Origin: a virus
Virus record (IMG/VR): IMGVR_UViG_3300034107_000949
Location: 1 to 45,608 of that record
Direction: 5' to 3' (one strand)
Length of the DNA stretch: 45,608 nucleotides
Of this stretch, positions 1 through 45,608 are shown one piece after another (within the stretch, counting starts at the first letter, position 1; each line of letters begins with the position of its first letter). Under the pieces are notes generated by a model. The model worked only from the letters and a program-made list of their open reading frames with translations, did no database searches and had not been told where the DNA came from. The position numbers and the translations under genes are program-made.

Positions 1-3
1 TTA

Positions 4-24
4 TAAGGGGTATTCAGCCCCTTA
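4..24 (-). terminator. Hairpin terminator at left window edge
   Basis: Inverted repeat TAAGGGG / CCCCTTA with a 7-nt loop just downstream (on the minus strand) of the stop of the 155-aa gene. Any T-run would lie beyond the window edge, so the terminator call rests on the stem and its position only. Confidence 0.5.
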
Positions 25-37
25 CAACCTTTCAAAA

Positions 38-505
38 TTATTTTTTAGTGGTTATTGTTCCACCTTGTTTAGCTACTTTTTGAGCTACTTTAATACTCTT
101 ATCTTCTGTTTTCAAAATTGTATTACATATTAATGTAACATCATGAAAAGAAAATAAGACTTTGTTTTTATACTTTTCAGTAGTTTTTACGATGTTTTTA
201 ATTTTCGTAAAAGTCAACAAAGATTTTTGTTTGTCTGTTAACATTTCAGTACCTTGAATAATTGAATATTCAATAAATGTACTATGAATTTTTGACAAGC
301 TAAAAGACTCTTTTTTAGCGTTTGAACTTATTGCCAAAAGTTTGTAGTAATTGTTTTCAGTTGTCAAACCCCTTTGTATTGACTTTTCAAGTTTTTGAAG
401 TTTTGTTAACTTAACTACTTGATTTTCAACTACTTGAGTGTTAACTACCTTGTTAACTACTTGATTTTCAACTACTTGAGTTGAATTTTTTACACTTGTT
501 TTCAT
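38..505 (-). CDS. Basic Lys/Thr/Val-rich protein with repeat-encoded N-terminus
   Basis: 155 aa, unrecognised. The first ~32 residues are a repeat (VVENQVV, VVNTQVVENQVV) encoded by two perfect 28-bp direct repeats 42 bp (14 codons) apart. The same DNA motif recurs ten times in the non-coding stretch upstream. The remainder is basic and predicted helical, with many Lys, Thr and Ser; no signal peptide or membrane segment is visible. It is the last gene of the leftward arm in the window and lies between a possible TATCTTTG promoter and an edge hairpin. A DNA-binding role at the adjacent repeat array is only a guess from proximity and charge. The N-terminus may have arisen by reading into the array, so an inner start cannot be excluded. 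Confidence 0.7.
   Translation of the reverse strand: MKTSVKNSTQVVENQVVNKVVNTQVVENQVVKLTKLQKLEKSIQRGLTTENNYYKLLAISSNAKKESFSLSKIHSTFIEYSIIQGTEMLTDKQKSLLTFTKIKNIVKTTEKYKNKVLFSFHDVTLICNTILKTEDKSIKVAQKVAKQGGTITTKK
411..480. repeat. Two perfect 28-bp direct repeats inside the 155-aa gene
   Basis: Copies at 411-438 and 453-480, each beginning TTAACTACTTGATTTTCA and continuing ACTACTTGAG, with a partial copy TTAACTACCTTG between them at 441-452. They encode the VVENQVV repeats and match the non-coding array upstream in sequence and orientation. Confidence 0.9.
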
Positions 506-557
506 AACAACAATTTTTAATAAATAAAAGAACTAATTTTGTGCCGTTTGCACTTAG

Positions 558-565
558 CAAAGATA
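558..565 (-). promoter_or_regulatory. Possible promoter (-7 box) for the 155-aa gene
   Basis: Minus-strand TATCTTTG fits TAnnTTTG and lies 52 nt before the ATG. No TTTG is found 20 nt upstream, so this is a weak call. The leader between box and start contains a short hairpin (GTGC/GCAC). Confidence 0.35.
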
Positions 566-628
566 GTATTTCTTTTTTGATAAATTGCTAATTTTTGGTA
601 ATAAATACCAGTTAAGTAGGAGTTCAGC

Positions 629-1209
629 TTAACTAATTGATTTTCAGTAAGTTATAAGTTTACCAGTATTATTAACTATTTGATTTTCAGTAAGTTATAA
701 AGTTATTAACAATTTGCTGTTAATTTGTAACTGCTTGATAATTAGGTAAATAAAATGTTTAAAAAGTGAAAAAAATTTAATTCATACTAATACTATGGGA
801 TATAAAAAGTGAATTGCTAACTGCCTGATTTTCAGCACTATATTTTTATAACTACTTGATAATTAGATAGTTAATTTCTTGATTAGATTCTAGTCAAATA
901 GGTACAATTTCTTGATTAAATTTTAGGAATTTGCATACATTTGAACTATCAATTCTTATTTTTTAATCATTAATTTGATTAATAATTAATCAAAATACCT
1001 GTAATATATAACTGCTTGATAATCAATTAGTTAATTAATAGCTTAGTACATAGGTACTTATATAACTATCTTAAACTCAAGGAGTTACTAACTACTTAGA
1101 TACTAGTATGTTACATAACTACTTAGTTCTCAGCAGGTTAAGAAGATCTGAGCTAACTGCCTAAAAATCAAGCACTTACCTAGTTTAGTTCTAACTGCCT
1201 GATTCTCAG
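629..1209. repeat. Iteron-like array of an 18-bp motif, non-coding
   Basis: Ten same-orientation copies of TAACTRCYTGATTNTCAG, allowing a few mismatches: 629-647, 672-690, 728-745, 818-835, 849-866, 1009-1026, 1089-1106, 1116-1133, 1154-1171 and 1192-1209. Spacing is irregular (about 27 to 160 bp). The first two copies share further flanking sequence (GTAAGTTATAA). No ORF of useful length covers the region. Same-strand degenerate repeats of this kind are typical of initiator- or regulator-binding iterons, but no initiator is identified here. Confidence 0.8.
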
Positions 1210-1503
1210 GAGGTTAACTTACTGGATAGTTGGTGGGGGTGTACCCAAAAAACAGAAAATTTTTAGAAAATTTCTGGCATAGGTATGTAGTCACTCATGG
1301 ACGATCGACAAATTTCAGATATCCCTTTTTAACGATCCACTATATAACGGTTCGTGACCAAAAACAAAAGAGGGGGTACATTTCTGAGACCCCCTTTATA
1401 ACTAGTGTGTTCCGACCGTATCATGGTGTGGTAAGTTTTAGGCACTTACAGTTGTAGTACTTGTCTACTAGCCATGGGAACACTTTAACCACATACTAGT
1501 TTA
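1210..1503. other. Non-coding stretch between array and 198-aa gene
   Basis: About 290 bp without a supported gene. It has higher GC (about 35% over 1261-1320) than the repeat array and contains the terminator hairpin at 1361-1394. I see no tRNA or promoter in it. Confidence 0.5.
1361..1394 (-). terminator. Terminator for the leftward PD-(D/E)XK operon
   Basis: Inverted repeat GGGGGT (1372-1377) / ACCCCC (1389-1394) with an 11-nt loop. On the minus strand it is followed by CTCTTTTGTTTT, a fair T-rich tail, about 110 bp past the stop of the 198-aa gene. Confidence 0.55.
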
Positions 1504-2100
1504 TTACATTTCCAATAAGGTATAAGAGAACTTATTTCCATGGATCTTTTTAGCTTTGCGTATGATAGCCATGAACTCTTCGAAGTCTTTTACTCGTTTG
1601 AATACTTGACAACCAGCTGACCAGTTTTCTACCCACGTAGAATCTCTTCCTGCTTTGTGGATATTGATACCATACATTCCCCTTGTAACTTTATTCTCAT
1701 CGTATTCTAGGTCTAAGTCTGAATCACGATACACGTCTACATTAGCCAATCGTTGACAAAGGGCCTCATACTTTCCTTGGTGTAAATCGATAGCGTAGGT
1801 TGATCGGTATTGTCCTGGTACTAGTCGTGCACATCCACCGGTGATACCCATTGCTCTCCACTCTAGCATGGATTTCTTTCCTGGGTCTGTGGTTGCTGCC
1901 CATTCTTTGTACTGCCATTCTCCTTTTTCATCTTTGTAGGAGATTGTGATTAGGTCATCAAATACATTTGTTACCTTCTTTCCGGTAGACTTGTTACGGA
2001 CACCAATGATATTTACATCGTATCCTTTGTTGGAATTGTCTTCGAAAAAACGAAATCCTTTTTTGAGCATCTCAGCTCTTAATTGTGTTAGTGTATACAT
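1504..2100 (-). CDS. L,D-transpeptidase-like protein, possible lysis/peptidoglycan enzyme
   Basis: 198 aa. The C-terminal part carries GINIH...G at about 147-151 and WSAGCQVF at about 163-170, the His...Ser-x-Gly-Cys pattern of the YkuD/L,D-transpeptidase fold. The central part (TTDPG, then VPGQYR and a Y-D/N-rich stretch) is as I recall from a family common in phages of diverse hosts and often annotated as endolysin-like or unknown. No signal peptide is visible, so export would need a holin. It is the last gene of the operon starting at 3198. A cell-wall activity is inferred from the motif; whether it cleaves or only modifies peptidoglycan cannot be told from sequence. Confidence 0.6.
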   Translation of the reverse strand: MYTLTQLRAEMLKKGFRFFEDNSNKGYDVNIIGVRNKSTGKKVTNVFDDLITISYKDEKGEWQYKEWAATTDPGKKSMLEWRAMGITGGCARLVPGQYRSTYAIDLHQGKYEALCQRLANVDVYRDSDLDLEYDENKVTRGMYGINIHKAGRDSTWVENWSAGCQVFKRVKDFEEFMAIIRKAKKIHGNKFSYTLLEM

Positions 2101-2111
2101 ATTTATGTTTA

Positions 2112-2345
2112 TTATTTCAATGGGTGATACAGCCTGAATATCTCATCAAGGGACAACTTGTTTAGTTTCTTTAGTTCGGTAGATATTATATCTAGCACGT
2201 AAGATGTAAAGTGCCCTTGATCACTATTTGGAGCATAAACAAATAGACCATCTTCTTCCATGTATATGGTTCCTATATTTTTCTTTCCTGCAAATATTAC
2301 CTGGTAGGATGTTACTGCTTCTTGTATTGATTCTAGCTTTAGCAT
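2112..2345 (-). CDS. Small hypothetical protein (77 aa)
   Basis: Unrecognised. Start chosen at 2345, where ATG follows the upstream gene's TAA by one base (TAACATG), a spacing also used at 7491; the longer frame to 2396 would overlap that gene by 50 nt. The protein has a beta-rich start (ITSYQVIFAGKKNIGTIYM region) and a helical C-terminal half. It lies between a 54-aa gene and the L,D-transpeptidase-like gene in the same operon. Confidence 0.6.
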   Translation of the reverse strand: MLKLESIQEAVTSYQVIFAGKKNIGTIYMEEDGLFVYAPNSDQGHFTSYVLDIISTELKKLNKLSLDEIFRLYHPLK

Positions 2346-2346
2346 G

Positions 2347-2511
2347 TTAAAAACGGAAGATTGATTTGGTATAGGCAATAGCTCTATCATAAACACTTGG
2401 GTTTATTTCTAACTTTTTCTTCAGTTTACTTACCTCGAAAACTAATTCGTTTACTTTGTCTACCAATGCGTACTCTGCCATTGGCACTCTTTCTTTTTCT
2501 AATTTTTTCAT
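2347..2511 (-). CDS. Small charged helical protein (54 aa)
   Basis: Short ORF beginning MKKLEKERVPMAEYALVDK and ending KSIFRF. It fills the gap after the nuclease gene (6 nt) and ends one base before the next ATG, exactly as expected for an operon member. The middle (VDKVNELVFEVSKLKKKLEI) has heptad spacing and could be a short coiled coil. No family recognised. Confidence 0.6.
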   Translation of the reverse strand: MKKLEKERVPMAEYALVDKVNELVFEVSKLKKKLEINPSVYDRAIAYTKSIFRF

Positions 2512-2517
2512 TTGTTA

Positions 2518-3198
2518 TTATGAATTTAGGTATAAATACAATTCGTATAATCTTGAAATCTCTTTTGCTACACTGTCTGTTTTAGCCAAGAAGATTTCTG
2601 CTCTCTCAGGAGAGTATGGGGTTGGAATATCCTTGATCGCTCCGGATAATCTCAACATGTTTCCTCTCACGTTATTTCCTTTTCGGCCAAGCAACTTTAC
2701 AAAGGATTTCTTAACAGGGAATCCTTCTTGTTCTACCGCGTAAGAATACAAGGTTGTTTGTTGGTAATCCTGGCTTCCGTAGTATGCCGGTTTTGAATCG
2801 ATGTTTCCTGTTTTAAAGTCAAGTACTTCTACTCCGCCTTCCACCGGATACATTCTATCGATGAACCCTTGAATAACGTAGTCACCACGGTCCACTACAA
2901 TCTCAACCTCGTGTTCAGATCCTTCAGGTCTTTCTAGGCTATCAAGTATCTCTCTTGTGCCTTCATCAAGCATACCTCCAACAACTTCTCCGTTGGTTTC
3001 GATATACTCTCCAACTTCGCCTCCGAAGAATGCGTAGATGTTTCCTGGATCTTGTATACCGTAAAAGTATCCTAGTATGTATTGAGCCTTGTATAAAGGA
3101 TCCTTGAAAGAAGTAATCTGTGAGTAAGATAACTTCGGTTTACCGTTGTACTTTTCGAACTTTGGTAATGCTGCTTTGTATATTCTTGGTAGTTTCAT
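2518..3198 (-). CDS. PD-(D/E)XK superfamily nuclease (RecB/Cas4-like)
   Basis: 226 aa. The motifs occur in the family order: LSYSQI at 23-28, a GGEVGEYIE helix at 59-67, GFIDRM at 111-116 (Asp114), VLDFKTG at 125-131 (Asp127, Lys129 of the D-x-K pair), then Q...Y (Gln146, Tyr151) of the RecB-type QxxxY motif. This is the PDDEXK_1/Cas4-RecB nuclease fold; such nucleases occur in crAss-like replication modules and process DNA ends or recombination intermediates. Substrate is not inferable. It is first in its operon: a -7 box TATATTTG ends 4 nt before the ATG, predicting a leaderless mRNA. Confidence 0.85.
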   Translation of the reverse strand: MKLPRIYKAALPKFEKYNGKPKLSYSQITSFKDPLYKAQYILGYFYGIQDPGNIYAFFGGEVGEYIETNGEVVGGMLDEGTREILDSLERPEGSEHEVEIVVDRGDYVIQGFIDRMYPVEGGVEVLDFKTGNIDSKPAYYGSQDYQQTTLYSYAVEQEGFPVKKSFVKLLGRKGNNVRGNMLRLSGAIKDIPTPYSPERAEIFLAKTDSVAKEISRLYELYLYLNS

Positions 3199-3202
3199 AT
3201 TG

Positions 3203-3210
3203 CAAATATA
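3203..3210 (-). promoter_or_regulatory. -7 box TATATTTG, 4 nt before the nuclease ATG
   Basis: Minus-strand TATATTTG-CAAT-ATG. No TTTG at the 20-nt spacing; that position lies within the upstream operon's terminator hairpin. Confidence 0.7.
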
Positions 3211-3212
3211 CT

Positions 3213-3239
3213 AAAAAACCCCCATTGTTGTATGGGGGT
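3213..3239 (-). terminator. Rho-independent terminator after the groES-thyX operon
   Basis: Stem CCCCCAT / ATGGGGG (7 bp) followed on the minus strand by six Ts. It directly abuts the next operon's -7 box. Confidence 0.85.
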
Positions 3240-3245
3240 AGCTTG

Positions 3246-3635
3246 TTAAATTTTCACAATTTTTCGTGAGGTTACAACACCAAAGTCATCTCTTTTCTCC
3301 TCGATCTTAGCACCAGGCACAAATGTTAATGCTTCTGCAACATCCCAATCTGTTTCTATTATCTCTTCCCAAGCAGGCTTATCAGTCTCTCCGTATTTTT
3401 CTACAAGTTCTTTTACCAATAAGTATCTTCGTCCTTGCATTCCTCGTTGCTGAGTAGTTACCTGGATTACTACACCTACTCCTTCGATTTCCATCGCTTT
3501 TGTAGACTTCATCCAACCTTCTTCCTCAGAAGATGCTTTAGAGATCAATTTAAATGCGTCTCTGTCGCCCCAAAAAACGATATCCTTAACGTTCTTGGTT
3601 ACTTTGTTTGAATTACTATTATGAAGGGTTTTCAT
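3246..3635 (-). CDS. Hypothetical protein (129 aa), last gene of the groES-thyX operon
   Basis: Not recognised. Mixed alpha/beta composition, no membrane segment, no Cys cluster. Notable stretches are DIVFWGDRDAFKLISKA near the N-terminus and RGMQGRRYLLVKELVEKYG in the middle, which look like a compact soluble domain. It overlaps the preceding 86-aa gene by 17 nt and ends just before the operon terminator, so it is translated with the anti-CBASS candidate's operon. No function proposed. Confidence 0.65.
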   Translation of the reverse strand: MKTLHNSNSNKVTKNVKDIVFWGDRDAFKLISKASSEEEGWMKSTKAMEIEGVGVVIQVTTQQRGMQGRRYLLVKELVEKYGETDKPAWEEIIETDWDVAEALTFVPGAKIEEKRDDFGVVTSRKIVKI

Positions 3636-3879
3636 CTTCGATAGTTTTCATTTCCTCAACTACTTCTGCTTCCACTAATTGTCGTGGGAAGATTTCAAAT
3701 ACAGAATCCTCTGATCTAAAAACGATGTTAGCTTCTAGCTCTGCAGGAATCTCAATCTTTAACGGATCGTTTTTATCTGCTCTTCCGAATACTACCACTT
3801 CTTCGTCATTAATTTTAAAACACCATTCTACTGCTCCTTCGATAGGTGTTCTCTTTCCCATTGTTACTGGTCCTTCCAT
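3619..3879 (-). CDS. Hypothetical acidic protein (86 aa)
   Basis: Unrecognised. Begins MEGPVTMGKRTP and is beta-rich with an acidic C-terminus (EAEVVEEMKTIEDENPS). It lies 8 nt after the Acb2-like gene and overlaps the following gene by 17 nt. The alternating hydrophobic pattern around AVEWCFKINDEEVVVFGRAD suggests a small beta-barrel or sandwich. No function proposed. Confidence 0.65.
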   Translation of the reverse strand: MEGPVTMGKRTPIEGAVEWCFKINDEEVVVFGRADKNDPLKIEIPAELEANIVFRSEDSVFEIFPRQLVEAEVVEEMKTIEDENPS

Positions 3880-3887
3880 TTTGATTT

Positions 3888-4133
3888 TTATTTTAGGGTT
3901 AAAATTTTTACTACGTTCATTTGTGCGTTTAATACTTCACCAATTGCATGTGTGTACATTGAGTTTGTAAGGGGATACGCTTGTAAGTTTTTTGCTCTTA
4001 CTGTTTCATCTAACATATCCGCTAACTCTGCACAGATTTCTTTTGCTCTATGTACCTTTGGATCTCCTGATGGATTGAATGTTAATCCTACAAGTTGTTC
4101 TCCAAATGTCATTGGTCTTTCTGTTCCTTCCAT
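3888..4133 (-). CDS. Probable Acb2-like cyclic-nucleotide sponge (anti-CBASS)
   Basis: 81 aa. The central GLTFNPSGDPKVHRAK is followed by a helix with AELADML, then a C-terminal helix HAIGEVLNAQMNVVKILT. This matches the layout I know for phage Acb2/DUF7681 proteins: 'FNPSG...V..IK...AELID' and a final helix of the type 'A...AQMWAVKA(I/A)T'. Acb2 proteins oligomerise and sequester cyclic di- and trinucleotides, blocking CBASS effectors. The protein has the small helical size expected. It sits among other small host-takeover genes. The invariant Trp of the last helix is replaced by Asn here, so function is inferred rather than certain. Confidence 0.55.
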   Translation of the reverse strand: MEGTERPMTFGEQLVGLTFNPSGDPKVHRAKEICAELADMLDETVRAKNLQAYPLTNSMYTHAIGEVLNAQMNVVKILTLK

Positions 4134-4135
4134 TT

Positions 4136-4441
4136 TTATTGGTTTTTTGTTATTATGTATTCTGAATTTTTTGTTTTAAATTGCATGAATTTTTCCGAAA
4201 AACTGATCACTTCAGTTATTACACTAGTCATCCATTTGTAGGAAACAGCAGTTCTGTCGACTATTAAAGCAAAACCTATTCCAGGTTCTTTGTGCAGAAG
4301 TCTTCCTCTTCCATTGTCATCAAATTCTACAAACCCAATAACTTCTCCTTTTATTTTCAGTCCGTCATTTAGTCTTTCTATCTCGTATGGATAGTTTGTC
4401 TCTTCGATATTAAGCATAAATATAGGTCTATCTATTTTCAT
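4136..4441 (-). CDS. Hypothetical protein (101 aa)
   Basis: Unrecognised; predicted mostly beta (NYPYEIERLNDGLKIKG..., GFVEFDDNGRGRLL...). The start overlaps thyX by 14 nt and the end is 2 nt before the Acb2-like gene, so all three are probably co-translated. No signal peptide, membrane segment or catalytic motif visible. Confidence 0.65.
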   Translation of the reverse strand: MKIDRPIFMLNIEETNYPYEIERLNDGLKIKGEVIGFVEFDDNGRGRLLHKEPGIGFALIVDRTAVSYKWMTSVITEVISFSEKFMQFKTKNSEYIITKNQ

Positions 4442-5144
4442 TTATTACTTGATTTCTAAGTTTGTACTTTTCTAGCACTACTTGTTCCAATATGTGGAAA
4501 TCTTCTGCGTGCTCAAAATTAAATAAAGCATTTGAAATAATTGGACATTCCTGAATAAAAACATCACGCATTATACTTGCTAAATCTCTGATTTCTTTCT
4601 GAGCTGTCTTGTGTAACCTTGCGTTCAGGAAAGTAATCAACTCTCGGATCCTAAAGTTCAAGTAAATAGTTGTTCTTGTGCACTCCGGTAAGATCATTCT
4701 AGCAGTTTCTTTAGCTATACCTTCTTTTATCCATTTCTTGTACACATCACCATTACTAAACTCTAATCCAAAAAAGATATCCTTAACTTTATCCGTGGAA
4801 GATTGACGATTAGACGTTGCTTGCTTTCTTAATTCGATATCCTCGAAGTCGATATCATCCGAATATCTCTGAGAGAATTCTGTAAGACCAACAAACTTTC
4901 CGTGTCTAAGGATTTCTCTTCCGATAGCTCTAGATGTTTCTACTCTAAACCCTAAGTTAGCAAGTTCAAAAATTGACCAATGCTGATTTAAAATACAGTG
5001 TCTCAATAACTTATGAGGTTCGTCAAACAACTCGTTTAATTCTCTACTTGTAGACACACGAGCTTGACCTACGATTAGTTCGTCTAAAGATTTACCTTCG
5101 AACATACCAATTCCTTGTGTCTTACTTATCAGAGAAATTTCCAT
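4428..5144 (-). CDS. thyX: Flavin-dependent thymidylate synthase ThyX
   Basis: 238 aa, normal ThyX length. It methylates dUMP to dTMP using FAD and methylenetetrahydrofolate. Family landmarks are clear: QHWSIFE at about 54-60, the signature region R80-H81...EFSQRY (89-94), and ARMILPECTRTT followed by FRIRELITFLNARL and AQKEIRDLA near the C-terminus. The canonical RHRxxSxxExSxRY signature is altered: the third Arg is Gly, the first Ser position is not Ser, and there is one extra residue between RH and EFSQRY. Phages use ThyX to supply thymidine, which fits this AT-rich genome. It overlaps the 53-aa gene upstream and a 101-aa gene downstream. Confidence 0.9.
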   Translation of the reverse strand: MEISLISKTQGIGMFEGKSLDELIVGQARVSTSRELNELFDEPHKLLRHCILNQHWSIFELANLGFRVETSRAIGREILRHGKFVGLTEFSQRYSDDIDFEDIELRKQATSNRQSSTDKVKDIFFGLEFSNGDVYKKWIKEGIAKETARMILPECTRTTIYLNFRIRELITFLNARLHKTAQKEIRDLASIMRDVFIQECPIISNALFNFEHAEDFHILEQVVLEKYKLRNQVINENR

Positions 5145-5283
5145 TGTCTTTTAAAACTTCAATTTTAGCCATTTCAAGAATTCCTAACATTTCAACAGCT
5201 GTAAATGCTCCTTCTGTTCCAATTTTAAGTCCCATTCCTTTTTCATCAAAGGATGCTTCTATCATTAATTTTTTCTCTTCCAT
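5122..5283 (-). CDS. Small hypothetical protein (53 aa) upstream of thyX
   Basis: Short ORF beginning MEEKKLMIEASFDEKGMGLK and ending NGNFSDK. It fits between the 93-aa gene (1 nt gap) and thyX (23-nt overlap) and closes an otherwise empty 140-bp gap in a tightly packed operon. The second half (GAFTAVEMLGILEMAKIEVLKD) is an amphipathic helix. It was found by reading the gap; no family assigned. Confidence 0.65.
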   Translation of the reverse strand: MEEKKLMIEASFDEKGMGLKIGTEGAFTAVEMLGILEMAKIEVLKDNGNFSDK

Positions 5284-5284
5284 C

Positions 5285-5566
5285 TTAATTTGTAATAAAA
5301 TCTTTTACAGTTTCTTTGTTCTCTATAACATTCATGAACTCATCCACTTCTGCAAACCTATCTCTTGCGAAAGAAGGTTCTGCTCGTCCTGCAAGCTCGT
5401 GTATGTACACAGGTGGATTTTTTACCTCGTTTAATAAAACTCCTTGCTTTCCAACAAGTGATCCTGTGTATCTACGCAATGTGTAAACAGTTCCTTCCTC
5501 AATCCAAGATTCAAAATGTTTTGAGGCAGGAGTCCTGTTAGCGTTTGTACATAAAAGTCTAGTCAT
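5285..5566 (-). CDS. Hypothetical protein (93 aa)
   Basis: Not assigned. It looks like a small beta-barrel followed by a C-terminal helix: LLCTNANRTPASKHFESWIEEG leads into TVYTLRRY, then GVLLNEV, then SFARDRFAEVDEF. The pattern 'short strand - xLxxGxxYxVxxx - LxEV - F(x)xxRF' is shared by small proteins I recall from many Bacteroidota phages, of unknown role. ATG overlaps the groES stop as TAATG, so translation is coupled to groES. Confidence 0.65.
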   Translation of the reverse strand: MTRLLCTNANRTPASKHFESWIEEGTVYTLRRYTGSLVGKQGVLLNEVKNPPVYIHELAGRAEPSFARDRFAEVDEFMNVIENKETVKDFITN

Positions 5567-5841
5567 TAGTCTACAAATACTCCGTTAATATCGTCTTCTC
5601 TTAACAAAATATGAGTCTTTCCTTCAATCTCAAGGCGTTTAGCAGCCATCTTATTGAAATGTACTCGGACACCTGGTTTAATAGACTCTTCCTCTACTTT
5701 GTTTCCAACGTAGATTACTGTTCCGTACTCAGGTCTCTTCTCTTCCCAATTCTTTTGGGTAGCTTCCAGGATAATTCCTGACTCAGTAACTGTCGGATCC
5801 TCCGGATCTAACAACACTCTTTTTCCAATTAGTAGTTCCAT
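5566..5841 (-). CDS. groES: GroES-like co-chaperonin
   Basis: 91 aa, the size of Cpn10. The Cpn10 pattern is seen in order: IGKRVLLDPED near the N-terminus, ESGIILEAT (the mobile-loop side), EYGTVIYVGNKV, IKPGVRVHFNKM, then THILLREDDINGVF at the C-terminus. GroES caps the GroEL chamber; phage copies (as T4 gp31) replace the host cap so that the capsid protein can fold. No GroEL is visible here, so it would work with the host chaperonin. Start chosen at 5841: the upstream in-frame ATG at 5856 lies inside the -7 box TATATTTG, which ends 4 nt before the chosen ATG. Confidence 0.88.
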   Translation of the reverse strand: MELLIGKRVLLDPEDPTVTESGIILEATQKNWEEKRPEYGTVIYVGNKVEEESIKPGVRVHFNKMAAKRLEIEGKTHILLREDDINGVFVD

Positions 5842-5845
5842 GATG

Positions 5846-5853
5846 CAAATATA
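5846..5853 (-). promoter_or_regulatory. -7 box TATATTTG, 4 nt before the groES ATG
   Basis: Minus-strand TTTTTG-TATATTTG-CATC-ATG. No TTTG at the 20-nt spacing. Predicts a leaderless groES operon transcript. Confidence 0.75.
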
Positions 5854-5859
5854 CAAAAA

Positions 5860-6081
5860 TTAGTTACTAGTTATGGTTTCTTTAGTAAAATCTTCATAAA
5901 TTATGTAAATTTTTCCTTTATAGTCCATATTTACGCGTTTTCCACGTAGATTAAGTAAAATTCTCGCAATTTTTTTATTTTTATCCTCTGCTACAAACGC
6001 AGATTTAAAAGATGTTGGTTCTTTTTGTTTCTCTTTGGATGGGGTGCACCCAATTAGGGCTGAAAATATTATATGTTTCAT
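5860..6081 (-). CDS. Small predicted lipoprotein
   Basis: 73 aa. The N-terminus MKHIIFSALIGC is a compact lipoprotein signal: one Lys and a His, a short hydrophobic stretch and lipobox L-I-G-C with Cys12. The rest is basic and polar (TPSKEKQKEPTSFK..., then LLNLRGKRVNMDYKGKIYII). The hydrophobic core is short (about 8 residues), so export is probable rather than certain. Small phage lipoproteins often block superinfection at the envelope; this is a reasonable guess only. It follows the metallophosphoesterase gene with a 1-nt overlap and is last in its operon, before the groES promoter. Confidence 0.6.
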   Translation of the reverse strand: MKHIIFSALIGCTPSKEKQKEPTSFKSAFVAEDKNKKIARILLNLRGKRVNMDYKGKIYIIYEDFTKETITSN

Positions 6082-7313
6082 TAGAATATATGTGTTAAGC
6101 GTGCTACCTGACCGTGTACAGGGCAGTGTATAAACCCTTCAATTGCTTTTGGTGAATGTTGGTATCCGTTTTTGTGATGCCATCCGTCTGTTCCGGAAGG
6201 AGAGCGTAAACTTTCGATCGTTACACCGATATGATCCTTGCTTTTTTTGTGGTGGACGTGGTGGGTGTAAATATATCTGTGTTTTGTTGAACTCCAATCC
6301 TTGCTTTCTTGAGCCATAAGTAAAGGAAGTAATTCTTCTTTGGCTCCATCGCCATGTGTGGTCCCGATTAAGTTGGAATTCCAAGTGTAATATTTTCTGT
6401 GCATGATAGAACAATCAAAAGTAATGTTCTTGCAATTCTTGAAGTATGTTTTAATAACATCTGCCAAGAAGAATCCACTCATGTAATCGTGATTGGAGGG
6501 ATTGAATACAAAATGCACATCAGAAATCTGAAGTAATTCGGTTAGTACGTCAATGTACAATTGTTTTGCGATCAAAAAGTTTTCGTACCACATTCCATCA
6601 GTATCTTGTGGAGTTCCATTGGTAGTCGTTCTCTTTGGGTTATCGATATGCAGGATATCGTTTCCACCTATAAAAAGTATTTGGGATACTCTGAATCCTT
6701 TTGCTTTTTCAATGATCCCACGAACGCCCTTTATAACTCTTTTTACAGCAATGTTGTTGTTGTAGTTCTCTCCTGTCTCAAATGCTTTAGATAGTTTTCC
6801 AATATGCACGTCTGCAGGATCTATTACAAGTAAGTTACCTGTTCCGTTTTTGATTCTAGTTACGGTCTGTGGTAACGTCTTTACACTACTTAGATCACTC
6901 AGTAACTTTTTAGAGAAGTCTTCAAAGTGATTAAGTTCTATTGTCTTTGAAGCAATATTGTAGTATGCACCTTTACCTGTGTGCGTAACCAACTTAAATG
7001 ATCGTACAGATCCTTTGTCTATACCATAGTGTGCACAGTATTCTTCTATCCTCATTATTGTACCATCTTCCTTTAATGCGGATAATGGACTAATTGGAAC
7101 CGTGTACTGATTGGTCTCGGTTTCGGAGGTGTTTAAGAAATCCTTGCTGCTGTGCTTTAGTTTTGAAATCCTTGACCTTGTAGAATCAGAATACTCAATA
7201 CCTAACTTATTACAGTATAACTCTGTAATTTCTTTTACTCCTTGGTCTGGAAACTCTTCCATTAGTGACAACGCTAAATCGATGTCATGTTTAAAATACT
7301 TTTTAGAACTCAT
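6081..7313 (-). CDS. Calcineurin-like metallophosphoesterase, possible SbcD/Mre11-type nuclease
   Basis: 410 aa from the chosen start. Metallophosphoesterase motifs in order: DPADVHIG at 165-172 (D-x-H), GGND at 216-219, NPSNHDY at 271-277 (the GNH(D/E) motif with Ser for Gly), THGDG at 319-323 and THHVHH at 350-355. These bind the two metals. The N-terminal ~130 residues look like one or two helix-turn-helix-like segments (ITELYCNKLGI..., IEEYCAHYGIDKGSVRSF), suggesting DNA binding. This domain layout is common in Bacteroidota phages. Start 7313 gives an 11-nt overlap with the gene before; an upstream ATG at 7346 is possible. Role in phage DNA repair or host DNA degradation is inferred. Confidence 0.8.
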   Translation of the reverse strand: MSSKKYFKHDIDLALSLMEEFPDQGVKEITELYCNKLGIEYSDSTRSRISKLKHSSKDFLNTSETETNQYTVPISPLSALKEDGTIMRIEEYCAHYGIDKGSVRSFKLVTHTGKGAYYNIASKTIELNHFEDFSKKLLSDLSSVKTLPQTVTRIKNGTGNLLVIDPADVHIGKLSKAFETGENYNNNIAVKRVIKGVRGIIEKAKGFRVSQILFIGGNDILHIDNPKRTTTNGTPQDTDGMWYENFLIAKQLYIDVLTELLQISDVHFVFNPSNHDYMSGFFLADVIKTYFKNCKNITFDCSIMHRKYYTWNSNLIGTTHGDGAKEELLPLLMAQESKDWSSTKHRYIYTHHVHHKKSKDHIGVTIESLRSPSGTDGWHHKNGYQHSPKAIEGFIHCPVHGQVARLTHIF

Positions 7314-7491
7314 CTTCGTATAATTCATCAAATTCATAACCCTCAATCAAAGCCTGACTGTTAATATCGTACTGTCTTTTAAAGTCCGTTTTATCCTTGG
7401 TCCACTCTCCGGTAAGACCTGGGAACATCTCTAGTAAATCACCACTTTCTAGTAGTGAATCATAGATTGATTTCATCTCTCGCATGGACAT
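7303..7491 (-). CDS. Small acidic hypothetical protein (62 aa)
   Basis: Start chosen at 7491, one base after the upstream TAG (TAGTATG), the same coupling as at 2345; a longer frame starts at 7515. The sequence MSMREMKSIYDSLLESGDLLEMFPGLTG then a Trp-Lys-rich middle and an acidic tail (EFDELYEDEF) resembles small phage proteins with 'L-x-x-G-D-L-x-E-M-x-P-G-L-x-G-x-W' that I cannot assign a function. It overlaps the metallophosphoesterase gene by 11 nt. Confidence 0.65.
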   Translation of the reverse strand: MSMREMKSIYDSLLESGDLLEMFPGLTGEWTKDKTDFKRQYDINSQALIEGYEFDELYEDEF

Positions 7492-7492
7492 A

Positions 7493-7732
7493 CTAGATGG
7501 GTTTACAAACTTCAAATAGTAAAGATCTTATTCTTTCGTATGAAGCTTCTGTAAGGTTAAAATCTTGTGGAATAGAGTAATATAATTCATTCTTATGAAT
7601 TACAGCTCTTAAGCAAATCAATCCGTCTTTTCTTGTGTACAAACTTAAGTAAGTACAAGCTTTAGGCAAACTTTTTTTGATAGCCTTTAGTACTTGAGTG
7701 ACTAGATATTTTTTATTTTCTAAATCTTTCAT
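7493..7732 (-). CDS. Hypothetical protein (79 aa), first gene of the metallophosphoesterase operon
   Basis: Unrecognised. N-terminal helix (LENKKYLVTQVLKAIKKSLPKA), a beta stretch (YLSLYTRKDGLICLRAVIHKNELYYSI) and a C-terminal helix. It follows the ssb terminator and a TATATTTG -7 box with a 16-nt leader (TTAAAAAAATT), nearly the same leader as recA. Confidence 0.65.
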   Translation of the reverse strand: MKDLENKKYLVTQVLKAIKKSLPKACTYLSLYTRKDGLICLRAVIHKNELYYSIPQDFNLTEASYERIRSLLFEVCKPI

Positions 7733-7748
7733 TTTGAAATTTTTTTAA

Positions 7749-7756
7749 CAAATATA
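7749..7756 (-). promoter_or_regulatory. -7 box TATATTTG for the 79-aa gene
   Basis: Minus-strand TATATTTG followed by TTAAAAAAATT and a 16-nt leader in all. It closely matches the recA promoter/leader. Confidence 0.65.
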
Positions 7757-7775
7757 ATGATAATTTGTTACAAAC

Positions 7776-7800
7776 AAAAAAACCCTCCGTTATGGAGGGC
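7776..7800 (-). terminator. ssb terminator
   Basis: Stem CCCTCC / GGAGGG with a 5-nt loop, followed on the minus strand by TTTTTTTG. It is 15 nt past the ssb stop. Confidence 0.85.
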
Positions 7801-7815
7801 TTATTTATTTTTTAC

Positions 7816-8511
7816 TTAGAACGGTAAGTCATCATCTTCGATCGTAGCAGCAACTGCTGCAGCCTTCTTAGGGGCTTCTTCTTTTGCTTTCTCTTCTTCC
7901 GGTGCGGTAGTTGTGTTAGCTGATCCAACGTATTTTAAACGTTCGTTATTTTCTTGAAGTACTTTAAGTAAATACTCATCTTTTATTTCTAATGAAGCAG
8001 CAGATGGTTTTTTCTTGCCTAATTTTTCAACCCATTTAATTGCAGGAATATCACCTTCAACTAAGTTACCATCTTTGTAGTAAGAGTTTCTCAAAGCAGA
8101 CTCAACTTTTTCTGTTCCTTTTTTGAAAGAAAACCCAACTTTAGCATACTTCTCACCTTCAGGAGTAAAGTTATATGCAAGAGTTGTATAAGTATCTCCT
8201 TTTTTAAGATTTGGTAAGAACTTAATAAGGGATTCCATGTATCGATTCTCTACGTTTCCATCTTGAGAAAAGATATTTAACTCTAATTTAACAATAGTGT
8301 CTTCTGTTTTAAACGCTAATTGAAATTTTTGACCGTAATCCGTATCACGGATCTCTGTGTTTAAAAGTTCACCAGTAACATTCTTGTGATGTTTTCTGTA
8401 TGAAACTTTACCTGTTGTAGAAGTGTGTTTTTCATACCCTTCTTTTTCTTCTTTCTGGATCTCGAAAAATTTACCTGTAGATCCCTCTAACTTTAAAAAT
8501 ACCTTGTTCAT
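7816..8511 (-). CDS. ssb: Single-stranded DNA-binding protein
   Basis: 231 aa. The C-terminus ends DDDLPF (226-231), the classic acidic SSB tail that recruits replication proteins, preceded by a flexible Ala/Glu/Lys linker (about 199-225). The N-terminal ~150 residues are beta-rich (GELLNTEIRDTDYGQKFQLAF, TIVKLELNIFSQDG, GDTYTTLAYNF), consistent with an OB fold but not close to bacterial SSB. It coats ssDNA during phage replication. It has its own promoter of the host type (TTTG-N20-TAAATTTG) and a strong terminator, so it is also made independently of the genes upstream. Confidence 0.82.
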   Translation of the reverse strand: MNKVFLKLEGSTGKFFEIQKEEKEGYEKHTSTTGKVSYRKHHKNVTGELLNTEIRDTDYGQKFQLAFKTEDTIVKLELNIFSQDGNVENRYMESLIKFLPNLKKGDTYTTLAYNFTPEGEKYAKVGFSFKKGTEKVESALRNSYYKDGNLVEGDIPAIKWVEKLGKKKPSAASLEIKDEYLLKVLQENNERLKYVGSANTTTAPEEEKAKEEAPKKAAAVAATIEDDDLPF

Positions 8512-8530
8512 AATTAATTATTTATTTAAA

Positions 8531-8562
8531 CAAATTTACTTAATAATTCTAACATACACAAA
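8531..8562 (-). promoter_or_regulatory. Host-type promoter of ssb
   Basis: On the minus strand TTTG (8559-8562), exactly 20 nt, then TAAATTTG (8531-8538), and a 19-nt leader to the ATG. It lies within the 3' end of the 74-aa gene. It is the only left-arm promoter of this class seen. Confidence 0.7.
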
Positions 8563-8760
8563 CTTTCTGTCAAGATAATTTACAATATCTTCAATTCCTG
8601 CAATTATGTCCATCACTTGCGTAGAAATCCAGAGCTGTAATGCTTGAATAAACTCTTGGATATTTCTTACAATCGGATTTTTTGCGGTTTCCATGTAGTA
8701 CTGAAACAAAAATTGCTCAATTGGCAATCTTCTTATTTCGTTATAACGTACCTTTTCCAT
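8536..8760 (-). CDS. Hypothetical helical protein (74 aa)
   Basis: Unrecognised. Mostly alpha-helical with aromatic residues (IEQFLFQYYMETAKNP, IQEFIQALQLWISTQVMDIIAGIEDIVNYL). The middle hydrophobic stretch is amphipathic rather than a clear membrane segment. It overlaps the DUF1599-type gene by 20 nt and its 3' end contains the ssb promoter. No function proposed. Confidence 0.6.
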   Translation of the reverse strand: MEKVRYNEIRRLPIEQFLFQYYMETAKNPIVRNIQEFIQALQLWISTQVMDIIAGIEDIVNYLDRKFVYVRIIK

Positions 8761-9127
8761 CGTTCAATTTCTTATCGGTTAAATAAGACTTTAAGATTGC
8801 TGTGTAGTTTACAAGATCATCAAGTGTGTCCTCAATTGCCTCATCTTTTACTTGACTTTCTTTATCAAGTAAGGTAGATATTCTTGAAACCTTATCCATC
8901 ATTCTTACAAGAATTCCTTTCTCAATAGATACTCCAACGATTGTGCTATTGGAAAAATTAGCATACGGATTACTATCAACTCCTCCGTAGTCATTGTTTT
9001 TTCTTTTTGCCGTTTCTAGGCAGTTTGAAAATGTACGCTCTAAGTTTACTATTAAACTATTGTACTGCTTTGGCCTGCACATCCCTGCGTTATTCTCAGG
9101 CAAAATTGCGTTTACTTGATCATTCAT
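8741..9127 (-). CDS. DUF1599 / Nmad1-type nucleotide-modification-associated protein
   Basis: 128 aa. The family pattern is clear: KNNDYGG at 43-49, NPYANFS at 53-59, a Gly-Val-Ser turn, GILVRMMDKVSRI at 71-83, then VKDEAIEDTLDDLVNYTAIL at 93-112. These acidic helices (D-E...D-T-x-x-D-L-x-N-Y) resemble all-alpha NTP-pyrophosphatase-like proteins, and the family is associated by context with phage nucleotide or base modification. Substrate unknown. It has its own promoter (TATATTTG, 22-nt leader) directly after the phoH terminator. Confidence 0.75.
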   Translation of the reverse strand: MNDQVNAILPENNAGMCRPKQYNSLIVNLERTFSNCLETAKRKNNDYGGVDSNPYANFSNSTIVGVSIEKGILVRMMDKVSRISTLLDKESQVKDEAIEDTLDDLVNYTAILKSYLTDKKLNDGKGTL

Positions 9128-9149
9128 ATTATCTGATTTTATTTGAATA

Positions 9150-9157
9150 CAAATATA
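9150..9157 (-). promoter_or_regulatory. -7 box TATATTTG for the DUF1599-type gene
   Basis: Minus-strand TATATTTG, 22 nt before the ATG, immediately after the phoH terminator hairpin. No TTTG at the 20-nt spacing. Confidence 0.65.
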
Positions 9158-9160
9158 AAC

Positions 9161-9187
9161 AAAAAATGCCGGTGTATAATACCGGCA
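9161..9187 (-). terminator. phoH terminator
   Basis: Stem TGCCGGT / ACCGGCA (7 bp, 7-nt loop) followed on the minus strand by TTTTTTG; 29 nt past the phoH stop. Confidence 0.88.
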
Positions 9188-9215
9188 CTAAAAATTTTTC
9201 AAAATAAATGTTAAA

Positions 9216-9926
9216 TTATTTATCCTCTCTTTTCTTTTCGTATTCAGATAAAATTGAATCAACTATTCCGTGTCTGTGATTTTTCTTAAGTATATACGAC
9301 CCATAGTTCGGTATAATTTTAGCAAGTTCAAACAGAAATTTAAATCCTGTCATATTACTTTTTAAGTCCACCTGAGCTAAATCACCACAAATAATCATCT
9401 TTCCATTTACCCCAATCCTAGATTGAATCATTTCCATTTGTTTGTCTGTACAGTTTTGAGCCTCATCGACTATTATAACTGCTTCAGGCAATGTTCGTCC
9501 TCGCATAAATGCGATTGGAACAATTTCTATGATATCTTTAGCGAGTAAGTCATCAATTTTTTCCTTGTTATACAACATGTAGAAATTCTCATAGATTGGT
9601 TGAAGCCATGGGTCCAACTTTTCTTTTAAATTTCCAGGAAGAAATCCTACTTCTTCATCACTAACTGTAGGCCTTGTAATGTAAATTTTCTTTACCACCT
9701 CCCTGAATAATAAATCTAAAGCTACTTGTGTCGCTAGTAGTGTTTTACCACTACCACCTTTTCCGGATAATACCGTTACGTCATGATCTAGTATGATTTG
9801 TTTAGCTTCTTTCTGCTCATCATTTAGCTGTACTTGGAAATTGATAGGCTTTTTCTTACTAGCTCGTTTTTCTCGGATTACTTCGGTGATCTCTTCGTAT
9901 TTTTTAGATTTGTTTTGCATTCCCAA
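9216..9926 (-). CDS. phoH: PhoH-like P-loop ATPase
   Basis: 236 aa. Walker A GKGGSGKT at 55-62, the PhoH stretch YITRPTVSDEEVGFLPG at 82-98, KLDPWLQPIYENF at 103-115, Walker B VIIVDEAQ at 150-157 and CGDLAQVDL at 180-188. These are the landmarks of the PhoH family (helicase-like ATPases related to the C-terminal half of Bacillus YlaK). PhoH is very common in marine and Bacteroidota phages; its role, often guessed as RNA or phosphate-stress metabolism, is not established. It overlaps the 107-aa gene by 23 nt. Confidence 0.9.
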   Translation of the reverse strand: MGMQNKSKKYEEITEVIREKRASKKKPINFQVQLNDEQKEAKQIILDHDVTVLSGKGGSGKTLLATQVALDLLFREVVKKIYITRPTVSDEEVGFLPGNLKEKLDPWLQPIYENFYMLYNKEKIDDLLAKDIIEIVPIAFMRGRTLPEAVIIVDEAQNCTDKQMEMIQSRIGVNGKMIICGDLAQVDLKSNMTGFKFLFELAKIIPNYGSYILKKNHRHGIVDSILSEYEKKREDK

Positions 9927-10227
9927 TAGAATTTAAAATTTCATCAGGTATTTCTTTAACTATATATAATCCACCTGTTTTTGTAACAATTTGTGTATCG
10001 TTCTCGTCTGAGATTTCAATCGACTCAATAGACTCTTCATCTAAATACATGATAGTCTCTGTACATTTGTAATCTTCAGTCTTCAACTTAACCTTTGGTG
10101 CTTCAGGTATCGGTTTTCCAACAATTTCTGCTGCTGCAACCTGTTCTTGATAGATTTCTGTAATGTCCGCAATTCTTTTTTGCGTGTTATCACTAATCTC
10201 GTAATGCAATTTAGTAAGCTTTAACAT
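9904..10227 (-). CDS. Hypothetical acidic protein (107 aa)
   Basis: Start chosen at 10227, inside the last codons of the 58-aa gene (17-nt overlap); a longer frame to 10329 would run over most of that gene. Begins MLKLTKLHYEISDNTQKRI, has a Pro-rich middle (GKPIPEAPKVKLK) and an acidic beta stretch (YLDEESIESIEISDENDTQIVTKTGGLYIV). No family recognised. Overlaps phoH, so it is probably co-translated with it. Confidence 0.6.
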   Translation of the reverse strand: MLKLTKLHYEISDNTQKRIADITEIYQEQVAAAEIVGKPIPEAPKVKLKTEDYKCTETIMYLDEESIESIEISDENDTQIVTKTGGLYIVKEIPDEILNSIGNAKQI

Positions 10228-10387
10228 AGTTAATGTTTTTAATAGGTACTTCAAAGATTTCTTTTGGATATATACCAAAGTTTCTTTCATCATTATAAAC
10301 TTGGTACATTCCGTTTCCAATTGGTTCAAGTCTGTAAAATTTGTTTATAGTCAGACTTTCTGCTTTCTTTATACATTTTCCTTCCAT
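10211..10387 (-). CDS. Small hypothetical protein (58 aa)
   Basis: Start chosen at 10387 (MEGKCIKKAESLTINKFY); the longer frame to 10423 would start on the far side of a 15-bp palindrome. Beta-rich with the pattern FYRLEPIGNGMYQVYNDERNFGIYPKEIFEV, like short 'x-Y-x-V-x-N-D-x-x-x-x-x-x-Y' phage proteins seen near replication genes. No function proposed. Confidence 0.6.
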   Translation of the reverse strand: MEGKCIKKAESLTINKFYRLEPIGNGMYQVYNDERNFGIYPKEIFEVPIKNINYVKAY

Positions 10388-10402
10388 GGTTGTAAAGTTA
10401 GT

Positions 10403-10417
10403 TTCGCGATTCGCGAA
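10403..10417. promoter_or_regulatory. 15-bp GC-rich palindrome in the leader of the phoH operon
   Basis: TTCGCGA-T-TCGCGAA is a perfect inverted repeat around a single central base, between the GIY-YIG stop and the 58-aa gene's ATG (16 nt downstream). CGCG is conspicuous in AT-rich DNA. No T-run follows on either strand, so an operator or RNA hairpin fits better than a terminator. Confidence 0.5.
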
Positions 10418-10435
10418 TTGCAAATTAAATTAATT

Positions 10436-10888
10436 TTATGAAACCAAATCTGAAGGAAAGAATTTTCCTAATAAATTTTGGTTGTAACAATCTTCTCTTT
10501 CTAAGCAGTTTACGCAAACAATGTGTTTTATCTCATAATAAGATAATTGTTTTTTTGTATAACAAACTTGTAATATCTCTTTTTCGTATATATTTCCTTG
10601 TTTAATATCTTCATTTAATGGTTTACAGCTTCCGGTGTATTTTAACCAATTTGTCTCAGAAGTTACCGTCTTAAATGTTTTTCTAGAATTACCTGGTAGA
10701 AGTTTTTCGGCTTTTGTAAGTCTTTTCTTTAGAGTAGACATCAAGGATTTCCTTCCAACATAAAATCTACCATTGCTTTGATTCCTTATTATATAGATAA
10801 ATCCAACAGCATTTTCAGGTAATTGGTCAACAGAGGTAATTTTCTTACCACTGTATAACCAACAATGATCTATTACTTTCTTAGCCAT
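10436..10888 (-). CDS. GIY-YIG family endonuclease-like protein
   Basis: 150 aa. GFIYII at 29-34 and YVGRKSL at 43-49 form the two strands of a variant GIY-YIG motif, with Arg46 as the catalytic Arg position. WLKYTGS at 81-87 and the Glu of SYYEIKH (Glu119) complete the usual nuclease layout, and the C-terminus YNQNLLGKFF is typical of phage members. CVNC...C (125-134) could bind a metal. It may be a free-standing homing-type nuclease or a DNA-processing enzyme. Its ATG overlaps the recA stop (TAATG), so it is tied to recombination by operon structure. Confidence 0.75.
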   Translation of the reverse strand: MAKKVIDHCWLYSGKKITSVDQLPENAVGFIYIIRNQSNGRFYVGRKSLMSTLKKRLTKAEKLLPGNSRKTFKTVTSETNWLKYTGSCKPLNEDIKQGNIYEKEILQVCYTKKQLSYYEIKHIVCVNCLEREDCYNQNLLGKFFPSDLVS

Positions 10889-11886
10889 TACACAAAAAGT
10901 TGTTTTCTGATTTCAACTTCTAATTCGTCTGTCAGCTCAATATTATCTCTCAATAATAATACTACATTATTAGCCCCCTGACCAAGTTTAATATCTCCGT
11001 AAGAGTACCAAGATCCACTTCTTTTTACAAGACCTAAGTCTTCTGCGAAAGATAGTATTTCCATTTCTCTTGAGATACCCTCTCCGTAGTTGATAATATA
11101 CTCTGTCTCCAAGAATGGTCGAGCTGTTTTATTCTTTGTACATTTAGCTTTTACCAGGTTACCTGTGATTGTACCTTCTCCGTCTTTTTGTTTCTCTGAC
11201 TGACGTAATTCAATCTTTATAGAGGGGTAGAACTTAACTGCATTTCCACCTGGTTCCGTAATTGGAGATCCGTAAACAACACCAATCTTCTCACGTAGTT
11301 GGTTTACAAAAATCCCAATAGTGTTGTGCTTGTGCAATGTTTGCGTTATTTTAGGGAACGTAGCTGAATTTAATCTAGCTTTTACACCCATTGATTGATC
11401 ACCAACATCTCCATCAGCTTCTTTTTGTGTTTGTGCTGCAGCTATACTGTCAAAAATAATTATATCTATTAAGCCTGTTGAAACAAGATCTACAAGTATT
11501 TGATATCCTTTTTCTATTGTATCAGGTTGAGAAACAATTAATTCATCAACATTTACACCTAAACTTTCTGCGTAAGTTTTGTCAAAACAATACTCATGAT
11601 CAATATAAGCAGCTCTTCCACCTGCTTGTTGAACTTTTGCGATTGCATACAAACAAATAGTGGATTTTCCTGAAGACTCGAAACCTGAAACATAGTGCAT
11701 TAGGCCTTTTACCCATCCACCACCAGTGATGTAGTCAAGACCAAGTGAACCTGTAGGTACTCGTTCTCTATCTTCTCCTTCAAAATTTTTGTACTCGTAA
11801 ACAGTTCCTGCGCCATAAGACTTATTAATCTTATCCATTACGTCTTTAAGTAAATCTAAACTACCTGTTTCTTTAACCTTTGCCAT
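10888..11886 (-). CDS. recA: RecA-family recombinase
   Basis: 332 aa, near bacterial RecA length. PTGSLGLDYITGGGWVKG at 44-61, Walker A GFESSGKST at 68-76 (bacterial GPESSGKTT), YIDHEYCFDKTYAESLGV at 94-111 (bacterial FIDAEHALDPVYA...), Walker B region DIIIFDS at 141-147, NQLREKIG at 195-202, GGNAVKFY at 213-220, and the C-terminal WYSYGDIKLGQG. It promotes homologous strand exchange in repair or recombination-dependent replication. It is closer to bacterial RecA than to T4 UvsX. First gene of its operon: TATATTTG -7 box and 16-nt leader. Confidence 0.93.
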   Translation of the reverse strand: MAKVKETGSLDLLKDVMDKINKSYGAGTVYEYKNFEGEDRERVPTGSLGLDYITGGGWVKGLMHYVSGFESSGKSTICLYAIAKVQQAGGRAAYIDHEYCFDKTYAESLGVNVDELIVSQPDTIEKGYQILVDLVSTGLIDIIIFDSIAAAQTQKEADGDVGDQSMGVKARLNSATFPKITQTLHKHNTIGIFVNQLREKIGVVYGSPITEPGGNAVKFYPSIKIELRQSEKQKDGEGTITGNLVKAKCTKNKTARPFLETEYIINYGEGISREMEILSFAEDLGLVKRSGSWYSYGDIKLGQGANNVVLLLRDNIELTDELEVEIRKQLFV

Positions 11887-11902
11887 ATAAATAATTTTTT
11901 AA

Positions 11903-11910
11903 CAAATATA
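11903..11910 (-). promoter_or_regulatory. -7 box TATATTTG of recA
   Basis: Minus-strand TTTTG-TATATTTG followed by TTAAAAAATT and a 16-nt leader in all. No TTTG at the 20-nt spacing. Confidence 0.7.
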
Positions 11911-12533
11911 CAAAATAATAAAACAATTTACACTACTCTATGCATATAAACTTTTACAAAAAATACTTAAATTACTTAAAATAAGCAATATAAATATTCA
12001 ATTTTTACCCAAATAACAATATTATACACCATACCATTATTTAGTATACCAGGATATCTTATTTAACCCATATTATTTATTGTTTTTTTGGGTATCCTTT
12101 TTATGAGGATTGTGTAGTTATGTGTTTTTTGAAATCCTTTAAGTATGTTTCGCGGCTATCTTGGATTTCTTACTACCACTCTAATTGGATATCTTTTCTA
12201 CGTGTTGTTGGTAAACTAACACCCCCTTACCCCCTCTTTAACTATTATAATATACTGATAAATAGATAGTTAAGATTTAGGTAGGGAAGACTATATTAGT
12301 CCAAGTGACCGGAAAAACACCAAATCCTGACATCACTCTAGCTTTTTTCGTTATTGCACTACCGGGTTTTTATTACCCTACTCCGCAAAACTGGCAGAAA
12401 GCTTATAAACTGCCATCCTCTGGCGAATCTTTTCCGAAGAAACTTCACTTCCATTTAGCTTTTCAACTTTCGTTGATCAACGTGTGTCAATTAAGACTGC
12501 TCCACGCCATTGGTTTTATGCAAAAATATGAAT
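11911..12533. other. Intergenic region near the arm divergence: AT-rich part plus GC-richer hairpin-rich island
   Basis: No convincing gene. 11941-12000 is about 15% GC, whereas 12301-12540 is about 40%. Hairpins/palindromes visible: ATCCT/AGGAT near 12092, GACTATATTAGTC near 12290, GGGT/ACCC at about 12364-12378, TGGCAG/CTGCCA flanking AAGCTT near 12390-12420, C(TTCG)G tetraloop on the minus strand near 12436, and CGTTGATCAACG near 12471. On the minus strand a TATTTTTG box at 12521-12528 could drive transcription into the island. An RNA gene, a replication origin or a degraded insert are all possible. Confidence 0.5.
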
Positions 12534-12752
12534 TTATCTCAAACCAAACTTTAAAATTCCGGAAAAAATTACCTCAAATGATTTAATAGCTTCATTTACA
12601 GTGTATTTTCTTCCATCATATTTATCGTATAATCTATAAAATTCATAGATTATGCTTTGAAATAGCTCCGAATTCTTGTCATAGTACTCGTCCGACACCA
12701 CCGAATTTGGTAGTCCGTTCCATACATCCATTTGATATTGTTCGAAATTCAT
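12534..12752 (-). CDS. Small hypothetical protein (72 aa), most upstream minus-strand gene
   Basis: Start chosen at 12752 (MNFEQYQMDVW); the longer frame to 12767 starts inside the -7 box TATATTTG, which ends 4 nt before the chosen ATG. The protein is helical and rich in Tyr (SDEYYDKNSELFQSIIYEFYRLYDKYDG), with a C-terminal amphipathic helix. No family recognised. As the first gene beside the arm boundary with a leaderless-type promoter, it is a candidate early gene. Confidence 0.6.
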   Translation of the reverse strand: MNFEQYQMDVWNGLPNSVVSDEYYDKNSELFQSIIYEFYRLYDKYDGRKYTVNEAIKSFEVIFSGILKFGLR

Positions 12753-12756
12753 AGGG

Positions 12757-12764
12757 CAAATATA
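12757..12764 (-). promoter_or_regulatory. -7 box TATATTTG, 4 nt before the 72-aa gene ATG
   Basis: Minus-strand TATATTTG-CCCT-ATG. Back to back with the start region of the rightward arm at 12812. Confidence 0.7.
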
Positions 12765-12811
12765 CATTTATTTTTAATAAATCAAAATTTTTTTTGTTAA
12801 TATTTGTAAAT

Positions 12812-13240
12812 ATGATATTTTATTATTATTTTCGCAAAAAAAAATTTAAAGTGGAAGTATTTAAAACCGATGTAAAATCAAAGAATGAGTTTGAGGTTCT
12901 GAAGAATCTTATAACTGTATACTCCTGTTATAAAACGATGACCGGACAGAAATCAAAGATGCTTAGGTCAAAACTTGTGACTTTATTATCAATATACATA
13001 AAGTATGGGTATAATAGTGAATCAAAGGATTATGCGTGTAATTTACTTGAACTTAAGAAAACAAATCTAAATTGCTTAAACTCTGAGCTTAGAGAAGGTG
13101 GATTCTTAATAAAAAGTAATATGAATACTAGAGATTCATATCTTAATCCTGAGTTAGAGACTTTATCAAACTATTACAAAGATAAAAATTCGGAAAGAAC
13201 TTTATTTTTATTTAATTTATACATAGATGAATCAGCGTAA
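12812..13240 (+). CDS. Conserved-looking protein, possible winged-helix fold (142 aa)
   Basis: Start chosen at the ATG 12812 (MIFYYYFRKKKFK); a TTG-initiated longer frame begins at 12794. The middle (LLSIYIKYGYNSESKDYACNLLELKKTNLNCLNSELREGGFL) has the look of a winged-helix/MarR-like element: helix, turn, recognition helix 'NLNCLNSELREGGFL'. I recall similar proteins beside HU-like and terminase genes in crAss-like phages, role unknown. First gene of the rightward arm; a near -7 box AATATTTG lies 5 nt before the ATG. The next gene overlaps by 14 nt. A regulator of late genes is a guess. Confidence 0.65.
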   Translation: MIFYYYFRKKKFKVEVFKTDVKSKNEFEVLKNLITVYSCYKTMTGQKSKMLRSKLVTLLSIYIKYGYNSESKDYACNLLELKKTNLNCLNSELREGGFLIKSNMNTRDSYLNPELETLSNYYKDKNSERTLFLFNLYIDESA

Positions 13241-13625
13241 AAAGATTGTTTATAAAAAAGATATAATAAAAGAAGTTGCAAGTAAACTTGGGGAAGACGA
13301 AATGTTAGTTGAACATGTTTTAAATTTCTCAATAAACAGAATAAAAAAACTTTCAAAAACAAACTTATCGATTAAAGTACCTCATATTGGAATTTTTTAC
13401 CTTAAAGAGGGTGGTCTCAGAAAGAAACACCAAAGATACTCTAGCAAGTACGGAGAGGATTCCAAAGAAGCAAAACTAGTTTGGTCTAAGATAGAAGAGA
13501 TAAGAGAAAAAACAGGAGGTAAGTACACAATACATAGAACAAGGTCTAAATTAAGAGACTTTGCTTTTACAACAAGTAATAACTTAGAAAAAATAGAAGT
13601 AACACAAAATGAAGAATGGATATGA
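13227..13625 (+). CDS. HU/IHF-like DNA-binding protein
   Basis: 132 aa. The N-terminal ~60 residues follow the HU/IHF pattern: YKKDIIKEVASKLGEDEMLVEHVLNFSINRIKKL then IKVPHIGIFYLK, the helix pair followed by the first beta strands with the 'x-G-x-F' element. Beyond this a basic extension (RKKHQRYSSKYG..., HRTRSKLRDF) replaces the normal arm. crAss-like phages encode two IHF-like proteins in their structural half; this would be one and 41585-42064 the other. Probably bends DNA for packaging or regulation. ATGA overlap with the next gene. Confidence 0.72.
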   Translation: MNQRKKIVYKKDIIKEVASKLGEDEMLVEHVLNFSINRIKKLSKTNLSIKVPHIGIFYLKEGGLRKKHQRYSSKYGEDSKEAKLVWSKIEEIREKTGGKYTIHRTRSKLRDFAFTTSNNLEKIEVTQNEEWI

Positions 13626-14287
13626 GTTTTAAAAAAGTAAAAACAATTGCGAAAGCATTTATCAATCCTATTCCTGTAGGAGAAGATTGGTATGAAAAAA
13701 GGTTAGAGATTTGCAATGGATGCGAATTTAACTCTGCTAACATTGATCCTGAAAATCTTAGTTTCGGATCTAAGTTAAAAATACAGACAGGTTTATGTGA
13801 TAAAGGAAATCACTGCACAGCTTGTGGATGTTGTATTGAAAGAAAGTGTGGGTCTAGAACATCTGATTGTGGATTATCAGAAGTACCAGGATCTGAACCA
13901 AAATGGAAAGCAATTGACTTTGAATTAGAGAAGTCAACTTTCTTTATCGAGTATCAAGGTACAGATGCAATATTCTCAGTGTCTAAAGTAAATGATAGAG
14001 AAGAGTTTTTATTTGATTTTGGTCAGTCATCTGCAAATGTTTTAAAGACGGAATTTAAAATAAAAAATAAAAATCCGTTTGAAGTTATAAAATATGAAGT
14101 ATCTTGCGGATGTACTCACCCTGAAGTAATCGAAAAAGAGGCAGAAAACTCCTACAACATAGCAGTTAACTTAAGTACTCTTAACTTTAGAGAGGGTTTA
14201 AACGAAAAAACAATTACTTTCTTTTGTGAGTTACCTAATGGTAAACAAGAGTTAGTGTTGATTAGATACCGATCAATTAAAGGATGA
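13622..14287 (+). CDS. Cys-cluster (zinc-ribbon-like) plus DUF1573-like domain protein
   Basis: 221 aa from the ATG that overlaps the HU stop (ATGA). N-terminal cluster: CNGC at 31-34, Cys59, Cys65, CGCC at 68-71, Cys76, Cys83, then PKWKAIDF, a phage Zn-ribbon pattern ending in 'KW'. C-terminal domain (about 105-221) is an Ig-like fold of DUF1573 type: FDFGQ, then FKIKNKNPFEVIKYEVSCGCTHPEV with the diagnostic SCGCT at 161-165. DUF1573 is very frequent in Bacteroidota, supporting the host assignment. Role unknown; placement in the terminase block suggests a virion or packaging function. Confidence 0.7.
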   Translation: MSFKKVKTIAKAFINPIPVGEDWYEKRLEICNGCEFNSANIDPENLSFGSKLKIQTGLCDKGNHCTACGCCIERKCGSRTSDCGLSEVPGSEPKWKAIDFELEKSTFFIEYQGTDAIFSVSKVNDREEFLFDFGQSSANVLKTEFKIKNKNPFEVIKYEVSCGCTHPEVIEKEAENSYNIAVNLSTLNFREGLNEKTITFFCELPNGKQELVLIRYRSIKG

Positions 14288-14505
14288 TGAATTTTAGATA
14301 CTTTATAGAAGAAAAATTAACTGAGTTCAAGAAAGAGATTCCTGAATACAGTTTTTCTCAGACAGTTTTATCCGCGCTAAAGAGCATGGATAACTTTGAG
14401 AATTTTACAAAATCAGATTTACTTTCAATAAGTGATGAAGATTTTTACACAGCTTTAGAAAAGTCTCTAAAGAAAGAAAAACAAAAAAACCTTAAATACA
14501 CATAA
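14284..14505 (+). CDS. Small helical hypothetical protein (73 aa)
   Basis: ATGA overlap with the gene before and only 2 nt from the gene after. Acidic/basic alternating helices (YFIEEKLTEFKKEIPEYSFSQTVLSAL..., LEKSLKKEKQKN). Unrecognised. Could be a packaging accessory protein from its position, but nothing in the sequence says so. Confidence 0.65.
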   Translation: MMNFRYFIEEKLTEFKKEIPEYSFSQTVLSALKSMDNFENFTKSDLLSISDEDFYTALEKSLKKEKQKNLKYT

Positions 14506-14507
14506 AA

Positions 14508-14963
14508 ATGGAAATGAAAAATCAGATAATTGCTCAAGTAGTAGAAGCAATTCAGTTAGGAAAAGCACTAGATGCTAAACTTGTTAAGATTAACGAGACT
14601 TATGAAGAGATTAAATCTTTAAAAACAGATAATCCTGGAATGACTTTTGAGGAAGGTAGAGGTAAGTTAATGGAGTATATTGAAATCAATCAAATGGCTG
14701 CTTTGTACATCCAAGATATCAATCATATCTCAAGTGTTCTTACAACATTGTACCCTCTAGTAAAGATTGAAGAAATTGATTTAGAATTAAGTCAAGAAGA
14801 CACTATGTTATTTGAAGGTATTGGAGGTTCTTCTAAATACCTATTTAAGTACGAATCAGGTGATGTTGCAATCGTTAATGAAGAGATTATTTCACAGTTT
14901 AAAGAACAAACTGAGAAAGGATTAAGTGAAGAAGTATTAATGCAAATTTTTAGCAAATTATAG
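14508..14963 (+). CDS. Hypothetical protein directly before TerL (151 aa)
   Basis: Mostly helical (IIAQVVEAIQLGKALDAKLVKINETYEEIKSL), then an acidic beta-containing C-terminal half (IEEIDLELSQEDTMLFEGIGGSSKYLFKYESGDVAIV). Its TAG ends one base before the TerL ATG. The position is where many phages keep the small terminase subunit, which has not been generally identified in crAss-like phages; the sequence gives no HTH that I can see, so this is only positional. Confidence 0.7.
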   Translation: MEMKNQIIAQVVEAIQLGKALDAKLVKINETYEEIKSLKTDNPGMTFEEGRGKLMEYIEINQMAALYIQDINHISSVLTTLYPLVKIEEIDLELSQEDTMLFEGIGGSSKYLFKYESGDVAIVNEEIISQFKEQTEKGLSEEVLMQIFSKL

Positions 14964-14964
14964 T

Positions 14965-17034
14965 ATGAGCCAATTTCTTTCTTCAAATGAAATGTTTATA
15001 AATATGAAGGATGCACCAAGGTGGGATCCTAAGAAGAACTATTTCGATCAAGAAATTAGTACTTTAGATTTTTATGAACAAGAAAGAAGGAAAATTACCG
15101 AGGGTGTTATGATTAATGGATATTACATGCACCCTTGGCTTTACTGGCACATAAACTTCTTCAAAACACCAATTCCGATTAAAAATGCTCAAGGAAGAGA
15201 TGTTGAAAAAATTATGTGTCCACCAATCGATGACAACTTTTTGTACATAATAGAAAATTACCAAGAAGCTGAAAAGAATAATCTTGGAATATGTTTATTT
15301 GGAACAAGGGGTTTTGCTAAGTCTACTGCATTATCATCTTTGATTACTTGGACAAACTCTATAAGAGCAAATGGTACAACCTCTGTTATTGGAGGTAGTG
15401 ACTTAGACTTAAAAGCAATTTCAAAACTAATACAAACCGGATTCAATAAAGTAAACCCTGCATTTTTTATTCCACAATTAATAACTGAATGGGAGAGTCT
15501 TGTTGAGATCGGATTAAAAGAAAAAGATGGTTTTAGGTTACCTCATTCTCATATATCTATAACAAACGCAAACAAAGGAACAGCTAAGTCATCTGAAAAA
15601 GGTGCAGGTTTATCTCCGGTTGGTTTTATTATGGATGAGATAGGTAAATTTAATTTTAAAGATATCCTAAACTCAGCACTTCCATCTTTTATTACACCGA
15701 CTGGTGCAAAATTAGTTCATGTATTATCAGGTACATCAGGTAATGAGGAGTTATCAAAAGATGCTAAAGACGTACTTTCTAACCCAGAAGATTATTCATT
15801 AATTACAATGGATTGGGATAAACTTGAAAGAAACGTGGATCCGGATTATGTAACCTGGGAAAGAAGTAAGAAACAAAAATTCTCCATATTTGTTCCTGCG
15901 CAAATGTCTTATCGTTTAGCTGTTCCAAAAGTAGAAACAACTTTAGATAAACATTTAAATTTAAAAAATGAAGGTTTAAGTAAAGTAAAAATACAAATCA
16001 CAGACTGGAAAACAGCAAAAGAAGTACTTACAGAAAAATTAAACTCTCTTAAAAAAGAAGAGTCTAAGGAAAAACAACGCATGTACTATCCTCTAGAAAT
16101 AGATGATGTATTTTTAACTTCAAGTTCGAACCCATTTCCAACAGCACTTATCGATAAACGAATAAGATTCCTTGAGGATGAAGGTTTAATTGGAAAAAAT
16201 ATTGAAGTATATAGGCATAATGGAAAAATTATGCAAGAGTTCTCCCCTAAGAAAAGAGCAGAAGTTAGTCACCCTGGTGGCGAGGCCGATGCACCTGCGA
16301 TACTTTTTGCAGATGTACCTGAAATTACACCACCTAAATTTACTTATGTTTCCGGACTCGATGATTACAAACTTGATCAATCAGAGACATCCTCTTTAGG
16401 TGCTTTTTACATTATTAAACGAAGAAATCTAGAACCAAATTCTCCTTGTGAGAAGATTGTTCTTTCTCATACTACTAGGCCATTTAGACATGGTGATTTT
16501 CATAAAGACTGTGAAAAGCACATTGATATTTGGAACTCGTTATGCAACATGGAGGCAGTCGATGTCAGTTTTAAACAACACTTAGATACAAAAAATAAAG
16601 CTGAACAATGTTTAGCACCATCAATTTCCTTCTCAAATTCAGTACAAACAGGTAATTATAAACTTACTACAAAGTTTGGTGTCTATCCAACAGCTGGTAA
16701 TAAGTCATACATGTTCAACCTTGTTATTGATTTTATGAAAGAAGAGCATGTAGTTGGTATTGATGAAGATGGTAATGAAATAATTAAATACGGTGTTGAT
16801 TTTATAGATGATATTGATTTACTTAAAGAGATGTTATCTTATAAAAAAGGAGGAAACTTTGACCGCATCATAGCATTTATGCACGCATTAGCGTATGCTC
16901 GTGAGTTGGATAAACTAAATATTAGACCGGACCAAAAAGAAAAAACAAACAATAAAATGGCATTCCAAGGATCTGATACTAGAGAAAGACCAAAAATAAA
17001 TGTATTTTCAAACGTTAAGTTGAGGATATTCTAA
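14965..17034 (+). CDS. terL: Terminase large subunit
   Basis: 689 aa, usual for crAss-like TerL. ATPase half: Walker A GTRGFAKST at 113-121, VIGGSDLDLK (141-150), Walker B GFIMDEIGK at 220-228, coupling-motif SGTSGNEE at 255-262. Nuclease half (RNase H fold): GLDDYKLD at 464-471 supplies the first acidic residues, and NFDRIIAFMHALAYA at 631-645 the last Asp. It drives ATP-dependent DNA packaging through the portal and cuts concatemers. The ring MHPWLYWHINFFK at 55-67 is typical of the family. Followed by the portal with its own promoter. Confidence 0.93.
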   Translation: MSQFLSSNEMFINMKDAPRWDPKKNYFDQEISTLDFYEQERRKITEGVMINGYYMHPWLYWHINFFKTPIPIKNAQGRDVEKIMCPPIDDNFLYIIENYQEAEKNNLGICLFGTRGFAKSTALSSLITWTNSIRANGTTSVIGGSDLDLKAISKLIQTGFNKVNPAFFIPQLITEWESLVEIGLKEKDGFRLPHSHISITNANKGTAKSSEKGAGLSPVGFIMDEIGKFNFKDILNSALPSFITPTGAKLVHVLSGTSGNEELSKDAKDVLSNPEDYSLITMDWDKLERNVDPDYVTWERSKKQKFSIFVPAQMSYRLAVPKVETTLDKHLNLKNEGLSKVKIQITDWKTAKEVLTEKLNSLKKEESKEKQRMYYPLEIDDVFLTSSSNPFPTALIDKRIRFLEDEGLIGKNIEVYRHNGKIMQEFSPKKRAEVSHPGGEADAPAILFADVPEITPPKFTYVSGLDDYKLDQSETSSLGAFYIIKRRNLEPNSPCEKIVLSHTTRPFRHGDFHKDCEKHIDIWNSLCNMEAVDVSFKQHLDTKNKAEQCLAPSISFSNSVQTGNYKLTTKFGVYPTAGNKSYMFNLVIDFMKEEHVVGIDEDGNEIIKYGVDFIDDIDLLKEMLSYKKGGNFDRIIAFMHALAYARELDKLNIRPDQKEKTNNKMAFQGSDTRERPKINVFSNVKLRIF

Positions 17035-17077
17035 TATGATTATTTCCTATAATTTTTATTATAAACATTAGATTTTA

Positions 17078-17085
17078 TACATTTG
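17078..17085 (+). promoter_or_regulatory. -7 box TACATTTG, 4 nt before the portal ATG
   Basis: TACATTTG-TTTT-ATG in the 55-bp gap after TerL. The position 20 nt upstream is TTTT, one base off TTTG. Predicts a leaderless portal transcript. Confidence 0.6.
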
Positions 17086-17089
17086 TTTT

Positions 17090-19837
17090 ATGTTTAATAC
17101 AAGTTTTATAGATTCAGTAAGTCGTACAGATGCTTTGCCTCCTTTACATCTTAAGAGGAGTATAAAGAAAACTGATAAATGGAAGAAAGCTGTAATGGAT
17201 GCATTTGAAAACATTGCATTAAAACAACTTCATGAAAATTTATCTTTCTTTGACAACTATAGGGTTGTAAGTTCTAAAATGACTTATCAAGAACTTTCAG
17301 AAGTTCTCCCTCACTTAAATGGATTGCAAGATCTATTAGATGGTGTAGGCATCCCTAGTCAATTGAAGCATCACGATATTACAAGTATTGTTGTAAATAC
17401 TATTGTGGATAAATTTGTTGACTTTCAAGATAAATTTCATGTTACAGATATCGGTGAGATAGCTGAGAATGATTTTTTAAGACACAAAAATGAAGAGATT
17501 TCAAAATTACTTGAAGATATTACAAAAAATATAATTGATACAGAGTTAGCTAAAAACGGACTTACTCCTGATGGAAAACAATTTTCATCCGAAGAAGAAC
17601 AACAAGCTTTCATGCAACAAATAGAAGAAGCAAAGAAAAAGTATACTCCGGTTGAGTTATCAAAATCTTCTAAAAATAGTTTTAAGACAGTTGGTGCTCG
17701 ATGGGCAGAAGGTACACTAGATCAAGATAAAGAAAGATTTGACCTACTTAAGTTAGGAAAAGAATCATTAAAAGAATATCTTACTGCAGGACGAGCATTT
17801 AGAGAGTACAAAATTTACCATGATAAATATTTTCCAAGAAACTGGAGTGCTAAAAATACATTCTTTTCTAAAGAGGTAGAAACACAAAATATTCAAAAAG
17901 GAGAATACGCAGGTAGAATGCAACCATACACTCCATCAGAATGTATTCAAGAATTTGGACATAAAATATCCGCAGATAAACAAGCAGAACTATTAGGTGG
18001 AAACACTACGTGGGAGAACTACGTATCAAACAACTATGCTGCAGGAACTATTGAAGAGGCCGTTAACTCTAACTTTATTAAGACAGTAACTACCCCTTTC
18101 AAAGGATACAGTGACTATAACTTTATGTTAGGGCTTCAAGATCAGTTAAACATGCCAATGGGTATTGAGACTAAGTTCAATAAAGATGGTTCACAAACAG
18201 TTCGAGAAAGATTCTTACCAAATCACTATAATGGTCAAAATGGGTTATACTCATCATTAGCAGTGTTATTGAGGGATGATTTCCAACACAGAAAAGATTT
18301 ATGTCAAGTTACTGAAGTATATTTCCGTTGCTACGACTATTGGGGATACCTTACGTATGAGAATGAATACGGAAGAATAATTACGGAGGAAGTAACAGAA
18401 GATATTTTAAAGGATTTCCTAAAAGAAAAAGGAATCAAACAAAGTTATAAAGAATCAATTCACGATATTATTACTTCATTTGAAGTAAATACATTAAAGT
18501 GGCAATTAAGACCTGTTACTTATTACGGTGTAAAAATACAAAGTGCAAACATACAAGATCCGATTTACATTGATGTAGAACCAATGGAACACCAAATTAA
18601 AGGTGATTCAGAATACGATACATTATTACCTGTTGCAGGAATAGTTGGAGAAAGTTTAGTTACTAAGATTGCACCATTTCAAGCAAAGTATAATCTTTGT
18701 ATGAACCAGATTACAAATCTGATCGAAAAAGAGCTAGGAGTAATCCTTTTACTTTCTACAGATTTAATTCCATCTGAATACGATGGATGGGGTAATGCAG
18801 AGGAAGCTTTAATAGCATTGAGAAACACAGCTAAGAATGTAGGTATTATGCCTGGAAATACTTCGTTTGACTCTCAAAAACAATCTAACAACTCATCCGG
18901 AGTACAACTTCTTAACGTAACTCACGGAGCAGAAATACAATCAAGAGTTCAGTTAGCAGAGTTCTTCCAAAAGAAAGCATACGAGTTAATCGGTATCAAT
19001 CCAATATTGAGTCAACCAACTAAATACGAAACAGCAGAAGGAGTAAGAAACAATGCTGAAACAAATGTTGCTCAAATTTCAGGAATACATACTGACTTTT
19101 CATACTTTAACAAGGGAGCATTAGAACTACATTTATCTGTTGCACAATATTGTCAGTCTAATAAAAAAGACTTATCTATATACTACACTAAATCAGATGC
19201 ATCTATTCAATACTTAAAAATACAGGATCCGGACCTACCTTTAAGAAGGTTTGGCCTTATTGCAACTTTCGATTCTCAGAAGAGAAAAGAATTGGAATTA
19301 TTGAAACAAGCTATAATGCAACAAAATACTCTTGGTGCAGACACGATGGAGTTAGCTCGACTAATTGGTTCAGATTCTTATTCTGACATAGTAGAGATAG
19401 CTAAACTAGAGCGAGAAAGAAGACAAGAACAGCAACAAGAAGAGTACAAACAACAACAACAGTTAGTACAACAAAAAGCTCAGCTTGACGATGAAAACGC
19501 AAATAAATCATGGGAAAGACAAGAGCAATCTAAAGATAAAGATAGATCTAATAGACTTGAGGTTGAAAGGATTCAAGCACTTGGTAGAGCTGCAGATAAA
19601 GAATCAGATTCAGCTAGTTTTGAGCAGATTAACAGAGAAGCAGACAACGCACTTAAAGAAAGAGACCTTAATTTAAGATATGAAAATGACGCTCAAAGTT
19701 TTAGATTAAAAGAGAAACAAGCAGAGGATCAAAGAATGATTAAAATTAAAGAGCTAGAATTGAAAGCTAAGGAACTTGAGGAGAGATCAAGATCACGTCA
19801 AAGTAAGGAATATGTAGCTACAATAAATAAAAATTAG
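17090..19837 (+). CDS. Portal protein
   Basis: 915 aa, long as in crAss-like portals. Assigned by position between TerL and scaffold/capsid and by the overall pattern: N-terminal DALPPLHLKRSIKKTDKWKKAVMDAFE, a portal-like core of alternating helices, a wing region (TEVYFRCYDYWGYLTY...), and a stem/crown region with the family-typical AEFFQKKAYELIGINPILSQPTKYETAEGVRNN. The C-terminal ~150 residues are a Gln/Glu/Lys-rich coiled coil (EQQQEEYKQQQQLVQQK... LKEKQAEDQRMIKIKELELK), which may interact with cargo or scaffold. It forms the dodecameric DNA channel at the capsid vertex. Confidence 0.88.
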   Translation: MFNTSFIDSVSRTDALPPLHLKRSIKKTDKWKKAVMDAFENIALKQLHENLSFFDNYRVVSSKMTYQELSEVLPHLNGLQDLLDGVGIPSQLKHHDITSIVVNTIVDKFVDFQDKFHVTDIGEIAENDFLRHKNEEISKLLEDITKNIIDTELAKNGLTPDGKQFSSEEEQQAFMQQIEEAKKKYTPVELSKSSKNSFKTVGARWAEGTLDQDKERFDLLKLGKESLKEYLTAGRAFREYKIYHDKYFPRNWSAKNTFFSKEVETQNIQKGEYAGRMQPYTPSECIQEFGHKISADKQAELLGGNTTWENYVSNNYAAGTIEEAVNSNFIKTVTTPFKGYSDYNFMLGLQDQLNMPMGIETKFNKDGSQTVRERFLPNHYNGQNGLYSSLAVLLRDDFQHRKDLCQVTEVYFRCYDYWGYLTYENEYGRIITEEVTEDILKDFLKEKGIKQSYKESIHDIITSFEVNTLKWQLRPVTYYGVKIQSANIQDPIYIDVEPMEHQIKGDSEYDTLLPVAGIVGESLVTKIAPFQAKYNLCMNQITNLIEKELGVILLLSTDLIPSEYDGWGNAEEALIALRNTAKNVGIMPGNTSFDSQKQSNNSSGVQLLNVTHGAEIQSRVQLAEFFQKKAYELIGINPILSQPTKYETAEGVRNNAETNVAQISGIHTDFSYFNKGALELHLSVAQYCQSNKKDLSIYYTKSDASIQYLKIQDPDLPLRRFGLIATFDSQKRKELELLKQAIMQQNTLGADTMELARLIGSDSYSDIVEIAKLERERRQEQQQEEYKQQQQLVQQKAQLDDENANKSWERQEQSKDKDRSNRLEVERIQALGRAADKESDSASFEQINREADNALKERDLNLRYENDAQSFRLKEKQAEDQRMIKIKELELKAKELEERSRSRQSKEYVATINKN

Positions 19838-19924
19838 AAAATTTGATATTTCATTATAAGTACACTTTTAGTATTACGAATTAAATATCAATTTGTTAAA
19901 TCAAAAACCAAAAAATAATTTTGT
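19838..19924 (+). promoter_or_regulatory. Gap with 9-bp inverted repeat before the scaffold gene
   Basis: TTGATATTT (19843-19851) and AAATATCAA (19883-19891) form an inverted repeat 31 bp apart. No T-run follows. It may be an mRNA hairpin or protein site; weak. Confidence 0.3.
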
Positions 19925-21124
19925 ATGGAAAACAGTGGAAAAGCTGAAGTCATAACTCTAGAGAGTTTATTGTCTTCAACAGAGACACCGAAGACTACTG
20001 AAGAGATTTCAGCAAGTCAGGAAGCCGAAACTAAAAAAGAGTTAGACAAGGCTATTAAAAAAGATGACTCTATATTTGGAGACATGTTCAATCAAAACGA
20101 TGATGAAGATGGGGAAGAAGAAAAGAGTAAAACAAAAAGCACTTCTTTAAACGTAGAGGAGGAAGAAGAGGAAGAAGATAAAACTGGAGACTTCATTCTT
20201 GATGTTAAAACTACAGATGAAGATCAAGAGAAAGAAAGTGAATCATCTAAACTTTACAAGAAAGCTTTAAAAGAAACTTGGGGTAAAGATGAAATTTCAA
20301 CAATAGTACAAATTATTGATGGAGAAGAAGTAGAAGTAAACATCGAAGATATCGATTTAGATGAAGAAACTTTTAAACTAATCACTCAAGCAAAGATTGA
20401 GGAGTTAAAAGAAGAAGCAGTAAAAGGTAAGATATCAGCTGACGGAGCTTCAGATTTTGCTTTAAAACTTCTTGAGATCGATAAGAATGGTGGTGAAATA
20501 AAAGATTTACTCAGAATAAAAACTGATTTCTTAGATCCACTAGAAGGCTTAGATGTTGATAATGTAAATGACCAACGTGAAGTAATTTACTTACGTAATA
20601 TGGCTGCAGGTTTAGATGAAGACTCTACACTTCGATTAATAAAGTCATACGAGCAAGAGGGTACACTTGCACAAGTTGCTGAAGATAGCTTTAATAGATT
20701 ACGAGAAGCTATTGACAAAAAATTAGAAGATGAGTTAAGGATTTCTCAAGACAACAAAAAGAAGGCTGAGGATAACTTTAAAAAATACGCAGGTGATTTA
20801 AAAGAAGAGCTTAAAAAGTTTGAACTTAAAGACACAGCAAAAAAGAAGATAGTTGATTTTGCCACAACTATTAAAGAAAATGGCAAGTTAGCAATTGATG
20901 AAGTCTATAACGAATGGAGAATGAATCCAGAGAAGGCATCAATGTTAGCACTGTTTATGTTAGATGAAGAAGAGTTCATTAGTCAATTAACAAGAAAAGC
21001 TGTAAGAGAAACACAAATGAATGCAGCTAAAAAGTTAAAGATTATACCGAAATCAAATTCAAGTATCGAAGTTTCAAAAACTCCTGCATCTAATAAAATA
21101 GTAAACATATCACAACTTAAGTAA
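19925..21124 (+). CDS. Acidic scaffold-like protein between portal and capsid
   Basis: 399 aa. Residues ~45-110 are extremely acidic and probably disordered (NQNDDEDGEEEKSKTKS, NVEEEEEEEDKTG). The rest is helical with KIEELKEEAVKGKI..., RLREAIDKKLEDELRISQDNKKKAEDNFKKY as likely coiled coil. Size, acidity and position between portal and MCP match the uncharacterised 'gene 77' slot of crAssphage, thought to be scaffold or internal head protein. Scaffolding is inferred from position and composition. A C-terminal basic segment (AAKKLKIIPKS) could contact the capsid. Confidence 0.78.
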   Translation: MENSGKAEVITLESLLSSTETPKTTEEISASQEAETKKELDKAIKKDDSIFGDMFNQNDDEDGEEEKSKTKSTSLNVEEEEEEEDKTGDFILDVKTTDEDQEKESESSKLYKKALKETWGKDEISTIVQIIDGEEVEVNIEDIDLDEETFKLITQAKIEELKEEAVKGKISADGASDFALKLLEIDKNGGEIKDLLRIKTDFLDPLEGLDVDNVNDQREVIYLRNMAAGLDEDSTLRLIKSYEQEGTLAQVAEDSFNRLREAIDKKLEDELRISQDNKKKAEDNFKKYAGDLKEELKKFELKDTAKKKIVDFATTIKENGKLAIDEVYNEWRMNPEKASMLALFMLDEEEFISQLTRKAVRETQMNAAKKLKIIPKSNSSIEVSKTPASNKIVNISQLK

Positions 21125-21146
21125 CTAAATTAAATTTAAAAATAAC

Positions 21147-22844
21147 ATGTCACAAAACAAATTCGACATTCATGAGTCTATCAATGGAGATTACGTTGTA
21201 GGGTTCACAAATGTGAAGGAGATTAAATCTATGGGATGGATGGATGCTGCAAAAGTATCTACATATTTAATGGACGATAAAGCTTCTCACAGAAAGCATT
21301 TAGGTCTTATCGAGTTGTTCGCAACATCGCATAAAAAACCTATGCCATTTTTAAGAGACTTGTTCAAAGACTCAGCTGTATTAGAAGTTGAAGAAGGACA
21401 ATCAATCACTTATGATTTACCTGTTGACCGCACAGAGGTTAAGTGTTACACTGCTGAAGATTCTTCAGAAGAGTATGACTTCCCTGGTATCGATGGTGGT
21501 GTATTCAAAATTGTATTGAATCAAGAGTTTACAAAAGGAGATATCCTTACTTACGACCCAATCTATGGTGAGCAAGTTATGGTTTCTGCTGAGCACGATG
21601 TAGAGCAAGTTGGTGAAAACTACTTACACTATGTTACAATGCAAACGAATGATCGTACTAAATACTTCCCTAAAGATTATTTAAAAGCTGGTCGTGAGTG
21701 GATCAAATTAACTAACAAAATCGCTGAGTTTGACACTGCTTTCAGTTCTTTATCTTTGGTTAAAGATCCTGCAGGAACAATCACTAACGAATTCATCTTG
21801 TCTGAACCAAGAGGTATTGAAACTTTCGTAACTGGTAAAGCTGGTCGTATGAAAGCTCCAGGACTTACAGGTTTTGCTAACGGTATTTCTGATAAAATTG
21901 AAAAACAATTAGAAGCACTTGGTGGTAAAAACATGATGTTCGTTGCTAAGAAAGATTCTAAAACAGGAAACCTTACTCCAGGATTAGTTGGTACTACATT
22001 AGAGTACTTAGCTTTAATGGAATTAGCTATGATGGAAACAAACGAACTTTTGTTTGCTAAAGCAGCTACTACTAACACAAACAATGGTGTTAAAAGAGTT
22101 AACGAGGGTGTATGGCACCAGATTCGTAGAGGTAAATTAATCAAGTACGCTAAACCAGGTGGAATTGTGATTGATCACTTATACGAGGCAGTTTCTTACT
22201 TATTCCAAAACTCTGACATTCCAGTTAACGAACGTTTCGTTAAATTTAAAGCTGGACACATGGCATACCAAAATATGTTGCATTTATTCCGTGAGCACGC
22301 AGTTTCTCAATTAAACGGATTACCAGCAGGTATGTTAGGACAAGATGGTCAATTACCTTCTAAAGTTTTCTCCGGAAGTTTAGACAAATTATCAATGGCT
22401 AGTGTAGCAATTACTGAAGTAATGTTCCCTGGTATTGGTAAAGTATTGGTAGAACATGATCCATCATTAGATTTCTTACCAAGCACAGATCGTTTCTCAA
22501 CAGGTATGTACGGAGAAGGTTTTGCACACACAACTAACTCTTTGGTTATTTGGGATGCAACTAACCCTGAGTACTCTAACGTATCTAAGAAAATTGGAAA
22601 CGCTTCTTTAGTTGAAGGTGGTAAGAAAAACGCTAACATCTATTACATCAAACCTGCAGGGCAACCTCACGTAACTTACGGTTATGAGCAAGGACGTACA
22701 GCAGACGGAAGTCAATACCAAAACGTACAGTCTTCTATGAAACAAATGGGTAGATCATTCTGGGCATACTCTCAGTCTTCTGCTTTAGTTTTAGATACTA
22801 CACGTTACGTAACAATCGAACTACAAGAAAAAGGTAGAGCATAA
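21147..22844 (+). CDS. Major capsid protein (HK97-fold, crAss-like)
   Basis: 565 aa. Recognised by the crAss-like MCP character: GWMDAAKVSTYLMDDKASHRKHLGL near the N-terminus, ELFATSHKKPMPFLRDLF, EEGQSITYDLPVDR (E-loop region), ELLFAKAATTNTNNGVKRVNEGVWHQIRRG in the middle, and the C-terminal RYVTIELQEKGR. It assembles the icosahedral shell. Codon use differs from its neighbours: many CGT arginines and C-ending codons, as in very highly expressed genes. Downstream sits a terminator hairpin, which would stop or attenuate transcription before a fresh promoter at 22901. Confidence 0.93.
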   Translation: MSQNKFDIHESINGDYVVGFTNVKEIKSMGWMDAAKVSTYLMDDKASHRKHLGLIELFATSHKKPMPFLRDLFKDSAVLEVEEGQSITYDLPVDRTEVKCYTAEDSSEEYDFPGIDGGVFKIVLNQEFTKGDILTYDPIYGEQVMVSAEHDVEQVGENYLHYVTMQTNDRTKYFPKDYLKAGREWIKLTNKIAEFDTAFSSLSLVKDPAGTITNEFILSEPRGIETFVTGKAGRMKAPGLTGFANGISDKIEKQLEALGGKNMMFVAKKDSKTGNLTPGLVGTTLEYLALMELAMMETNELLFAKAATTNTNNGVKRVNEGVWHQIRRGKLIKYAKPGGIVIDHLYEAVSYLFQNSDIPVNERFVKFKAGHMAYQNMLHLFREHAVSQLNGLPAGMLGQDGQLPSKVFSGSLDKLSMASVAITEVMFPGIGKVLVEHDPSLDFLPSTDRFSTGMYGEGFAHTTNSLVIWDATNPEYSNVSKKIGNASLVEGGKKNANIYYIKPAGQPHVTYGYEQGRTADGSQYQNVQSSMKQMGRSFWAYSQSSALVLDTTRYVTIELQEKGRA

Positions 22845-22850
22845 ATTGAT

Positions 22851-22880
22851 ATTGGGGGGAAAATAAAATTCCTCCCAATT
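22851..22880 (+). terminator. Hairpin after the capsid gene
   Basis: ATTGGGGGGA / TCCTCCCAAT, a 10-bp stem with one mismatch and a 10-nt A-rich loop, 6 nt past the MCP stop. The T-tract after it is weak (ATCTTAATTTT). Confidence 0.65.
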
Positions 22881-22900
22881 ATCTTAATTTTCCATATAAT

Positions 22901-22932
22901 TTTGTATCTTTGAATTAGTTTTTATAAATTTG
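22901..22932 (+). promoter_or_regulatory. Host-type promoter TTTG-N20-TAAATTTG
   Basis: TTTG 22901-22904, exactly 20 nt, TAAATTTG 22925-22932; 22-nt leader to the ATG at 22955. A second -7-like box TATCTTTG lies within the spacer (22905-22912). Confidence 0.75.
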
Positions 22933-22954
22933 TATAAACAAACCAAAAAAAATA

Positions 22955-23902
22955 ATGAAAGATACTTTATTTAAAATAAACGACTTCGAGGTAAAAAAAG
23001 ACTCGATCTATGTCGTAAAGGACAAAAGAGATATGGATGCCCCATCTGGCTTTATCAAAGCAGGGGTTTCTAAACTTCCTTCCAAAGGTGTTGGAGAAAC
23101 ATTTCAGGTAAGATATATATCTAGAGATGGAGGAAGAACAGGTACTTGGGACACAGGTTTTTATGAATTTTCTCACTGTTATAAAACCCAAGATAAAGAC
23201 TCAATCAGACCGCTAGTAACAGCACTGAAGAAAAATGTGCTTGAGCCTTATAGAAAGGCAATTGGAGATCCATTAGCATTTGAGCAAGATAATGAAAAAT
23301 TCTTCTTAAAACAAAGATTTACAGCTTTTACAGGAAGAGTATTTAACACAAGCGATCCAGTTGATACGATGGAGTTATATTTTGGTTTACTGACTAATCA
23401 GCTAACACCAAAAGGACAAGAAGGTAACACAATGTACAATGATTCATCTTACACGATTGTAGACATAAATAAAGATGTTAAGATTAAAGATGAAAGAGCT
23501 TTAGAAAAATTCAAAGCAGTTGGTTCTTTTACAAACTTACTATCATCAGATAGAGAACGATTATTAGCAATGTTAAGCTATTCAGACCTTAATCCGTCTA
23601 AAACAGTAGATGACATCACGTTAATCAGTATGTTTAGTACATACCTAGATCAAGGTCAAGATGATAATATTATAATGTTTAATGCATTAGTTGAAGAGAC
23701 TGAGACAGAAAAAGGACTTGAAAAAGTTTACGTTTACAAAGAGTTAAGAAGATTAATCTCAACAGGAAAAGTAACAAAAACTTCAGGTTTATATTATTAC
23801 GACAGTAATGAGATTGGTCCAGACTTAAAACAAGCTGCATCATCAATTGTAAAAAATTCAAAATTTGCAGGTATTAAAAAAGAAATAATGCTAAATAGCT
23901 AA
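22955..23902 (+). CDS. Conserved head/neck-region protein (315 aa)
   Basis: Directly after the capsid gene, the slot of an uncharacterised conserved structural gene in crAssphage ('gene 75' region). N-terminal half beta-rich (FEVKKDSIYVVKDKRDMDAP, FQVRYISRDGGRTGTWDTGFYEFS), middle and C-terminus helical (ERALEKFKAVGSFTNLLSSDRERLLAMLSY). No catalytic motif. Ends with TAATG overlap into the next gene, implying co-translation. A virion structural role is inferred from context. Confidence 0.72.
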   Translation: MKDTLFKINDFEVKKDSIYVVKDKRDMDAPSGFIKAGVSKLPSKGVGETFQVRYISRDGGRTGTWDTGFYEFSHCYKTQDKDSIRPLVTALKKNVLEPYRKAIGDPLAFEQDNEKFFLKQRFTAFTGRVFNTSDPVDTMELYFGLLTNQLTPKGQEGNTMYNDSSYTIVDINKDVKIKDERALEKFKAVGSFTNLLSSDRERLLAMLSYSDLNPSKTVDDITLISMFSTYLDQGQDDNIIMFNALVEETETEKGLEKVYVYKELRRLISTGKVTKTSGLYYYDSNEIGPDLKQAASSIVKNSKFAGIKKEIMLNS

Positions 23903-24570
23903 TGAAAGTTGAAGAAGTTTATATAAGATTTGTTGACATTGTTAATAGAAATATGACTAATAACAATGTTAATGTAGACAAAATTCGATTTATATTTCTT
24001 TTTAATAGCGCATCAATAAAATACTTATCATGGATTTTAGAGAAGAGGAATGAAGACGATATTCGTCAAGTAGCTCCTTTTCTTATTCCTGATTCTGAGC
24101 TAAAAGTTTCAGAGAAACTAAGCTACTTTGACAAGTTCAATCTACCAAAAGATTATTTTGACTTCGCTAATGTTAGTGTTTTTGCAAGTAACGGTTCTTG
24201 TTTAAATCAAAAACTGCTTACTTTTGAAGCAAAAAGCGAAAATACTGAAGAGCTACTAGCAGACGAAAATAATAAGCCTTCTTTCGAATACAGAGAAACT
24301 TTCTATTTTACCGCATCTGACAAATTAGTAGTGTACAAAGATAACTTTACTATCGATTCAGTTTCTTTAGCCTACTATAGATACCCTAAGAAAGTGGATA
24401 TTGAAGGTTACTTTAAGGAAGATGGTGTAGCGTCAGTAAGTGTAGACCCTGAATTTAGCGATAGAGCCATAGAAAAGATTCTACTTATAATGGCAAAAGA
24501 TTTCACAGCAACGAATGGAGATGCAAACGGATTTCAAATTAATTCAGCTCGTTTAGCCTCCGAATATTAA
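23902..24570 (+). CDS. Probable connector/collar-type virion protein (222 aa)
   Basis: Starts MKVEEVYIRFVDIVNRN and ends in a helix AIEKILLIMAKDFTATNGDANGFQ. The segment SVSLAYYRYPKKVDIEGYFKEDGVASVSVDPEFSDRAIEKILL is a pattern I associate with Bacteroidota phage head-tail adaptor-like proteins (beta strand with 'YYRxP', then a terminal helix after 'DPEFSD'). It could sit at the portal/ring interface. Translationally coupled to the gene before. Role is inferred, not shown. Confidence 0.65.
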   Translation: MKVEEVYIRFVDIVNRNMTNNNVNVDKIRFIFLFNSASIKYLSWILEKRNEDDIRQVAPFLIPDSELKVSEKLSYFDKFNLPKDYFDFANVSVFASNGSCLNQKLLTFEAKSENTEELLADENNKPSFEYRETFYFTASDKLVVYKDNFTIDSVSLAYYRYPKKVDIEGYFKEDGVASVSVDPEFSDRAIEKILLIMAKDFTATNGDANGFQINSARLASEY

Positions 24571-24600
24571 TAATCAAATAACAATTTAAATTAAACAAAA

Positions 24601-26853
24601 ATGGGATTAAACAAAGCGTTTGACAGAAACTTCTTCATCATTGATGGAGCAGTTAAAACGAGCGGTGGTTCTAATGCTTTAGCTAAAGGACAGCTTGCTG
24701 CTGTTCACCAGTCTAAAGGAACTGCTGCAGGTCTTCAAGTATTGGCCTCTTTCGCAGGAGAGTCAAAAGACCAAAAATTTATTACATTAAGAGTTGGTAA
24801 AGAAAAGAAAACACCTGGAAGATCTTATTCTGACAAGGATTTCTCTACAATACCTTTCTCTTTAAATGAAGTAGTTGAGCTATCAGTATCAGCTCCAAAA
24901 ATTACTGAGCACATTGTTGACGAAGTAGTTATCGGATATGATGGTACTCCAGGTTCAGAGTTCAACTTCAAAACAGGAGATGCATATTTCCGTTTAGCTC
25001 TTGAGTTAAAAGGTGGTGCAATTGAATGGAGAGGTGGAAAAGGAGACACTGAGTTCGTAGCAATCAATGTAGATGTTCCAGAATGTGATCCTTTTGATAC
25101 TTGTGATACTTGTGACAACTGTTCAAGTGTTGATGCTAAAGCTATCGTAATGGAAGCTGTAGAGCGTCTACGTAGAAAACAATTGACAGGCGGAAAAACT
25201 GTAGCTGATTTCATCGATATCACTCCAATATTATCTTGTGATAATGATGTGACTGCAGCATTGATTCCTTACAACTTCTACACAGTATCATTATGTGATA
25301 CAGGTGATGATTCTGCAAAAGCAATCATTGAAGGTCAGTACAACTACCCAGTAAAACGAGTTGACAGAAAAGGTTCAATCTCTACTTATGAGATTTTATT
25401 ACCAGCTTCTGCAAATGCACCAGCTGCTGCTTCTTTAAAAGTTGCTTCTTTTATGCCTGGTTGTGACACATGTCCTGAAGGATACACAACTCAAGCAGGT
25501 GGTTTCGTTTACGCATTCACTATTGAGGATGATGGATCAGATCAAACAGCACTTATTACAGCTTTAACAGGTTATGCTACAGGTACAGTTGTTAAACAAG
25601 GTAACAATGCAGGTGTAGGTTTCTATACAGCAGCATTTACAACTAAACTTTCTGACGCAACTATCGCAGCATTCTTAGCGGCAGGCGCTCCAAGAAATAC
25701 AGCTACAATCGAATTAGTAGGAAAAGTTTCTGATTTATGTTCTACAACTGCTGCAACTACAGTTGCTTGGAATTTGGACAGAACTTTAAATGCAGTAAAA
25801 GAATCTTACTTCATTTGGTTACCAGATACAAACTGTGGAAATGATAGATTAGTTGAATTACAATCTGCATATGCTAACTTAACAATTAATATTGCTAAGT
25901 CAAGAAAAGCTACTTTAACAGGTACTGCAGGTACAGCTACTTTCACAATTGGAGGTACTACTTATCTTGCAACTTTTGCAACTAGTTTAGCACAAACAGC
26001 TGCTAACTTCGTAGCTACTCACGCTGCTGCATTGTCAACAGTTAAAGGAATCAAAGTTTCAGCATCAGGTGCTGTATTAACTTTCGAAAACTTGAGAGAT
26101 GCATTCCCTACAATCACTGTAGCAAACACTACAAATGACTTAAACGCTACTTTAGCAGCAGTTGCTAATGTTGAAGGTGGATGTCAAACTAAGTATGTTA
26201 CTTCTGTTATTTCTAACTTAGTAGGTGAAGAGTGTGATGCAATTTACAAAGATGCTTACATTAGTGAATCTCCTGCATCATTTGATACAGTTGATTGGGG
26301 TAAATTTGCAGATGCTACTACTGAGAAATCAGGTAACTGTAAAGCAGGTATCCGTTTCAAATCACGTGTTTTCACTTTAGATGGAGATGAGGCTTTAAGA
26401 AACTTAGTAGGTTTCACTGAGACTTCTACTCAAATCAAAGTAGCAGCAGGTTTCCCTGACGAAATCCGTGAAGGTATTGGACGTTTACCAAAAGGTAACT
26501 TCGAAGGTAAATACTTATCTCGTCAACAACACAGAACTCACTTAGCAGGTAACTTACGTCATTTAGAAAATGAAGGACGTGCTTACTTCGGAGGGTTAAA
26601 CAACGATAAGGATTACTTAGGAAGATTATTGAGAGGTGAAACTTCTAACATGCAAGACAATACTGTACAATACATTCAGTATAAATTGAAAGTTAGCAGT
26701 TTTAACCACACTCAAGGTTTTGCTGGTAGAACTACCGATGATATCAACTACAACTTCTTCGTAGAAGTAGGCCGTCATAAAGACTTAGAAAACTTGTTAA
26801 ACAAGTTGGCTGCTTCAGCAGGAAGAGAAGGAGTTACTGCTTTCAGCAAGTAA
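24601..26853 (+). CDS. Large virion protein with capsid-like codon use, sheath-like N-terminus not proven
   Basis: 750 aa. N-terminus DRNFFIIDGAVKTSGGSNALAKGQ, then a Cys-rich turn CDPFDTCDTCDNC at about 160-172 and further Cys pairs later (CDTCPEG), and a Thr/Ala-rich beta middle (TLTGTAGTATFTIGGTTY). The C-terminal ~170 residues (FTLDGDEALRNLVGF..., NLRHLENEGRAYFGGLNNDKDYLGRLLRGE) look like a conserved core. It shares with the MCP a high use of CGT arginine and C-ending codons, unlike other genes here, so it should be an abundant virion component. It could be a tail or decoration protein; I cannot decide. Ends at a strong terminator. Confidence 0.7.
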   Translation: MGLNKAFDRNFFIIDGAVKTSGGSNALAKGQLAAVHQSKGTAAGLQVLASFAGESKDQKFITLRVGKEKKTPGRSYSDKDFSTIPFSLNEVVELSVSAPKITEHIVDEVVIGYDGTPGSEFNFKTGDAYFRLALELKGGAIEWRGGKGDTEFVAINVDVPECDPFDTCDTCDNCSSVDAKAIVMEAVERLRRKQLTGGKTVADFIDITPILSCDNDVTAALIPYNFYTVSLCDTGDDSAKAIIEGQYNYPVKRVDRKGSISTYEILLPASANAPAAASLKVASFMPGCDTCPEGYTTQAGGFVYAFTIEDDGSDQTALITALTGYATGTVVKQGNNAGVGFYTAAFTTKLSDATIAAFLAAGAPRNTATIELVGKVSDLCSTTAATTVAWNLDRTLNAVKESYFIWLPDTNCGNDRLVELQSAYANLTINIAKSRKATLTGTAGTATFTIGGTTYLATFATSLAQTAANFVATHAAALSTVKGIKVSASGAVLTFENLRDAFPTITVANTTNDLNATLAAVANVEGGCQTKYVTSVISNLVGEECDAIYKDAYISESPASFDTVDWGKFADATTEKSGNCKAGIRFKSRVFTLDGDEALRNLVGFTETSTQIKVAAGFPDEIREGIGRLPKGNFEGKYLSRQQHRTHLAGNLRHLENEGRAYFGGLNNDKDYLGRLLRGETSNMQDNTVQYIQYKLKVSSFNHTQGFAGRTTDDINYNFFVEVGRHKDLENLLNKLAASAGREGVTAFSK

Positions 26854-26875
26854 TTTTAAGATACACCAACAGAGA

Positions 26876-26898
26876 GGAGGCCAATTGGTCTCCTTTTT
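26876..26898 (+). terminator. Terminator after the 750-aa virion gene
   Basis: GGAGG-CCAATTGG-TCTCC (stem with one G-T pair, near-palindromic core) followed by TTTTTG. Confidence 0.85.
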
Positions 26899-26918
26899 GT
26901 TTTAATAAAATCTATGAT

Positions 26919-26950
26919 TTTGTTAGTTTTCTAATTTAGAGTTAATTTTG
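26919..26950 (+). promoter_or_regulatory. Host-type promoter TTTG-N20-TAATTTTG
   Basis: TTTG 26919-26922, exactly 20 nt, TAATTTTG 26943-26950; 22-nt leader before the ATG at 26973. Confidence 0.75.
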
Positions 26951-26972
26951 ATGATCACATAATATTTATAAA

Positions 26973-27260
26973 ATGTCTTATACTAAAATTCACCCAGATC
27001 ACTTTTCTACTATACTAGGATTAAACAATAAAATGTGTTTTATACAAAAAGCACTAGAACAAGATTCTTCAAAAATTAATAGGATCCAAGGATCATCTAA
27101 TTATAGCAGAACTATTTCATATAGTGTTGGAACCAGTAATGTAACAGTTATTGTACACACAGGTACAACCGCTTTAGGAGTAGAAACAATTACAGAAACA
27201 TTTACATACGTAAATCCTGCTGTAAACGGTTCAAATATAACTAGTATTCAATATTCATAA
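26973..27260 (+). CDS. Small hypothetical protein (95 aa) starting the fibre cluster
   Basis: Unrecognised. N-terminal helix (SYTKIHPDHFSTILGLNNKMCFIQKALEQD), then Thr/Val-rich beta strands (SYSVGTSNVTVIVHTGTTALGVETITETFTYV). The second half resembles adhesin-like beta repeats. First gene after a host-type promoter, upstream of a membrane-anchored coiled-coil protein and a tail fibre. Confidence 0.65.
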   Translation: MSYTKIHPDHFSTILGLNNKMCFIQKALEQDSSKINRIQGSSNYSRTISYSVGTSNVTVIVHTGTTALGVETITETFTYVNPAVNGSNITSIQYS

Positions 27261-27271
27261 TAATCAGAACA

Positions 27272-27556
27272 ATGAGTGTAAGTGAGATACTTCTATACAT
27301 ATTAGGTGGTGCGATTTCTATCATAGTTTATTTTTTAAAAGAAATGAGACAAGAGTTAAAAGCTAATACTGAAAATATTGGTAGGAATAAAGGTAAAATT
27401 GAAAACCTGCAAACAGAGCAAAATTTGAAATTTCAAAATATTCAAACTGAGTTAAATTTTAGTATTCAGAATATGAATCAGAAAATTGACCATATAACAG
27501 AGAACATACACAGGATATTTGAAATTCAAGAACGAATTGATAACAAATTAAAATAA
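27272..27556 (+). CDS. Membrane-anchored coiled-coil protein, holin- or spanin-like
   Basis: 94 aa: one transmembrane helix at about 5-23 (EILLYILGGAISIIVYFL) followed by KEMRQELK and a long coiled coil with repeated NLQTEQNLKFQNIQTELNFSIQNMNQKI. This architecture is seen in small phage lysis-accessory proteins (single-TM holin-like). It could also be a tail accessory protein. The other holin candidate in the window is at 36743. Assignment is by topology alone. Confidence 0.6.
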   Translation: MSVSEILLYILGGAISIIVYFLKEMRQELKANTENIGRNKGKIENLQTEQNLKFQNIQTELNFSIQNMNQKIDHITENIHRIFEIQERIDNKLK

Positions 27557-27562
27557 TAAGAT

Positions 27563-30004
27563 ATGCCATATAAAGTTAATCCCACAACAGGTCAGCTTGA
27601 TTACTATGAAGTATCAGAAGGCGGAGGTGGAGGAGTAGCAACAAATCTATCATTCATACCTTCTCCAACATCAGGTACAGTAACTTCTGATTCAGGGACA
27701 GACGCAGATATTACACTAGCTACAACAACAAACTCAGGTTTATTTTCTCCGCAGGAAAAATTAAGACTTCAAAAAGCTCTTATAGATGATGTTATATTTA
27801 GACAAATATATAGTAACACAGCTTTTTATGCAATAGGTGATGTAGTTGACTATTTTGGGGTATTGTACCAAAGAACTAGCAGTGGGAATGAACAAGGTAT
27901 TACTCCACCTTCACCAGAGTGGACTATTTATGACCCTTTATTAGGTGCAGATGTTTTTGATCATTGGATTAGAATAGCATTAGGTAATAGATTAATTTCC
28001 CAAGGTATTAATTATCAAGGAGATTATAACAATGGTACTAGTTATCCTATTGATGCAGTAGTAAGTACACCAGAAGGAAGTCCTTATGGATTACCTGGTC
28101 AACTCTTTATAAGAACTACTAATCCAGGAAATCCAGGGTATCCTCCAGGAACAGCATCTTGGGAAGTTTATAATATATATACCGGATCTCCAGCTTTTGA
28201 TGCTTGGATTAGAAGTGTTTTGCAAACTAAGGTTACTGTAGAAATTGGTAAAGGATTATCCACTGAAGATTACACCACAGCAGAACAAACAAAGTTAGCA
28301 GGTATCGCAGCAGGAGCCGAAGTAAATGTAAACCCAGATTGGAATGCTACTTCAGGAGATGCTGAAATATTAAATAAGCCTACAATCCCAGCAGCACAAG
28401 TAAACCCTGATTGGAATGCAACAACAGGCTTAGCAGAGATATTAAATAAACCAAGCATTCCTGCAGCACAAGTAAATTCTGATTGGTTAGCTACTTCTGG
28501 TTTAGCACAAATATTAAATAAACCATCAAGTCTTCCTACAGCAAATGTTAAACATTCTGTAAAATACGGAGTTGCTTTAACTATTGGACAAGCTGTTTAT
28601 GTTAGTAGTGCTGATGGAACTAATATGGTCGTATCTAAAGCTGATAATTCAACAGAAGGTACTTCGAGTAAGACAATGGGGTTAGTTACATCTACAGGTG
28701 CAGCTAATTACCAAGGAGAAGTAATTACAGAAGGATTACTAGCAGGGTTAAATACAAACGGTGCAACCGCAGGAGATCCTGTATGGTTAGGTGATGATGG
28801 AAATTTACTATATGGTTTAGCAAATAAACCAGTAGTACCAAACCACACGGTATTCATTGGTATTGTAACAAGAGTAAACACTAATAACGGTGAGATTTTT
28901 GTTAAAGTTCAAAATGGATATGAGTTAGAAGAACTGCACAATGTTCTTATAACAAGTCTAGCAAATAATCAAGTATTAGCTTATGATTCAGTTTCTGGAT
29001 TGTGGAAAAATAAAAATTTATTAAACTTAACAACTACAGGTTATGAAGGTGTAGCAACATTATCCGGAAATAACCTAAATATACCTGCATATAAATCAAT
29101 TTTTTACGCAGGTGATTTTGCAAGTGGTGAAGGTTACAATCCAGGTGATGTAGTTTTATACAATAATAATTTATACTACTGTTTTCTTGGAATTGGATCT
29201 GCTTCAACCCCAGATACTGATCCTACACATTGGAGTTTATTTTTACCTGGAGCTAGTGCAGCAGAAAATGTGTTTGAATTAAAACCTAACTATGTATATA
29301 GAGGTATTACAATAAACAATAACTCTACAACTGTAGTTGCTGAAGGTGGTGTTGTCATGTCATCAAGTGCATCAAATACAGCTCAATCTGTTGCATCAAC
29401 AAATTTTGCAACTAAACAAATAAGATTAAGATATTATGCAACAAGTGTAACAGGTGGTAGATATACTGGAACAAGAGGTTCTTCTTTATTATGGTATATT
29501 CAAGGAGGTTTTCATTATGTTTGTGATTTTAATATTTCAGATACTTCTTATGCTGCAGGATGTCAACAATTTTATGGAATGGCTGGTCAAACAACTGACT
29601 TGAGTTATGGTACTTCAACACCTATATTAGTTAGTACATTGATTAATATAGTAGGAGTAGGAAATGAAAATGGAGATGCTAATTTATCAGTTTTTCATAA
29701 TGATGCAACCGGAACAGCTACAAAAATTGATTTAGGTGTAAATTTTCCAGCAAATAGAACTGCTGGTGCTATTTCAACAACTTTTTACAGTGTTCAACTT
29801 TATAACGCACCTTCTTCAACAGATGTACACTATAAAGTAACAAATAATGAAACAGGTGCAGTTGCAACTGGAGTAGTTTCAACAAATTTACCTCTTTCTT
29901 CACAAGGATTAAATTTCTTTGCAAGTAGATCTATGGCTGCAACTTCAGTAACTGGTACAGGTCAATTTGATTTATCAAAATTAGGAGTTTACTCAATACT
30001 ATAA
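27563..30004 (+). CDS. Tail fibre/adhesin with carbohydrate-binding-like modules
   Basis: 813 aa. N-terminus MPYKVNPTTGQLDYYEV then a Gly run (virion attachment). Three segments resemble short carbohydrate-binding modules with 'Y-x-x-G-D-V-V...Y': AFYAIGDVVDYFGVLYQ, NYNNGTSYPIDAVV-type and EGYNPGDVVLYNNNLYYC. Between them are three 24-residue repeats (V-N-x-D-W-x-A-T-x-G-x-A-x-I-L-N-K-P). The segment VKHSVKYGVALTIGQAVYVSSADG is a common fibre fold. C-terminal ~200 residues form a likely receptor-binding domain. It probably mediates host recognition. Neighbouring genes are other fibre parts. Confidence 0.8.
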   Translation: MPYKVNPTTGQLDYYEVSEGGGGGVATNLSFIPSPTSGTVTSDSGTDADITLATTTNSGLFSPQEKLRLQKALIDDVIFRQIYSNTAFYAIGDVVDYFGVLYQRTSSGNEQGITPPSPEWTIYDPLLGADVFDHWIRIALGNRLISQGINYQGDYNNGTSYPIDAVVSTPEGSPYGLPGQLFIRTTNPGNPGYPPGTASWEVYNIYTGSPAFDAWIRSVLQTKVTVEIGKGLSTEDYTTAEQTKLAGIAAGAEVNVNPDWNATSGDAEILNKPTIPAAQVNPDWNATTGLAEILNKPSIPAAQVNSDWLATSGLAQILNKPSSLPTANVKHSVKYGVALTIGQAVYVSSADGTNMVVSKADNSTEGTSSKTMGLVTSTGAANYQGEVITEGLLAGLNTNGATAGDPVWLGDDGNLLYGLANKPVVPNHTVFIGIVTRVNTNNGEIFVKVQNGYELEELHNVLITSLANNQVLAYDSVSGLWKNKNLLNLTTTGYEGVATLSGNNLNIPAYKSIFYAGDFASGEGYNPGDVVLYNNNLYYCFLGIGSASTPDTDPTHWSLFLPGASAAENVFELKPNYVYRGITINNNSTTVVAEGGVVMSSSASNTAQSVASTNFATKQIRLRYYATSVTGGRYTGTRGSSLLWYIQGGFHYVCDFNISDTSYAAGCQQFYGMAGQTTDLSYGTSTPILVSTLINIVGVGNENGDANLSVFHNDATGTATKIDLGVNFPANRTAGAISTTFYSVQLYNAPSSTDVHYKVTNNETGAVATGVVSTNLPLSSQGLNFFASRSMAATSVTGTGQFDLSKLGVYSIL
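28328..28543 (+). repeat. Three 72-bp tandem repeats in the tail fibre gene
   Basis: Units begin at 28328, 28400 and 28472 (GTAAAyyCwGATTGG...), each encoding 24 residues of the D-W-x-A-T...I-L-N-K-P type. Confidence 0.9.
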
Positions 30005-30008
30005 AACT

Positions 30009-30251
30009 ATGGAAAAATTTACATTAACATATGAAACAACCATGTTAGAGGATGGTCAGGTAAACATAAAAGTTTATCCTGCAAATCCAGAAATTTCTAA
30101 ATATATATGTAGTTATAAAACTGTTTTAACAAAAAAAGATTTATTATCTTTTGTAGCTGATTTAACAGTTGAAATGACTCCCTTGTTGTTTGCTGATTTT
30201 CAAGCAATGGATAATATTCCTGCATTTCTAAAAGAACAATTTGAACTATAA
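30009..30251 (+). CDS. Small hypothetical protein, frame continues past the stop
   Basis: 80 aa: MEKFTLTYETTMLEDGQVNIKVYPANPEISKY, a beta-rich domain ending PAFLKEQFEL then TAA. The same reading frame then stays open for 58 more codons. The layout fits a fibre-chaperone or tail accessory protein interrupted by a nonsense change, or two reading frames formed from one. It follows the fibre gene by 4 nt. The beginning resembles the 114-aa gene at 40583 only in general character (acidic, 'L-x-x-G-x-x-x-V-x-x-Y-P'). Confidence 0.6.
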   Translation: MEKFTLTYETTMLEDGQVNIKVYPANPEISKYICSYKTVLTKKDLLSFVADLTVEMTPLLFADFQAMDNIPAFLKEQFEL

Positions 30252-30428
30252 GAACACATTTTATATTGGAACCTAGATGTTATTGGAACTGAAGGTGCTC
30301 CTGTAGAAATTAGTTACGGAAATGATATACCTAATAGTATTATAAAACCGTCTGCAGCAACCCAAGGTGAAATGATTGATTTGTATAATAAAAACATGTG
30401 GCATTTATTTACAGTAAGTTTAAGGTAA
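30252..30428 (+). pseudogene. In-frame 58-codon continuation after TAA
   Basis: Directly after the TAA at 30249-30251, in the same frame, the sequence reads EHILYWNLDVIGTEGAPVEI... to VSLR then TAA (30426-30428). There is no good start codon at its beginning; the only ATGs are late. The composition looks coding (GNDIPNS, GEMIDLYNKNMWHLFTV). Most likely the C-terminal half of the preceding gene cut off by a single stop (one base from TTA, AAA, CAA or GAA), a sequencing error, or a readthrough site. Confidence 0.5.
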
Positions 30429-30461
30429 ACTAATTTCACTAGTTTTAAATAATTCAATATT

Positions 30462-30493
30462 TTTGAAAATACTATTTATATAAACTAACTTTG
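30462..30493 (+). promoter_or_regulatory. Host-type promoter TTTG-N20-TAACTTTG, 4 nt before ATG
   Basis: TTTG 30462-30465, exactly 20 nt, TAACTTTG 30486-30493, then CTAC-ATG at 30498. Both the full host consensus and leaderless spacing. Confidence 0.78.
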
Positions 30494-30497
30494 CTAC

Positions 30498-31070
30498 ATG
30501 AGTAAAATATTAATTGACTTCGATATAAAAAGTGATATCTATTATTTAAACGTAATAGATTTTTCTAATTGGGAGCTTATAAAAGATAAACCTGCAATTA
30601 TTGAAATAACACTACCTGGTTTTAAAACACCTATTACAAAATATTTCGATAAGAATAAAAATAATATACTTAATTCTATACTATTAGGTGTTGATTGTGC
30701 TACATGTCCTGGAGACGAACAAGTAACTCTAGATGACGGAATATACGTAATAACAGTAAAAGGATCTCCTGAAAACTATAGCAAAACTCTTAAATATTTA
30801 AAAACAGATTTATTCAGAATGAGATTGAATAAACTGTACATAGAGAGTGATTGTAACTGTGTAAAAAGTGACCCTAATATATTTGAAAAAATAGTTGAAA
30901 TTGAATTTATACTGAAAGGAGCCGAGGCTCATTTAGCTTTCGATATGGAAAAGGAATCAGGCATGCTATTTAAACAAGCACAAACATTACTTGATGACTT
31001 ACTTGCTTGTTGCGAAGAATCAACTAGCAGATTAGGAAAACCTTGGGAATACTACTATAATAGATCCTAA
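30498..31070 (+). CDS. Tail-region structural protein (190 aa)
   Basis: Beta-rich N-terminal half (ILIDFDIKSDIYYLNVIDFSNWELIKDKPAIIEITLPGF) with Cys-x-x-Cys (CATCPG) and LDDGIYVITVKGSP; helical C-terminal half with DCNCV and ACCEES Cys pairs. The 'D-D-G-I-Y-x-I-T-V-x-G-S-P' element recurs in tail proteins of Bacteroidota phages as I recall. First gene after a consensus promoter, followed within 4 nt by another Cys-rich gene. Function unknown, probably virion. Confidence 0.68.
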   Translation: MSKILIDFDIKSDIYYLNVIDFSNWELIKDKPAIIEITLPGFKTPITKYFDKNKNNILNSILLGVDCATCPGDEQVTLDDGIYVITVKGSPENYSKTLKYLKTDLFRMRLNKLYIESDCNCVKSDPNIFEKIVEIEFILKGAEAHLAFDMEKESGMLFKQAQTLLDDLLACCEESTSRLGKPWEYYYNRS

Positions 31071-31074
31071 TAAA

Positions 31075-31314
31075 ATGTGCTCTTGTAATTCAAATTCCGG
31101 AAGTTCTTTTTGCAATGGTGTATCTAATACACTGTACAGTATAAGAAGCCTTGGTGTAAGATGTTACAACAATACTATGGATCAGAAGTATATGGACTTT
31201 ATAATAGAGATTGACTCTATACTTTTAAATGCAGGAAGTAACCAATGCCCTGATGAAGAATACATAAATACACTAAAAAATTACATAGAAAGTGAGTACA
31301 AAAAACTTAATTAA
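31075..31314 (+). CDS. Small Cys-rich protein (79 aa)
   Basis: MCSCNSNSGSSFCNGVSNTLYSIRSLGVRCYNN then a helical C-terminus (DQKYMDFIIEIDSILLNAG, EEYINTLKNYIESEYKKL). Cys residues at 2, 4, 13, 30 and 58 could bind metal or form disulfides in the virion. Unrecognised; likely a partner of the neighbouring small Cys-containing proteins. Confidence 0.65.
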   Translation: MCSCNSNSGSSFCNGVSNTLYSIRSLGVRCYNNTMDQKYMDFIIEIDSILLNAGSNQCPDEEYINTLKNYIESEYKKLN

Positions 31315-31552
31315 CAGAAGTAACGTTTCTACTGAAGAGATGTACTTAGTAAATATACGTAAGCTTTCAATGGATATAATGAAGAAACATAGATTTGACT
31401 TCGGTACAGGTGTATGTTTTAAAACACAATTTAAACTTCTTTCATTAGGTAGTTTAGTTTGTAACCCTCCTTGTTATTTAGAGCAAGAGGATAAAGATAA
31501 AATAAGAGAATTAGTAATAAACAAATCAATACATAGTTTTTATGAGCTGTAA
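31292..31552 (+). CDS. Small hypothetical protein (86 aa), GTG start uncertain
   Basis: Starts at GTG 31292, overlapping the gene before by 23 nt; the next ATG (31340) would give 70 aa. The sequence has helices (EEMYLVNIRKLSMDIMKKHRFDFG, KDKIRELVINKSIHSFYEL) and two Cys (VCNPPCY). Overlaps the next gene by 11 nt. Unrecognised. Coupled to its neighbours in a run of small tail-region genes. Confidence 0.6.
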   Translation: MSTKNLINRSNVSTEEMYLVNIRKLSMDIMKKHRFDFGTGVCFKTQFKLLSLGSLVCNPPCYLEQEDKDKIRELVINKSIHSFYEL

Positions 31553-32042
31553 TGACGTTTCAACCAGATGTAGTAAAAAAGTAAATTCCGCTTGTGCCGT
31601 GTACGAGGGAGTACTACCATCTGATACAAATATAAACCCAGGTTCTTGTGAGATAACTGTGGAACAAGTTTTACAAGATATGTCTATCATACTTACAAAA
31701 GTAAGTAATGAGATAAACTTTAATGCTGTAAAGCAAGGTGAATTAGGTAGCTCATGTTTTCCATACTTTAACGTAGCTAGTCCAATTGGATCTGGTTCAG
31801 AGATAAGTAGTGGTTATGTATCAATAAGAGAAGCAGTAAAAACACTTGAAGGAAAACTTATTCAAATAATGAGTTTTATTGGTATGTCATGCCCAACATG
31901 TCCAACATGTGAAGACTGTCCTCCAATATATACTCAGAGTATTGAATGTCTTAATTTGACAATACCTGGAGCAGATGATTGTGGAAATACTCCTGCAACC
32001 CTAGCTCAGCTATTGCAATACATTTTAAATAAATTACCATAA
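31542..32042 (+). CDS. Tail protein with Cys/G anchor module (166 aa)
   Basis: N-terminal ~60 residues carry the anchor-like pattern C-x-x-Y-x-G...I-x-x-G...V-x-x-V-L (ACAVYEGVLPSDTNINPGS then ITVEQVLQDMSIILTKV) that also begins three other tail genes here. A long helix and then CPTCPTCEDCPP (about 120-131) and the C-terminal LAQLLQYILNKLP follow. Cys clusters suggest metal binding or disulfide cross-links. Probably a baseplate or fibre-base component; inferred from context. Confidence 0.68.
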   Translation: MSCNDVSTRCSKKVNSACAVYEGVLPSDTNINPGSCEITVEQVLQDMSIILTKVSNEINFNAVKQGELGSSCFPYFNVASPIGSGSEISSGYVSIREAVKTLEGKLIQIMSFIGMSCPTCPTCEDCPPIYTQSIECLNLTIPGADDCGNTPATLAQLLQYILNKLP

Positions 32043-32059
32043 TTTAAAAAATTAAAATA

Positions 32060-33685
32060 ATGTTTTTCGATTTAGAAGATTACGCAACAAGATACAGAAG
32101 CACTATAGATCCTAACTGTGTTAACCCAAACATTCCTAAAGTTGATAACTCATCTATTGAGTGTAGCCAAATTATTTCTACCAACTGTGTAGTTACATCT
32201 AAAGGATATCCATACTTAGGAATAGGAAGCGGAGAAACTGTAACTAGCGTGCTTGAAAAAATAAAAGAAAAGTTTAAAAGCCTTTCTTTTACAATTTTAA
32301 ACTTAGGCTCAGGCATAGGATTACTTAAAAGCTTTTCCGGAGGAGTATTATCAGCAAAATCTATAAAGGCAGGTAATAACATTGTACTTACAGAGGCAAA
32401 TGATACAATCACAATTAATGCTACAGGAGGAGGTTCTGGAGGTGGGATAATAGATATTACTCATGCAAACTTAGTAATCGCTAAAAACGCAAGCACGCTA
32501 TCCCCTGGAACGTACTACAGAATCACTGACTTCAGAACAATGTATGATCAACCTGATTTTGATTCAAACGGAGATGCTAAAACAAGTGTAGCTGCTAAAC
32601 AAGGTCCGATAGAACCAATTACTGTATTAGCTTTAAAAAACAATGTTCTTAGCAGAGAAGTATACCAAGAAGATTTTCCAGAAGATACTATTGAATACAT
32701 ATTAGAGTTTACAACCCCAGTTAACCAAACTGTTACAAAGGGAAGAATTGTTTACTTAAAAGATAAGTATGGAACTGAAACAGATTATGATCACAGAAAT
32801 GTTGAGTTTAAAAGATATGCGCAACCATACCTAAACTTTTTTCCATCTTATAAGGACACATCTTTAAATTCTACAGAAAGAAAAACTATATACCTTCCTT
32901 TTTTTGGTAGAAATTTTAAATCTTTAGGTTACTTTGAGACGTTTTTAATGGGACAATCTGATACTCCATTTGACTTACCAAACAATGTCGTTGGTTCAGC
33001 ACATAATAGTTCACTTGGACATTTATCAACTAACTCAACATTTAATAGTCTTTATAATACAGAAATAACTCAATCTAGAAATGTTTTTATAGAAATGCCT
33101 ATATACTCATCTAGAATATTTGTTACTACAGACTCTACTTTATATAACTATAACAATGGAACTGGATCAATTTTAAATTGTAATATAAGAGAAATAAGAA
33201 ACTCTTATATTGGAATTGAGTCTCTAACTAGCTCTACAATACATTCTATAGAAGGTGCAAATTTAGGTAGATTAAATATTTCAAATAGCAGAGTTTATCA
33301 AATGTATTATCCTGGAACAATAAACCAAAATGGTTTACCTGCAGATAGAGTTACAATTAGTTCATCTGATATAGGTACTATGACAGACGTAAAAGGTATT
33401 TCTTCATTTGTAAATTCTTATATTAATGTAATATCTACTATAACTTTTTTAAGTAATATAATAGAAAATGTTAAAGGAAATAGAATAGAAAATAGTGTTT
33501 TTAAAAATGCTCAAACTATAAAACACTTAAATATATTAGGGGATATAAATAATGTAAACTTCTCTACTTCAACAATAGTTTACAACACAGCTTTATCTAA
33601 AGAAATTATACAGCATCCAACTGGACTACATATAAAACACTACGACCAATTTGGAGCAGCAGTTATTAACAATGTAAACGCATAA
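32060..33685 (+). CDS. Tail spike-like protein with beta-helix region
   Basis: 541 aa. N-terminal anchor module (ECSQIISTNCVVTSKG, LGIGSGETVTSVLEKIKEKF, about 38-75), then a Gly-rich hinge (GGGSGGG, about 127-133), then the family segment PGTYYRITDFRTMYDQPDF... with EPITVLALKNNVL. From ~290 to the end short Asn/Ser/Ile-rich strands repeat (IFVTTDST-LYNYNNGTG-ILNCNIREIRNS-YIGIESLTSS-TIHSIEGANLG), the look of a right-handed beta-helix. Many such spikes bind or cleave surface polysaccharide; no catalytic residues can be picked out here. Confidence 0.78.
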   Translation: MFFDLEDYATRYRSTIDPNCVNPNIPKVDNSSIECSQIISTNCVVTSKGYPYLGIGSGETVTSVLEKIKEKFKSLSFTILNLGSGIGLLKSFSGGVLSAKSIKAGNNIVLTEANDTITINATGGGSGGGIIDITHANLVIAKNASTLSPGTYYRITDFRTMYDQPDFDSNGDAKTSVAAKQGPIEPITVLALKNNVLSREVYQEDFPEDTIEYILEFTTPVNQTVTKGRIVYLKDKYGTETDYDHRNVEFKRYAQPYLNFFPSYKDTSLNSTERKTIYLPFFGRNFKSLGYFETFLMGQSDTPFDLPNNVVGSAHNSSLGHLSTNSTFNSLYNTEITQSRNVFIEMPIYSSRIFVTTDSTLYNYNNGTGSILNCNIREIRNSYIGIESLTSSTIHSIEGANLGRLNISNSRVYQMYYPGTINQNGLPADRVTISSSDIGTMTDVKGISSFVNSYINVISTITFLSNIIENVKGNRIENSVFKNAQTIKHLNILGDINNVNFSTSTIVYNTALSKEIIQHPTGLHIKHYDQFGAAVINNVNA

Positions 33686-33688
33686 TAA

Positions 33689-35986
33689 ATGAACTCATTT
33701 AATTTTCAAATTGTACCGGTAGCTAATTTAGCAGCTATAACAACACCATTTCCAGATCATATCTGTTACTTCACTGAAGATACAGAAAACTATTATATTT
33801 GGGAGAACAATGCATTAAAAGAAATATTTGTAGATGCTTCAAGTATAACTTGGAATAACATTACAAACAAGCCAACAACAATTACAGGTTTTGGAATTAC
33901 AGATGCTGTAAAAGTAAGTAACGGTACACTAAACTATGTTGCTAAGTTTACTCCAGATGGAACTACTATTGGCAATTCTCAAATACAAGATAATGCAGAT
34001 ACTGTAAGCATTGGTACTACACTTGATTCTAATGTAAAAATAAATATTAGTTCTAATAAAGTTTATGGTATTTCTTTAACAAACTCAAATACTTCAGGCT
34101 CTATTAAATCTTCAATAGTTGTATCAACTACTGGTGTAAGTAGTGGTGAAAATCGCGGAATAGAAGGAACTGCATCTGGTTCTACAACACTTAATGTTGG
34201 TATAAGAGGTACTGGAATCTCTGAAGCAGGTTCAAAGTCTGTTGGTGGACATTTTACTGCATCTGGTCTAGGTACTAAATATGCAATCAGACTATCAGAT
34301 ACTACTGAATTACCAAATAAATATTTAAAATGCATAACAAACAATGGTGAAGCAAACTGGGGTAACATCAATATCACTGAAGTAACAAATGGTCTATCAA
34401 GTACATTGTTAGGTGCAGCAAATGGTATTGCAACTCTAGATTCAAACTCTAAACTAACAATAGCTCAAATGCCAATATCTGTAATGGATTACAAAGGTAC
34501 TTATGATATTGTAACAAATACACCAAACTTAGTAGACGGAACAGGAAACCAAGGTGATGTATATGTTTGTACAACTGCAGGAACAAGAACATTTGGAGTA
34601 GGAAATACGATTACTGTTGGAGTTGGTGATTGGTTAATTTATAACGGAACTAAATGGGAGAAAACACTAGGAAATAATGTTGGAGCCGGAACTGTAACTT
34701 CAGTAGGACTTTCTTTAGGAACTACAGGTACAGATGTAAATATCTCAAACTCTCCAATTACTTCTTCCGGAAATATAAACTTAAACATACCAACAGCAAG
34801 TGCAACTGCAAGAGGTTTACTATCAATTTCAGACTTTAACACCTTTAGTGGTAAACAATCGGTAATAACATTAACAACAACAGGAACAAGTGGTGCTGCA
34901 ACTTTTACAGGAAACACTCTAAATATACCTCAATATTCAGCAATAACATTAACAACAACAGGAACTTCAGGTGCAGCAACATTAGTTGGAAACACTTTAA
35001 ATATACCTCAATATTTAGATGGAAGTGGTACTACAGATAATGTTACATTTTGGACAGATAGTAATACAGTAAACGCAGCTAGTAATTTATATTATGAAAC
35101 TAATTTTGCTTATACTAATAATGGAAGTGTTACTTATGGTAAAAAATTGAGACTTGCTACACCAGGTTGTGCGTCACAAGAAATGTCAAACGGCTACTAT
35201 TTATCAATAGTAAATAAACTCCCACTACCAACAAGCTTAGATGTTTTTGCAGGAGCTGAGTTTGTAACTAGAAGTACTAGTACATCAAATACTTCTGATT
35301 CAACTATTACTTTTGAATTTAATAGAATAGATTCAAATATTAATATACTAAGTACTCAAAAAGACGATGCTCTTGGTAAAATAGTTTGGACAGGTCCAAA
35401 TCAGACTACTACTGGAACTATGATAAGAGCATATGCAGATGAACTATTTAGTAATCCTAGTAGTAGAGGTGCAAGAATAGAAATATCAGTTACAAAAAAA
35501 GGGACAACTAGTAAATTCACTTCACTTGTTTTAGACTCAGATGGTTATGTAAAAGTATCAGAAGCTTATAAATTACCTAAAACTTCTGGTACTGCTAATC
35601 AGTTTTTAAAAACAAATGGTACAGATGCTGATTGGAACTACCTTCCTGATTCAGCTCAGATTATGTGTTCTGATTTAGTAACATCTATTACAGCTAGTAC
35701 AACAATTTTAAAAGGATTTTGGATAGCCCCTTGCAGCGGAAGGTTAACAGATATATTTGCATCTTTGCTTTCAACACAACAAGGAGGTAGTGTACTTACA
35801 GTACAAGTAAAAATGAATGGATCACAAGTAGCTCTTCCAGTATTTGCTAATTTAACAACATTATCAAGTACAATTGTAGCATCAAATACATTCACAAAAG
35901 GTACTATTTTTGAGATATTTGTGACACAAGTTGGGGATGGTACAGCAAAAGGATTACTTACAACAATTAATTACGAGAGAACATAA
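33689..35986 (+). CDS. Tail fibre with repeated T-G-rich strands (765 aa)
   Basis: Starts with the 'FTEDTENYYIWENN' wall domain common in phage fibres, then WNNITNKPTTITGFGITDAV, a standard fibre segment. Central DYKGTYDIVTNTPNLVDGTGNQGDVYVCTTAG and GDWLIYNGTKWEK are another fibre domain. Two near-identical 26-residue repeats (T-L-T-T-T-G-T-S-G-A-A-T...N-T-L-N-I-P-Q-Y) lie at about 393-444. C-terminal ~130 residues form a probable trimerised tip (APCSGRLTDIFASLLS...). Receptor-binding role inferred. Confidence 0.8.
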   Translation: MNSFNFQIVPVANLAAITTPFPDHICYFTEDTENYYIWENNALKEIFVDASSITWNNITNKPTTITGFGITDAVKVSNGTLNYVAKFTPDGTTIGNSQIQDNADTVSIGTTLDSNVKINISSNKVYGISLTNSNTSGSIKSSIVVSTTGVSSGENRGIEGTASGSTTLNVGIRGTGISEAGSKSVGGHFTASGLGTKYAIRLSDTTELPNKYLKCITNNGEANWGNINITEVTNGLSSTLLGAANGIATLDSNSKLTIAQMPISVMDYKGTYDIVTNTPNLVDGTGNQGDVYVCTTAGTRTFGVGNTITVGVGDWLIYNGTKWEKTLGNNVGAGTVTSVGLSLGTTGTDVNISNSPITSSGNINLNIPTASATARGLLSISDFNTFSGKQSVITLTTTGTSGAATFTGNTLNIPQYSAITLTTTGTSGAATLVGNTLNIPQYLDGSGTTDNVTFWTDSNTVNAASNLYYETNFAYTNNGSVTYGKKLRLATPGCASQEMSNGYYLSIVNKLPLPTSLDVFAGAEFVTRSTSTSNTSDSTITFEFNRIDSNINILSTQKDDALGKIVWTGPNQTTTGTMIRAYADELFSNPSSRGARIEISVTKKGTTSKFTSLVLDSDGYVKVSEAYKLPKTSGTANQFLKTNGTDADWNYLPDSAQIMCSDLVTSITASTTILKGFWIAPCSGRLTDIFASLLSTQQGGSVLTVQVKMNGSQVALPVFANLTTLSSTIVASNTFTKGTIFEIFVTQVGDGTAKGLLTTINYERT
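34865..35017 (+). repeat. Two 78-bp tandem repeats in the 765-aa fibre gene
   Basis: ATAACATTAACAACAACAGG begins both units, at 34865 and 34943; the units also share the end AAATATACCTCAATAT. Confidence 0.85.
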
Positions 35987-35988
35987 TT

Positions 35989-36756
35989 ATGATAATTAAT
36001 CCATATATATTTTCTTCAGCTGGGGCCGTTATAGGTAATGTCCCCACTACAAACTTAAGACTTTATCTAGAGAGTGATAACGGAGTTACTTATGATGGTA
36101 CAAACAAAGTAAGTGCTTGGAATGATCAAACTGTATATAACAATGATCCAATTCAAAATACTCCTTCGTATAAACCTTTGTACTCTGCTTTAGATACAAG
36201 CATGAATAATTTGCCATCAATAACTTTTTCATCCCCTAGTTATGATAGCATGCAAATAACTGCAAACGCATCTTTAAATTTCTCAACAAACGGTTTTACT
36301 GTATACTTAGTTTGTACTATTCCGCAATTAACTTTATACGGAGCATTAATACAACATTCTAATGATGATACATGGACACAAGGATGGGGTATAATTGGAG
36401 TCACATCTAATTTGAGATTCTTTATACAAAATTGGAATAGCGCACCAAACTACCTAGATTTACCTGAACCAGCTTCTAATCAAAAACTATTGATAAAGTT
36501 TAGTTGGGATAAAACTACAATGAAAGCTAGTGTTAGAAATCAAAGTGGTTTTACAAACGCTAGTACAAAAGCATACTCTGGTGCTTATACAAACCCTACA
36601 TTACCTCTTTCAATATCTGCAGCCGATCCACTTTCACAAACTACTGGATATGTTTCATCTAAGTTTGGGGCAATACTAATGTATGATGGAGTTTTATCTG
36701 CACAAGACGAATTAAATTTAGAAAATTACTTAAAATCAAAATATGGAATCTCTTAA
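35989..36756 (+). CDS. LamG/concanavalin-like lectin domain protein
   Basis: 255 aa. PTTNLRLYLESDNGVTYDGTNKVSAWNDQT at 19-48 followed by KPLYSALDTSMNNLPSITFSSPSYDSMQI is the standard opening of a concanavalin A-like (LamG) jelly roll. The remainder alternates strands (FTVYLVCTIPQ, WGIIGVTSNLRFFIQ, KLLIKFSWDKTTMKASVRN) and ends with an assembly helix (SAQDELNLENYLKSKYG). Lies between a fibre gene and a holin candidate. A sugar-binding tip or depolymerase accessory is inferred. Confidence 0.78.
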   Translation: MIINPYIFSSAGAVIGNVPTTNLRLYLESDNGVTYDGTNKVSAWNDQTVYNNDPIQNTPSYKPLYSALDTSMNNLPSITFSSPSYDSMQITANASLNFSTNGFTVYLVCTIPQLTLYGALIQHSNDDTWTQGWGIIGVTSNLRFFIQNWNSAPNYLDLPEPASNQKLLIKFSWDKTTMKASVRNQSGFTNASTKAYSGAYTNPTLPLSISAADPLSQTTGYVSSKFGAILMYDGVLSAQDELNLENYLKSKYGIS

Positions 36757-36979
36757 AAACAATGAGGTGGTAAAAAGATGGAAATCTAAAACACCTTCCT
36801 TTTGGAAAAAAATACAAAGAATAGGATTAATCGCAGGAGGAATTGGAGCAGTAATTATTGCATCACCAGTTGCACTTCCTGCAGCAATAGCTTCAGTAGG
36901 CGGATATCTTGCTTTAGCAGGATCTGTAGCAGCTACATTATCTCAACTTACAGTTGAAGACAAAGAAGTTTTAGATTAA
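36743..36979 (+). CDS. Probable holin
   Basis: 78 aa. Basic N-terminal part (RWKSKTPSFWKKIQR), then two hydrophobic segments rich in Gly/Ala at about 27-41 and 44-65 (GLIAGGIGAVIIASPVALP, IASVGGYLALAGSVAATL), then a short acidic tail (TVEDKEVLD). I recall this 'WK...TPxFWKKI...GLxxG-x-x-A-x-x-x-P-x-A-L-P' family as a frequent small holin-like protein of Bacteroidota phages. It would permeabilise the inner membrane for a cell-wall enzyme. Overlaps the lectin gene by 14 nt. Confidence 0.7.
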   Translation: MESLKNNEVVKRWKSKTPSFWKKIQRIGLIAGGIGAVIIASPVALPAAIASVGGYLALAGSVAATLSQLTVEDKEVLD

Positions 36980-36987
36980 TTAATCTT

Positions 36988-37019
36988 TTTGCTAGTTATA
37001 TTATTGCTTAGTATTTTTG
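36988..37019 (+). promoter_or_regulatory. Host-type promoter TTTG-N20-TATTTTTG
   Basis: TTTG 36988-36991, exactly 20 nt, TATTTTTG 37012-37019. The predicted leader is about 75 nt and holds two hairpins. Confidence 0.72.
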
Positions 37020-37022
37020 CAG

Positions 37023-37070
37023 TATAAGGCTCAGGCCTTATAATTGTCATTTATAAGGTTACAGCCTTAT
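37023..37070 (+). promoter_or_regulatory. Two tandem hairpins in the leader of the 375-aa tail gene
   Basis: TATAAGGC-TCAG-GCCTTATA (37023-37042) and ATAAGG-TTACAG-CCTTAT (37053-37070): related sequences 29 nt apart. There is no T-run after either, so attenuation or mRNA protection fits better than termination. Confidence 0.6.
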
Positions 37071-37097
37071 TATAAATAAACATTAATAATATTAAAA

Positions 37098-38225
37098 ATG
37101 AGTAATTGCCAACCTAATTGTGGATGTAAATTTGAAGTAGATTCAAGTTGCGTCAGATATACTAGCGTAAACTTAGGTACGACATCTATAAACCAAGGTG
37201 ATACTGTAGAAACATCTATCATAAAAATAGACGCAGCAATAAATAACTTACAACAATTTATAGAAAACAATCAGGCATTAACTATTGAAGGACCTATAAA
37301 TAAAGTTGTAAAATTTGGACCACCTAATACGCCACTATTACCTTCTCAAACAGAAGATGACGGAACCTCTATAGGAATAAATGCAGCATTAGACACTGCA
37401 TTTAAAATGTCATTAGAGACTTCCCCTAACCAATCAGGGTTAAAAATAACTTCATTAAATAATGGTAAAGAAGCAATAGTAGCTAAAAATGAATCTAGTG
37501 GTGCTATTATAAACAAAGGTATAGTTTCTTTAGTATCAGGATCAAGTGTATCAAATATTGGTTTAGAGTCATCTGCTACAGGTGCATCCAATATAAATAT
37601 TGGTATTTCTGCAGCAGCTTTAGGAGGGACAGCTAATTACTCAGCTCAACTAAAAGACGGATCAGAGACGGTTCAAGGAGGAAAATTCTTAAAAGATACA
37701 GGTTCTGGAAAAGCAAATTGGAATTACATATACTTGGCAGACATACAAGATTACCAAGCATCAGCTCCTTTTGTACTAACACCTGCAACAGCAACCGTTT
37801 TAGGAGGAGTAAAAATAGGTTCAGGTATAAATGTTACTGTTGATGGAACTATAAGTGTAAATCAGCAACAAAGTTATACACTACCGGTAGCAACATCAAA
37901 TATTTTAGGAGGAGTAAAAATAGGTTCAGGTATAAATGTTACTGTTGATGGAACTATTAGCACTACACTTCCAATAGCTACTACATCAGTTTTAGGTGGA
38001 GTAATTGTAGGATCTGGTTTAGCTATAACTCAAGCAGGTGTTTTATCTGTAAATGTTCCTGTAACAGCAGGTAGAGGTATAGCTGTATTTTTACAGACAG
38101 CAGAGCCTACGCAAGCTAATTTTAATACTGCATACGGAACAGTTTCAGGATTTGGAATAAATAATCTGCCTGGTGCAAACGCAATTAAGCCAGGTGATTT
38201 ATGGATAGACTCTTGTACACCTTAA
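37098..38225 (+). CDS. Tail fibre-like protein with GGVKIGSGI repeats
   Basis: 375 aa. Cys-rich start MSNCQPNCGCKFEVDSSC followed by the shared anchor pattern (CVRYTSVNLGTTSINQGDTVETSIIKIDAAI, 18-48), then a fibre core and, at about 230-325, three repeats of L-G-G-V-x-x-G-S-G-x-x-x-T-x-x-G-x-x-S, the common fibre repeat. The C-terminus ends FGINNLPGANAIKPGDLWIDSC, a tip-like segment. Leader carries two hairpins and a consensus promoter. Probably part of a host-binding appendage. Confidence 0.78.
   Translation: MSNCQPNCGCKFEVDSSCVRYTSVNLGTTSINQGDTVETSIIKIDAAINNLQQFIENNQALTIEGPINKVVKFGPPNTPLLPSQTEDDGTSIGINAALDTAFKMSLETSPNQSGLKITSLNNGKEAIVAKNESSGAIINKGIVSLVSGSSVSNIGLESSATGASNINIGISAAALGGTANYSAQLKDGSETVQGGKFLKDTGSGKANWNYIYLADIQDYQASAPFVLTPATATVLGGVKIGSGINVTVDGTISVNQQQSYTLPVATSNILGGVKIGSGINVTVDGTISTTLPIATTSVLGGVIVGSGLAITQAGVLSVNVPVTAGRGIAVFLQTAEPTQANFNTAYGTVSGFGINNLPGANAIKPGDLWIDSCTP
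37798..37957 (+). repeat. 55-bp perfect direct repeats in the 375-aa fibre gene
   Basis: 37798-37852 and 37903-37957 are identical over 55 bp (start TTTTAGGAGGAGTAAAAATA), 105 bp (35 codons) apart; a third diverged copy follows. Confidence 0.9.
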
Positions 38226-38234
38226 ATTTAAGAT

Positions 38235-39371
38235 ATGGCAAGTACTTTTAAAATATATGATGGACAAAACTGGATTGATCCATGTAATTGTAACGTAAAC
38301 GTAAGAACTAGTAGTAATGCTTGGAAGTTAGTTGATCCAAAAAACTGTCTTGTAAAATATTGGACAGGAACTGAATGGTGTCAAATAGTTTGTCCAAACC
38401 CTGAACAGATAGTGTGTGGACAGGGGTTAAGTGTTTCTGCTAATTCTGGTGTATTTTATATTCCTTTTACAATACCAGCATCAGCAAAAGGAATAAAAGT
38501 GCATGTTGATTCAGGTTCAGCAAGAGATGCTTTTCAAATAGTAGCAGCAGATAAAACAACATGGTTAGCAGGGTTAGGAAATATAGGGAGATCAGAAATC
38601 GCCCAGAATGCTTCTGTAAACATAGGTCCTGCACTTATACAAAACACATTTGTAGAGGGAAGCATGGGTCCACCTGCATATATAAACCAATCTAATGGTA
38701 ATGGCGGATTTATATTTCAAACAGATACTCCTGCAAATGTTGTTCATAACATATCAGGTAATTGGCATACATTAGAGAAATTAGCCCCTGGAGTAAATTC
38801 AAATTACCCTAATGGAGGTATAATAGTACATCAATTTGTACCATACCCTAACCAAGAATGTACCAGTACATACAATAGAACACTAGTAAATAGGTATATA
38901 ATACCTAAAACCTTTATCGATACAGCTACAACAGAAAATAGAGTACACTTTACTTCTGAAATACTTCCAAATCAAGCACCTAATACACCATTTGGCGGAA
39001 TAATTCTTACAGAATTTTCAGTTGGTTTTGCACAAACCTATTCACAGCCTATAAATAGGTATTATATACCAAATAATTTAAATTACTCAACAAATTTAGC
39101 AGGATACAGAATACAAAATTTAACAGAGACATTTTTTGGAGATGTAGATAGAAGATCAGATCCCCAAACAGATCCAAATGGAAATATTATTGGAACAAAT
39201 AATAGAGCATTAATGCTTTATGAAAAAACAACACAACAATCTGAAGATGTGTTTATAAGAGTAACAGGAGGTGTTTGTGGAGGTACAACTTGGTATATAC
39301 CTAGAGTTGAGTGCTTTTACGATGATTACATAGAACCGCCACTTCAAGCCGCTCAATTATATGTTACATAG
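38235..39371 (+). CDS. Cys-rich tail protein with two short D-G-x-x-W domains (378 aa)
   Basis: Opens KIYDGQNWIDPCNCNVNV and repeats the idea at YWTGTEWCQIVCPNP, two small 'Y-x-G-x-x-W' motifs with Cys pairs that in Bacteroidota phage tail proteins precede larger domains. The remainder (IPFTIPASAKGIKVHVDSGSARDAFQIV...) is beta-rich, with VVHNISGNWHTLEKLAP and a long strand-rich C-terminus. No catalytic motif. Likely an adhesin or fibre tip. Overlaps the zincin gene by 11 nt. Confidence 0.68.
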   Translation: MASTFKIYDGQNWIDPCNCNVNVRTSSNAWKLVDPKNCLVKYWTGTEWCQIVCPNPEQIVCGQGLSVSANSGVFYIPFTIPASAKGIKVHVDSGSARDAFQIVAADKTTWLAGLGNIGRSEIAQNASVNIGPALIQNTFVEGSMGPPAYINQSNGNGGFIFQTDTPANVVHNISGNWHTLEKLAPGVNSNYPNGGIIVHQFVPYPNQECTSTYNRTLVNRYIIPKTFIDTATTENRVHFTSEILPNQAPNTPFGGIILTEFSVGFAQTYSQPINRYYIPNNLNYSTNLAGYRIQNLTETFFGDVDRRSDPQTDPNGNIIGTNNRALMLYEKTTQQSEDVFIRVTGGVCGGTTWYIPRVECFYDDYIEPPLQAAQLYVT

Positions 39372-39900
39372 TAAAATAATTGATAAAATAAATGGTAGTT
39401 TAGATAGTGTTGCTATAAATATTCTATACGATTTTTACTACAATTCAAGTTGTAAAGAAGTTTATTTAGAAAATTTTAAGAGCAATAAACTGGGTTTTTC
39501 TGATTATAGAAAAATATACTTAAATCCACTTGTGTTTGAGTTACCAATAACCTACTTTTTATATGTAGTATTACATGAAATTTCTCATCAATATCAATAT
39601 AAAAAGTACGGAAAAGATTTTACATTAAAGTACTATTTAGAACCAGATCTTTATGAAGATTTTTGGAAAACAGAAGTAGTAGCAGATAGGCTAGCAATAA
39701 TTAAAACTTTACAAATACTTAGGAAAAGTAATCCTGAATCAAACTTAAAACTAGTCTCTGTTTATAATACAGAAGATAAAAAAGAGAGTGTTAAAAAATA
39801 CTTAGAAGACTTACATAAAGAAATAGATAAGCTAGGTATTAAAACCATAGATGAAATAAATAAACATTTAATACAAAAAAGTAAACAAGATGTGCAATAA
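39361..39900 (+). CDS. Putative zinc metallopeptidase in the tail cluster
   Basis: 179 aa. HEISH (HExxH) at 72-76 within YVVLHEISHQYQYKKYG, and a downstream Glu105 in KTEVVADRLAI, fitting a gluzincin-like third ligand (E-x-x-A-D). A hydrophobic strand LPITYFLYVV precedes the motif. Similar small zincins with 'LHEISHxxQ...ExxAD' occur in phage genomes with unknown substrate. It may process a tail protein or digest host surface protein. No signal peptide. Embedded between Cys-rich tail genes (11-nt overlaps on both sides). Confidence 0.7.
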   Translation: MLHSKIIDKINGSLDSVAINILYDFYYNSSCKEVYLENFKSNKLGFSDYRKIYLNPLVFELPITYFLYVVLHEISHQYQYKKYGKDFTLKYYLEPDLYEDFWKTEVVADRLAIIKTLQILRKSNPESNLKLVSVYNTEDKKESVKKYLEDLHKEIDKLGIKTIDEINKHLIQKSKQDVQ

Positions 39901-40465
39901 ATGTAATCAAACAAACGACTGTAATTGCAACAATACAGTTCCTTGTCAAAAATGTAATACACCTGAATGCAATAATGTTTGTAGATTTACAGGCGAAAAC
40001 ATTGACGGACTTGGTATTATAAAAAATGAAGATATAAGTACAGCTATTGAAAAGTTAGCAGAGTACGCTTTAAACTTATCAACATCTAGTCAAAGCATTG
40101 TTAAACTAGAATCTAGAACAAGTATAAGTGTAGGTACTTCAGGTTATCCAACAATAACAAACTCTTCAACATTACTTGGAACTACATTCAATGTTCCACT
40201 AAATTCAGGATCTGAACATGATGTATATTATGAAGGACAAGTTAGATTTGTTAATGCTAGTGAAATAGTTTTAGGAATATACAAAAACGGATCAATACAA
40301 GGATTCCTTAAGAAAATTAAATCTGGTTCCAATACAGTTATTCCGTTTAGCTTTAGTGCATCTGACTTAATGTTAGTGCCAGGTGATATAGTTGATGTAA
40401 GAGGTGTTAAAATTAATACAGGTGCTGAATTAGAGTATTGCACTATAAAAATAGTAAAAAGATAG
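39890..40465 (+). CDS. Tail protein: Cys-rich anchor plus TNF/C1q-like C-terminal domain
   Basis: 191 aa. Cys-rich N-terminus (MCNKCNQTNDCNCNN, CQKC...C), then the anchor pattern CRFTGENIDGLGIIKNEDISTAIEKLAEYAL, then a C-terminal ~120-residue jelly-roll-like domain (TTFNVPLNSGSEHDVYYEGQVRF, IVLGIYKNGSIQG, SFSASDLMLVPGDIVDVRG) resembling C1q/TNF-like trimer tips. Probable fibre tip or attachment protein. Last gene before a strong terminator. Confidence 0.7.
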   Translation: MCNKCNQTNDCNCNNTVPCQKCNTPECNNVCRFTGENIDGLGIIKNEDISTAIEKLAEYALNLSTSSQSIVKLESRTSISVGTSGYPTITNSSTLLGTTFNVPLNSGSEHDVYYEGQVRFVNASEIVLGIYKNGSIQGFLKKIKSGSNTVIPFSFSASDLMLVPGDIVDVRGVKINTGAELEYCTIKIVKR

Positions 40466-40498
40466 TTAGGTAAGTTTTTTTGGTTTTTCTTACTTAAC
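40465..40498 (+). promoter_or_regulatory. Hairpin before the tail-cluster terminator
   Basis: GTTAGGTAAG / CTTACTTAAC (10 bp, one G-T) around a T-rich 14-nt loop, directly before the terminator. May protect the mRNA 3' end. Confidence 0.4.
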
Positions 40499-40501
40499 GG
40501 A

Positions 40502-40526
40502 ACCCTCTGTAACAAGAGGGTTTTTT
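40502..40526 (+). terminator. Rho-independent terminator of the tail cluster
   Basis: Stem ACCCTCT / AGAGGGT with a short loop followed by TTTTTT. Confidence 0.9.
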
Positions 40527-40570
40527 ATTTATTAAAAACTTATATATTTTTTTCTTTAACTTTTTTTAAC

Positions 40571-40578
40571 TAAATTTG
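40571..40578 (+). promoter_or_regulatory. -7 box TAAATTTG, 4 nt before the ATG of the collar operon
   Basis: TAAATTTG-GCCA-ATG (40583). The position 20 nt upstream is TTTT, one base off TTTG. It separates the collar/ring/IHF/muzzle genes from the fibre cluster. Confidence 0.65.
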
Positions 40579-40582
40579 GCCA

Positions 40583-40927
40583 ATGTTTAAAATCGTTGAG
40601 TCATATAAACTTTTTGATGGATTTTTTAAAGTTGAACTTTATCCTATCGATGAAGAAGAGATATACTATTATACTCAGCTAAGTATAGAGTTCAAAGACA
40701 TTGAAGACATGGAGATGCCAATAATGTTAAATATACTCACTGAAAAAACTAGTAAAGAGGTAATAATAGACTACAGTCATGTTGACTCAGCAATTAGTAA
40801 AGCAATAAAAGAACTTGAACTTACACAAGAATTTGAAAAGTGTTTAGTTCTTAAAAACATTAAAGACAAATTTAATAAAGAGATAAGCAATGATCACAAA
40901 CAACGAGTTTGTATCCAGAGTTGTTAA
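40583..40927 (+). CDS. Hypothetical protein (114 aa) at head of the collar operon
   Basis: Unrecognised. Beta-containing N-terminus (FKIVESYKLFDGFFKVELYPIDEEEIYYYTQLSIEF) then helical (HVDSAISKAIKELELTQEFEKCLVL). It overlaps the ring protein gene by 38 nt. Preceded by a leaderless-type promoter. Role in the virion is inferred from context only. Confidence 0.62.
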   Translation: MFKIVESYKLFDGFFKVELYPIDEEEIYYYTQLSIEFKDIEDMEMPIMLNILTEKTSKEVIIDYSHVDSAISKAIKELELTQEFEKCLVLKNIKDKFNKEISNDHKQRVCIQSC

Positions 40928-41585
40928 CAACTTAAAAGGATTAAGTAAGGATGCTCATGTAAGTAAGAGGTTCATTCTTAGAACAGGTAGAACTAAAGCA
41001 AAGTTTTTGATGAGTCAAAAGCTAGATGAGCTTACTATGTTCAGGGAAGAAGATTGTATTACAACAATTCCTTGTTTTGAATTAGAGAGAATAGATTATA
41101 AATCATGTGATATATTCGAGTTTAGATTATGTGAGAAACTTATGAGATCCAAGCATAAACTTCCAGAGGGATTCTTTGGAAAAAATGGTGCAGGGATTGT
41201 AAGTGTTACTCCGGTTGACGAGCATACAAGATATAACTTCATATCACCTAATCAATTTATAGATTTAAAGAAAAGAAAATACACTAGAGGTACTACAAAA
41301 TACTTCTATGTAAAAGATGGATATCTTTATTTGCCAGATAGTACAGTAGAAGTAGTAGACATAAGAATGTTCACTATGTACAGAGATCAAGCACTTAGCC
41401 TTTGCGCATGTAATCCGGAACACAAGTGTAAGTCTGCATGGGAACAAGAATTTATTTGTCCTGACAGATTTTTAGATTTAGTAATCAAAGATACTTTAAG
41501 CGAAATAGGATCTATTTATAGAACTTCTACGGAAGATGCTAACCCTAACTTAGACGTAAATCAAAAAACACAAACTGAAGTCTAA
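40890..41585 (+). CDS. Ring/collar structural protein (crAss-like)
   Basis: 231 aa. Resembles the conserved crAss-like ring protein placed next to the IHF-like protein: KRFILRTGRTKAKFLMSQKL, CITTIPCFELERIDYKSCDIFEFRLCEKLMRSK, LPEGFFGKNGAGIVSVTPVDEHTRYNFISPNQF, LYLPDSTVEVVDIRMFTMYRDQAL, and PDRFLDLVIKDTLSEIGSIYR. These proteins form rings between portal and muzzle in the crAss-like tail. Overlaps genes on both sides, so it is co-expressed with the IHF-like and ring 1-type proteins. Confidence 0.8.
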   Translation: MITNNEFVSRVVNNLKGLSKDAHVSKRFILRTGRTKAKFLMSQKLDELTMFREEDCITTIPCFELERIDYKSCDIFEFRLCEKLMRSKHKLPEGFFGKNGAGIVSVTPVDEHTRYNFISPNQFIDLKKRKYTRGTTKYFYVKDGYLYLPDSTVEVVDIRMFTMYRDQALSLCACNPEHKCKSAWEQEFICPDRFLDLVIKDTLSEIGSIYRTSTEDANPNLDVNQKTQTEV

Positions 41586-42064
41586 TGAAAGAAATAAAAA
41601 GAGTTGTAGAGACAGCTAGTTTTATTGAATCGGTAGACTTGTATAAGGATTACAAACAATACAAAAGGCATATACCAAAAAAATACCAAGTAAATAGAAG
41701 TAGAAGATTGTCAAAAATAACAAACGAGTTATTTAGATCGATAGCAAATAATATGCTAGAAGCAGAAGGAGGAGTAGCAATAAAAGGATTAGGCTATTTC
41801 TTCATTCACCGAAGCGAAAAAAAGAGAATGCTGCAAAGAAGACTTGAGAATGGAGAGTTAGAATCATACTACAACATAAGACATCAAATGCGAAGAATTG
41901 CACCGATGTATATGACTCCACAAAGACAAACTTTCGCATTACACAGTTGGTCATTGGATGACTCATTCTCAATAACCGTAAAACTAAAACTAAGAGAAAA
42001 CTTGAACAAGGGAATGAAATACAAAGCATACCCATTTACCGTTACAAAATTAAAACTTATATAA
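41585..42064 (+). CDS. IHF-like protein of the collar module
   Basis: 159 aa. After a basic start (YKDYKQYKRHIPKKYQVNRSRRLSKI) comes ITNELFRSIANNMLEAEGGVAIKGLGYFFIHRSEKKRM, the IHF/HU helix-strand pattern with 'V-x-I-x-G-x-G-x-F-x-x-x', followed by an unusually long beta-arm/tail (HQMRRIAPMYMTP, YPFTVTKLKL). Its place between ring protein genes is a Crassvirales hallmark. It could bind DNA or have been recruited as a virion protein. One-base overlaps with both neighbours. Confidence 0.75.
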   Translation: MKEIKRVVETASFIESVDLYKDYKQYKRHIPKKYQVNRSRRLSKITNELFRSIANNMLEAEGGVAIKGLGYFFIHRSEKKRMLQRRLENGELESYYNIRHQMRRIAPMYMTPQRQTFALHSWSLDDSFSITVKLKLRENLNKGMKYKAYPFTVTKLKLI

Positions 42065-42927
42065 TGTACAATAACGTAGAAGCATTAATCTCAGAGGTAA
42101 AAAGTCAATTAAGCAAGTACGATGATGCAGGGCTTATTGACGACACTTCTTTGTATAGAGACATAACATTAGGACTAAGAAGATTTGGAAATGACATTGC
42201 AGTTCTTCAGGAAAAAGTTCTATTTGTAAAAGACGGAATGACTCAGTTGCCAAAATCATTTTTTAGTCTATACGGAGCTTATCTTTGTAATCCAAAAGGG
42301 TTCCATACAAAAGGAGAGTTTGCACAAGATAATTTAGTGAACTCTGTAATGTATCGAGAAAGAACGATCGAAACTAAGAAGTGGTCTGATTGTGATGCAT
42401 CATGTGAGAATATCACCGAGAATGTTGTACGCGAAAATCTTTACTACAACGGACAACCTTACGGAGCCTTTGTTTACGAAAACCCAACATTGCTTACGTT
42501 AGGAAAAACATTCTTAAAACAAAATTGCCACAGAGATTGCAGAAACAAAGTTATCAAGGACAATCCAAATGAGATTGTTATCCATAACTTCACAATGCAA
42601 GCAAACTTTAACGAGGGATATGTGTACATTCAATACTATGGTTTACCGGAAGATGAGGATGGAAACATTGAGATACCAGACACTCCAAATGGGCATTTAG
42701 AAACTTATTTGGAATACTTCTTAAAACGAAGACTTACAGAAAGACTTATGGGTAACAACGATACAGTTGGTTTACAAAACTTGTATCAAGTATATTCTCA
42801 ACAAGAAAACATTTCATTAAGAAATGCGAGTACAGAAATAAAAATGACCAATTTAAAACCACGTACATTTAAAAGAATGCAAAGTCTTAACCGACTTGAA
42901 TCTTTACAATACGAAATTAACTTATAA
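42064..42927 (+). CDS. Ring protein of the crAss-like tail (gp43-type)
   Basis: 287 aa. Recognised as the conserved protein directly before the muzzle gene in crAss-like phages: EALISEVKSQLSKYDDAGLIDDTSLYRDITLGLRRFG, LPKSFFSLYGAYLCNPKGFHTKG, then NEIVIHNFTMQANFNEGYVYIQYYGLPEDEDGNIEIPD, and a C-terminal helix ETYLEYFLKRRLTERLMGNND. This group forms a ring below the portal. Its stop is 2 nt before the muzzle gene's ATG. Confidence 0.82.
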   Translation: MYNNVEALISEVKSQLSKYDDAGLIDDTSLYRDITLGLRRFGNDIAVLQEKVLFVKDGMTQLPKSFFSLYGAYLCNPKGFHTKGEFAQDNLVNSVMYRERTIETKKWSDCDASCENITENVVRENLYYNGQPYGAFVYENPTLLTLGKTFLKQNCHRDCRNKVIKDNPNEIVIHNFTMQANFNEGYVYIQYYGLPEDEDGNIEIPDTPNGHLETYLEYFLKRRLTERLMGNNDTVGLQNLYQVYSQQENISLRNASTEIKMTNLKPRTFKRMQSLNRLESLQYEINL

Positions 42928-42929
42928 GC

Positions 42930-45608
42930 ATGGCAACAAAGAAAGATATTTCTTCACCTAAAAAAGGTATGAATAAAGACTCTCACGAGTCTGAATTGCA
43001 AAAACAAGAGTATTCGTTCGCACTGAACGCAAACTTCCATGACGAGCACGGAAATGGATCTATTGTATTGCAAAATGAACCATCAAACATTAAGTGTACA
43101 ACATTTAAACCAGATTATGTTGTTATTGGCCACAAGTATGATATCAACCTAAATAGAACATACTTTTTCTTAACAAATCCTACGACAAAGGATTCCGAAA
43201 TAGGGTACATAGATGGTAACCAACAATTCCCTACAGAAACGTTTAATTTAAATGATTGTGATTGTGATCCATCAGCAGTATTGGAAACACCACTTGAACA
43301 AGAAGCTCAAGTAAGTACTTGTCAATACGTAACAATTATCTCTGATATTTGTGGTGAAGTTTCTACAAAAAAGTTCAACTTTAGCATAGATTACCCAATA
43401 TACGAGAACAACATACAAATCAAAGATGAAAAGGTAGGAAAAGTAATCTACTTCACAGATAACTTAAATCCACCTAGATATATACAACTAGATTACTTAG
43501 ACCAATACTACAAGGATATTGAACTTTGTACAGGTGCTGAGATAGATGCTTGTCTTGATACAGATAAGATGCGAATATTTAAATTATTCGAAAAACCTTG
43601 TGTAAAAGTTATTGATGTCGTTGAAGGGGGTAACTTAAAAGCAGGTATGTATGAGGTAATAGTTTCCTATAGTGATTCTGTAGGAAATATACTATCTAAT
43701 TGGTATTCCTTAACAAATCCAACACCAATATTTGATAAAAATAATAATATACTAGACCAGACAAATCTTGATTATTTAACTAATAAGGGTTTATCTGTAG
43801 AAATAAATGGTTTAGATAGAGAGTACAGCTTCTTTACTGTTGCTATAATATATAGATCCGGATTAGATGGAGCAGTCTCTTATTTTACATATGGAACTTA
43901 TTCTATTGATACATCAAAAGTATCTATATTTACACTAAACGATAGACAAAGAGATGTAAGTTTAGGTGACTTTCTTGTTGCAAAACCTTTTTACAAGAAG
44001 GCACAAGGAATGACTAACAGCAACGGATTTCTTTTTCAATACGGTGTTGAGCAACAAAGAGAAGTAAACTTACAACCTGTTATAAATTTAATGGGTGCGT
44101 ATGCTAAATGGAGTTCTTACATTGCAAAAGAGAGCTTATATGACGATGGATCAAATGTATCTAATTATAAAGGATACATGCGAGATGAAGTTTATCCGTA
44201 TGGAATAAAATTCTTTATGAAAGGTGGATATGAGACAGCACTATTTCCTTTAGTACCAAGACCACCAAAAGAGTTTGAAACTGTTCCTGCAACAGGTGAA
44301 TTAATGGATGAAACTGGTATTTCAGAATTTAATAAACAATGTTCTCCAAATGAGAGAGATAAACTATGGCAATATGCAAATACTGCAACTATAGATCCAA
44401 ATCCATGTGCTATCCCATCTAATTTAGGTATAGAAACAAAATCTGTTTCGAGAGAAGTTCAAGGTACTTGTATTATATTAGATTCAAATAATGATACTAA
44501 AATAATAGATACAATAACCAATGGAAATATAAACATAACTACAAATTTAAATTTAGTAGATTATTTAAATAGTGAAGCAGGAAGAGAAGATATGATTACT
44601 GCTCAAGCTGATGGTGATGATCAATTTGATGAAATATTAGATATAATAAGAAATCCAAGTGAATACAGTGATAACTGTGATCCTATATTACCTGGAGATT
44701 GTCTACCAGATGACGAGAAATATTTAGAAAGTGAAGAAATGTTTGCTATTGATGTTACAGGTTATTTAGCTACGTCTACGCTAGTTTGTTTAGGTGACGA
44801 AGCTTATGAAGTCAGAGCAAATCCACCAAAAAAAGCGTATAACTTAGAAATAGACTTTTCAACAGGAGCACCACTACAAGATATAGATTTTATTCAATCA
44901 TATTTTGGTGGAAGTGTTTTTGACAGAAAAGATGTTGACAATACAAGTCCAACTGAGGCAAAGGCAATTCCTTTCATACAAAGTCCACAAATAGACTTTC
45001 CTCAATTTATCGAACATGGTGGATACATGGTAGCTGCAGCAGCAAACCCAAAATACCAAACAAATACTAATGGAGATTTTTTATCTACAAAAGTAGGGGC
45101 TAATGCTATTTGGTACACCGTTAACTTAGAAAATAGAACAAATGCAATTTTTGAGTTAACAAGGATGAAAGAACATGATAAAGATGATTTAACCCTTGAC
45201 CCAACAAAACTCAGAATAACAGTTTATGATGGAGAGCCTACAGGAAGCACATTACCAAAGTTTGTAAAGTTCATTACTCTGACCGAGACAGGGCCTTCTT
45301 TATCTGACTTAATATTTATGATATCTAAAGAAGATCCACCACAATGTGTAGATGGACTATATACAACACCTTTTAAAAAGGATTTCGCATACATAGCTAT
45401 AGATACAACCCAAACTAAAAAAGACACAGTTGCAGTAAAAATTCCAATATTTAATGGTTTAGCAATACATTTATCTAAACAATCGGAATCTTATAATGAT
45501 AGTGAAAGAGCAAGATTTTTCTACCAAGCTACACCTGGTTCAGCAGTAGTTGATTGTGGTGCTGTTCGAGTAAATGATACCCTACCACTTGCAGTGAACA
45601 ATTACTAT
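42930..45608 (+). CDS. crAss-like muzzle ('stabilization') protein, 3' end outside window
   Basis: Starts ATG 42930 (MATKKDISSPKKGMNKDSHE) and stays open to the window end (893 codons), so it is partial at its C-terminus. The opening MNKDSHESELQKQEYSFAL and ANFHDEHGNGSIVLQNEPSN, then VIGHKYDINLNRTYFFLTNP, VIYFTDNLNPPRYIQLDYL and DKMRIFKLFEKPCVKV, match the conserved crAss-like stabilization protein, which in PhicrAss001 is the muzzle at the tail tip. It would close the tail and help deliver cargo proteins and DNA. The next genes, expected to be cargo and RNA polymerase, lie outside the window. Confidence 0.92.
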   Translation, partial: MATKKDISSPKKGMNKDSHESELQKQEYSFALNANFHDEHGNGSIVLQNEPSNIKCTTFKPDYVVIGHKYDINLNRTYFFLTNPTTKDSEIGYIDGNQQFPTETFNLNDCDCDPSAVLETPLEQEAQVSTCQYVTIISDICGEVSTKKFNFSIDYPIYENNIQIKDEKVGKVIYFTDNLNPPRYIQLDYLDQYYKDIELCTGAEIDACLDTDKMRIFKLFEKPCVKVIDVVEGGNLKAGMYEVIVSYSDSVGNILSNWYSLTNPTPIFDKNNNILDQTNLDYLTNKGLSVEINGLDREYSFFTVAIIYRSGLDGAVSYFTYGTYSIDTSKVSIFTLNDRQRDVSLGDFLVAKPFYKKAQGMTNSNGFLFQYGVEQQREVNLQPVINLMGAYAKWSSYIAKESLYDDGSNVSNYKGYMRDEVYPYGIKFFMKGGYETALFPLVPRPPKEFETVPATGELMDETGISEFNKQCSPNERDKLWQYANTATIDPNPCAIPSNLGIETKSVSREVQGTCIILDSNNDTKIIDTITNGNINITTNLNLVDYLNSEAGREDMITAQADGDDQFDEILDIIRNPSEYSDNCDPILPGDCLPDDEKYLESEEMFAIDVTGYLATSTLVCLGDEAYEVRANPPKKAYNLEIDFSTGAPLQDIDFIQSYFGGSVFDRKDVDNTSPTEAKAIPFIQSPQIDFPQFIEHGGYMVAAAANPKYQTNTNGDFLSTKVGANAIWYTVNLENRTNAIFELTRMKEHDKDDLTLDPTKLRITVYDGEPTGSTLPKFVKFITLTETGPSLSDLIFMISKEDPPQCVDGLYTTPFKKDFAYIAIDTTQTKKDTVAVKIPIFNGLAIHLSKQSESYNDSERARFFYQATPGSAVVDCGAVRVNDTLPLAVNNYY

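Follow-up and report, generated by a model that had tools for sequence, protein, structure and literature searches.

The window, by which we mean the whole IMG/VR viral contig of 45,608 bases analyzed here, carries between its recA gene and the gene for a small conserved protein a member of a new family of structured RNAs. The predicted transcript is ~300 nt long, lies on the minus strand (~12213-12516) and comprises a core of helices P1 to P7 (12302..12513) followed by a terminator-like 3′ hairpin, P8. The family is absent from Rfam 15 and shared by distantly related crAss-like phages; its function is unknown. The initial annotation had read this GC-richer island as a candidate structured RNA of the minus strand, and the covariation analysis that it named as a check proved decisive: the structure is supported by covariation over 17 distinct phage sequences. 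The core is further supported by its match to covariance model R1 and its sequence identity in a near relative. We regard it as at least very nearly certain that the island represents a real structured RNA family, a conserved RNA that is missed by folding energy and gene calling and is evident from covariation.

Because its terminase (14965-17034) is 39% identical to those of Cellulophaga phages phi17:2 and phi4:1 and also matches crAss-like phages from gut metagenomes, the window is, as judged by sequence similarity, part of a crAss-like phage genome. CrAss-like phages rank among the most widespread Bacteroidota viruses. The left arm, on the minus strand, carries recA, a SegE-type GIY-YIG endonuclease, PhoH, an exonuclease and thymidylate synthase Thy1, and the right arm, on the plus strand, carries the terminase, portal and tail genes. 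The island is flanked by the gene for a 77-aa protein (12534-12767, minus strand), the first gene left of the divergence, and by recA (10888..11886, minus strand; Pfam RecA, 2e-78), the next gene downstream of the RNA; both are neighbours that lie outside it. The switch in gene orientation and the minimum of the cumulative GC skew are close to the island. The 77-aa protein, whose function is unknown, has homologues in L002, L004 and phi17:2 and no match in Pfam or PHROG. Its gene sits at the divergence point, and the strand of the homologues, minus or plus, differs from phage to phage. The endonuclease gene (10436-10888; E 3e-24) directly follows recA, and its homologues occupy the same place in many relatives. 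In the right arm, 27563-30004 encodes a tail-fibre-like protein with a CBM5/12 (chitin-type carbohydrate-binding) domain (E 2e-8).

A close relative, L003 (83% identical; terminase 96% identical), aligns with the window across the whole region. The core (12301-12513) is 94.4% identical between the two, with a one-base indel, as compared with 91% for the 77-aa gene and 62% for the spacer before recA (11887-12214). This spacer is AT-rich and fast-evolving, and GGATATC/GATATCC and GAAATCC/GGATTTC inverted repeats recur in it. A scan based on terminase alignment yielded 49 relatives, and blastn then also revealed the island in phages whose terminase is just 37-39% identical to that of the window. 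Each of these matches fell on the minus strand, ~3.3 kb ahead of the one to the terminase. A motif scan added two members of greater divergence, L161 and L197. In the seven records that were searched whole, there was one clear copy of the RNA per record.

To set the structure, we aligned 13 distinct homologues with MAFFT, leaving out the window and L003, and defined 51 pairs by hand after a column scan for covarying helices. In this alignment, 93.9% of the cells were paired, and 85 cells showed two-sided change compared with 23.7 ± 3.9 after shuffling and at most 25 in slid controls. Model R1, which rests on these 13 sequences without the window, recovered the window with 102.9 bits (E 7.1e-24) and L003 with an E value of 1.3e-23. 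With 17 distinct sequences, the paired fraction was 96.4%, two-sided change was seen in 41 of the 51 pairs, and the number of two-sided cells rose to 177, compared with 44.3 ± 5.7 in shuffled alignments (none of 500 as high) and no more than 30 in slid controls. The 17-sequence alignment was fitted to the model and leans towards it; the 13-sequence alignment was made by MAFFT, yet it served as the basis on which the structure was set. Among the paired cells there were 762 Watson-Crick and 48 G-U combinations and not a single A-C, which fixes the minus strand as the RNA. Conserved structure, strand and genomic position are direct observations.

Folding energy gave no comparable signal. The z-scores were -0.95 for 12250-12535 and -1.75 for 12255-12518, which are unconvincing as evidence for a structured RNA, so a single sequence would not have settled the question. 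The jump in GC content noted in the initial annotation is real (0.404 at 12296-12530, 0.150 at 11941-12000), but it is only mildly unusual by itself, because 3.3% of all 235-base windows in the record are equally GC-rich. The extent given to the island at that stage, 12296-12530, needs correction: the true extent is ~12213-12516, so the earlier left edge misses the 3′ hairpin.

Upstream of the core stands a -7 box, TATTTTTG (12521..12528, minus strand), of the Bacteroidetes sigma-A type. The TAnnTTTG motif, already pointed out before homologues were compared, lies shortly before the start of the core in all members but L197 (16 of 17); in the 83%-identical relative the box reads TACTTTTG. Since the sigma-A box spans -12 to -5 in flavobacteria (PMC9723704), the predicted transcription start is ~12516.

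The core opens with hairpin P1 (12479..12508; 12503-12508 paired with 12479-12484), which contains the stem P1b (12494-12497 with 12486-12489); together, 8 of their 10 pairs changed on both sides. Hairpin P2 (12463..12476), which reads CAAC-GAAA-GUUG in the window, did so in all four pairs. A palindrome, CGTTGATCAACG, previously listed as a potential hairpin is present as letters, but it was rejected as a conserved helix, because relatives divide those letters between P1 and P2. A highly conserved strand, CUAAAUGGAAG (12448-12458), leads into P3 (12431-12443; 7/8 pairs two-sided), the two forming the region 12425..12458. In the window P3 is capped by the C(UUCG)G loop that had been recognized at the outset, and likewise the TGGCAG/CTGCCA hairpin corresponds to helix P4 (12410-12415 with 12392-12397). 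P4 (12392..12415) has two-sided change in 4 of 6 pairs and 99% of its cells paired. The strand between P3 and P4, CGCCAGAG (12418..12425), is identical in all 17 members. The long-range helix P5 (12385-12389 with 12353-12357; region 12353..12389; 5/5 pairs two-sided) encloses P5a (12375-12378 with 12364-12367; 5/6), and P6, which is present in other members, is missing from the window. P7 (12303..12338) has two-sided change in 6/6 outer pairs, and its tip, GGAUUUGGUGUUUUUCC (12311-12327), is conserved in all members but L161, with one additional base change in L197. Two extra pairings suggested by eye, a GUAG/CUAC pseudoknot and one between the A-rich strand and the U-run in the loop of P7, are neither supported nor excluded, because the letters involved are nearly invariant.

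Every copy ends in a hairpin; in most, it is long, has a G-rich arm and precedes UGUU. In the window this hairpin, P8 (12213..12300, minus strand; MFE -21.9, z -1.64), pairs a pyrimidine-rich 5′ arm with the G-rich 3′ arm GAGGGGGUAAGGGGG (12222-12236), and UGUU follows at 12218-12221. A comparable hairpin, then UGUU, was obtained in all 15 members checked. Almost every member retains the motif GGGGG-(UAA|A|UUU)-GGGGG, whereas C and U replace each other in the pyrimidine arm; L197 retains the G box (GGGGGUUUGGGGG) and L161 has a different hairpin. As modelled, P8 looks like an intrinsic terminator. The U-run behind it is weak in the window (UGUUAGUUU), in L003 and in L029 (UGUUCUGC) and longer in most members, and a simple terminator scan called no terminator at P8.

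The distribution of the family is patchy. No copy was found in phi17:2 or csAssE-Sib, and in phi17:2 nothing rose above noise even with the filters off; searches without filters also found no member in L002, L020, L025 and L028. Among GenBank phages no homologue was detected by blastn, model R2 gave no match in 296 Bacteroidota genomes (without a positive control), and a pattern scan of genome contigs, whose pattern was too loose, gave no member in the 79 tested among the matches listed. So far, the family has been found in crAss-like phages only. In the terminase tree the members fall into two separate parts: the window and L003 sit among 13 relatives without the RNA, and the other 15 members form a second clade. 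It follows that the family is old and that its members were often lost, moved or altered past recognition.

The window shares the slot of the family, on the minus strand, left of the divergence and before a helicase and/or recA. In its clade recA itself directly follows the RNA, whereas members of the second clade have a RadD-like SF2 helicase gene (PDB 6jde, 1.6e-41) next, followed by recA. The spacing from RNA to gene is 332 nt to recA in the window and ~156 nt to the helicase in L036. In L197 the RNA comes directly after an array of 18 tRNA genes (365-4223), whose order is largely that of phi17:2. A search of the window itself found no tRNA or tmRNA.

We consider it probable, short of confident, that the RNA is the product of a dedicated non-coding gene and acts in trans as a stand-alone phage RNA. 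Host RNA polymerase would start at the TAnnTTTG promoter, near ~12516, and stop after P8, near ~12213. The fold of the ~300-nt transcript would comprise at least seven helices, a conserved loop and several single strands that hardly vary, and the free RNA would act in trans, most likely by binding a host or phage protein or ribonucleoprotein, early in infection while the leftward replication and repair arm is expressed. The promoter-like box and the 3′ hairpin are observed features; transcription from the one, release as a separate RNA at the other, action in trans and its timing are inferred. We prefer this reading because the parts of an RNA gene (promoter box, structured body and terminal hairpin) occur together, because the downstream gene changes and because the test of one antiterminator candidate, described below, was negative. 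In particular, the RNA stays while the following gene differs (recA or the RadD-like helicase), which favours a free RNA. Several points weigh against it: a cis leader would likewise explain why the RNA always precedes the same replication/repair operon (helicase and/or recA); the downstream U-runs are weak in several copies and the terminator scan is silent; L197 lacks the TAnnTTTG box; there are no transcript data; and no target or protein partner is known.

Other phages have different sequences in this slot. In L002 (7058-7460), L028 (6972-7370) and L047 (6979-7391) the minus strand carries a different conserved non-coding element of ~400 nt, which begins at an TATATTTG box and has a mean column identity of 77%. 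It resembles the island RNA in its slot between a homologue of the 77-aa protein and recA, its strand and the box at its start, but has no detectable sequence or model similarity to it; it may represent a second RNA family taking the place of the first. In phi17:2 (L018) a long, largely non-coding region with an TACGTTTG box (3500-4140, minus strand) lies between the tRNA array and the helicase; it occupies the same slot, yet does not match the RNA model, and it might hold another RNA. A dedicated slot in crAss-like genomes in which unrelated trans-acting RNAs replace each other is a tentative idea that we would not yet expect to hold. Such a swap, between the family of the window and the element of L002, L028 and L047, is what would be expected of an RNA under fast host-phage conflict, and if the idea is true, the slot RNA could be, for example, an inhibitor of a host machine or defence.

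The alternative that survives best, although we think it rather unlikely, is that the RNA serves the leftward helicase/recA operon as a cis-acting leader (attenuator, riboswitch or processive-antitermination element), in which P1-P7 would sense something or bind RNA polymerase and P8 would be a regulated terminator. The RNA is always upstream of the same operon and on the same strand, and classical attenuators are built in this way, with a terminator-like hairpin behind a structured body. Regulation of this kind predicts an alternative pairing, and the only antiterminator candidate tried, the conserved AAUGGAAG strand with the 5′ arm of P8, was no better than shuffled arms (mean z -0.21). In addition, all members checked retain the P8 hairpin, and both the downstream gene and its spacing vary.

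A role as an origin or primer RNA, in which the G-rich 3′ arm would anneal to a C-rich template as an R-loop and prime replication, appears improbable. R-loop priming has precedents in ColE1 RNA II and, as a proposal, in the G-tract of mitochondrial CSB II. The location near the orientation switch and the skew minimum, beside recombination and helicase genes, would suit such a role, as would the fixed G tract opposite a drifting pyrimidine arm. However, the skew switch also tracks gene orientation, and the G tract is base-paired in P8, where G can pair with C as well as U, so that the constancy of the tract calls for no further function. L161 lacks the tract, and the many close relatives without the RNA must replicate without it. 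An origin, initially named as the main alternative to a structured RNA, is not needed to account for the island, although the RNA could still play a part in replication.

A DNA-level element or protein-binding region (origin iterons, a packaging or centromere-like site) with merely RNA-like inverted repeats would fit the non-coding, AT-rich intergenic location, but it is very hard to reconcile with pairing rules that hold on one strand only and with multi-helix long-range covariation of the RNA type. We give practically no credence to a protein-coding gene: the sole long ORF across the island (12305-12586, plus strand; 93 codons) is broken by a frame shift in the 83%-identical relative, where the core has its one-base indel, and changes follow base pairing, in line with the original view that no plausible gene is present.

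The island RNA, which we favour as a stand-alone trans-acting RNA, falls in no Rfam 15 family. In Rfam 15 the window had no match at the gathering cut-off, so that the Rfam check also left the island without a family, and at a relaxed threshold the best was a chance match to MIR390; among other members, L036 had chance matches only and L161 and L197 matched only tRNAs. Literature searches, which did not extend to the candidate tables of PMC8040213, found no description of such an RNA for crAss-like phages. That human-microbiome survey lists thousands of candidate RNAs, and because its tables lay outside the search, an earlier unnamed listing is possible. With 17 distinct members, a covariance model, a promoter box and a 3′ hairpin, the family is defined enough for direct testing in a cultured relative.

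Compared with known systems, the island RNA shares with riboswitch and attenuator leaders a structured body, a terminator-like hairpin and an operon behind it, but unlike them shows no conserved antiterminator pairing in the one candidate tried, and has a varying downstream gene and no Rfam match. Like ColE1 RNA II and other R-loop primers, it is structured, with a G-rich end tract and replication genes nearby, but its G tract is base-paired and absent from some members, and no origin has been shown. ROOL and GOLLD, large ornate RNAs of phages and prophages that often lie near tRNA islands (PMC12286853), resemble it in kind: they too are phage-encoded, with an elaborate covarying structure and unknown function, and the L197 copy that follows 18 tRNA genes recalls their location. 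The island RNA differs in its size (~300 nt, whereas many GOLLD RNAs exceed 800 nt and ROOL is also large), in having no match to their Rfam 15 models and in being confined so far to crAss-like phages. One criterion for ROOL and GOLLD RNAs is assembly into homo-oligomeric RNA cages. By analogy, the best reading is that the island RNA may be a smaller analogue of ROOL and GOLLD.
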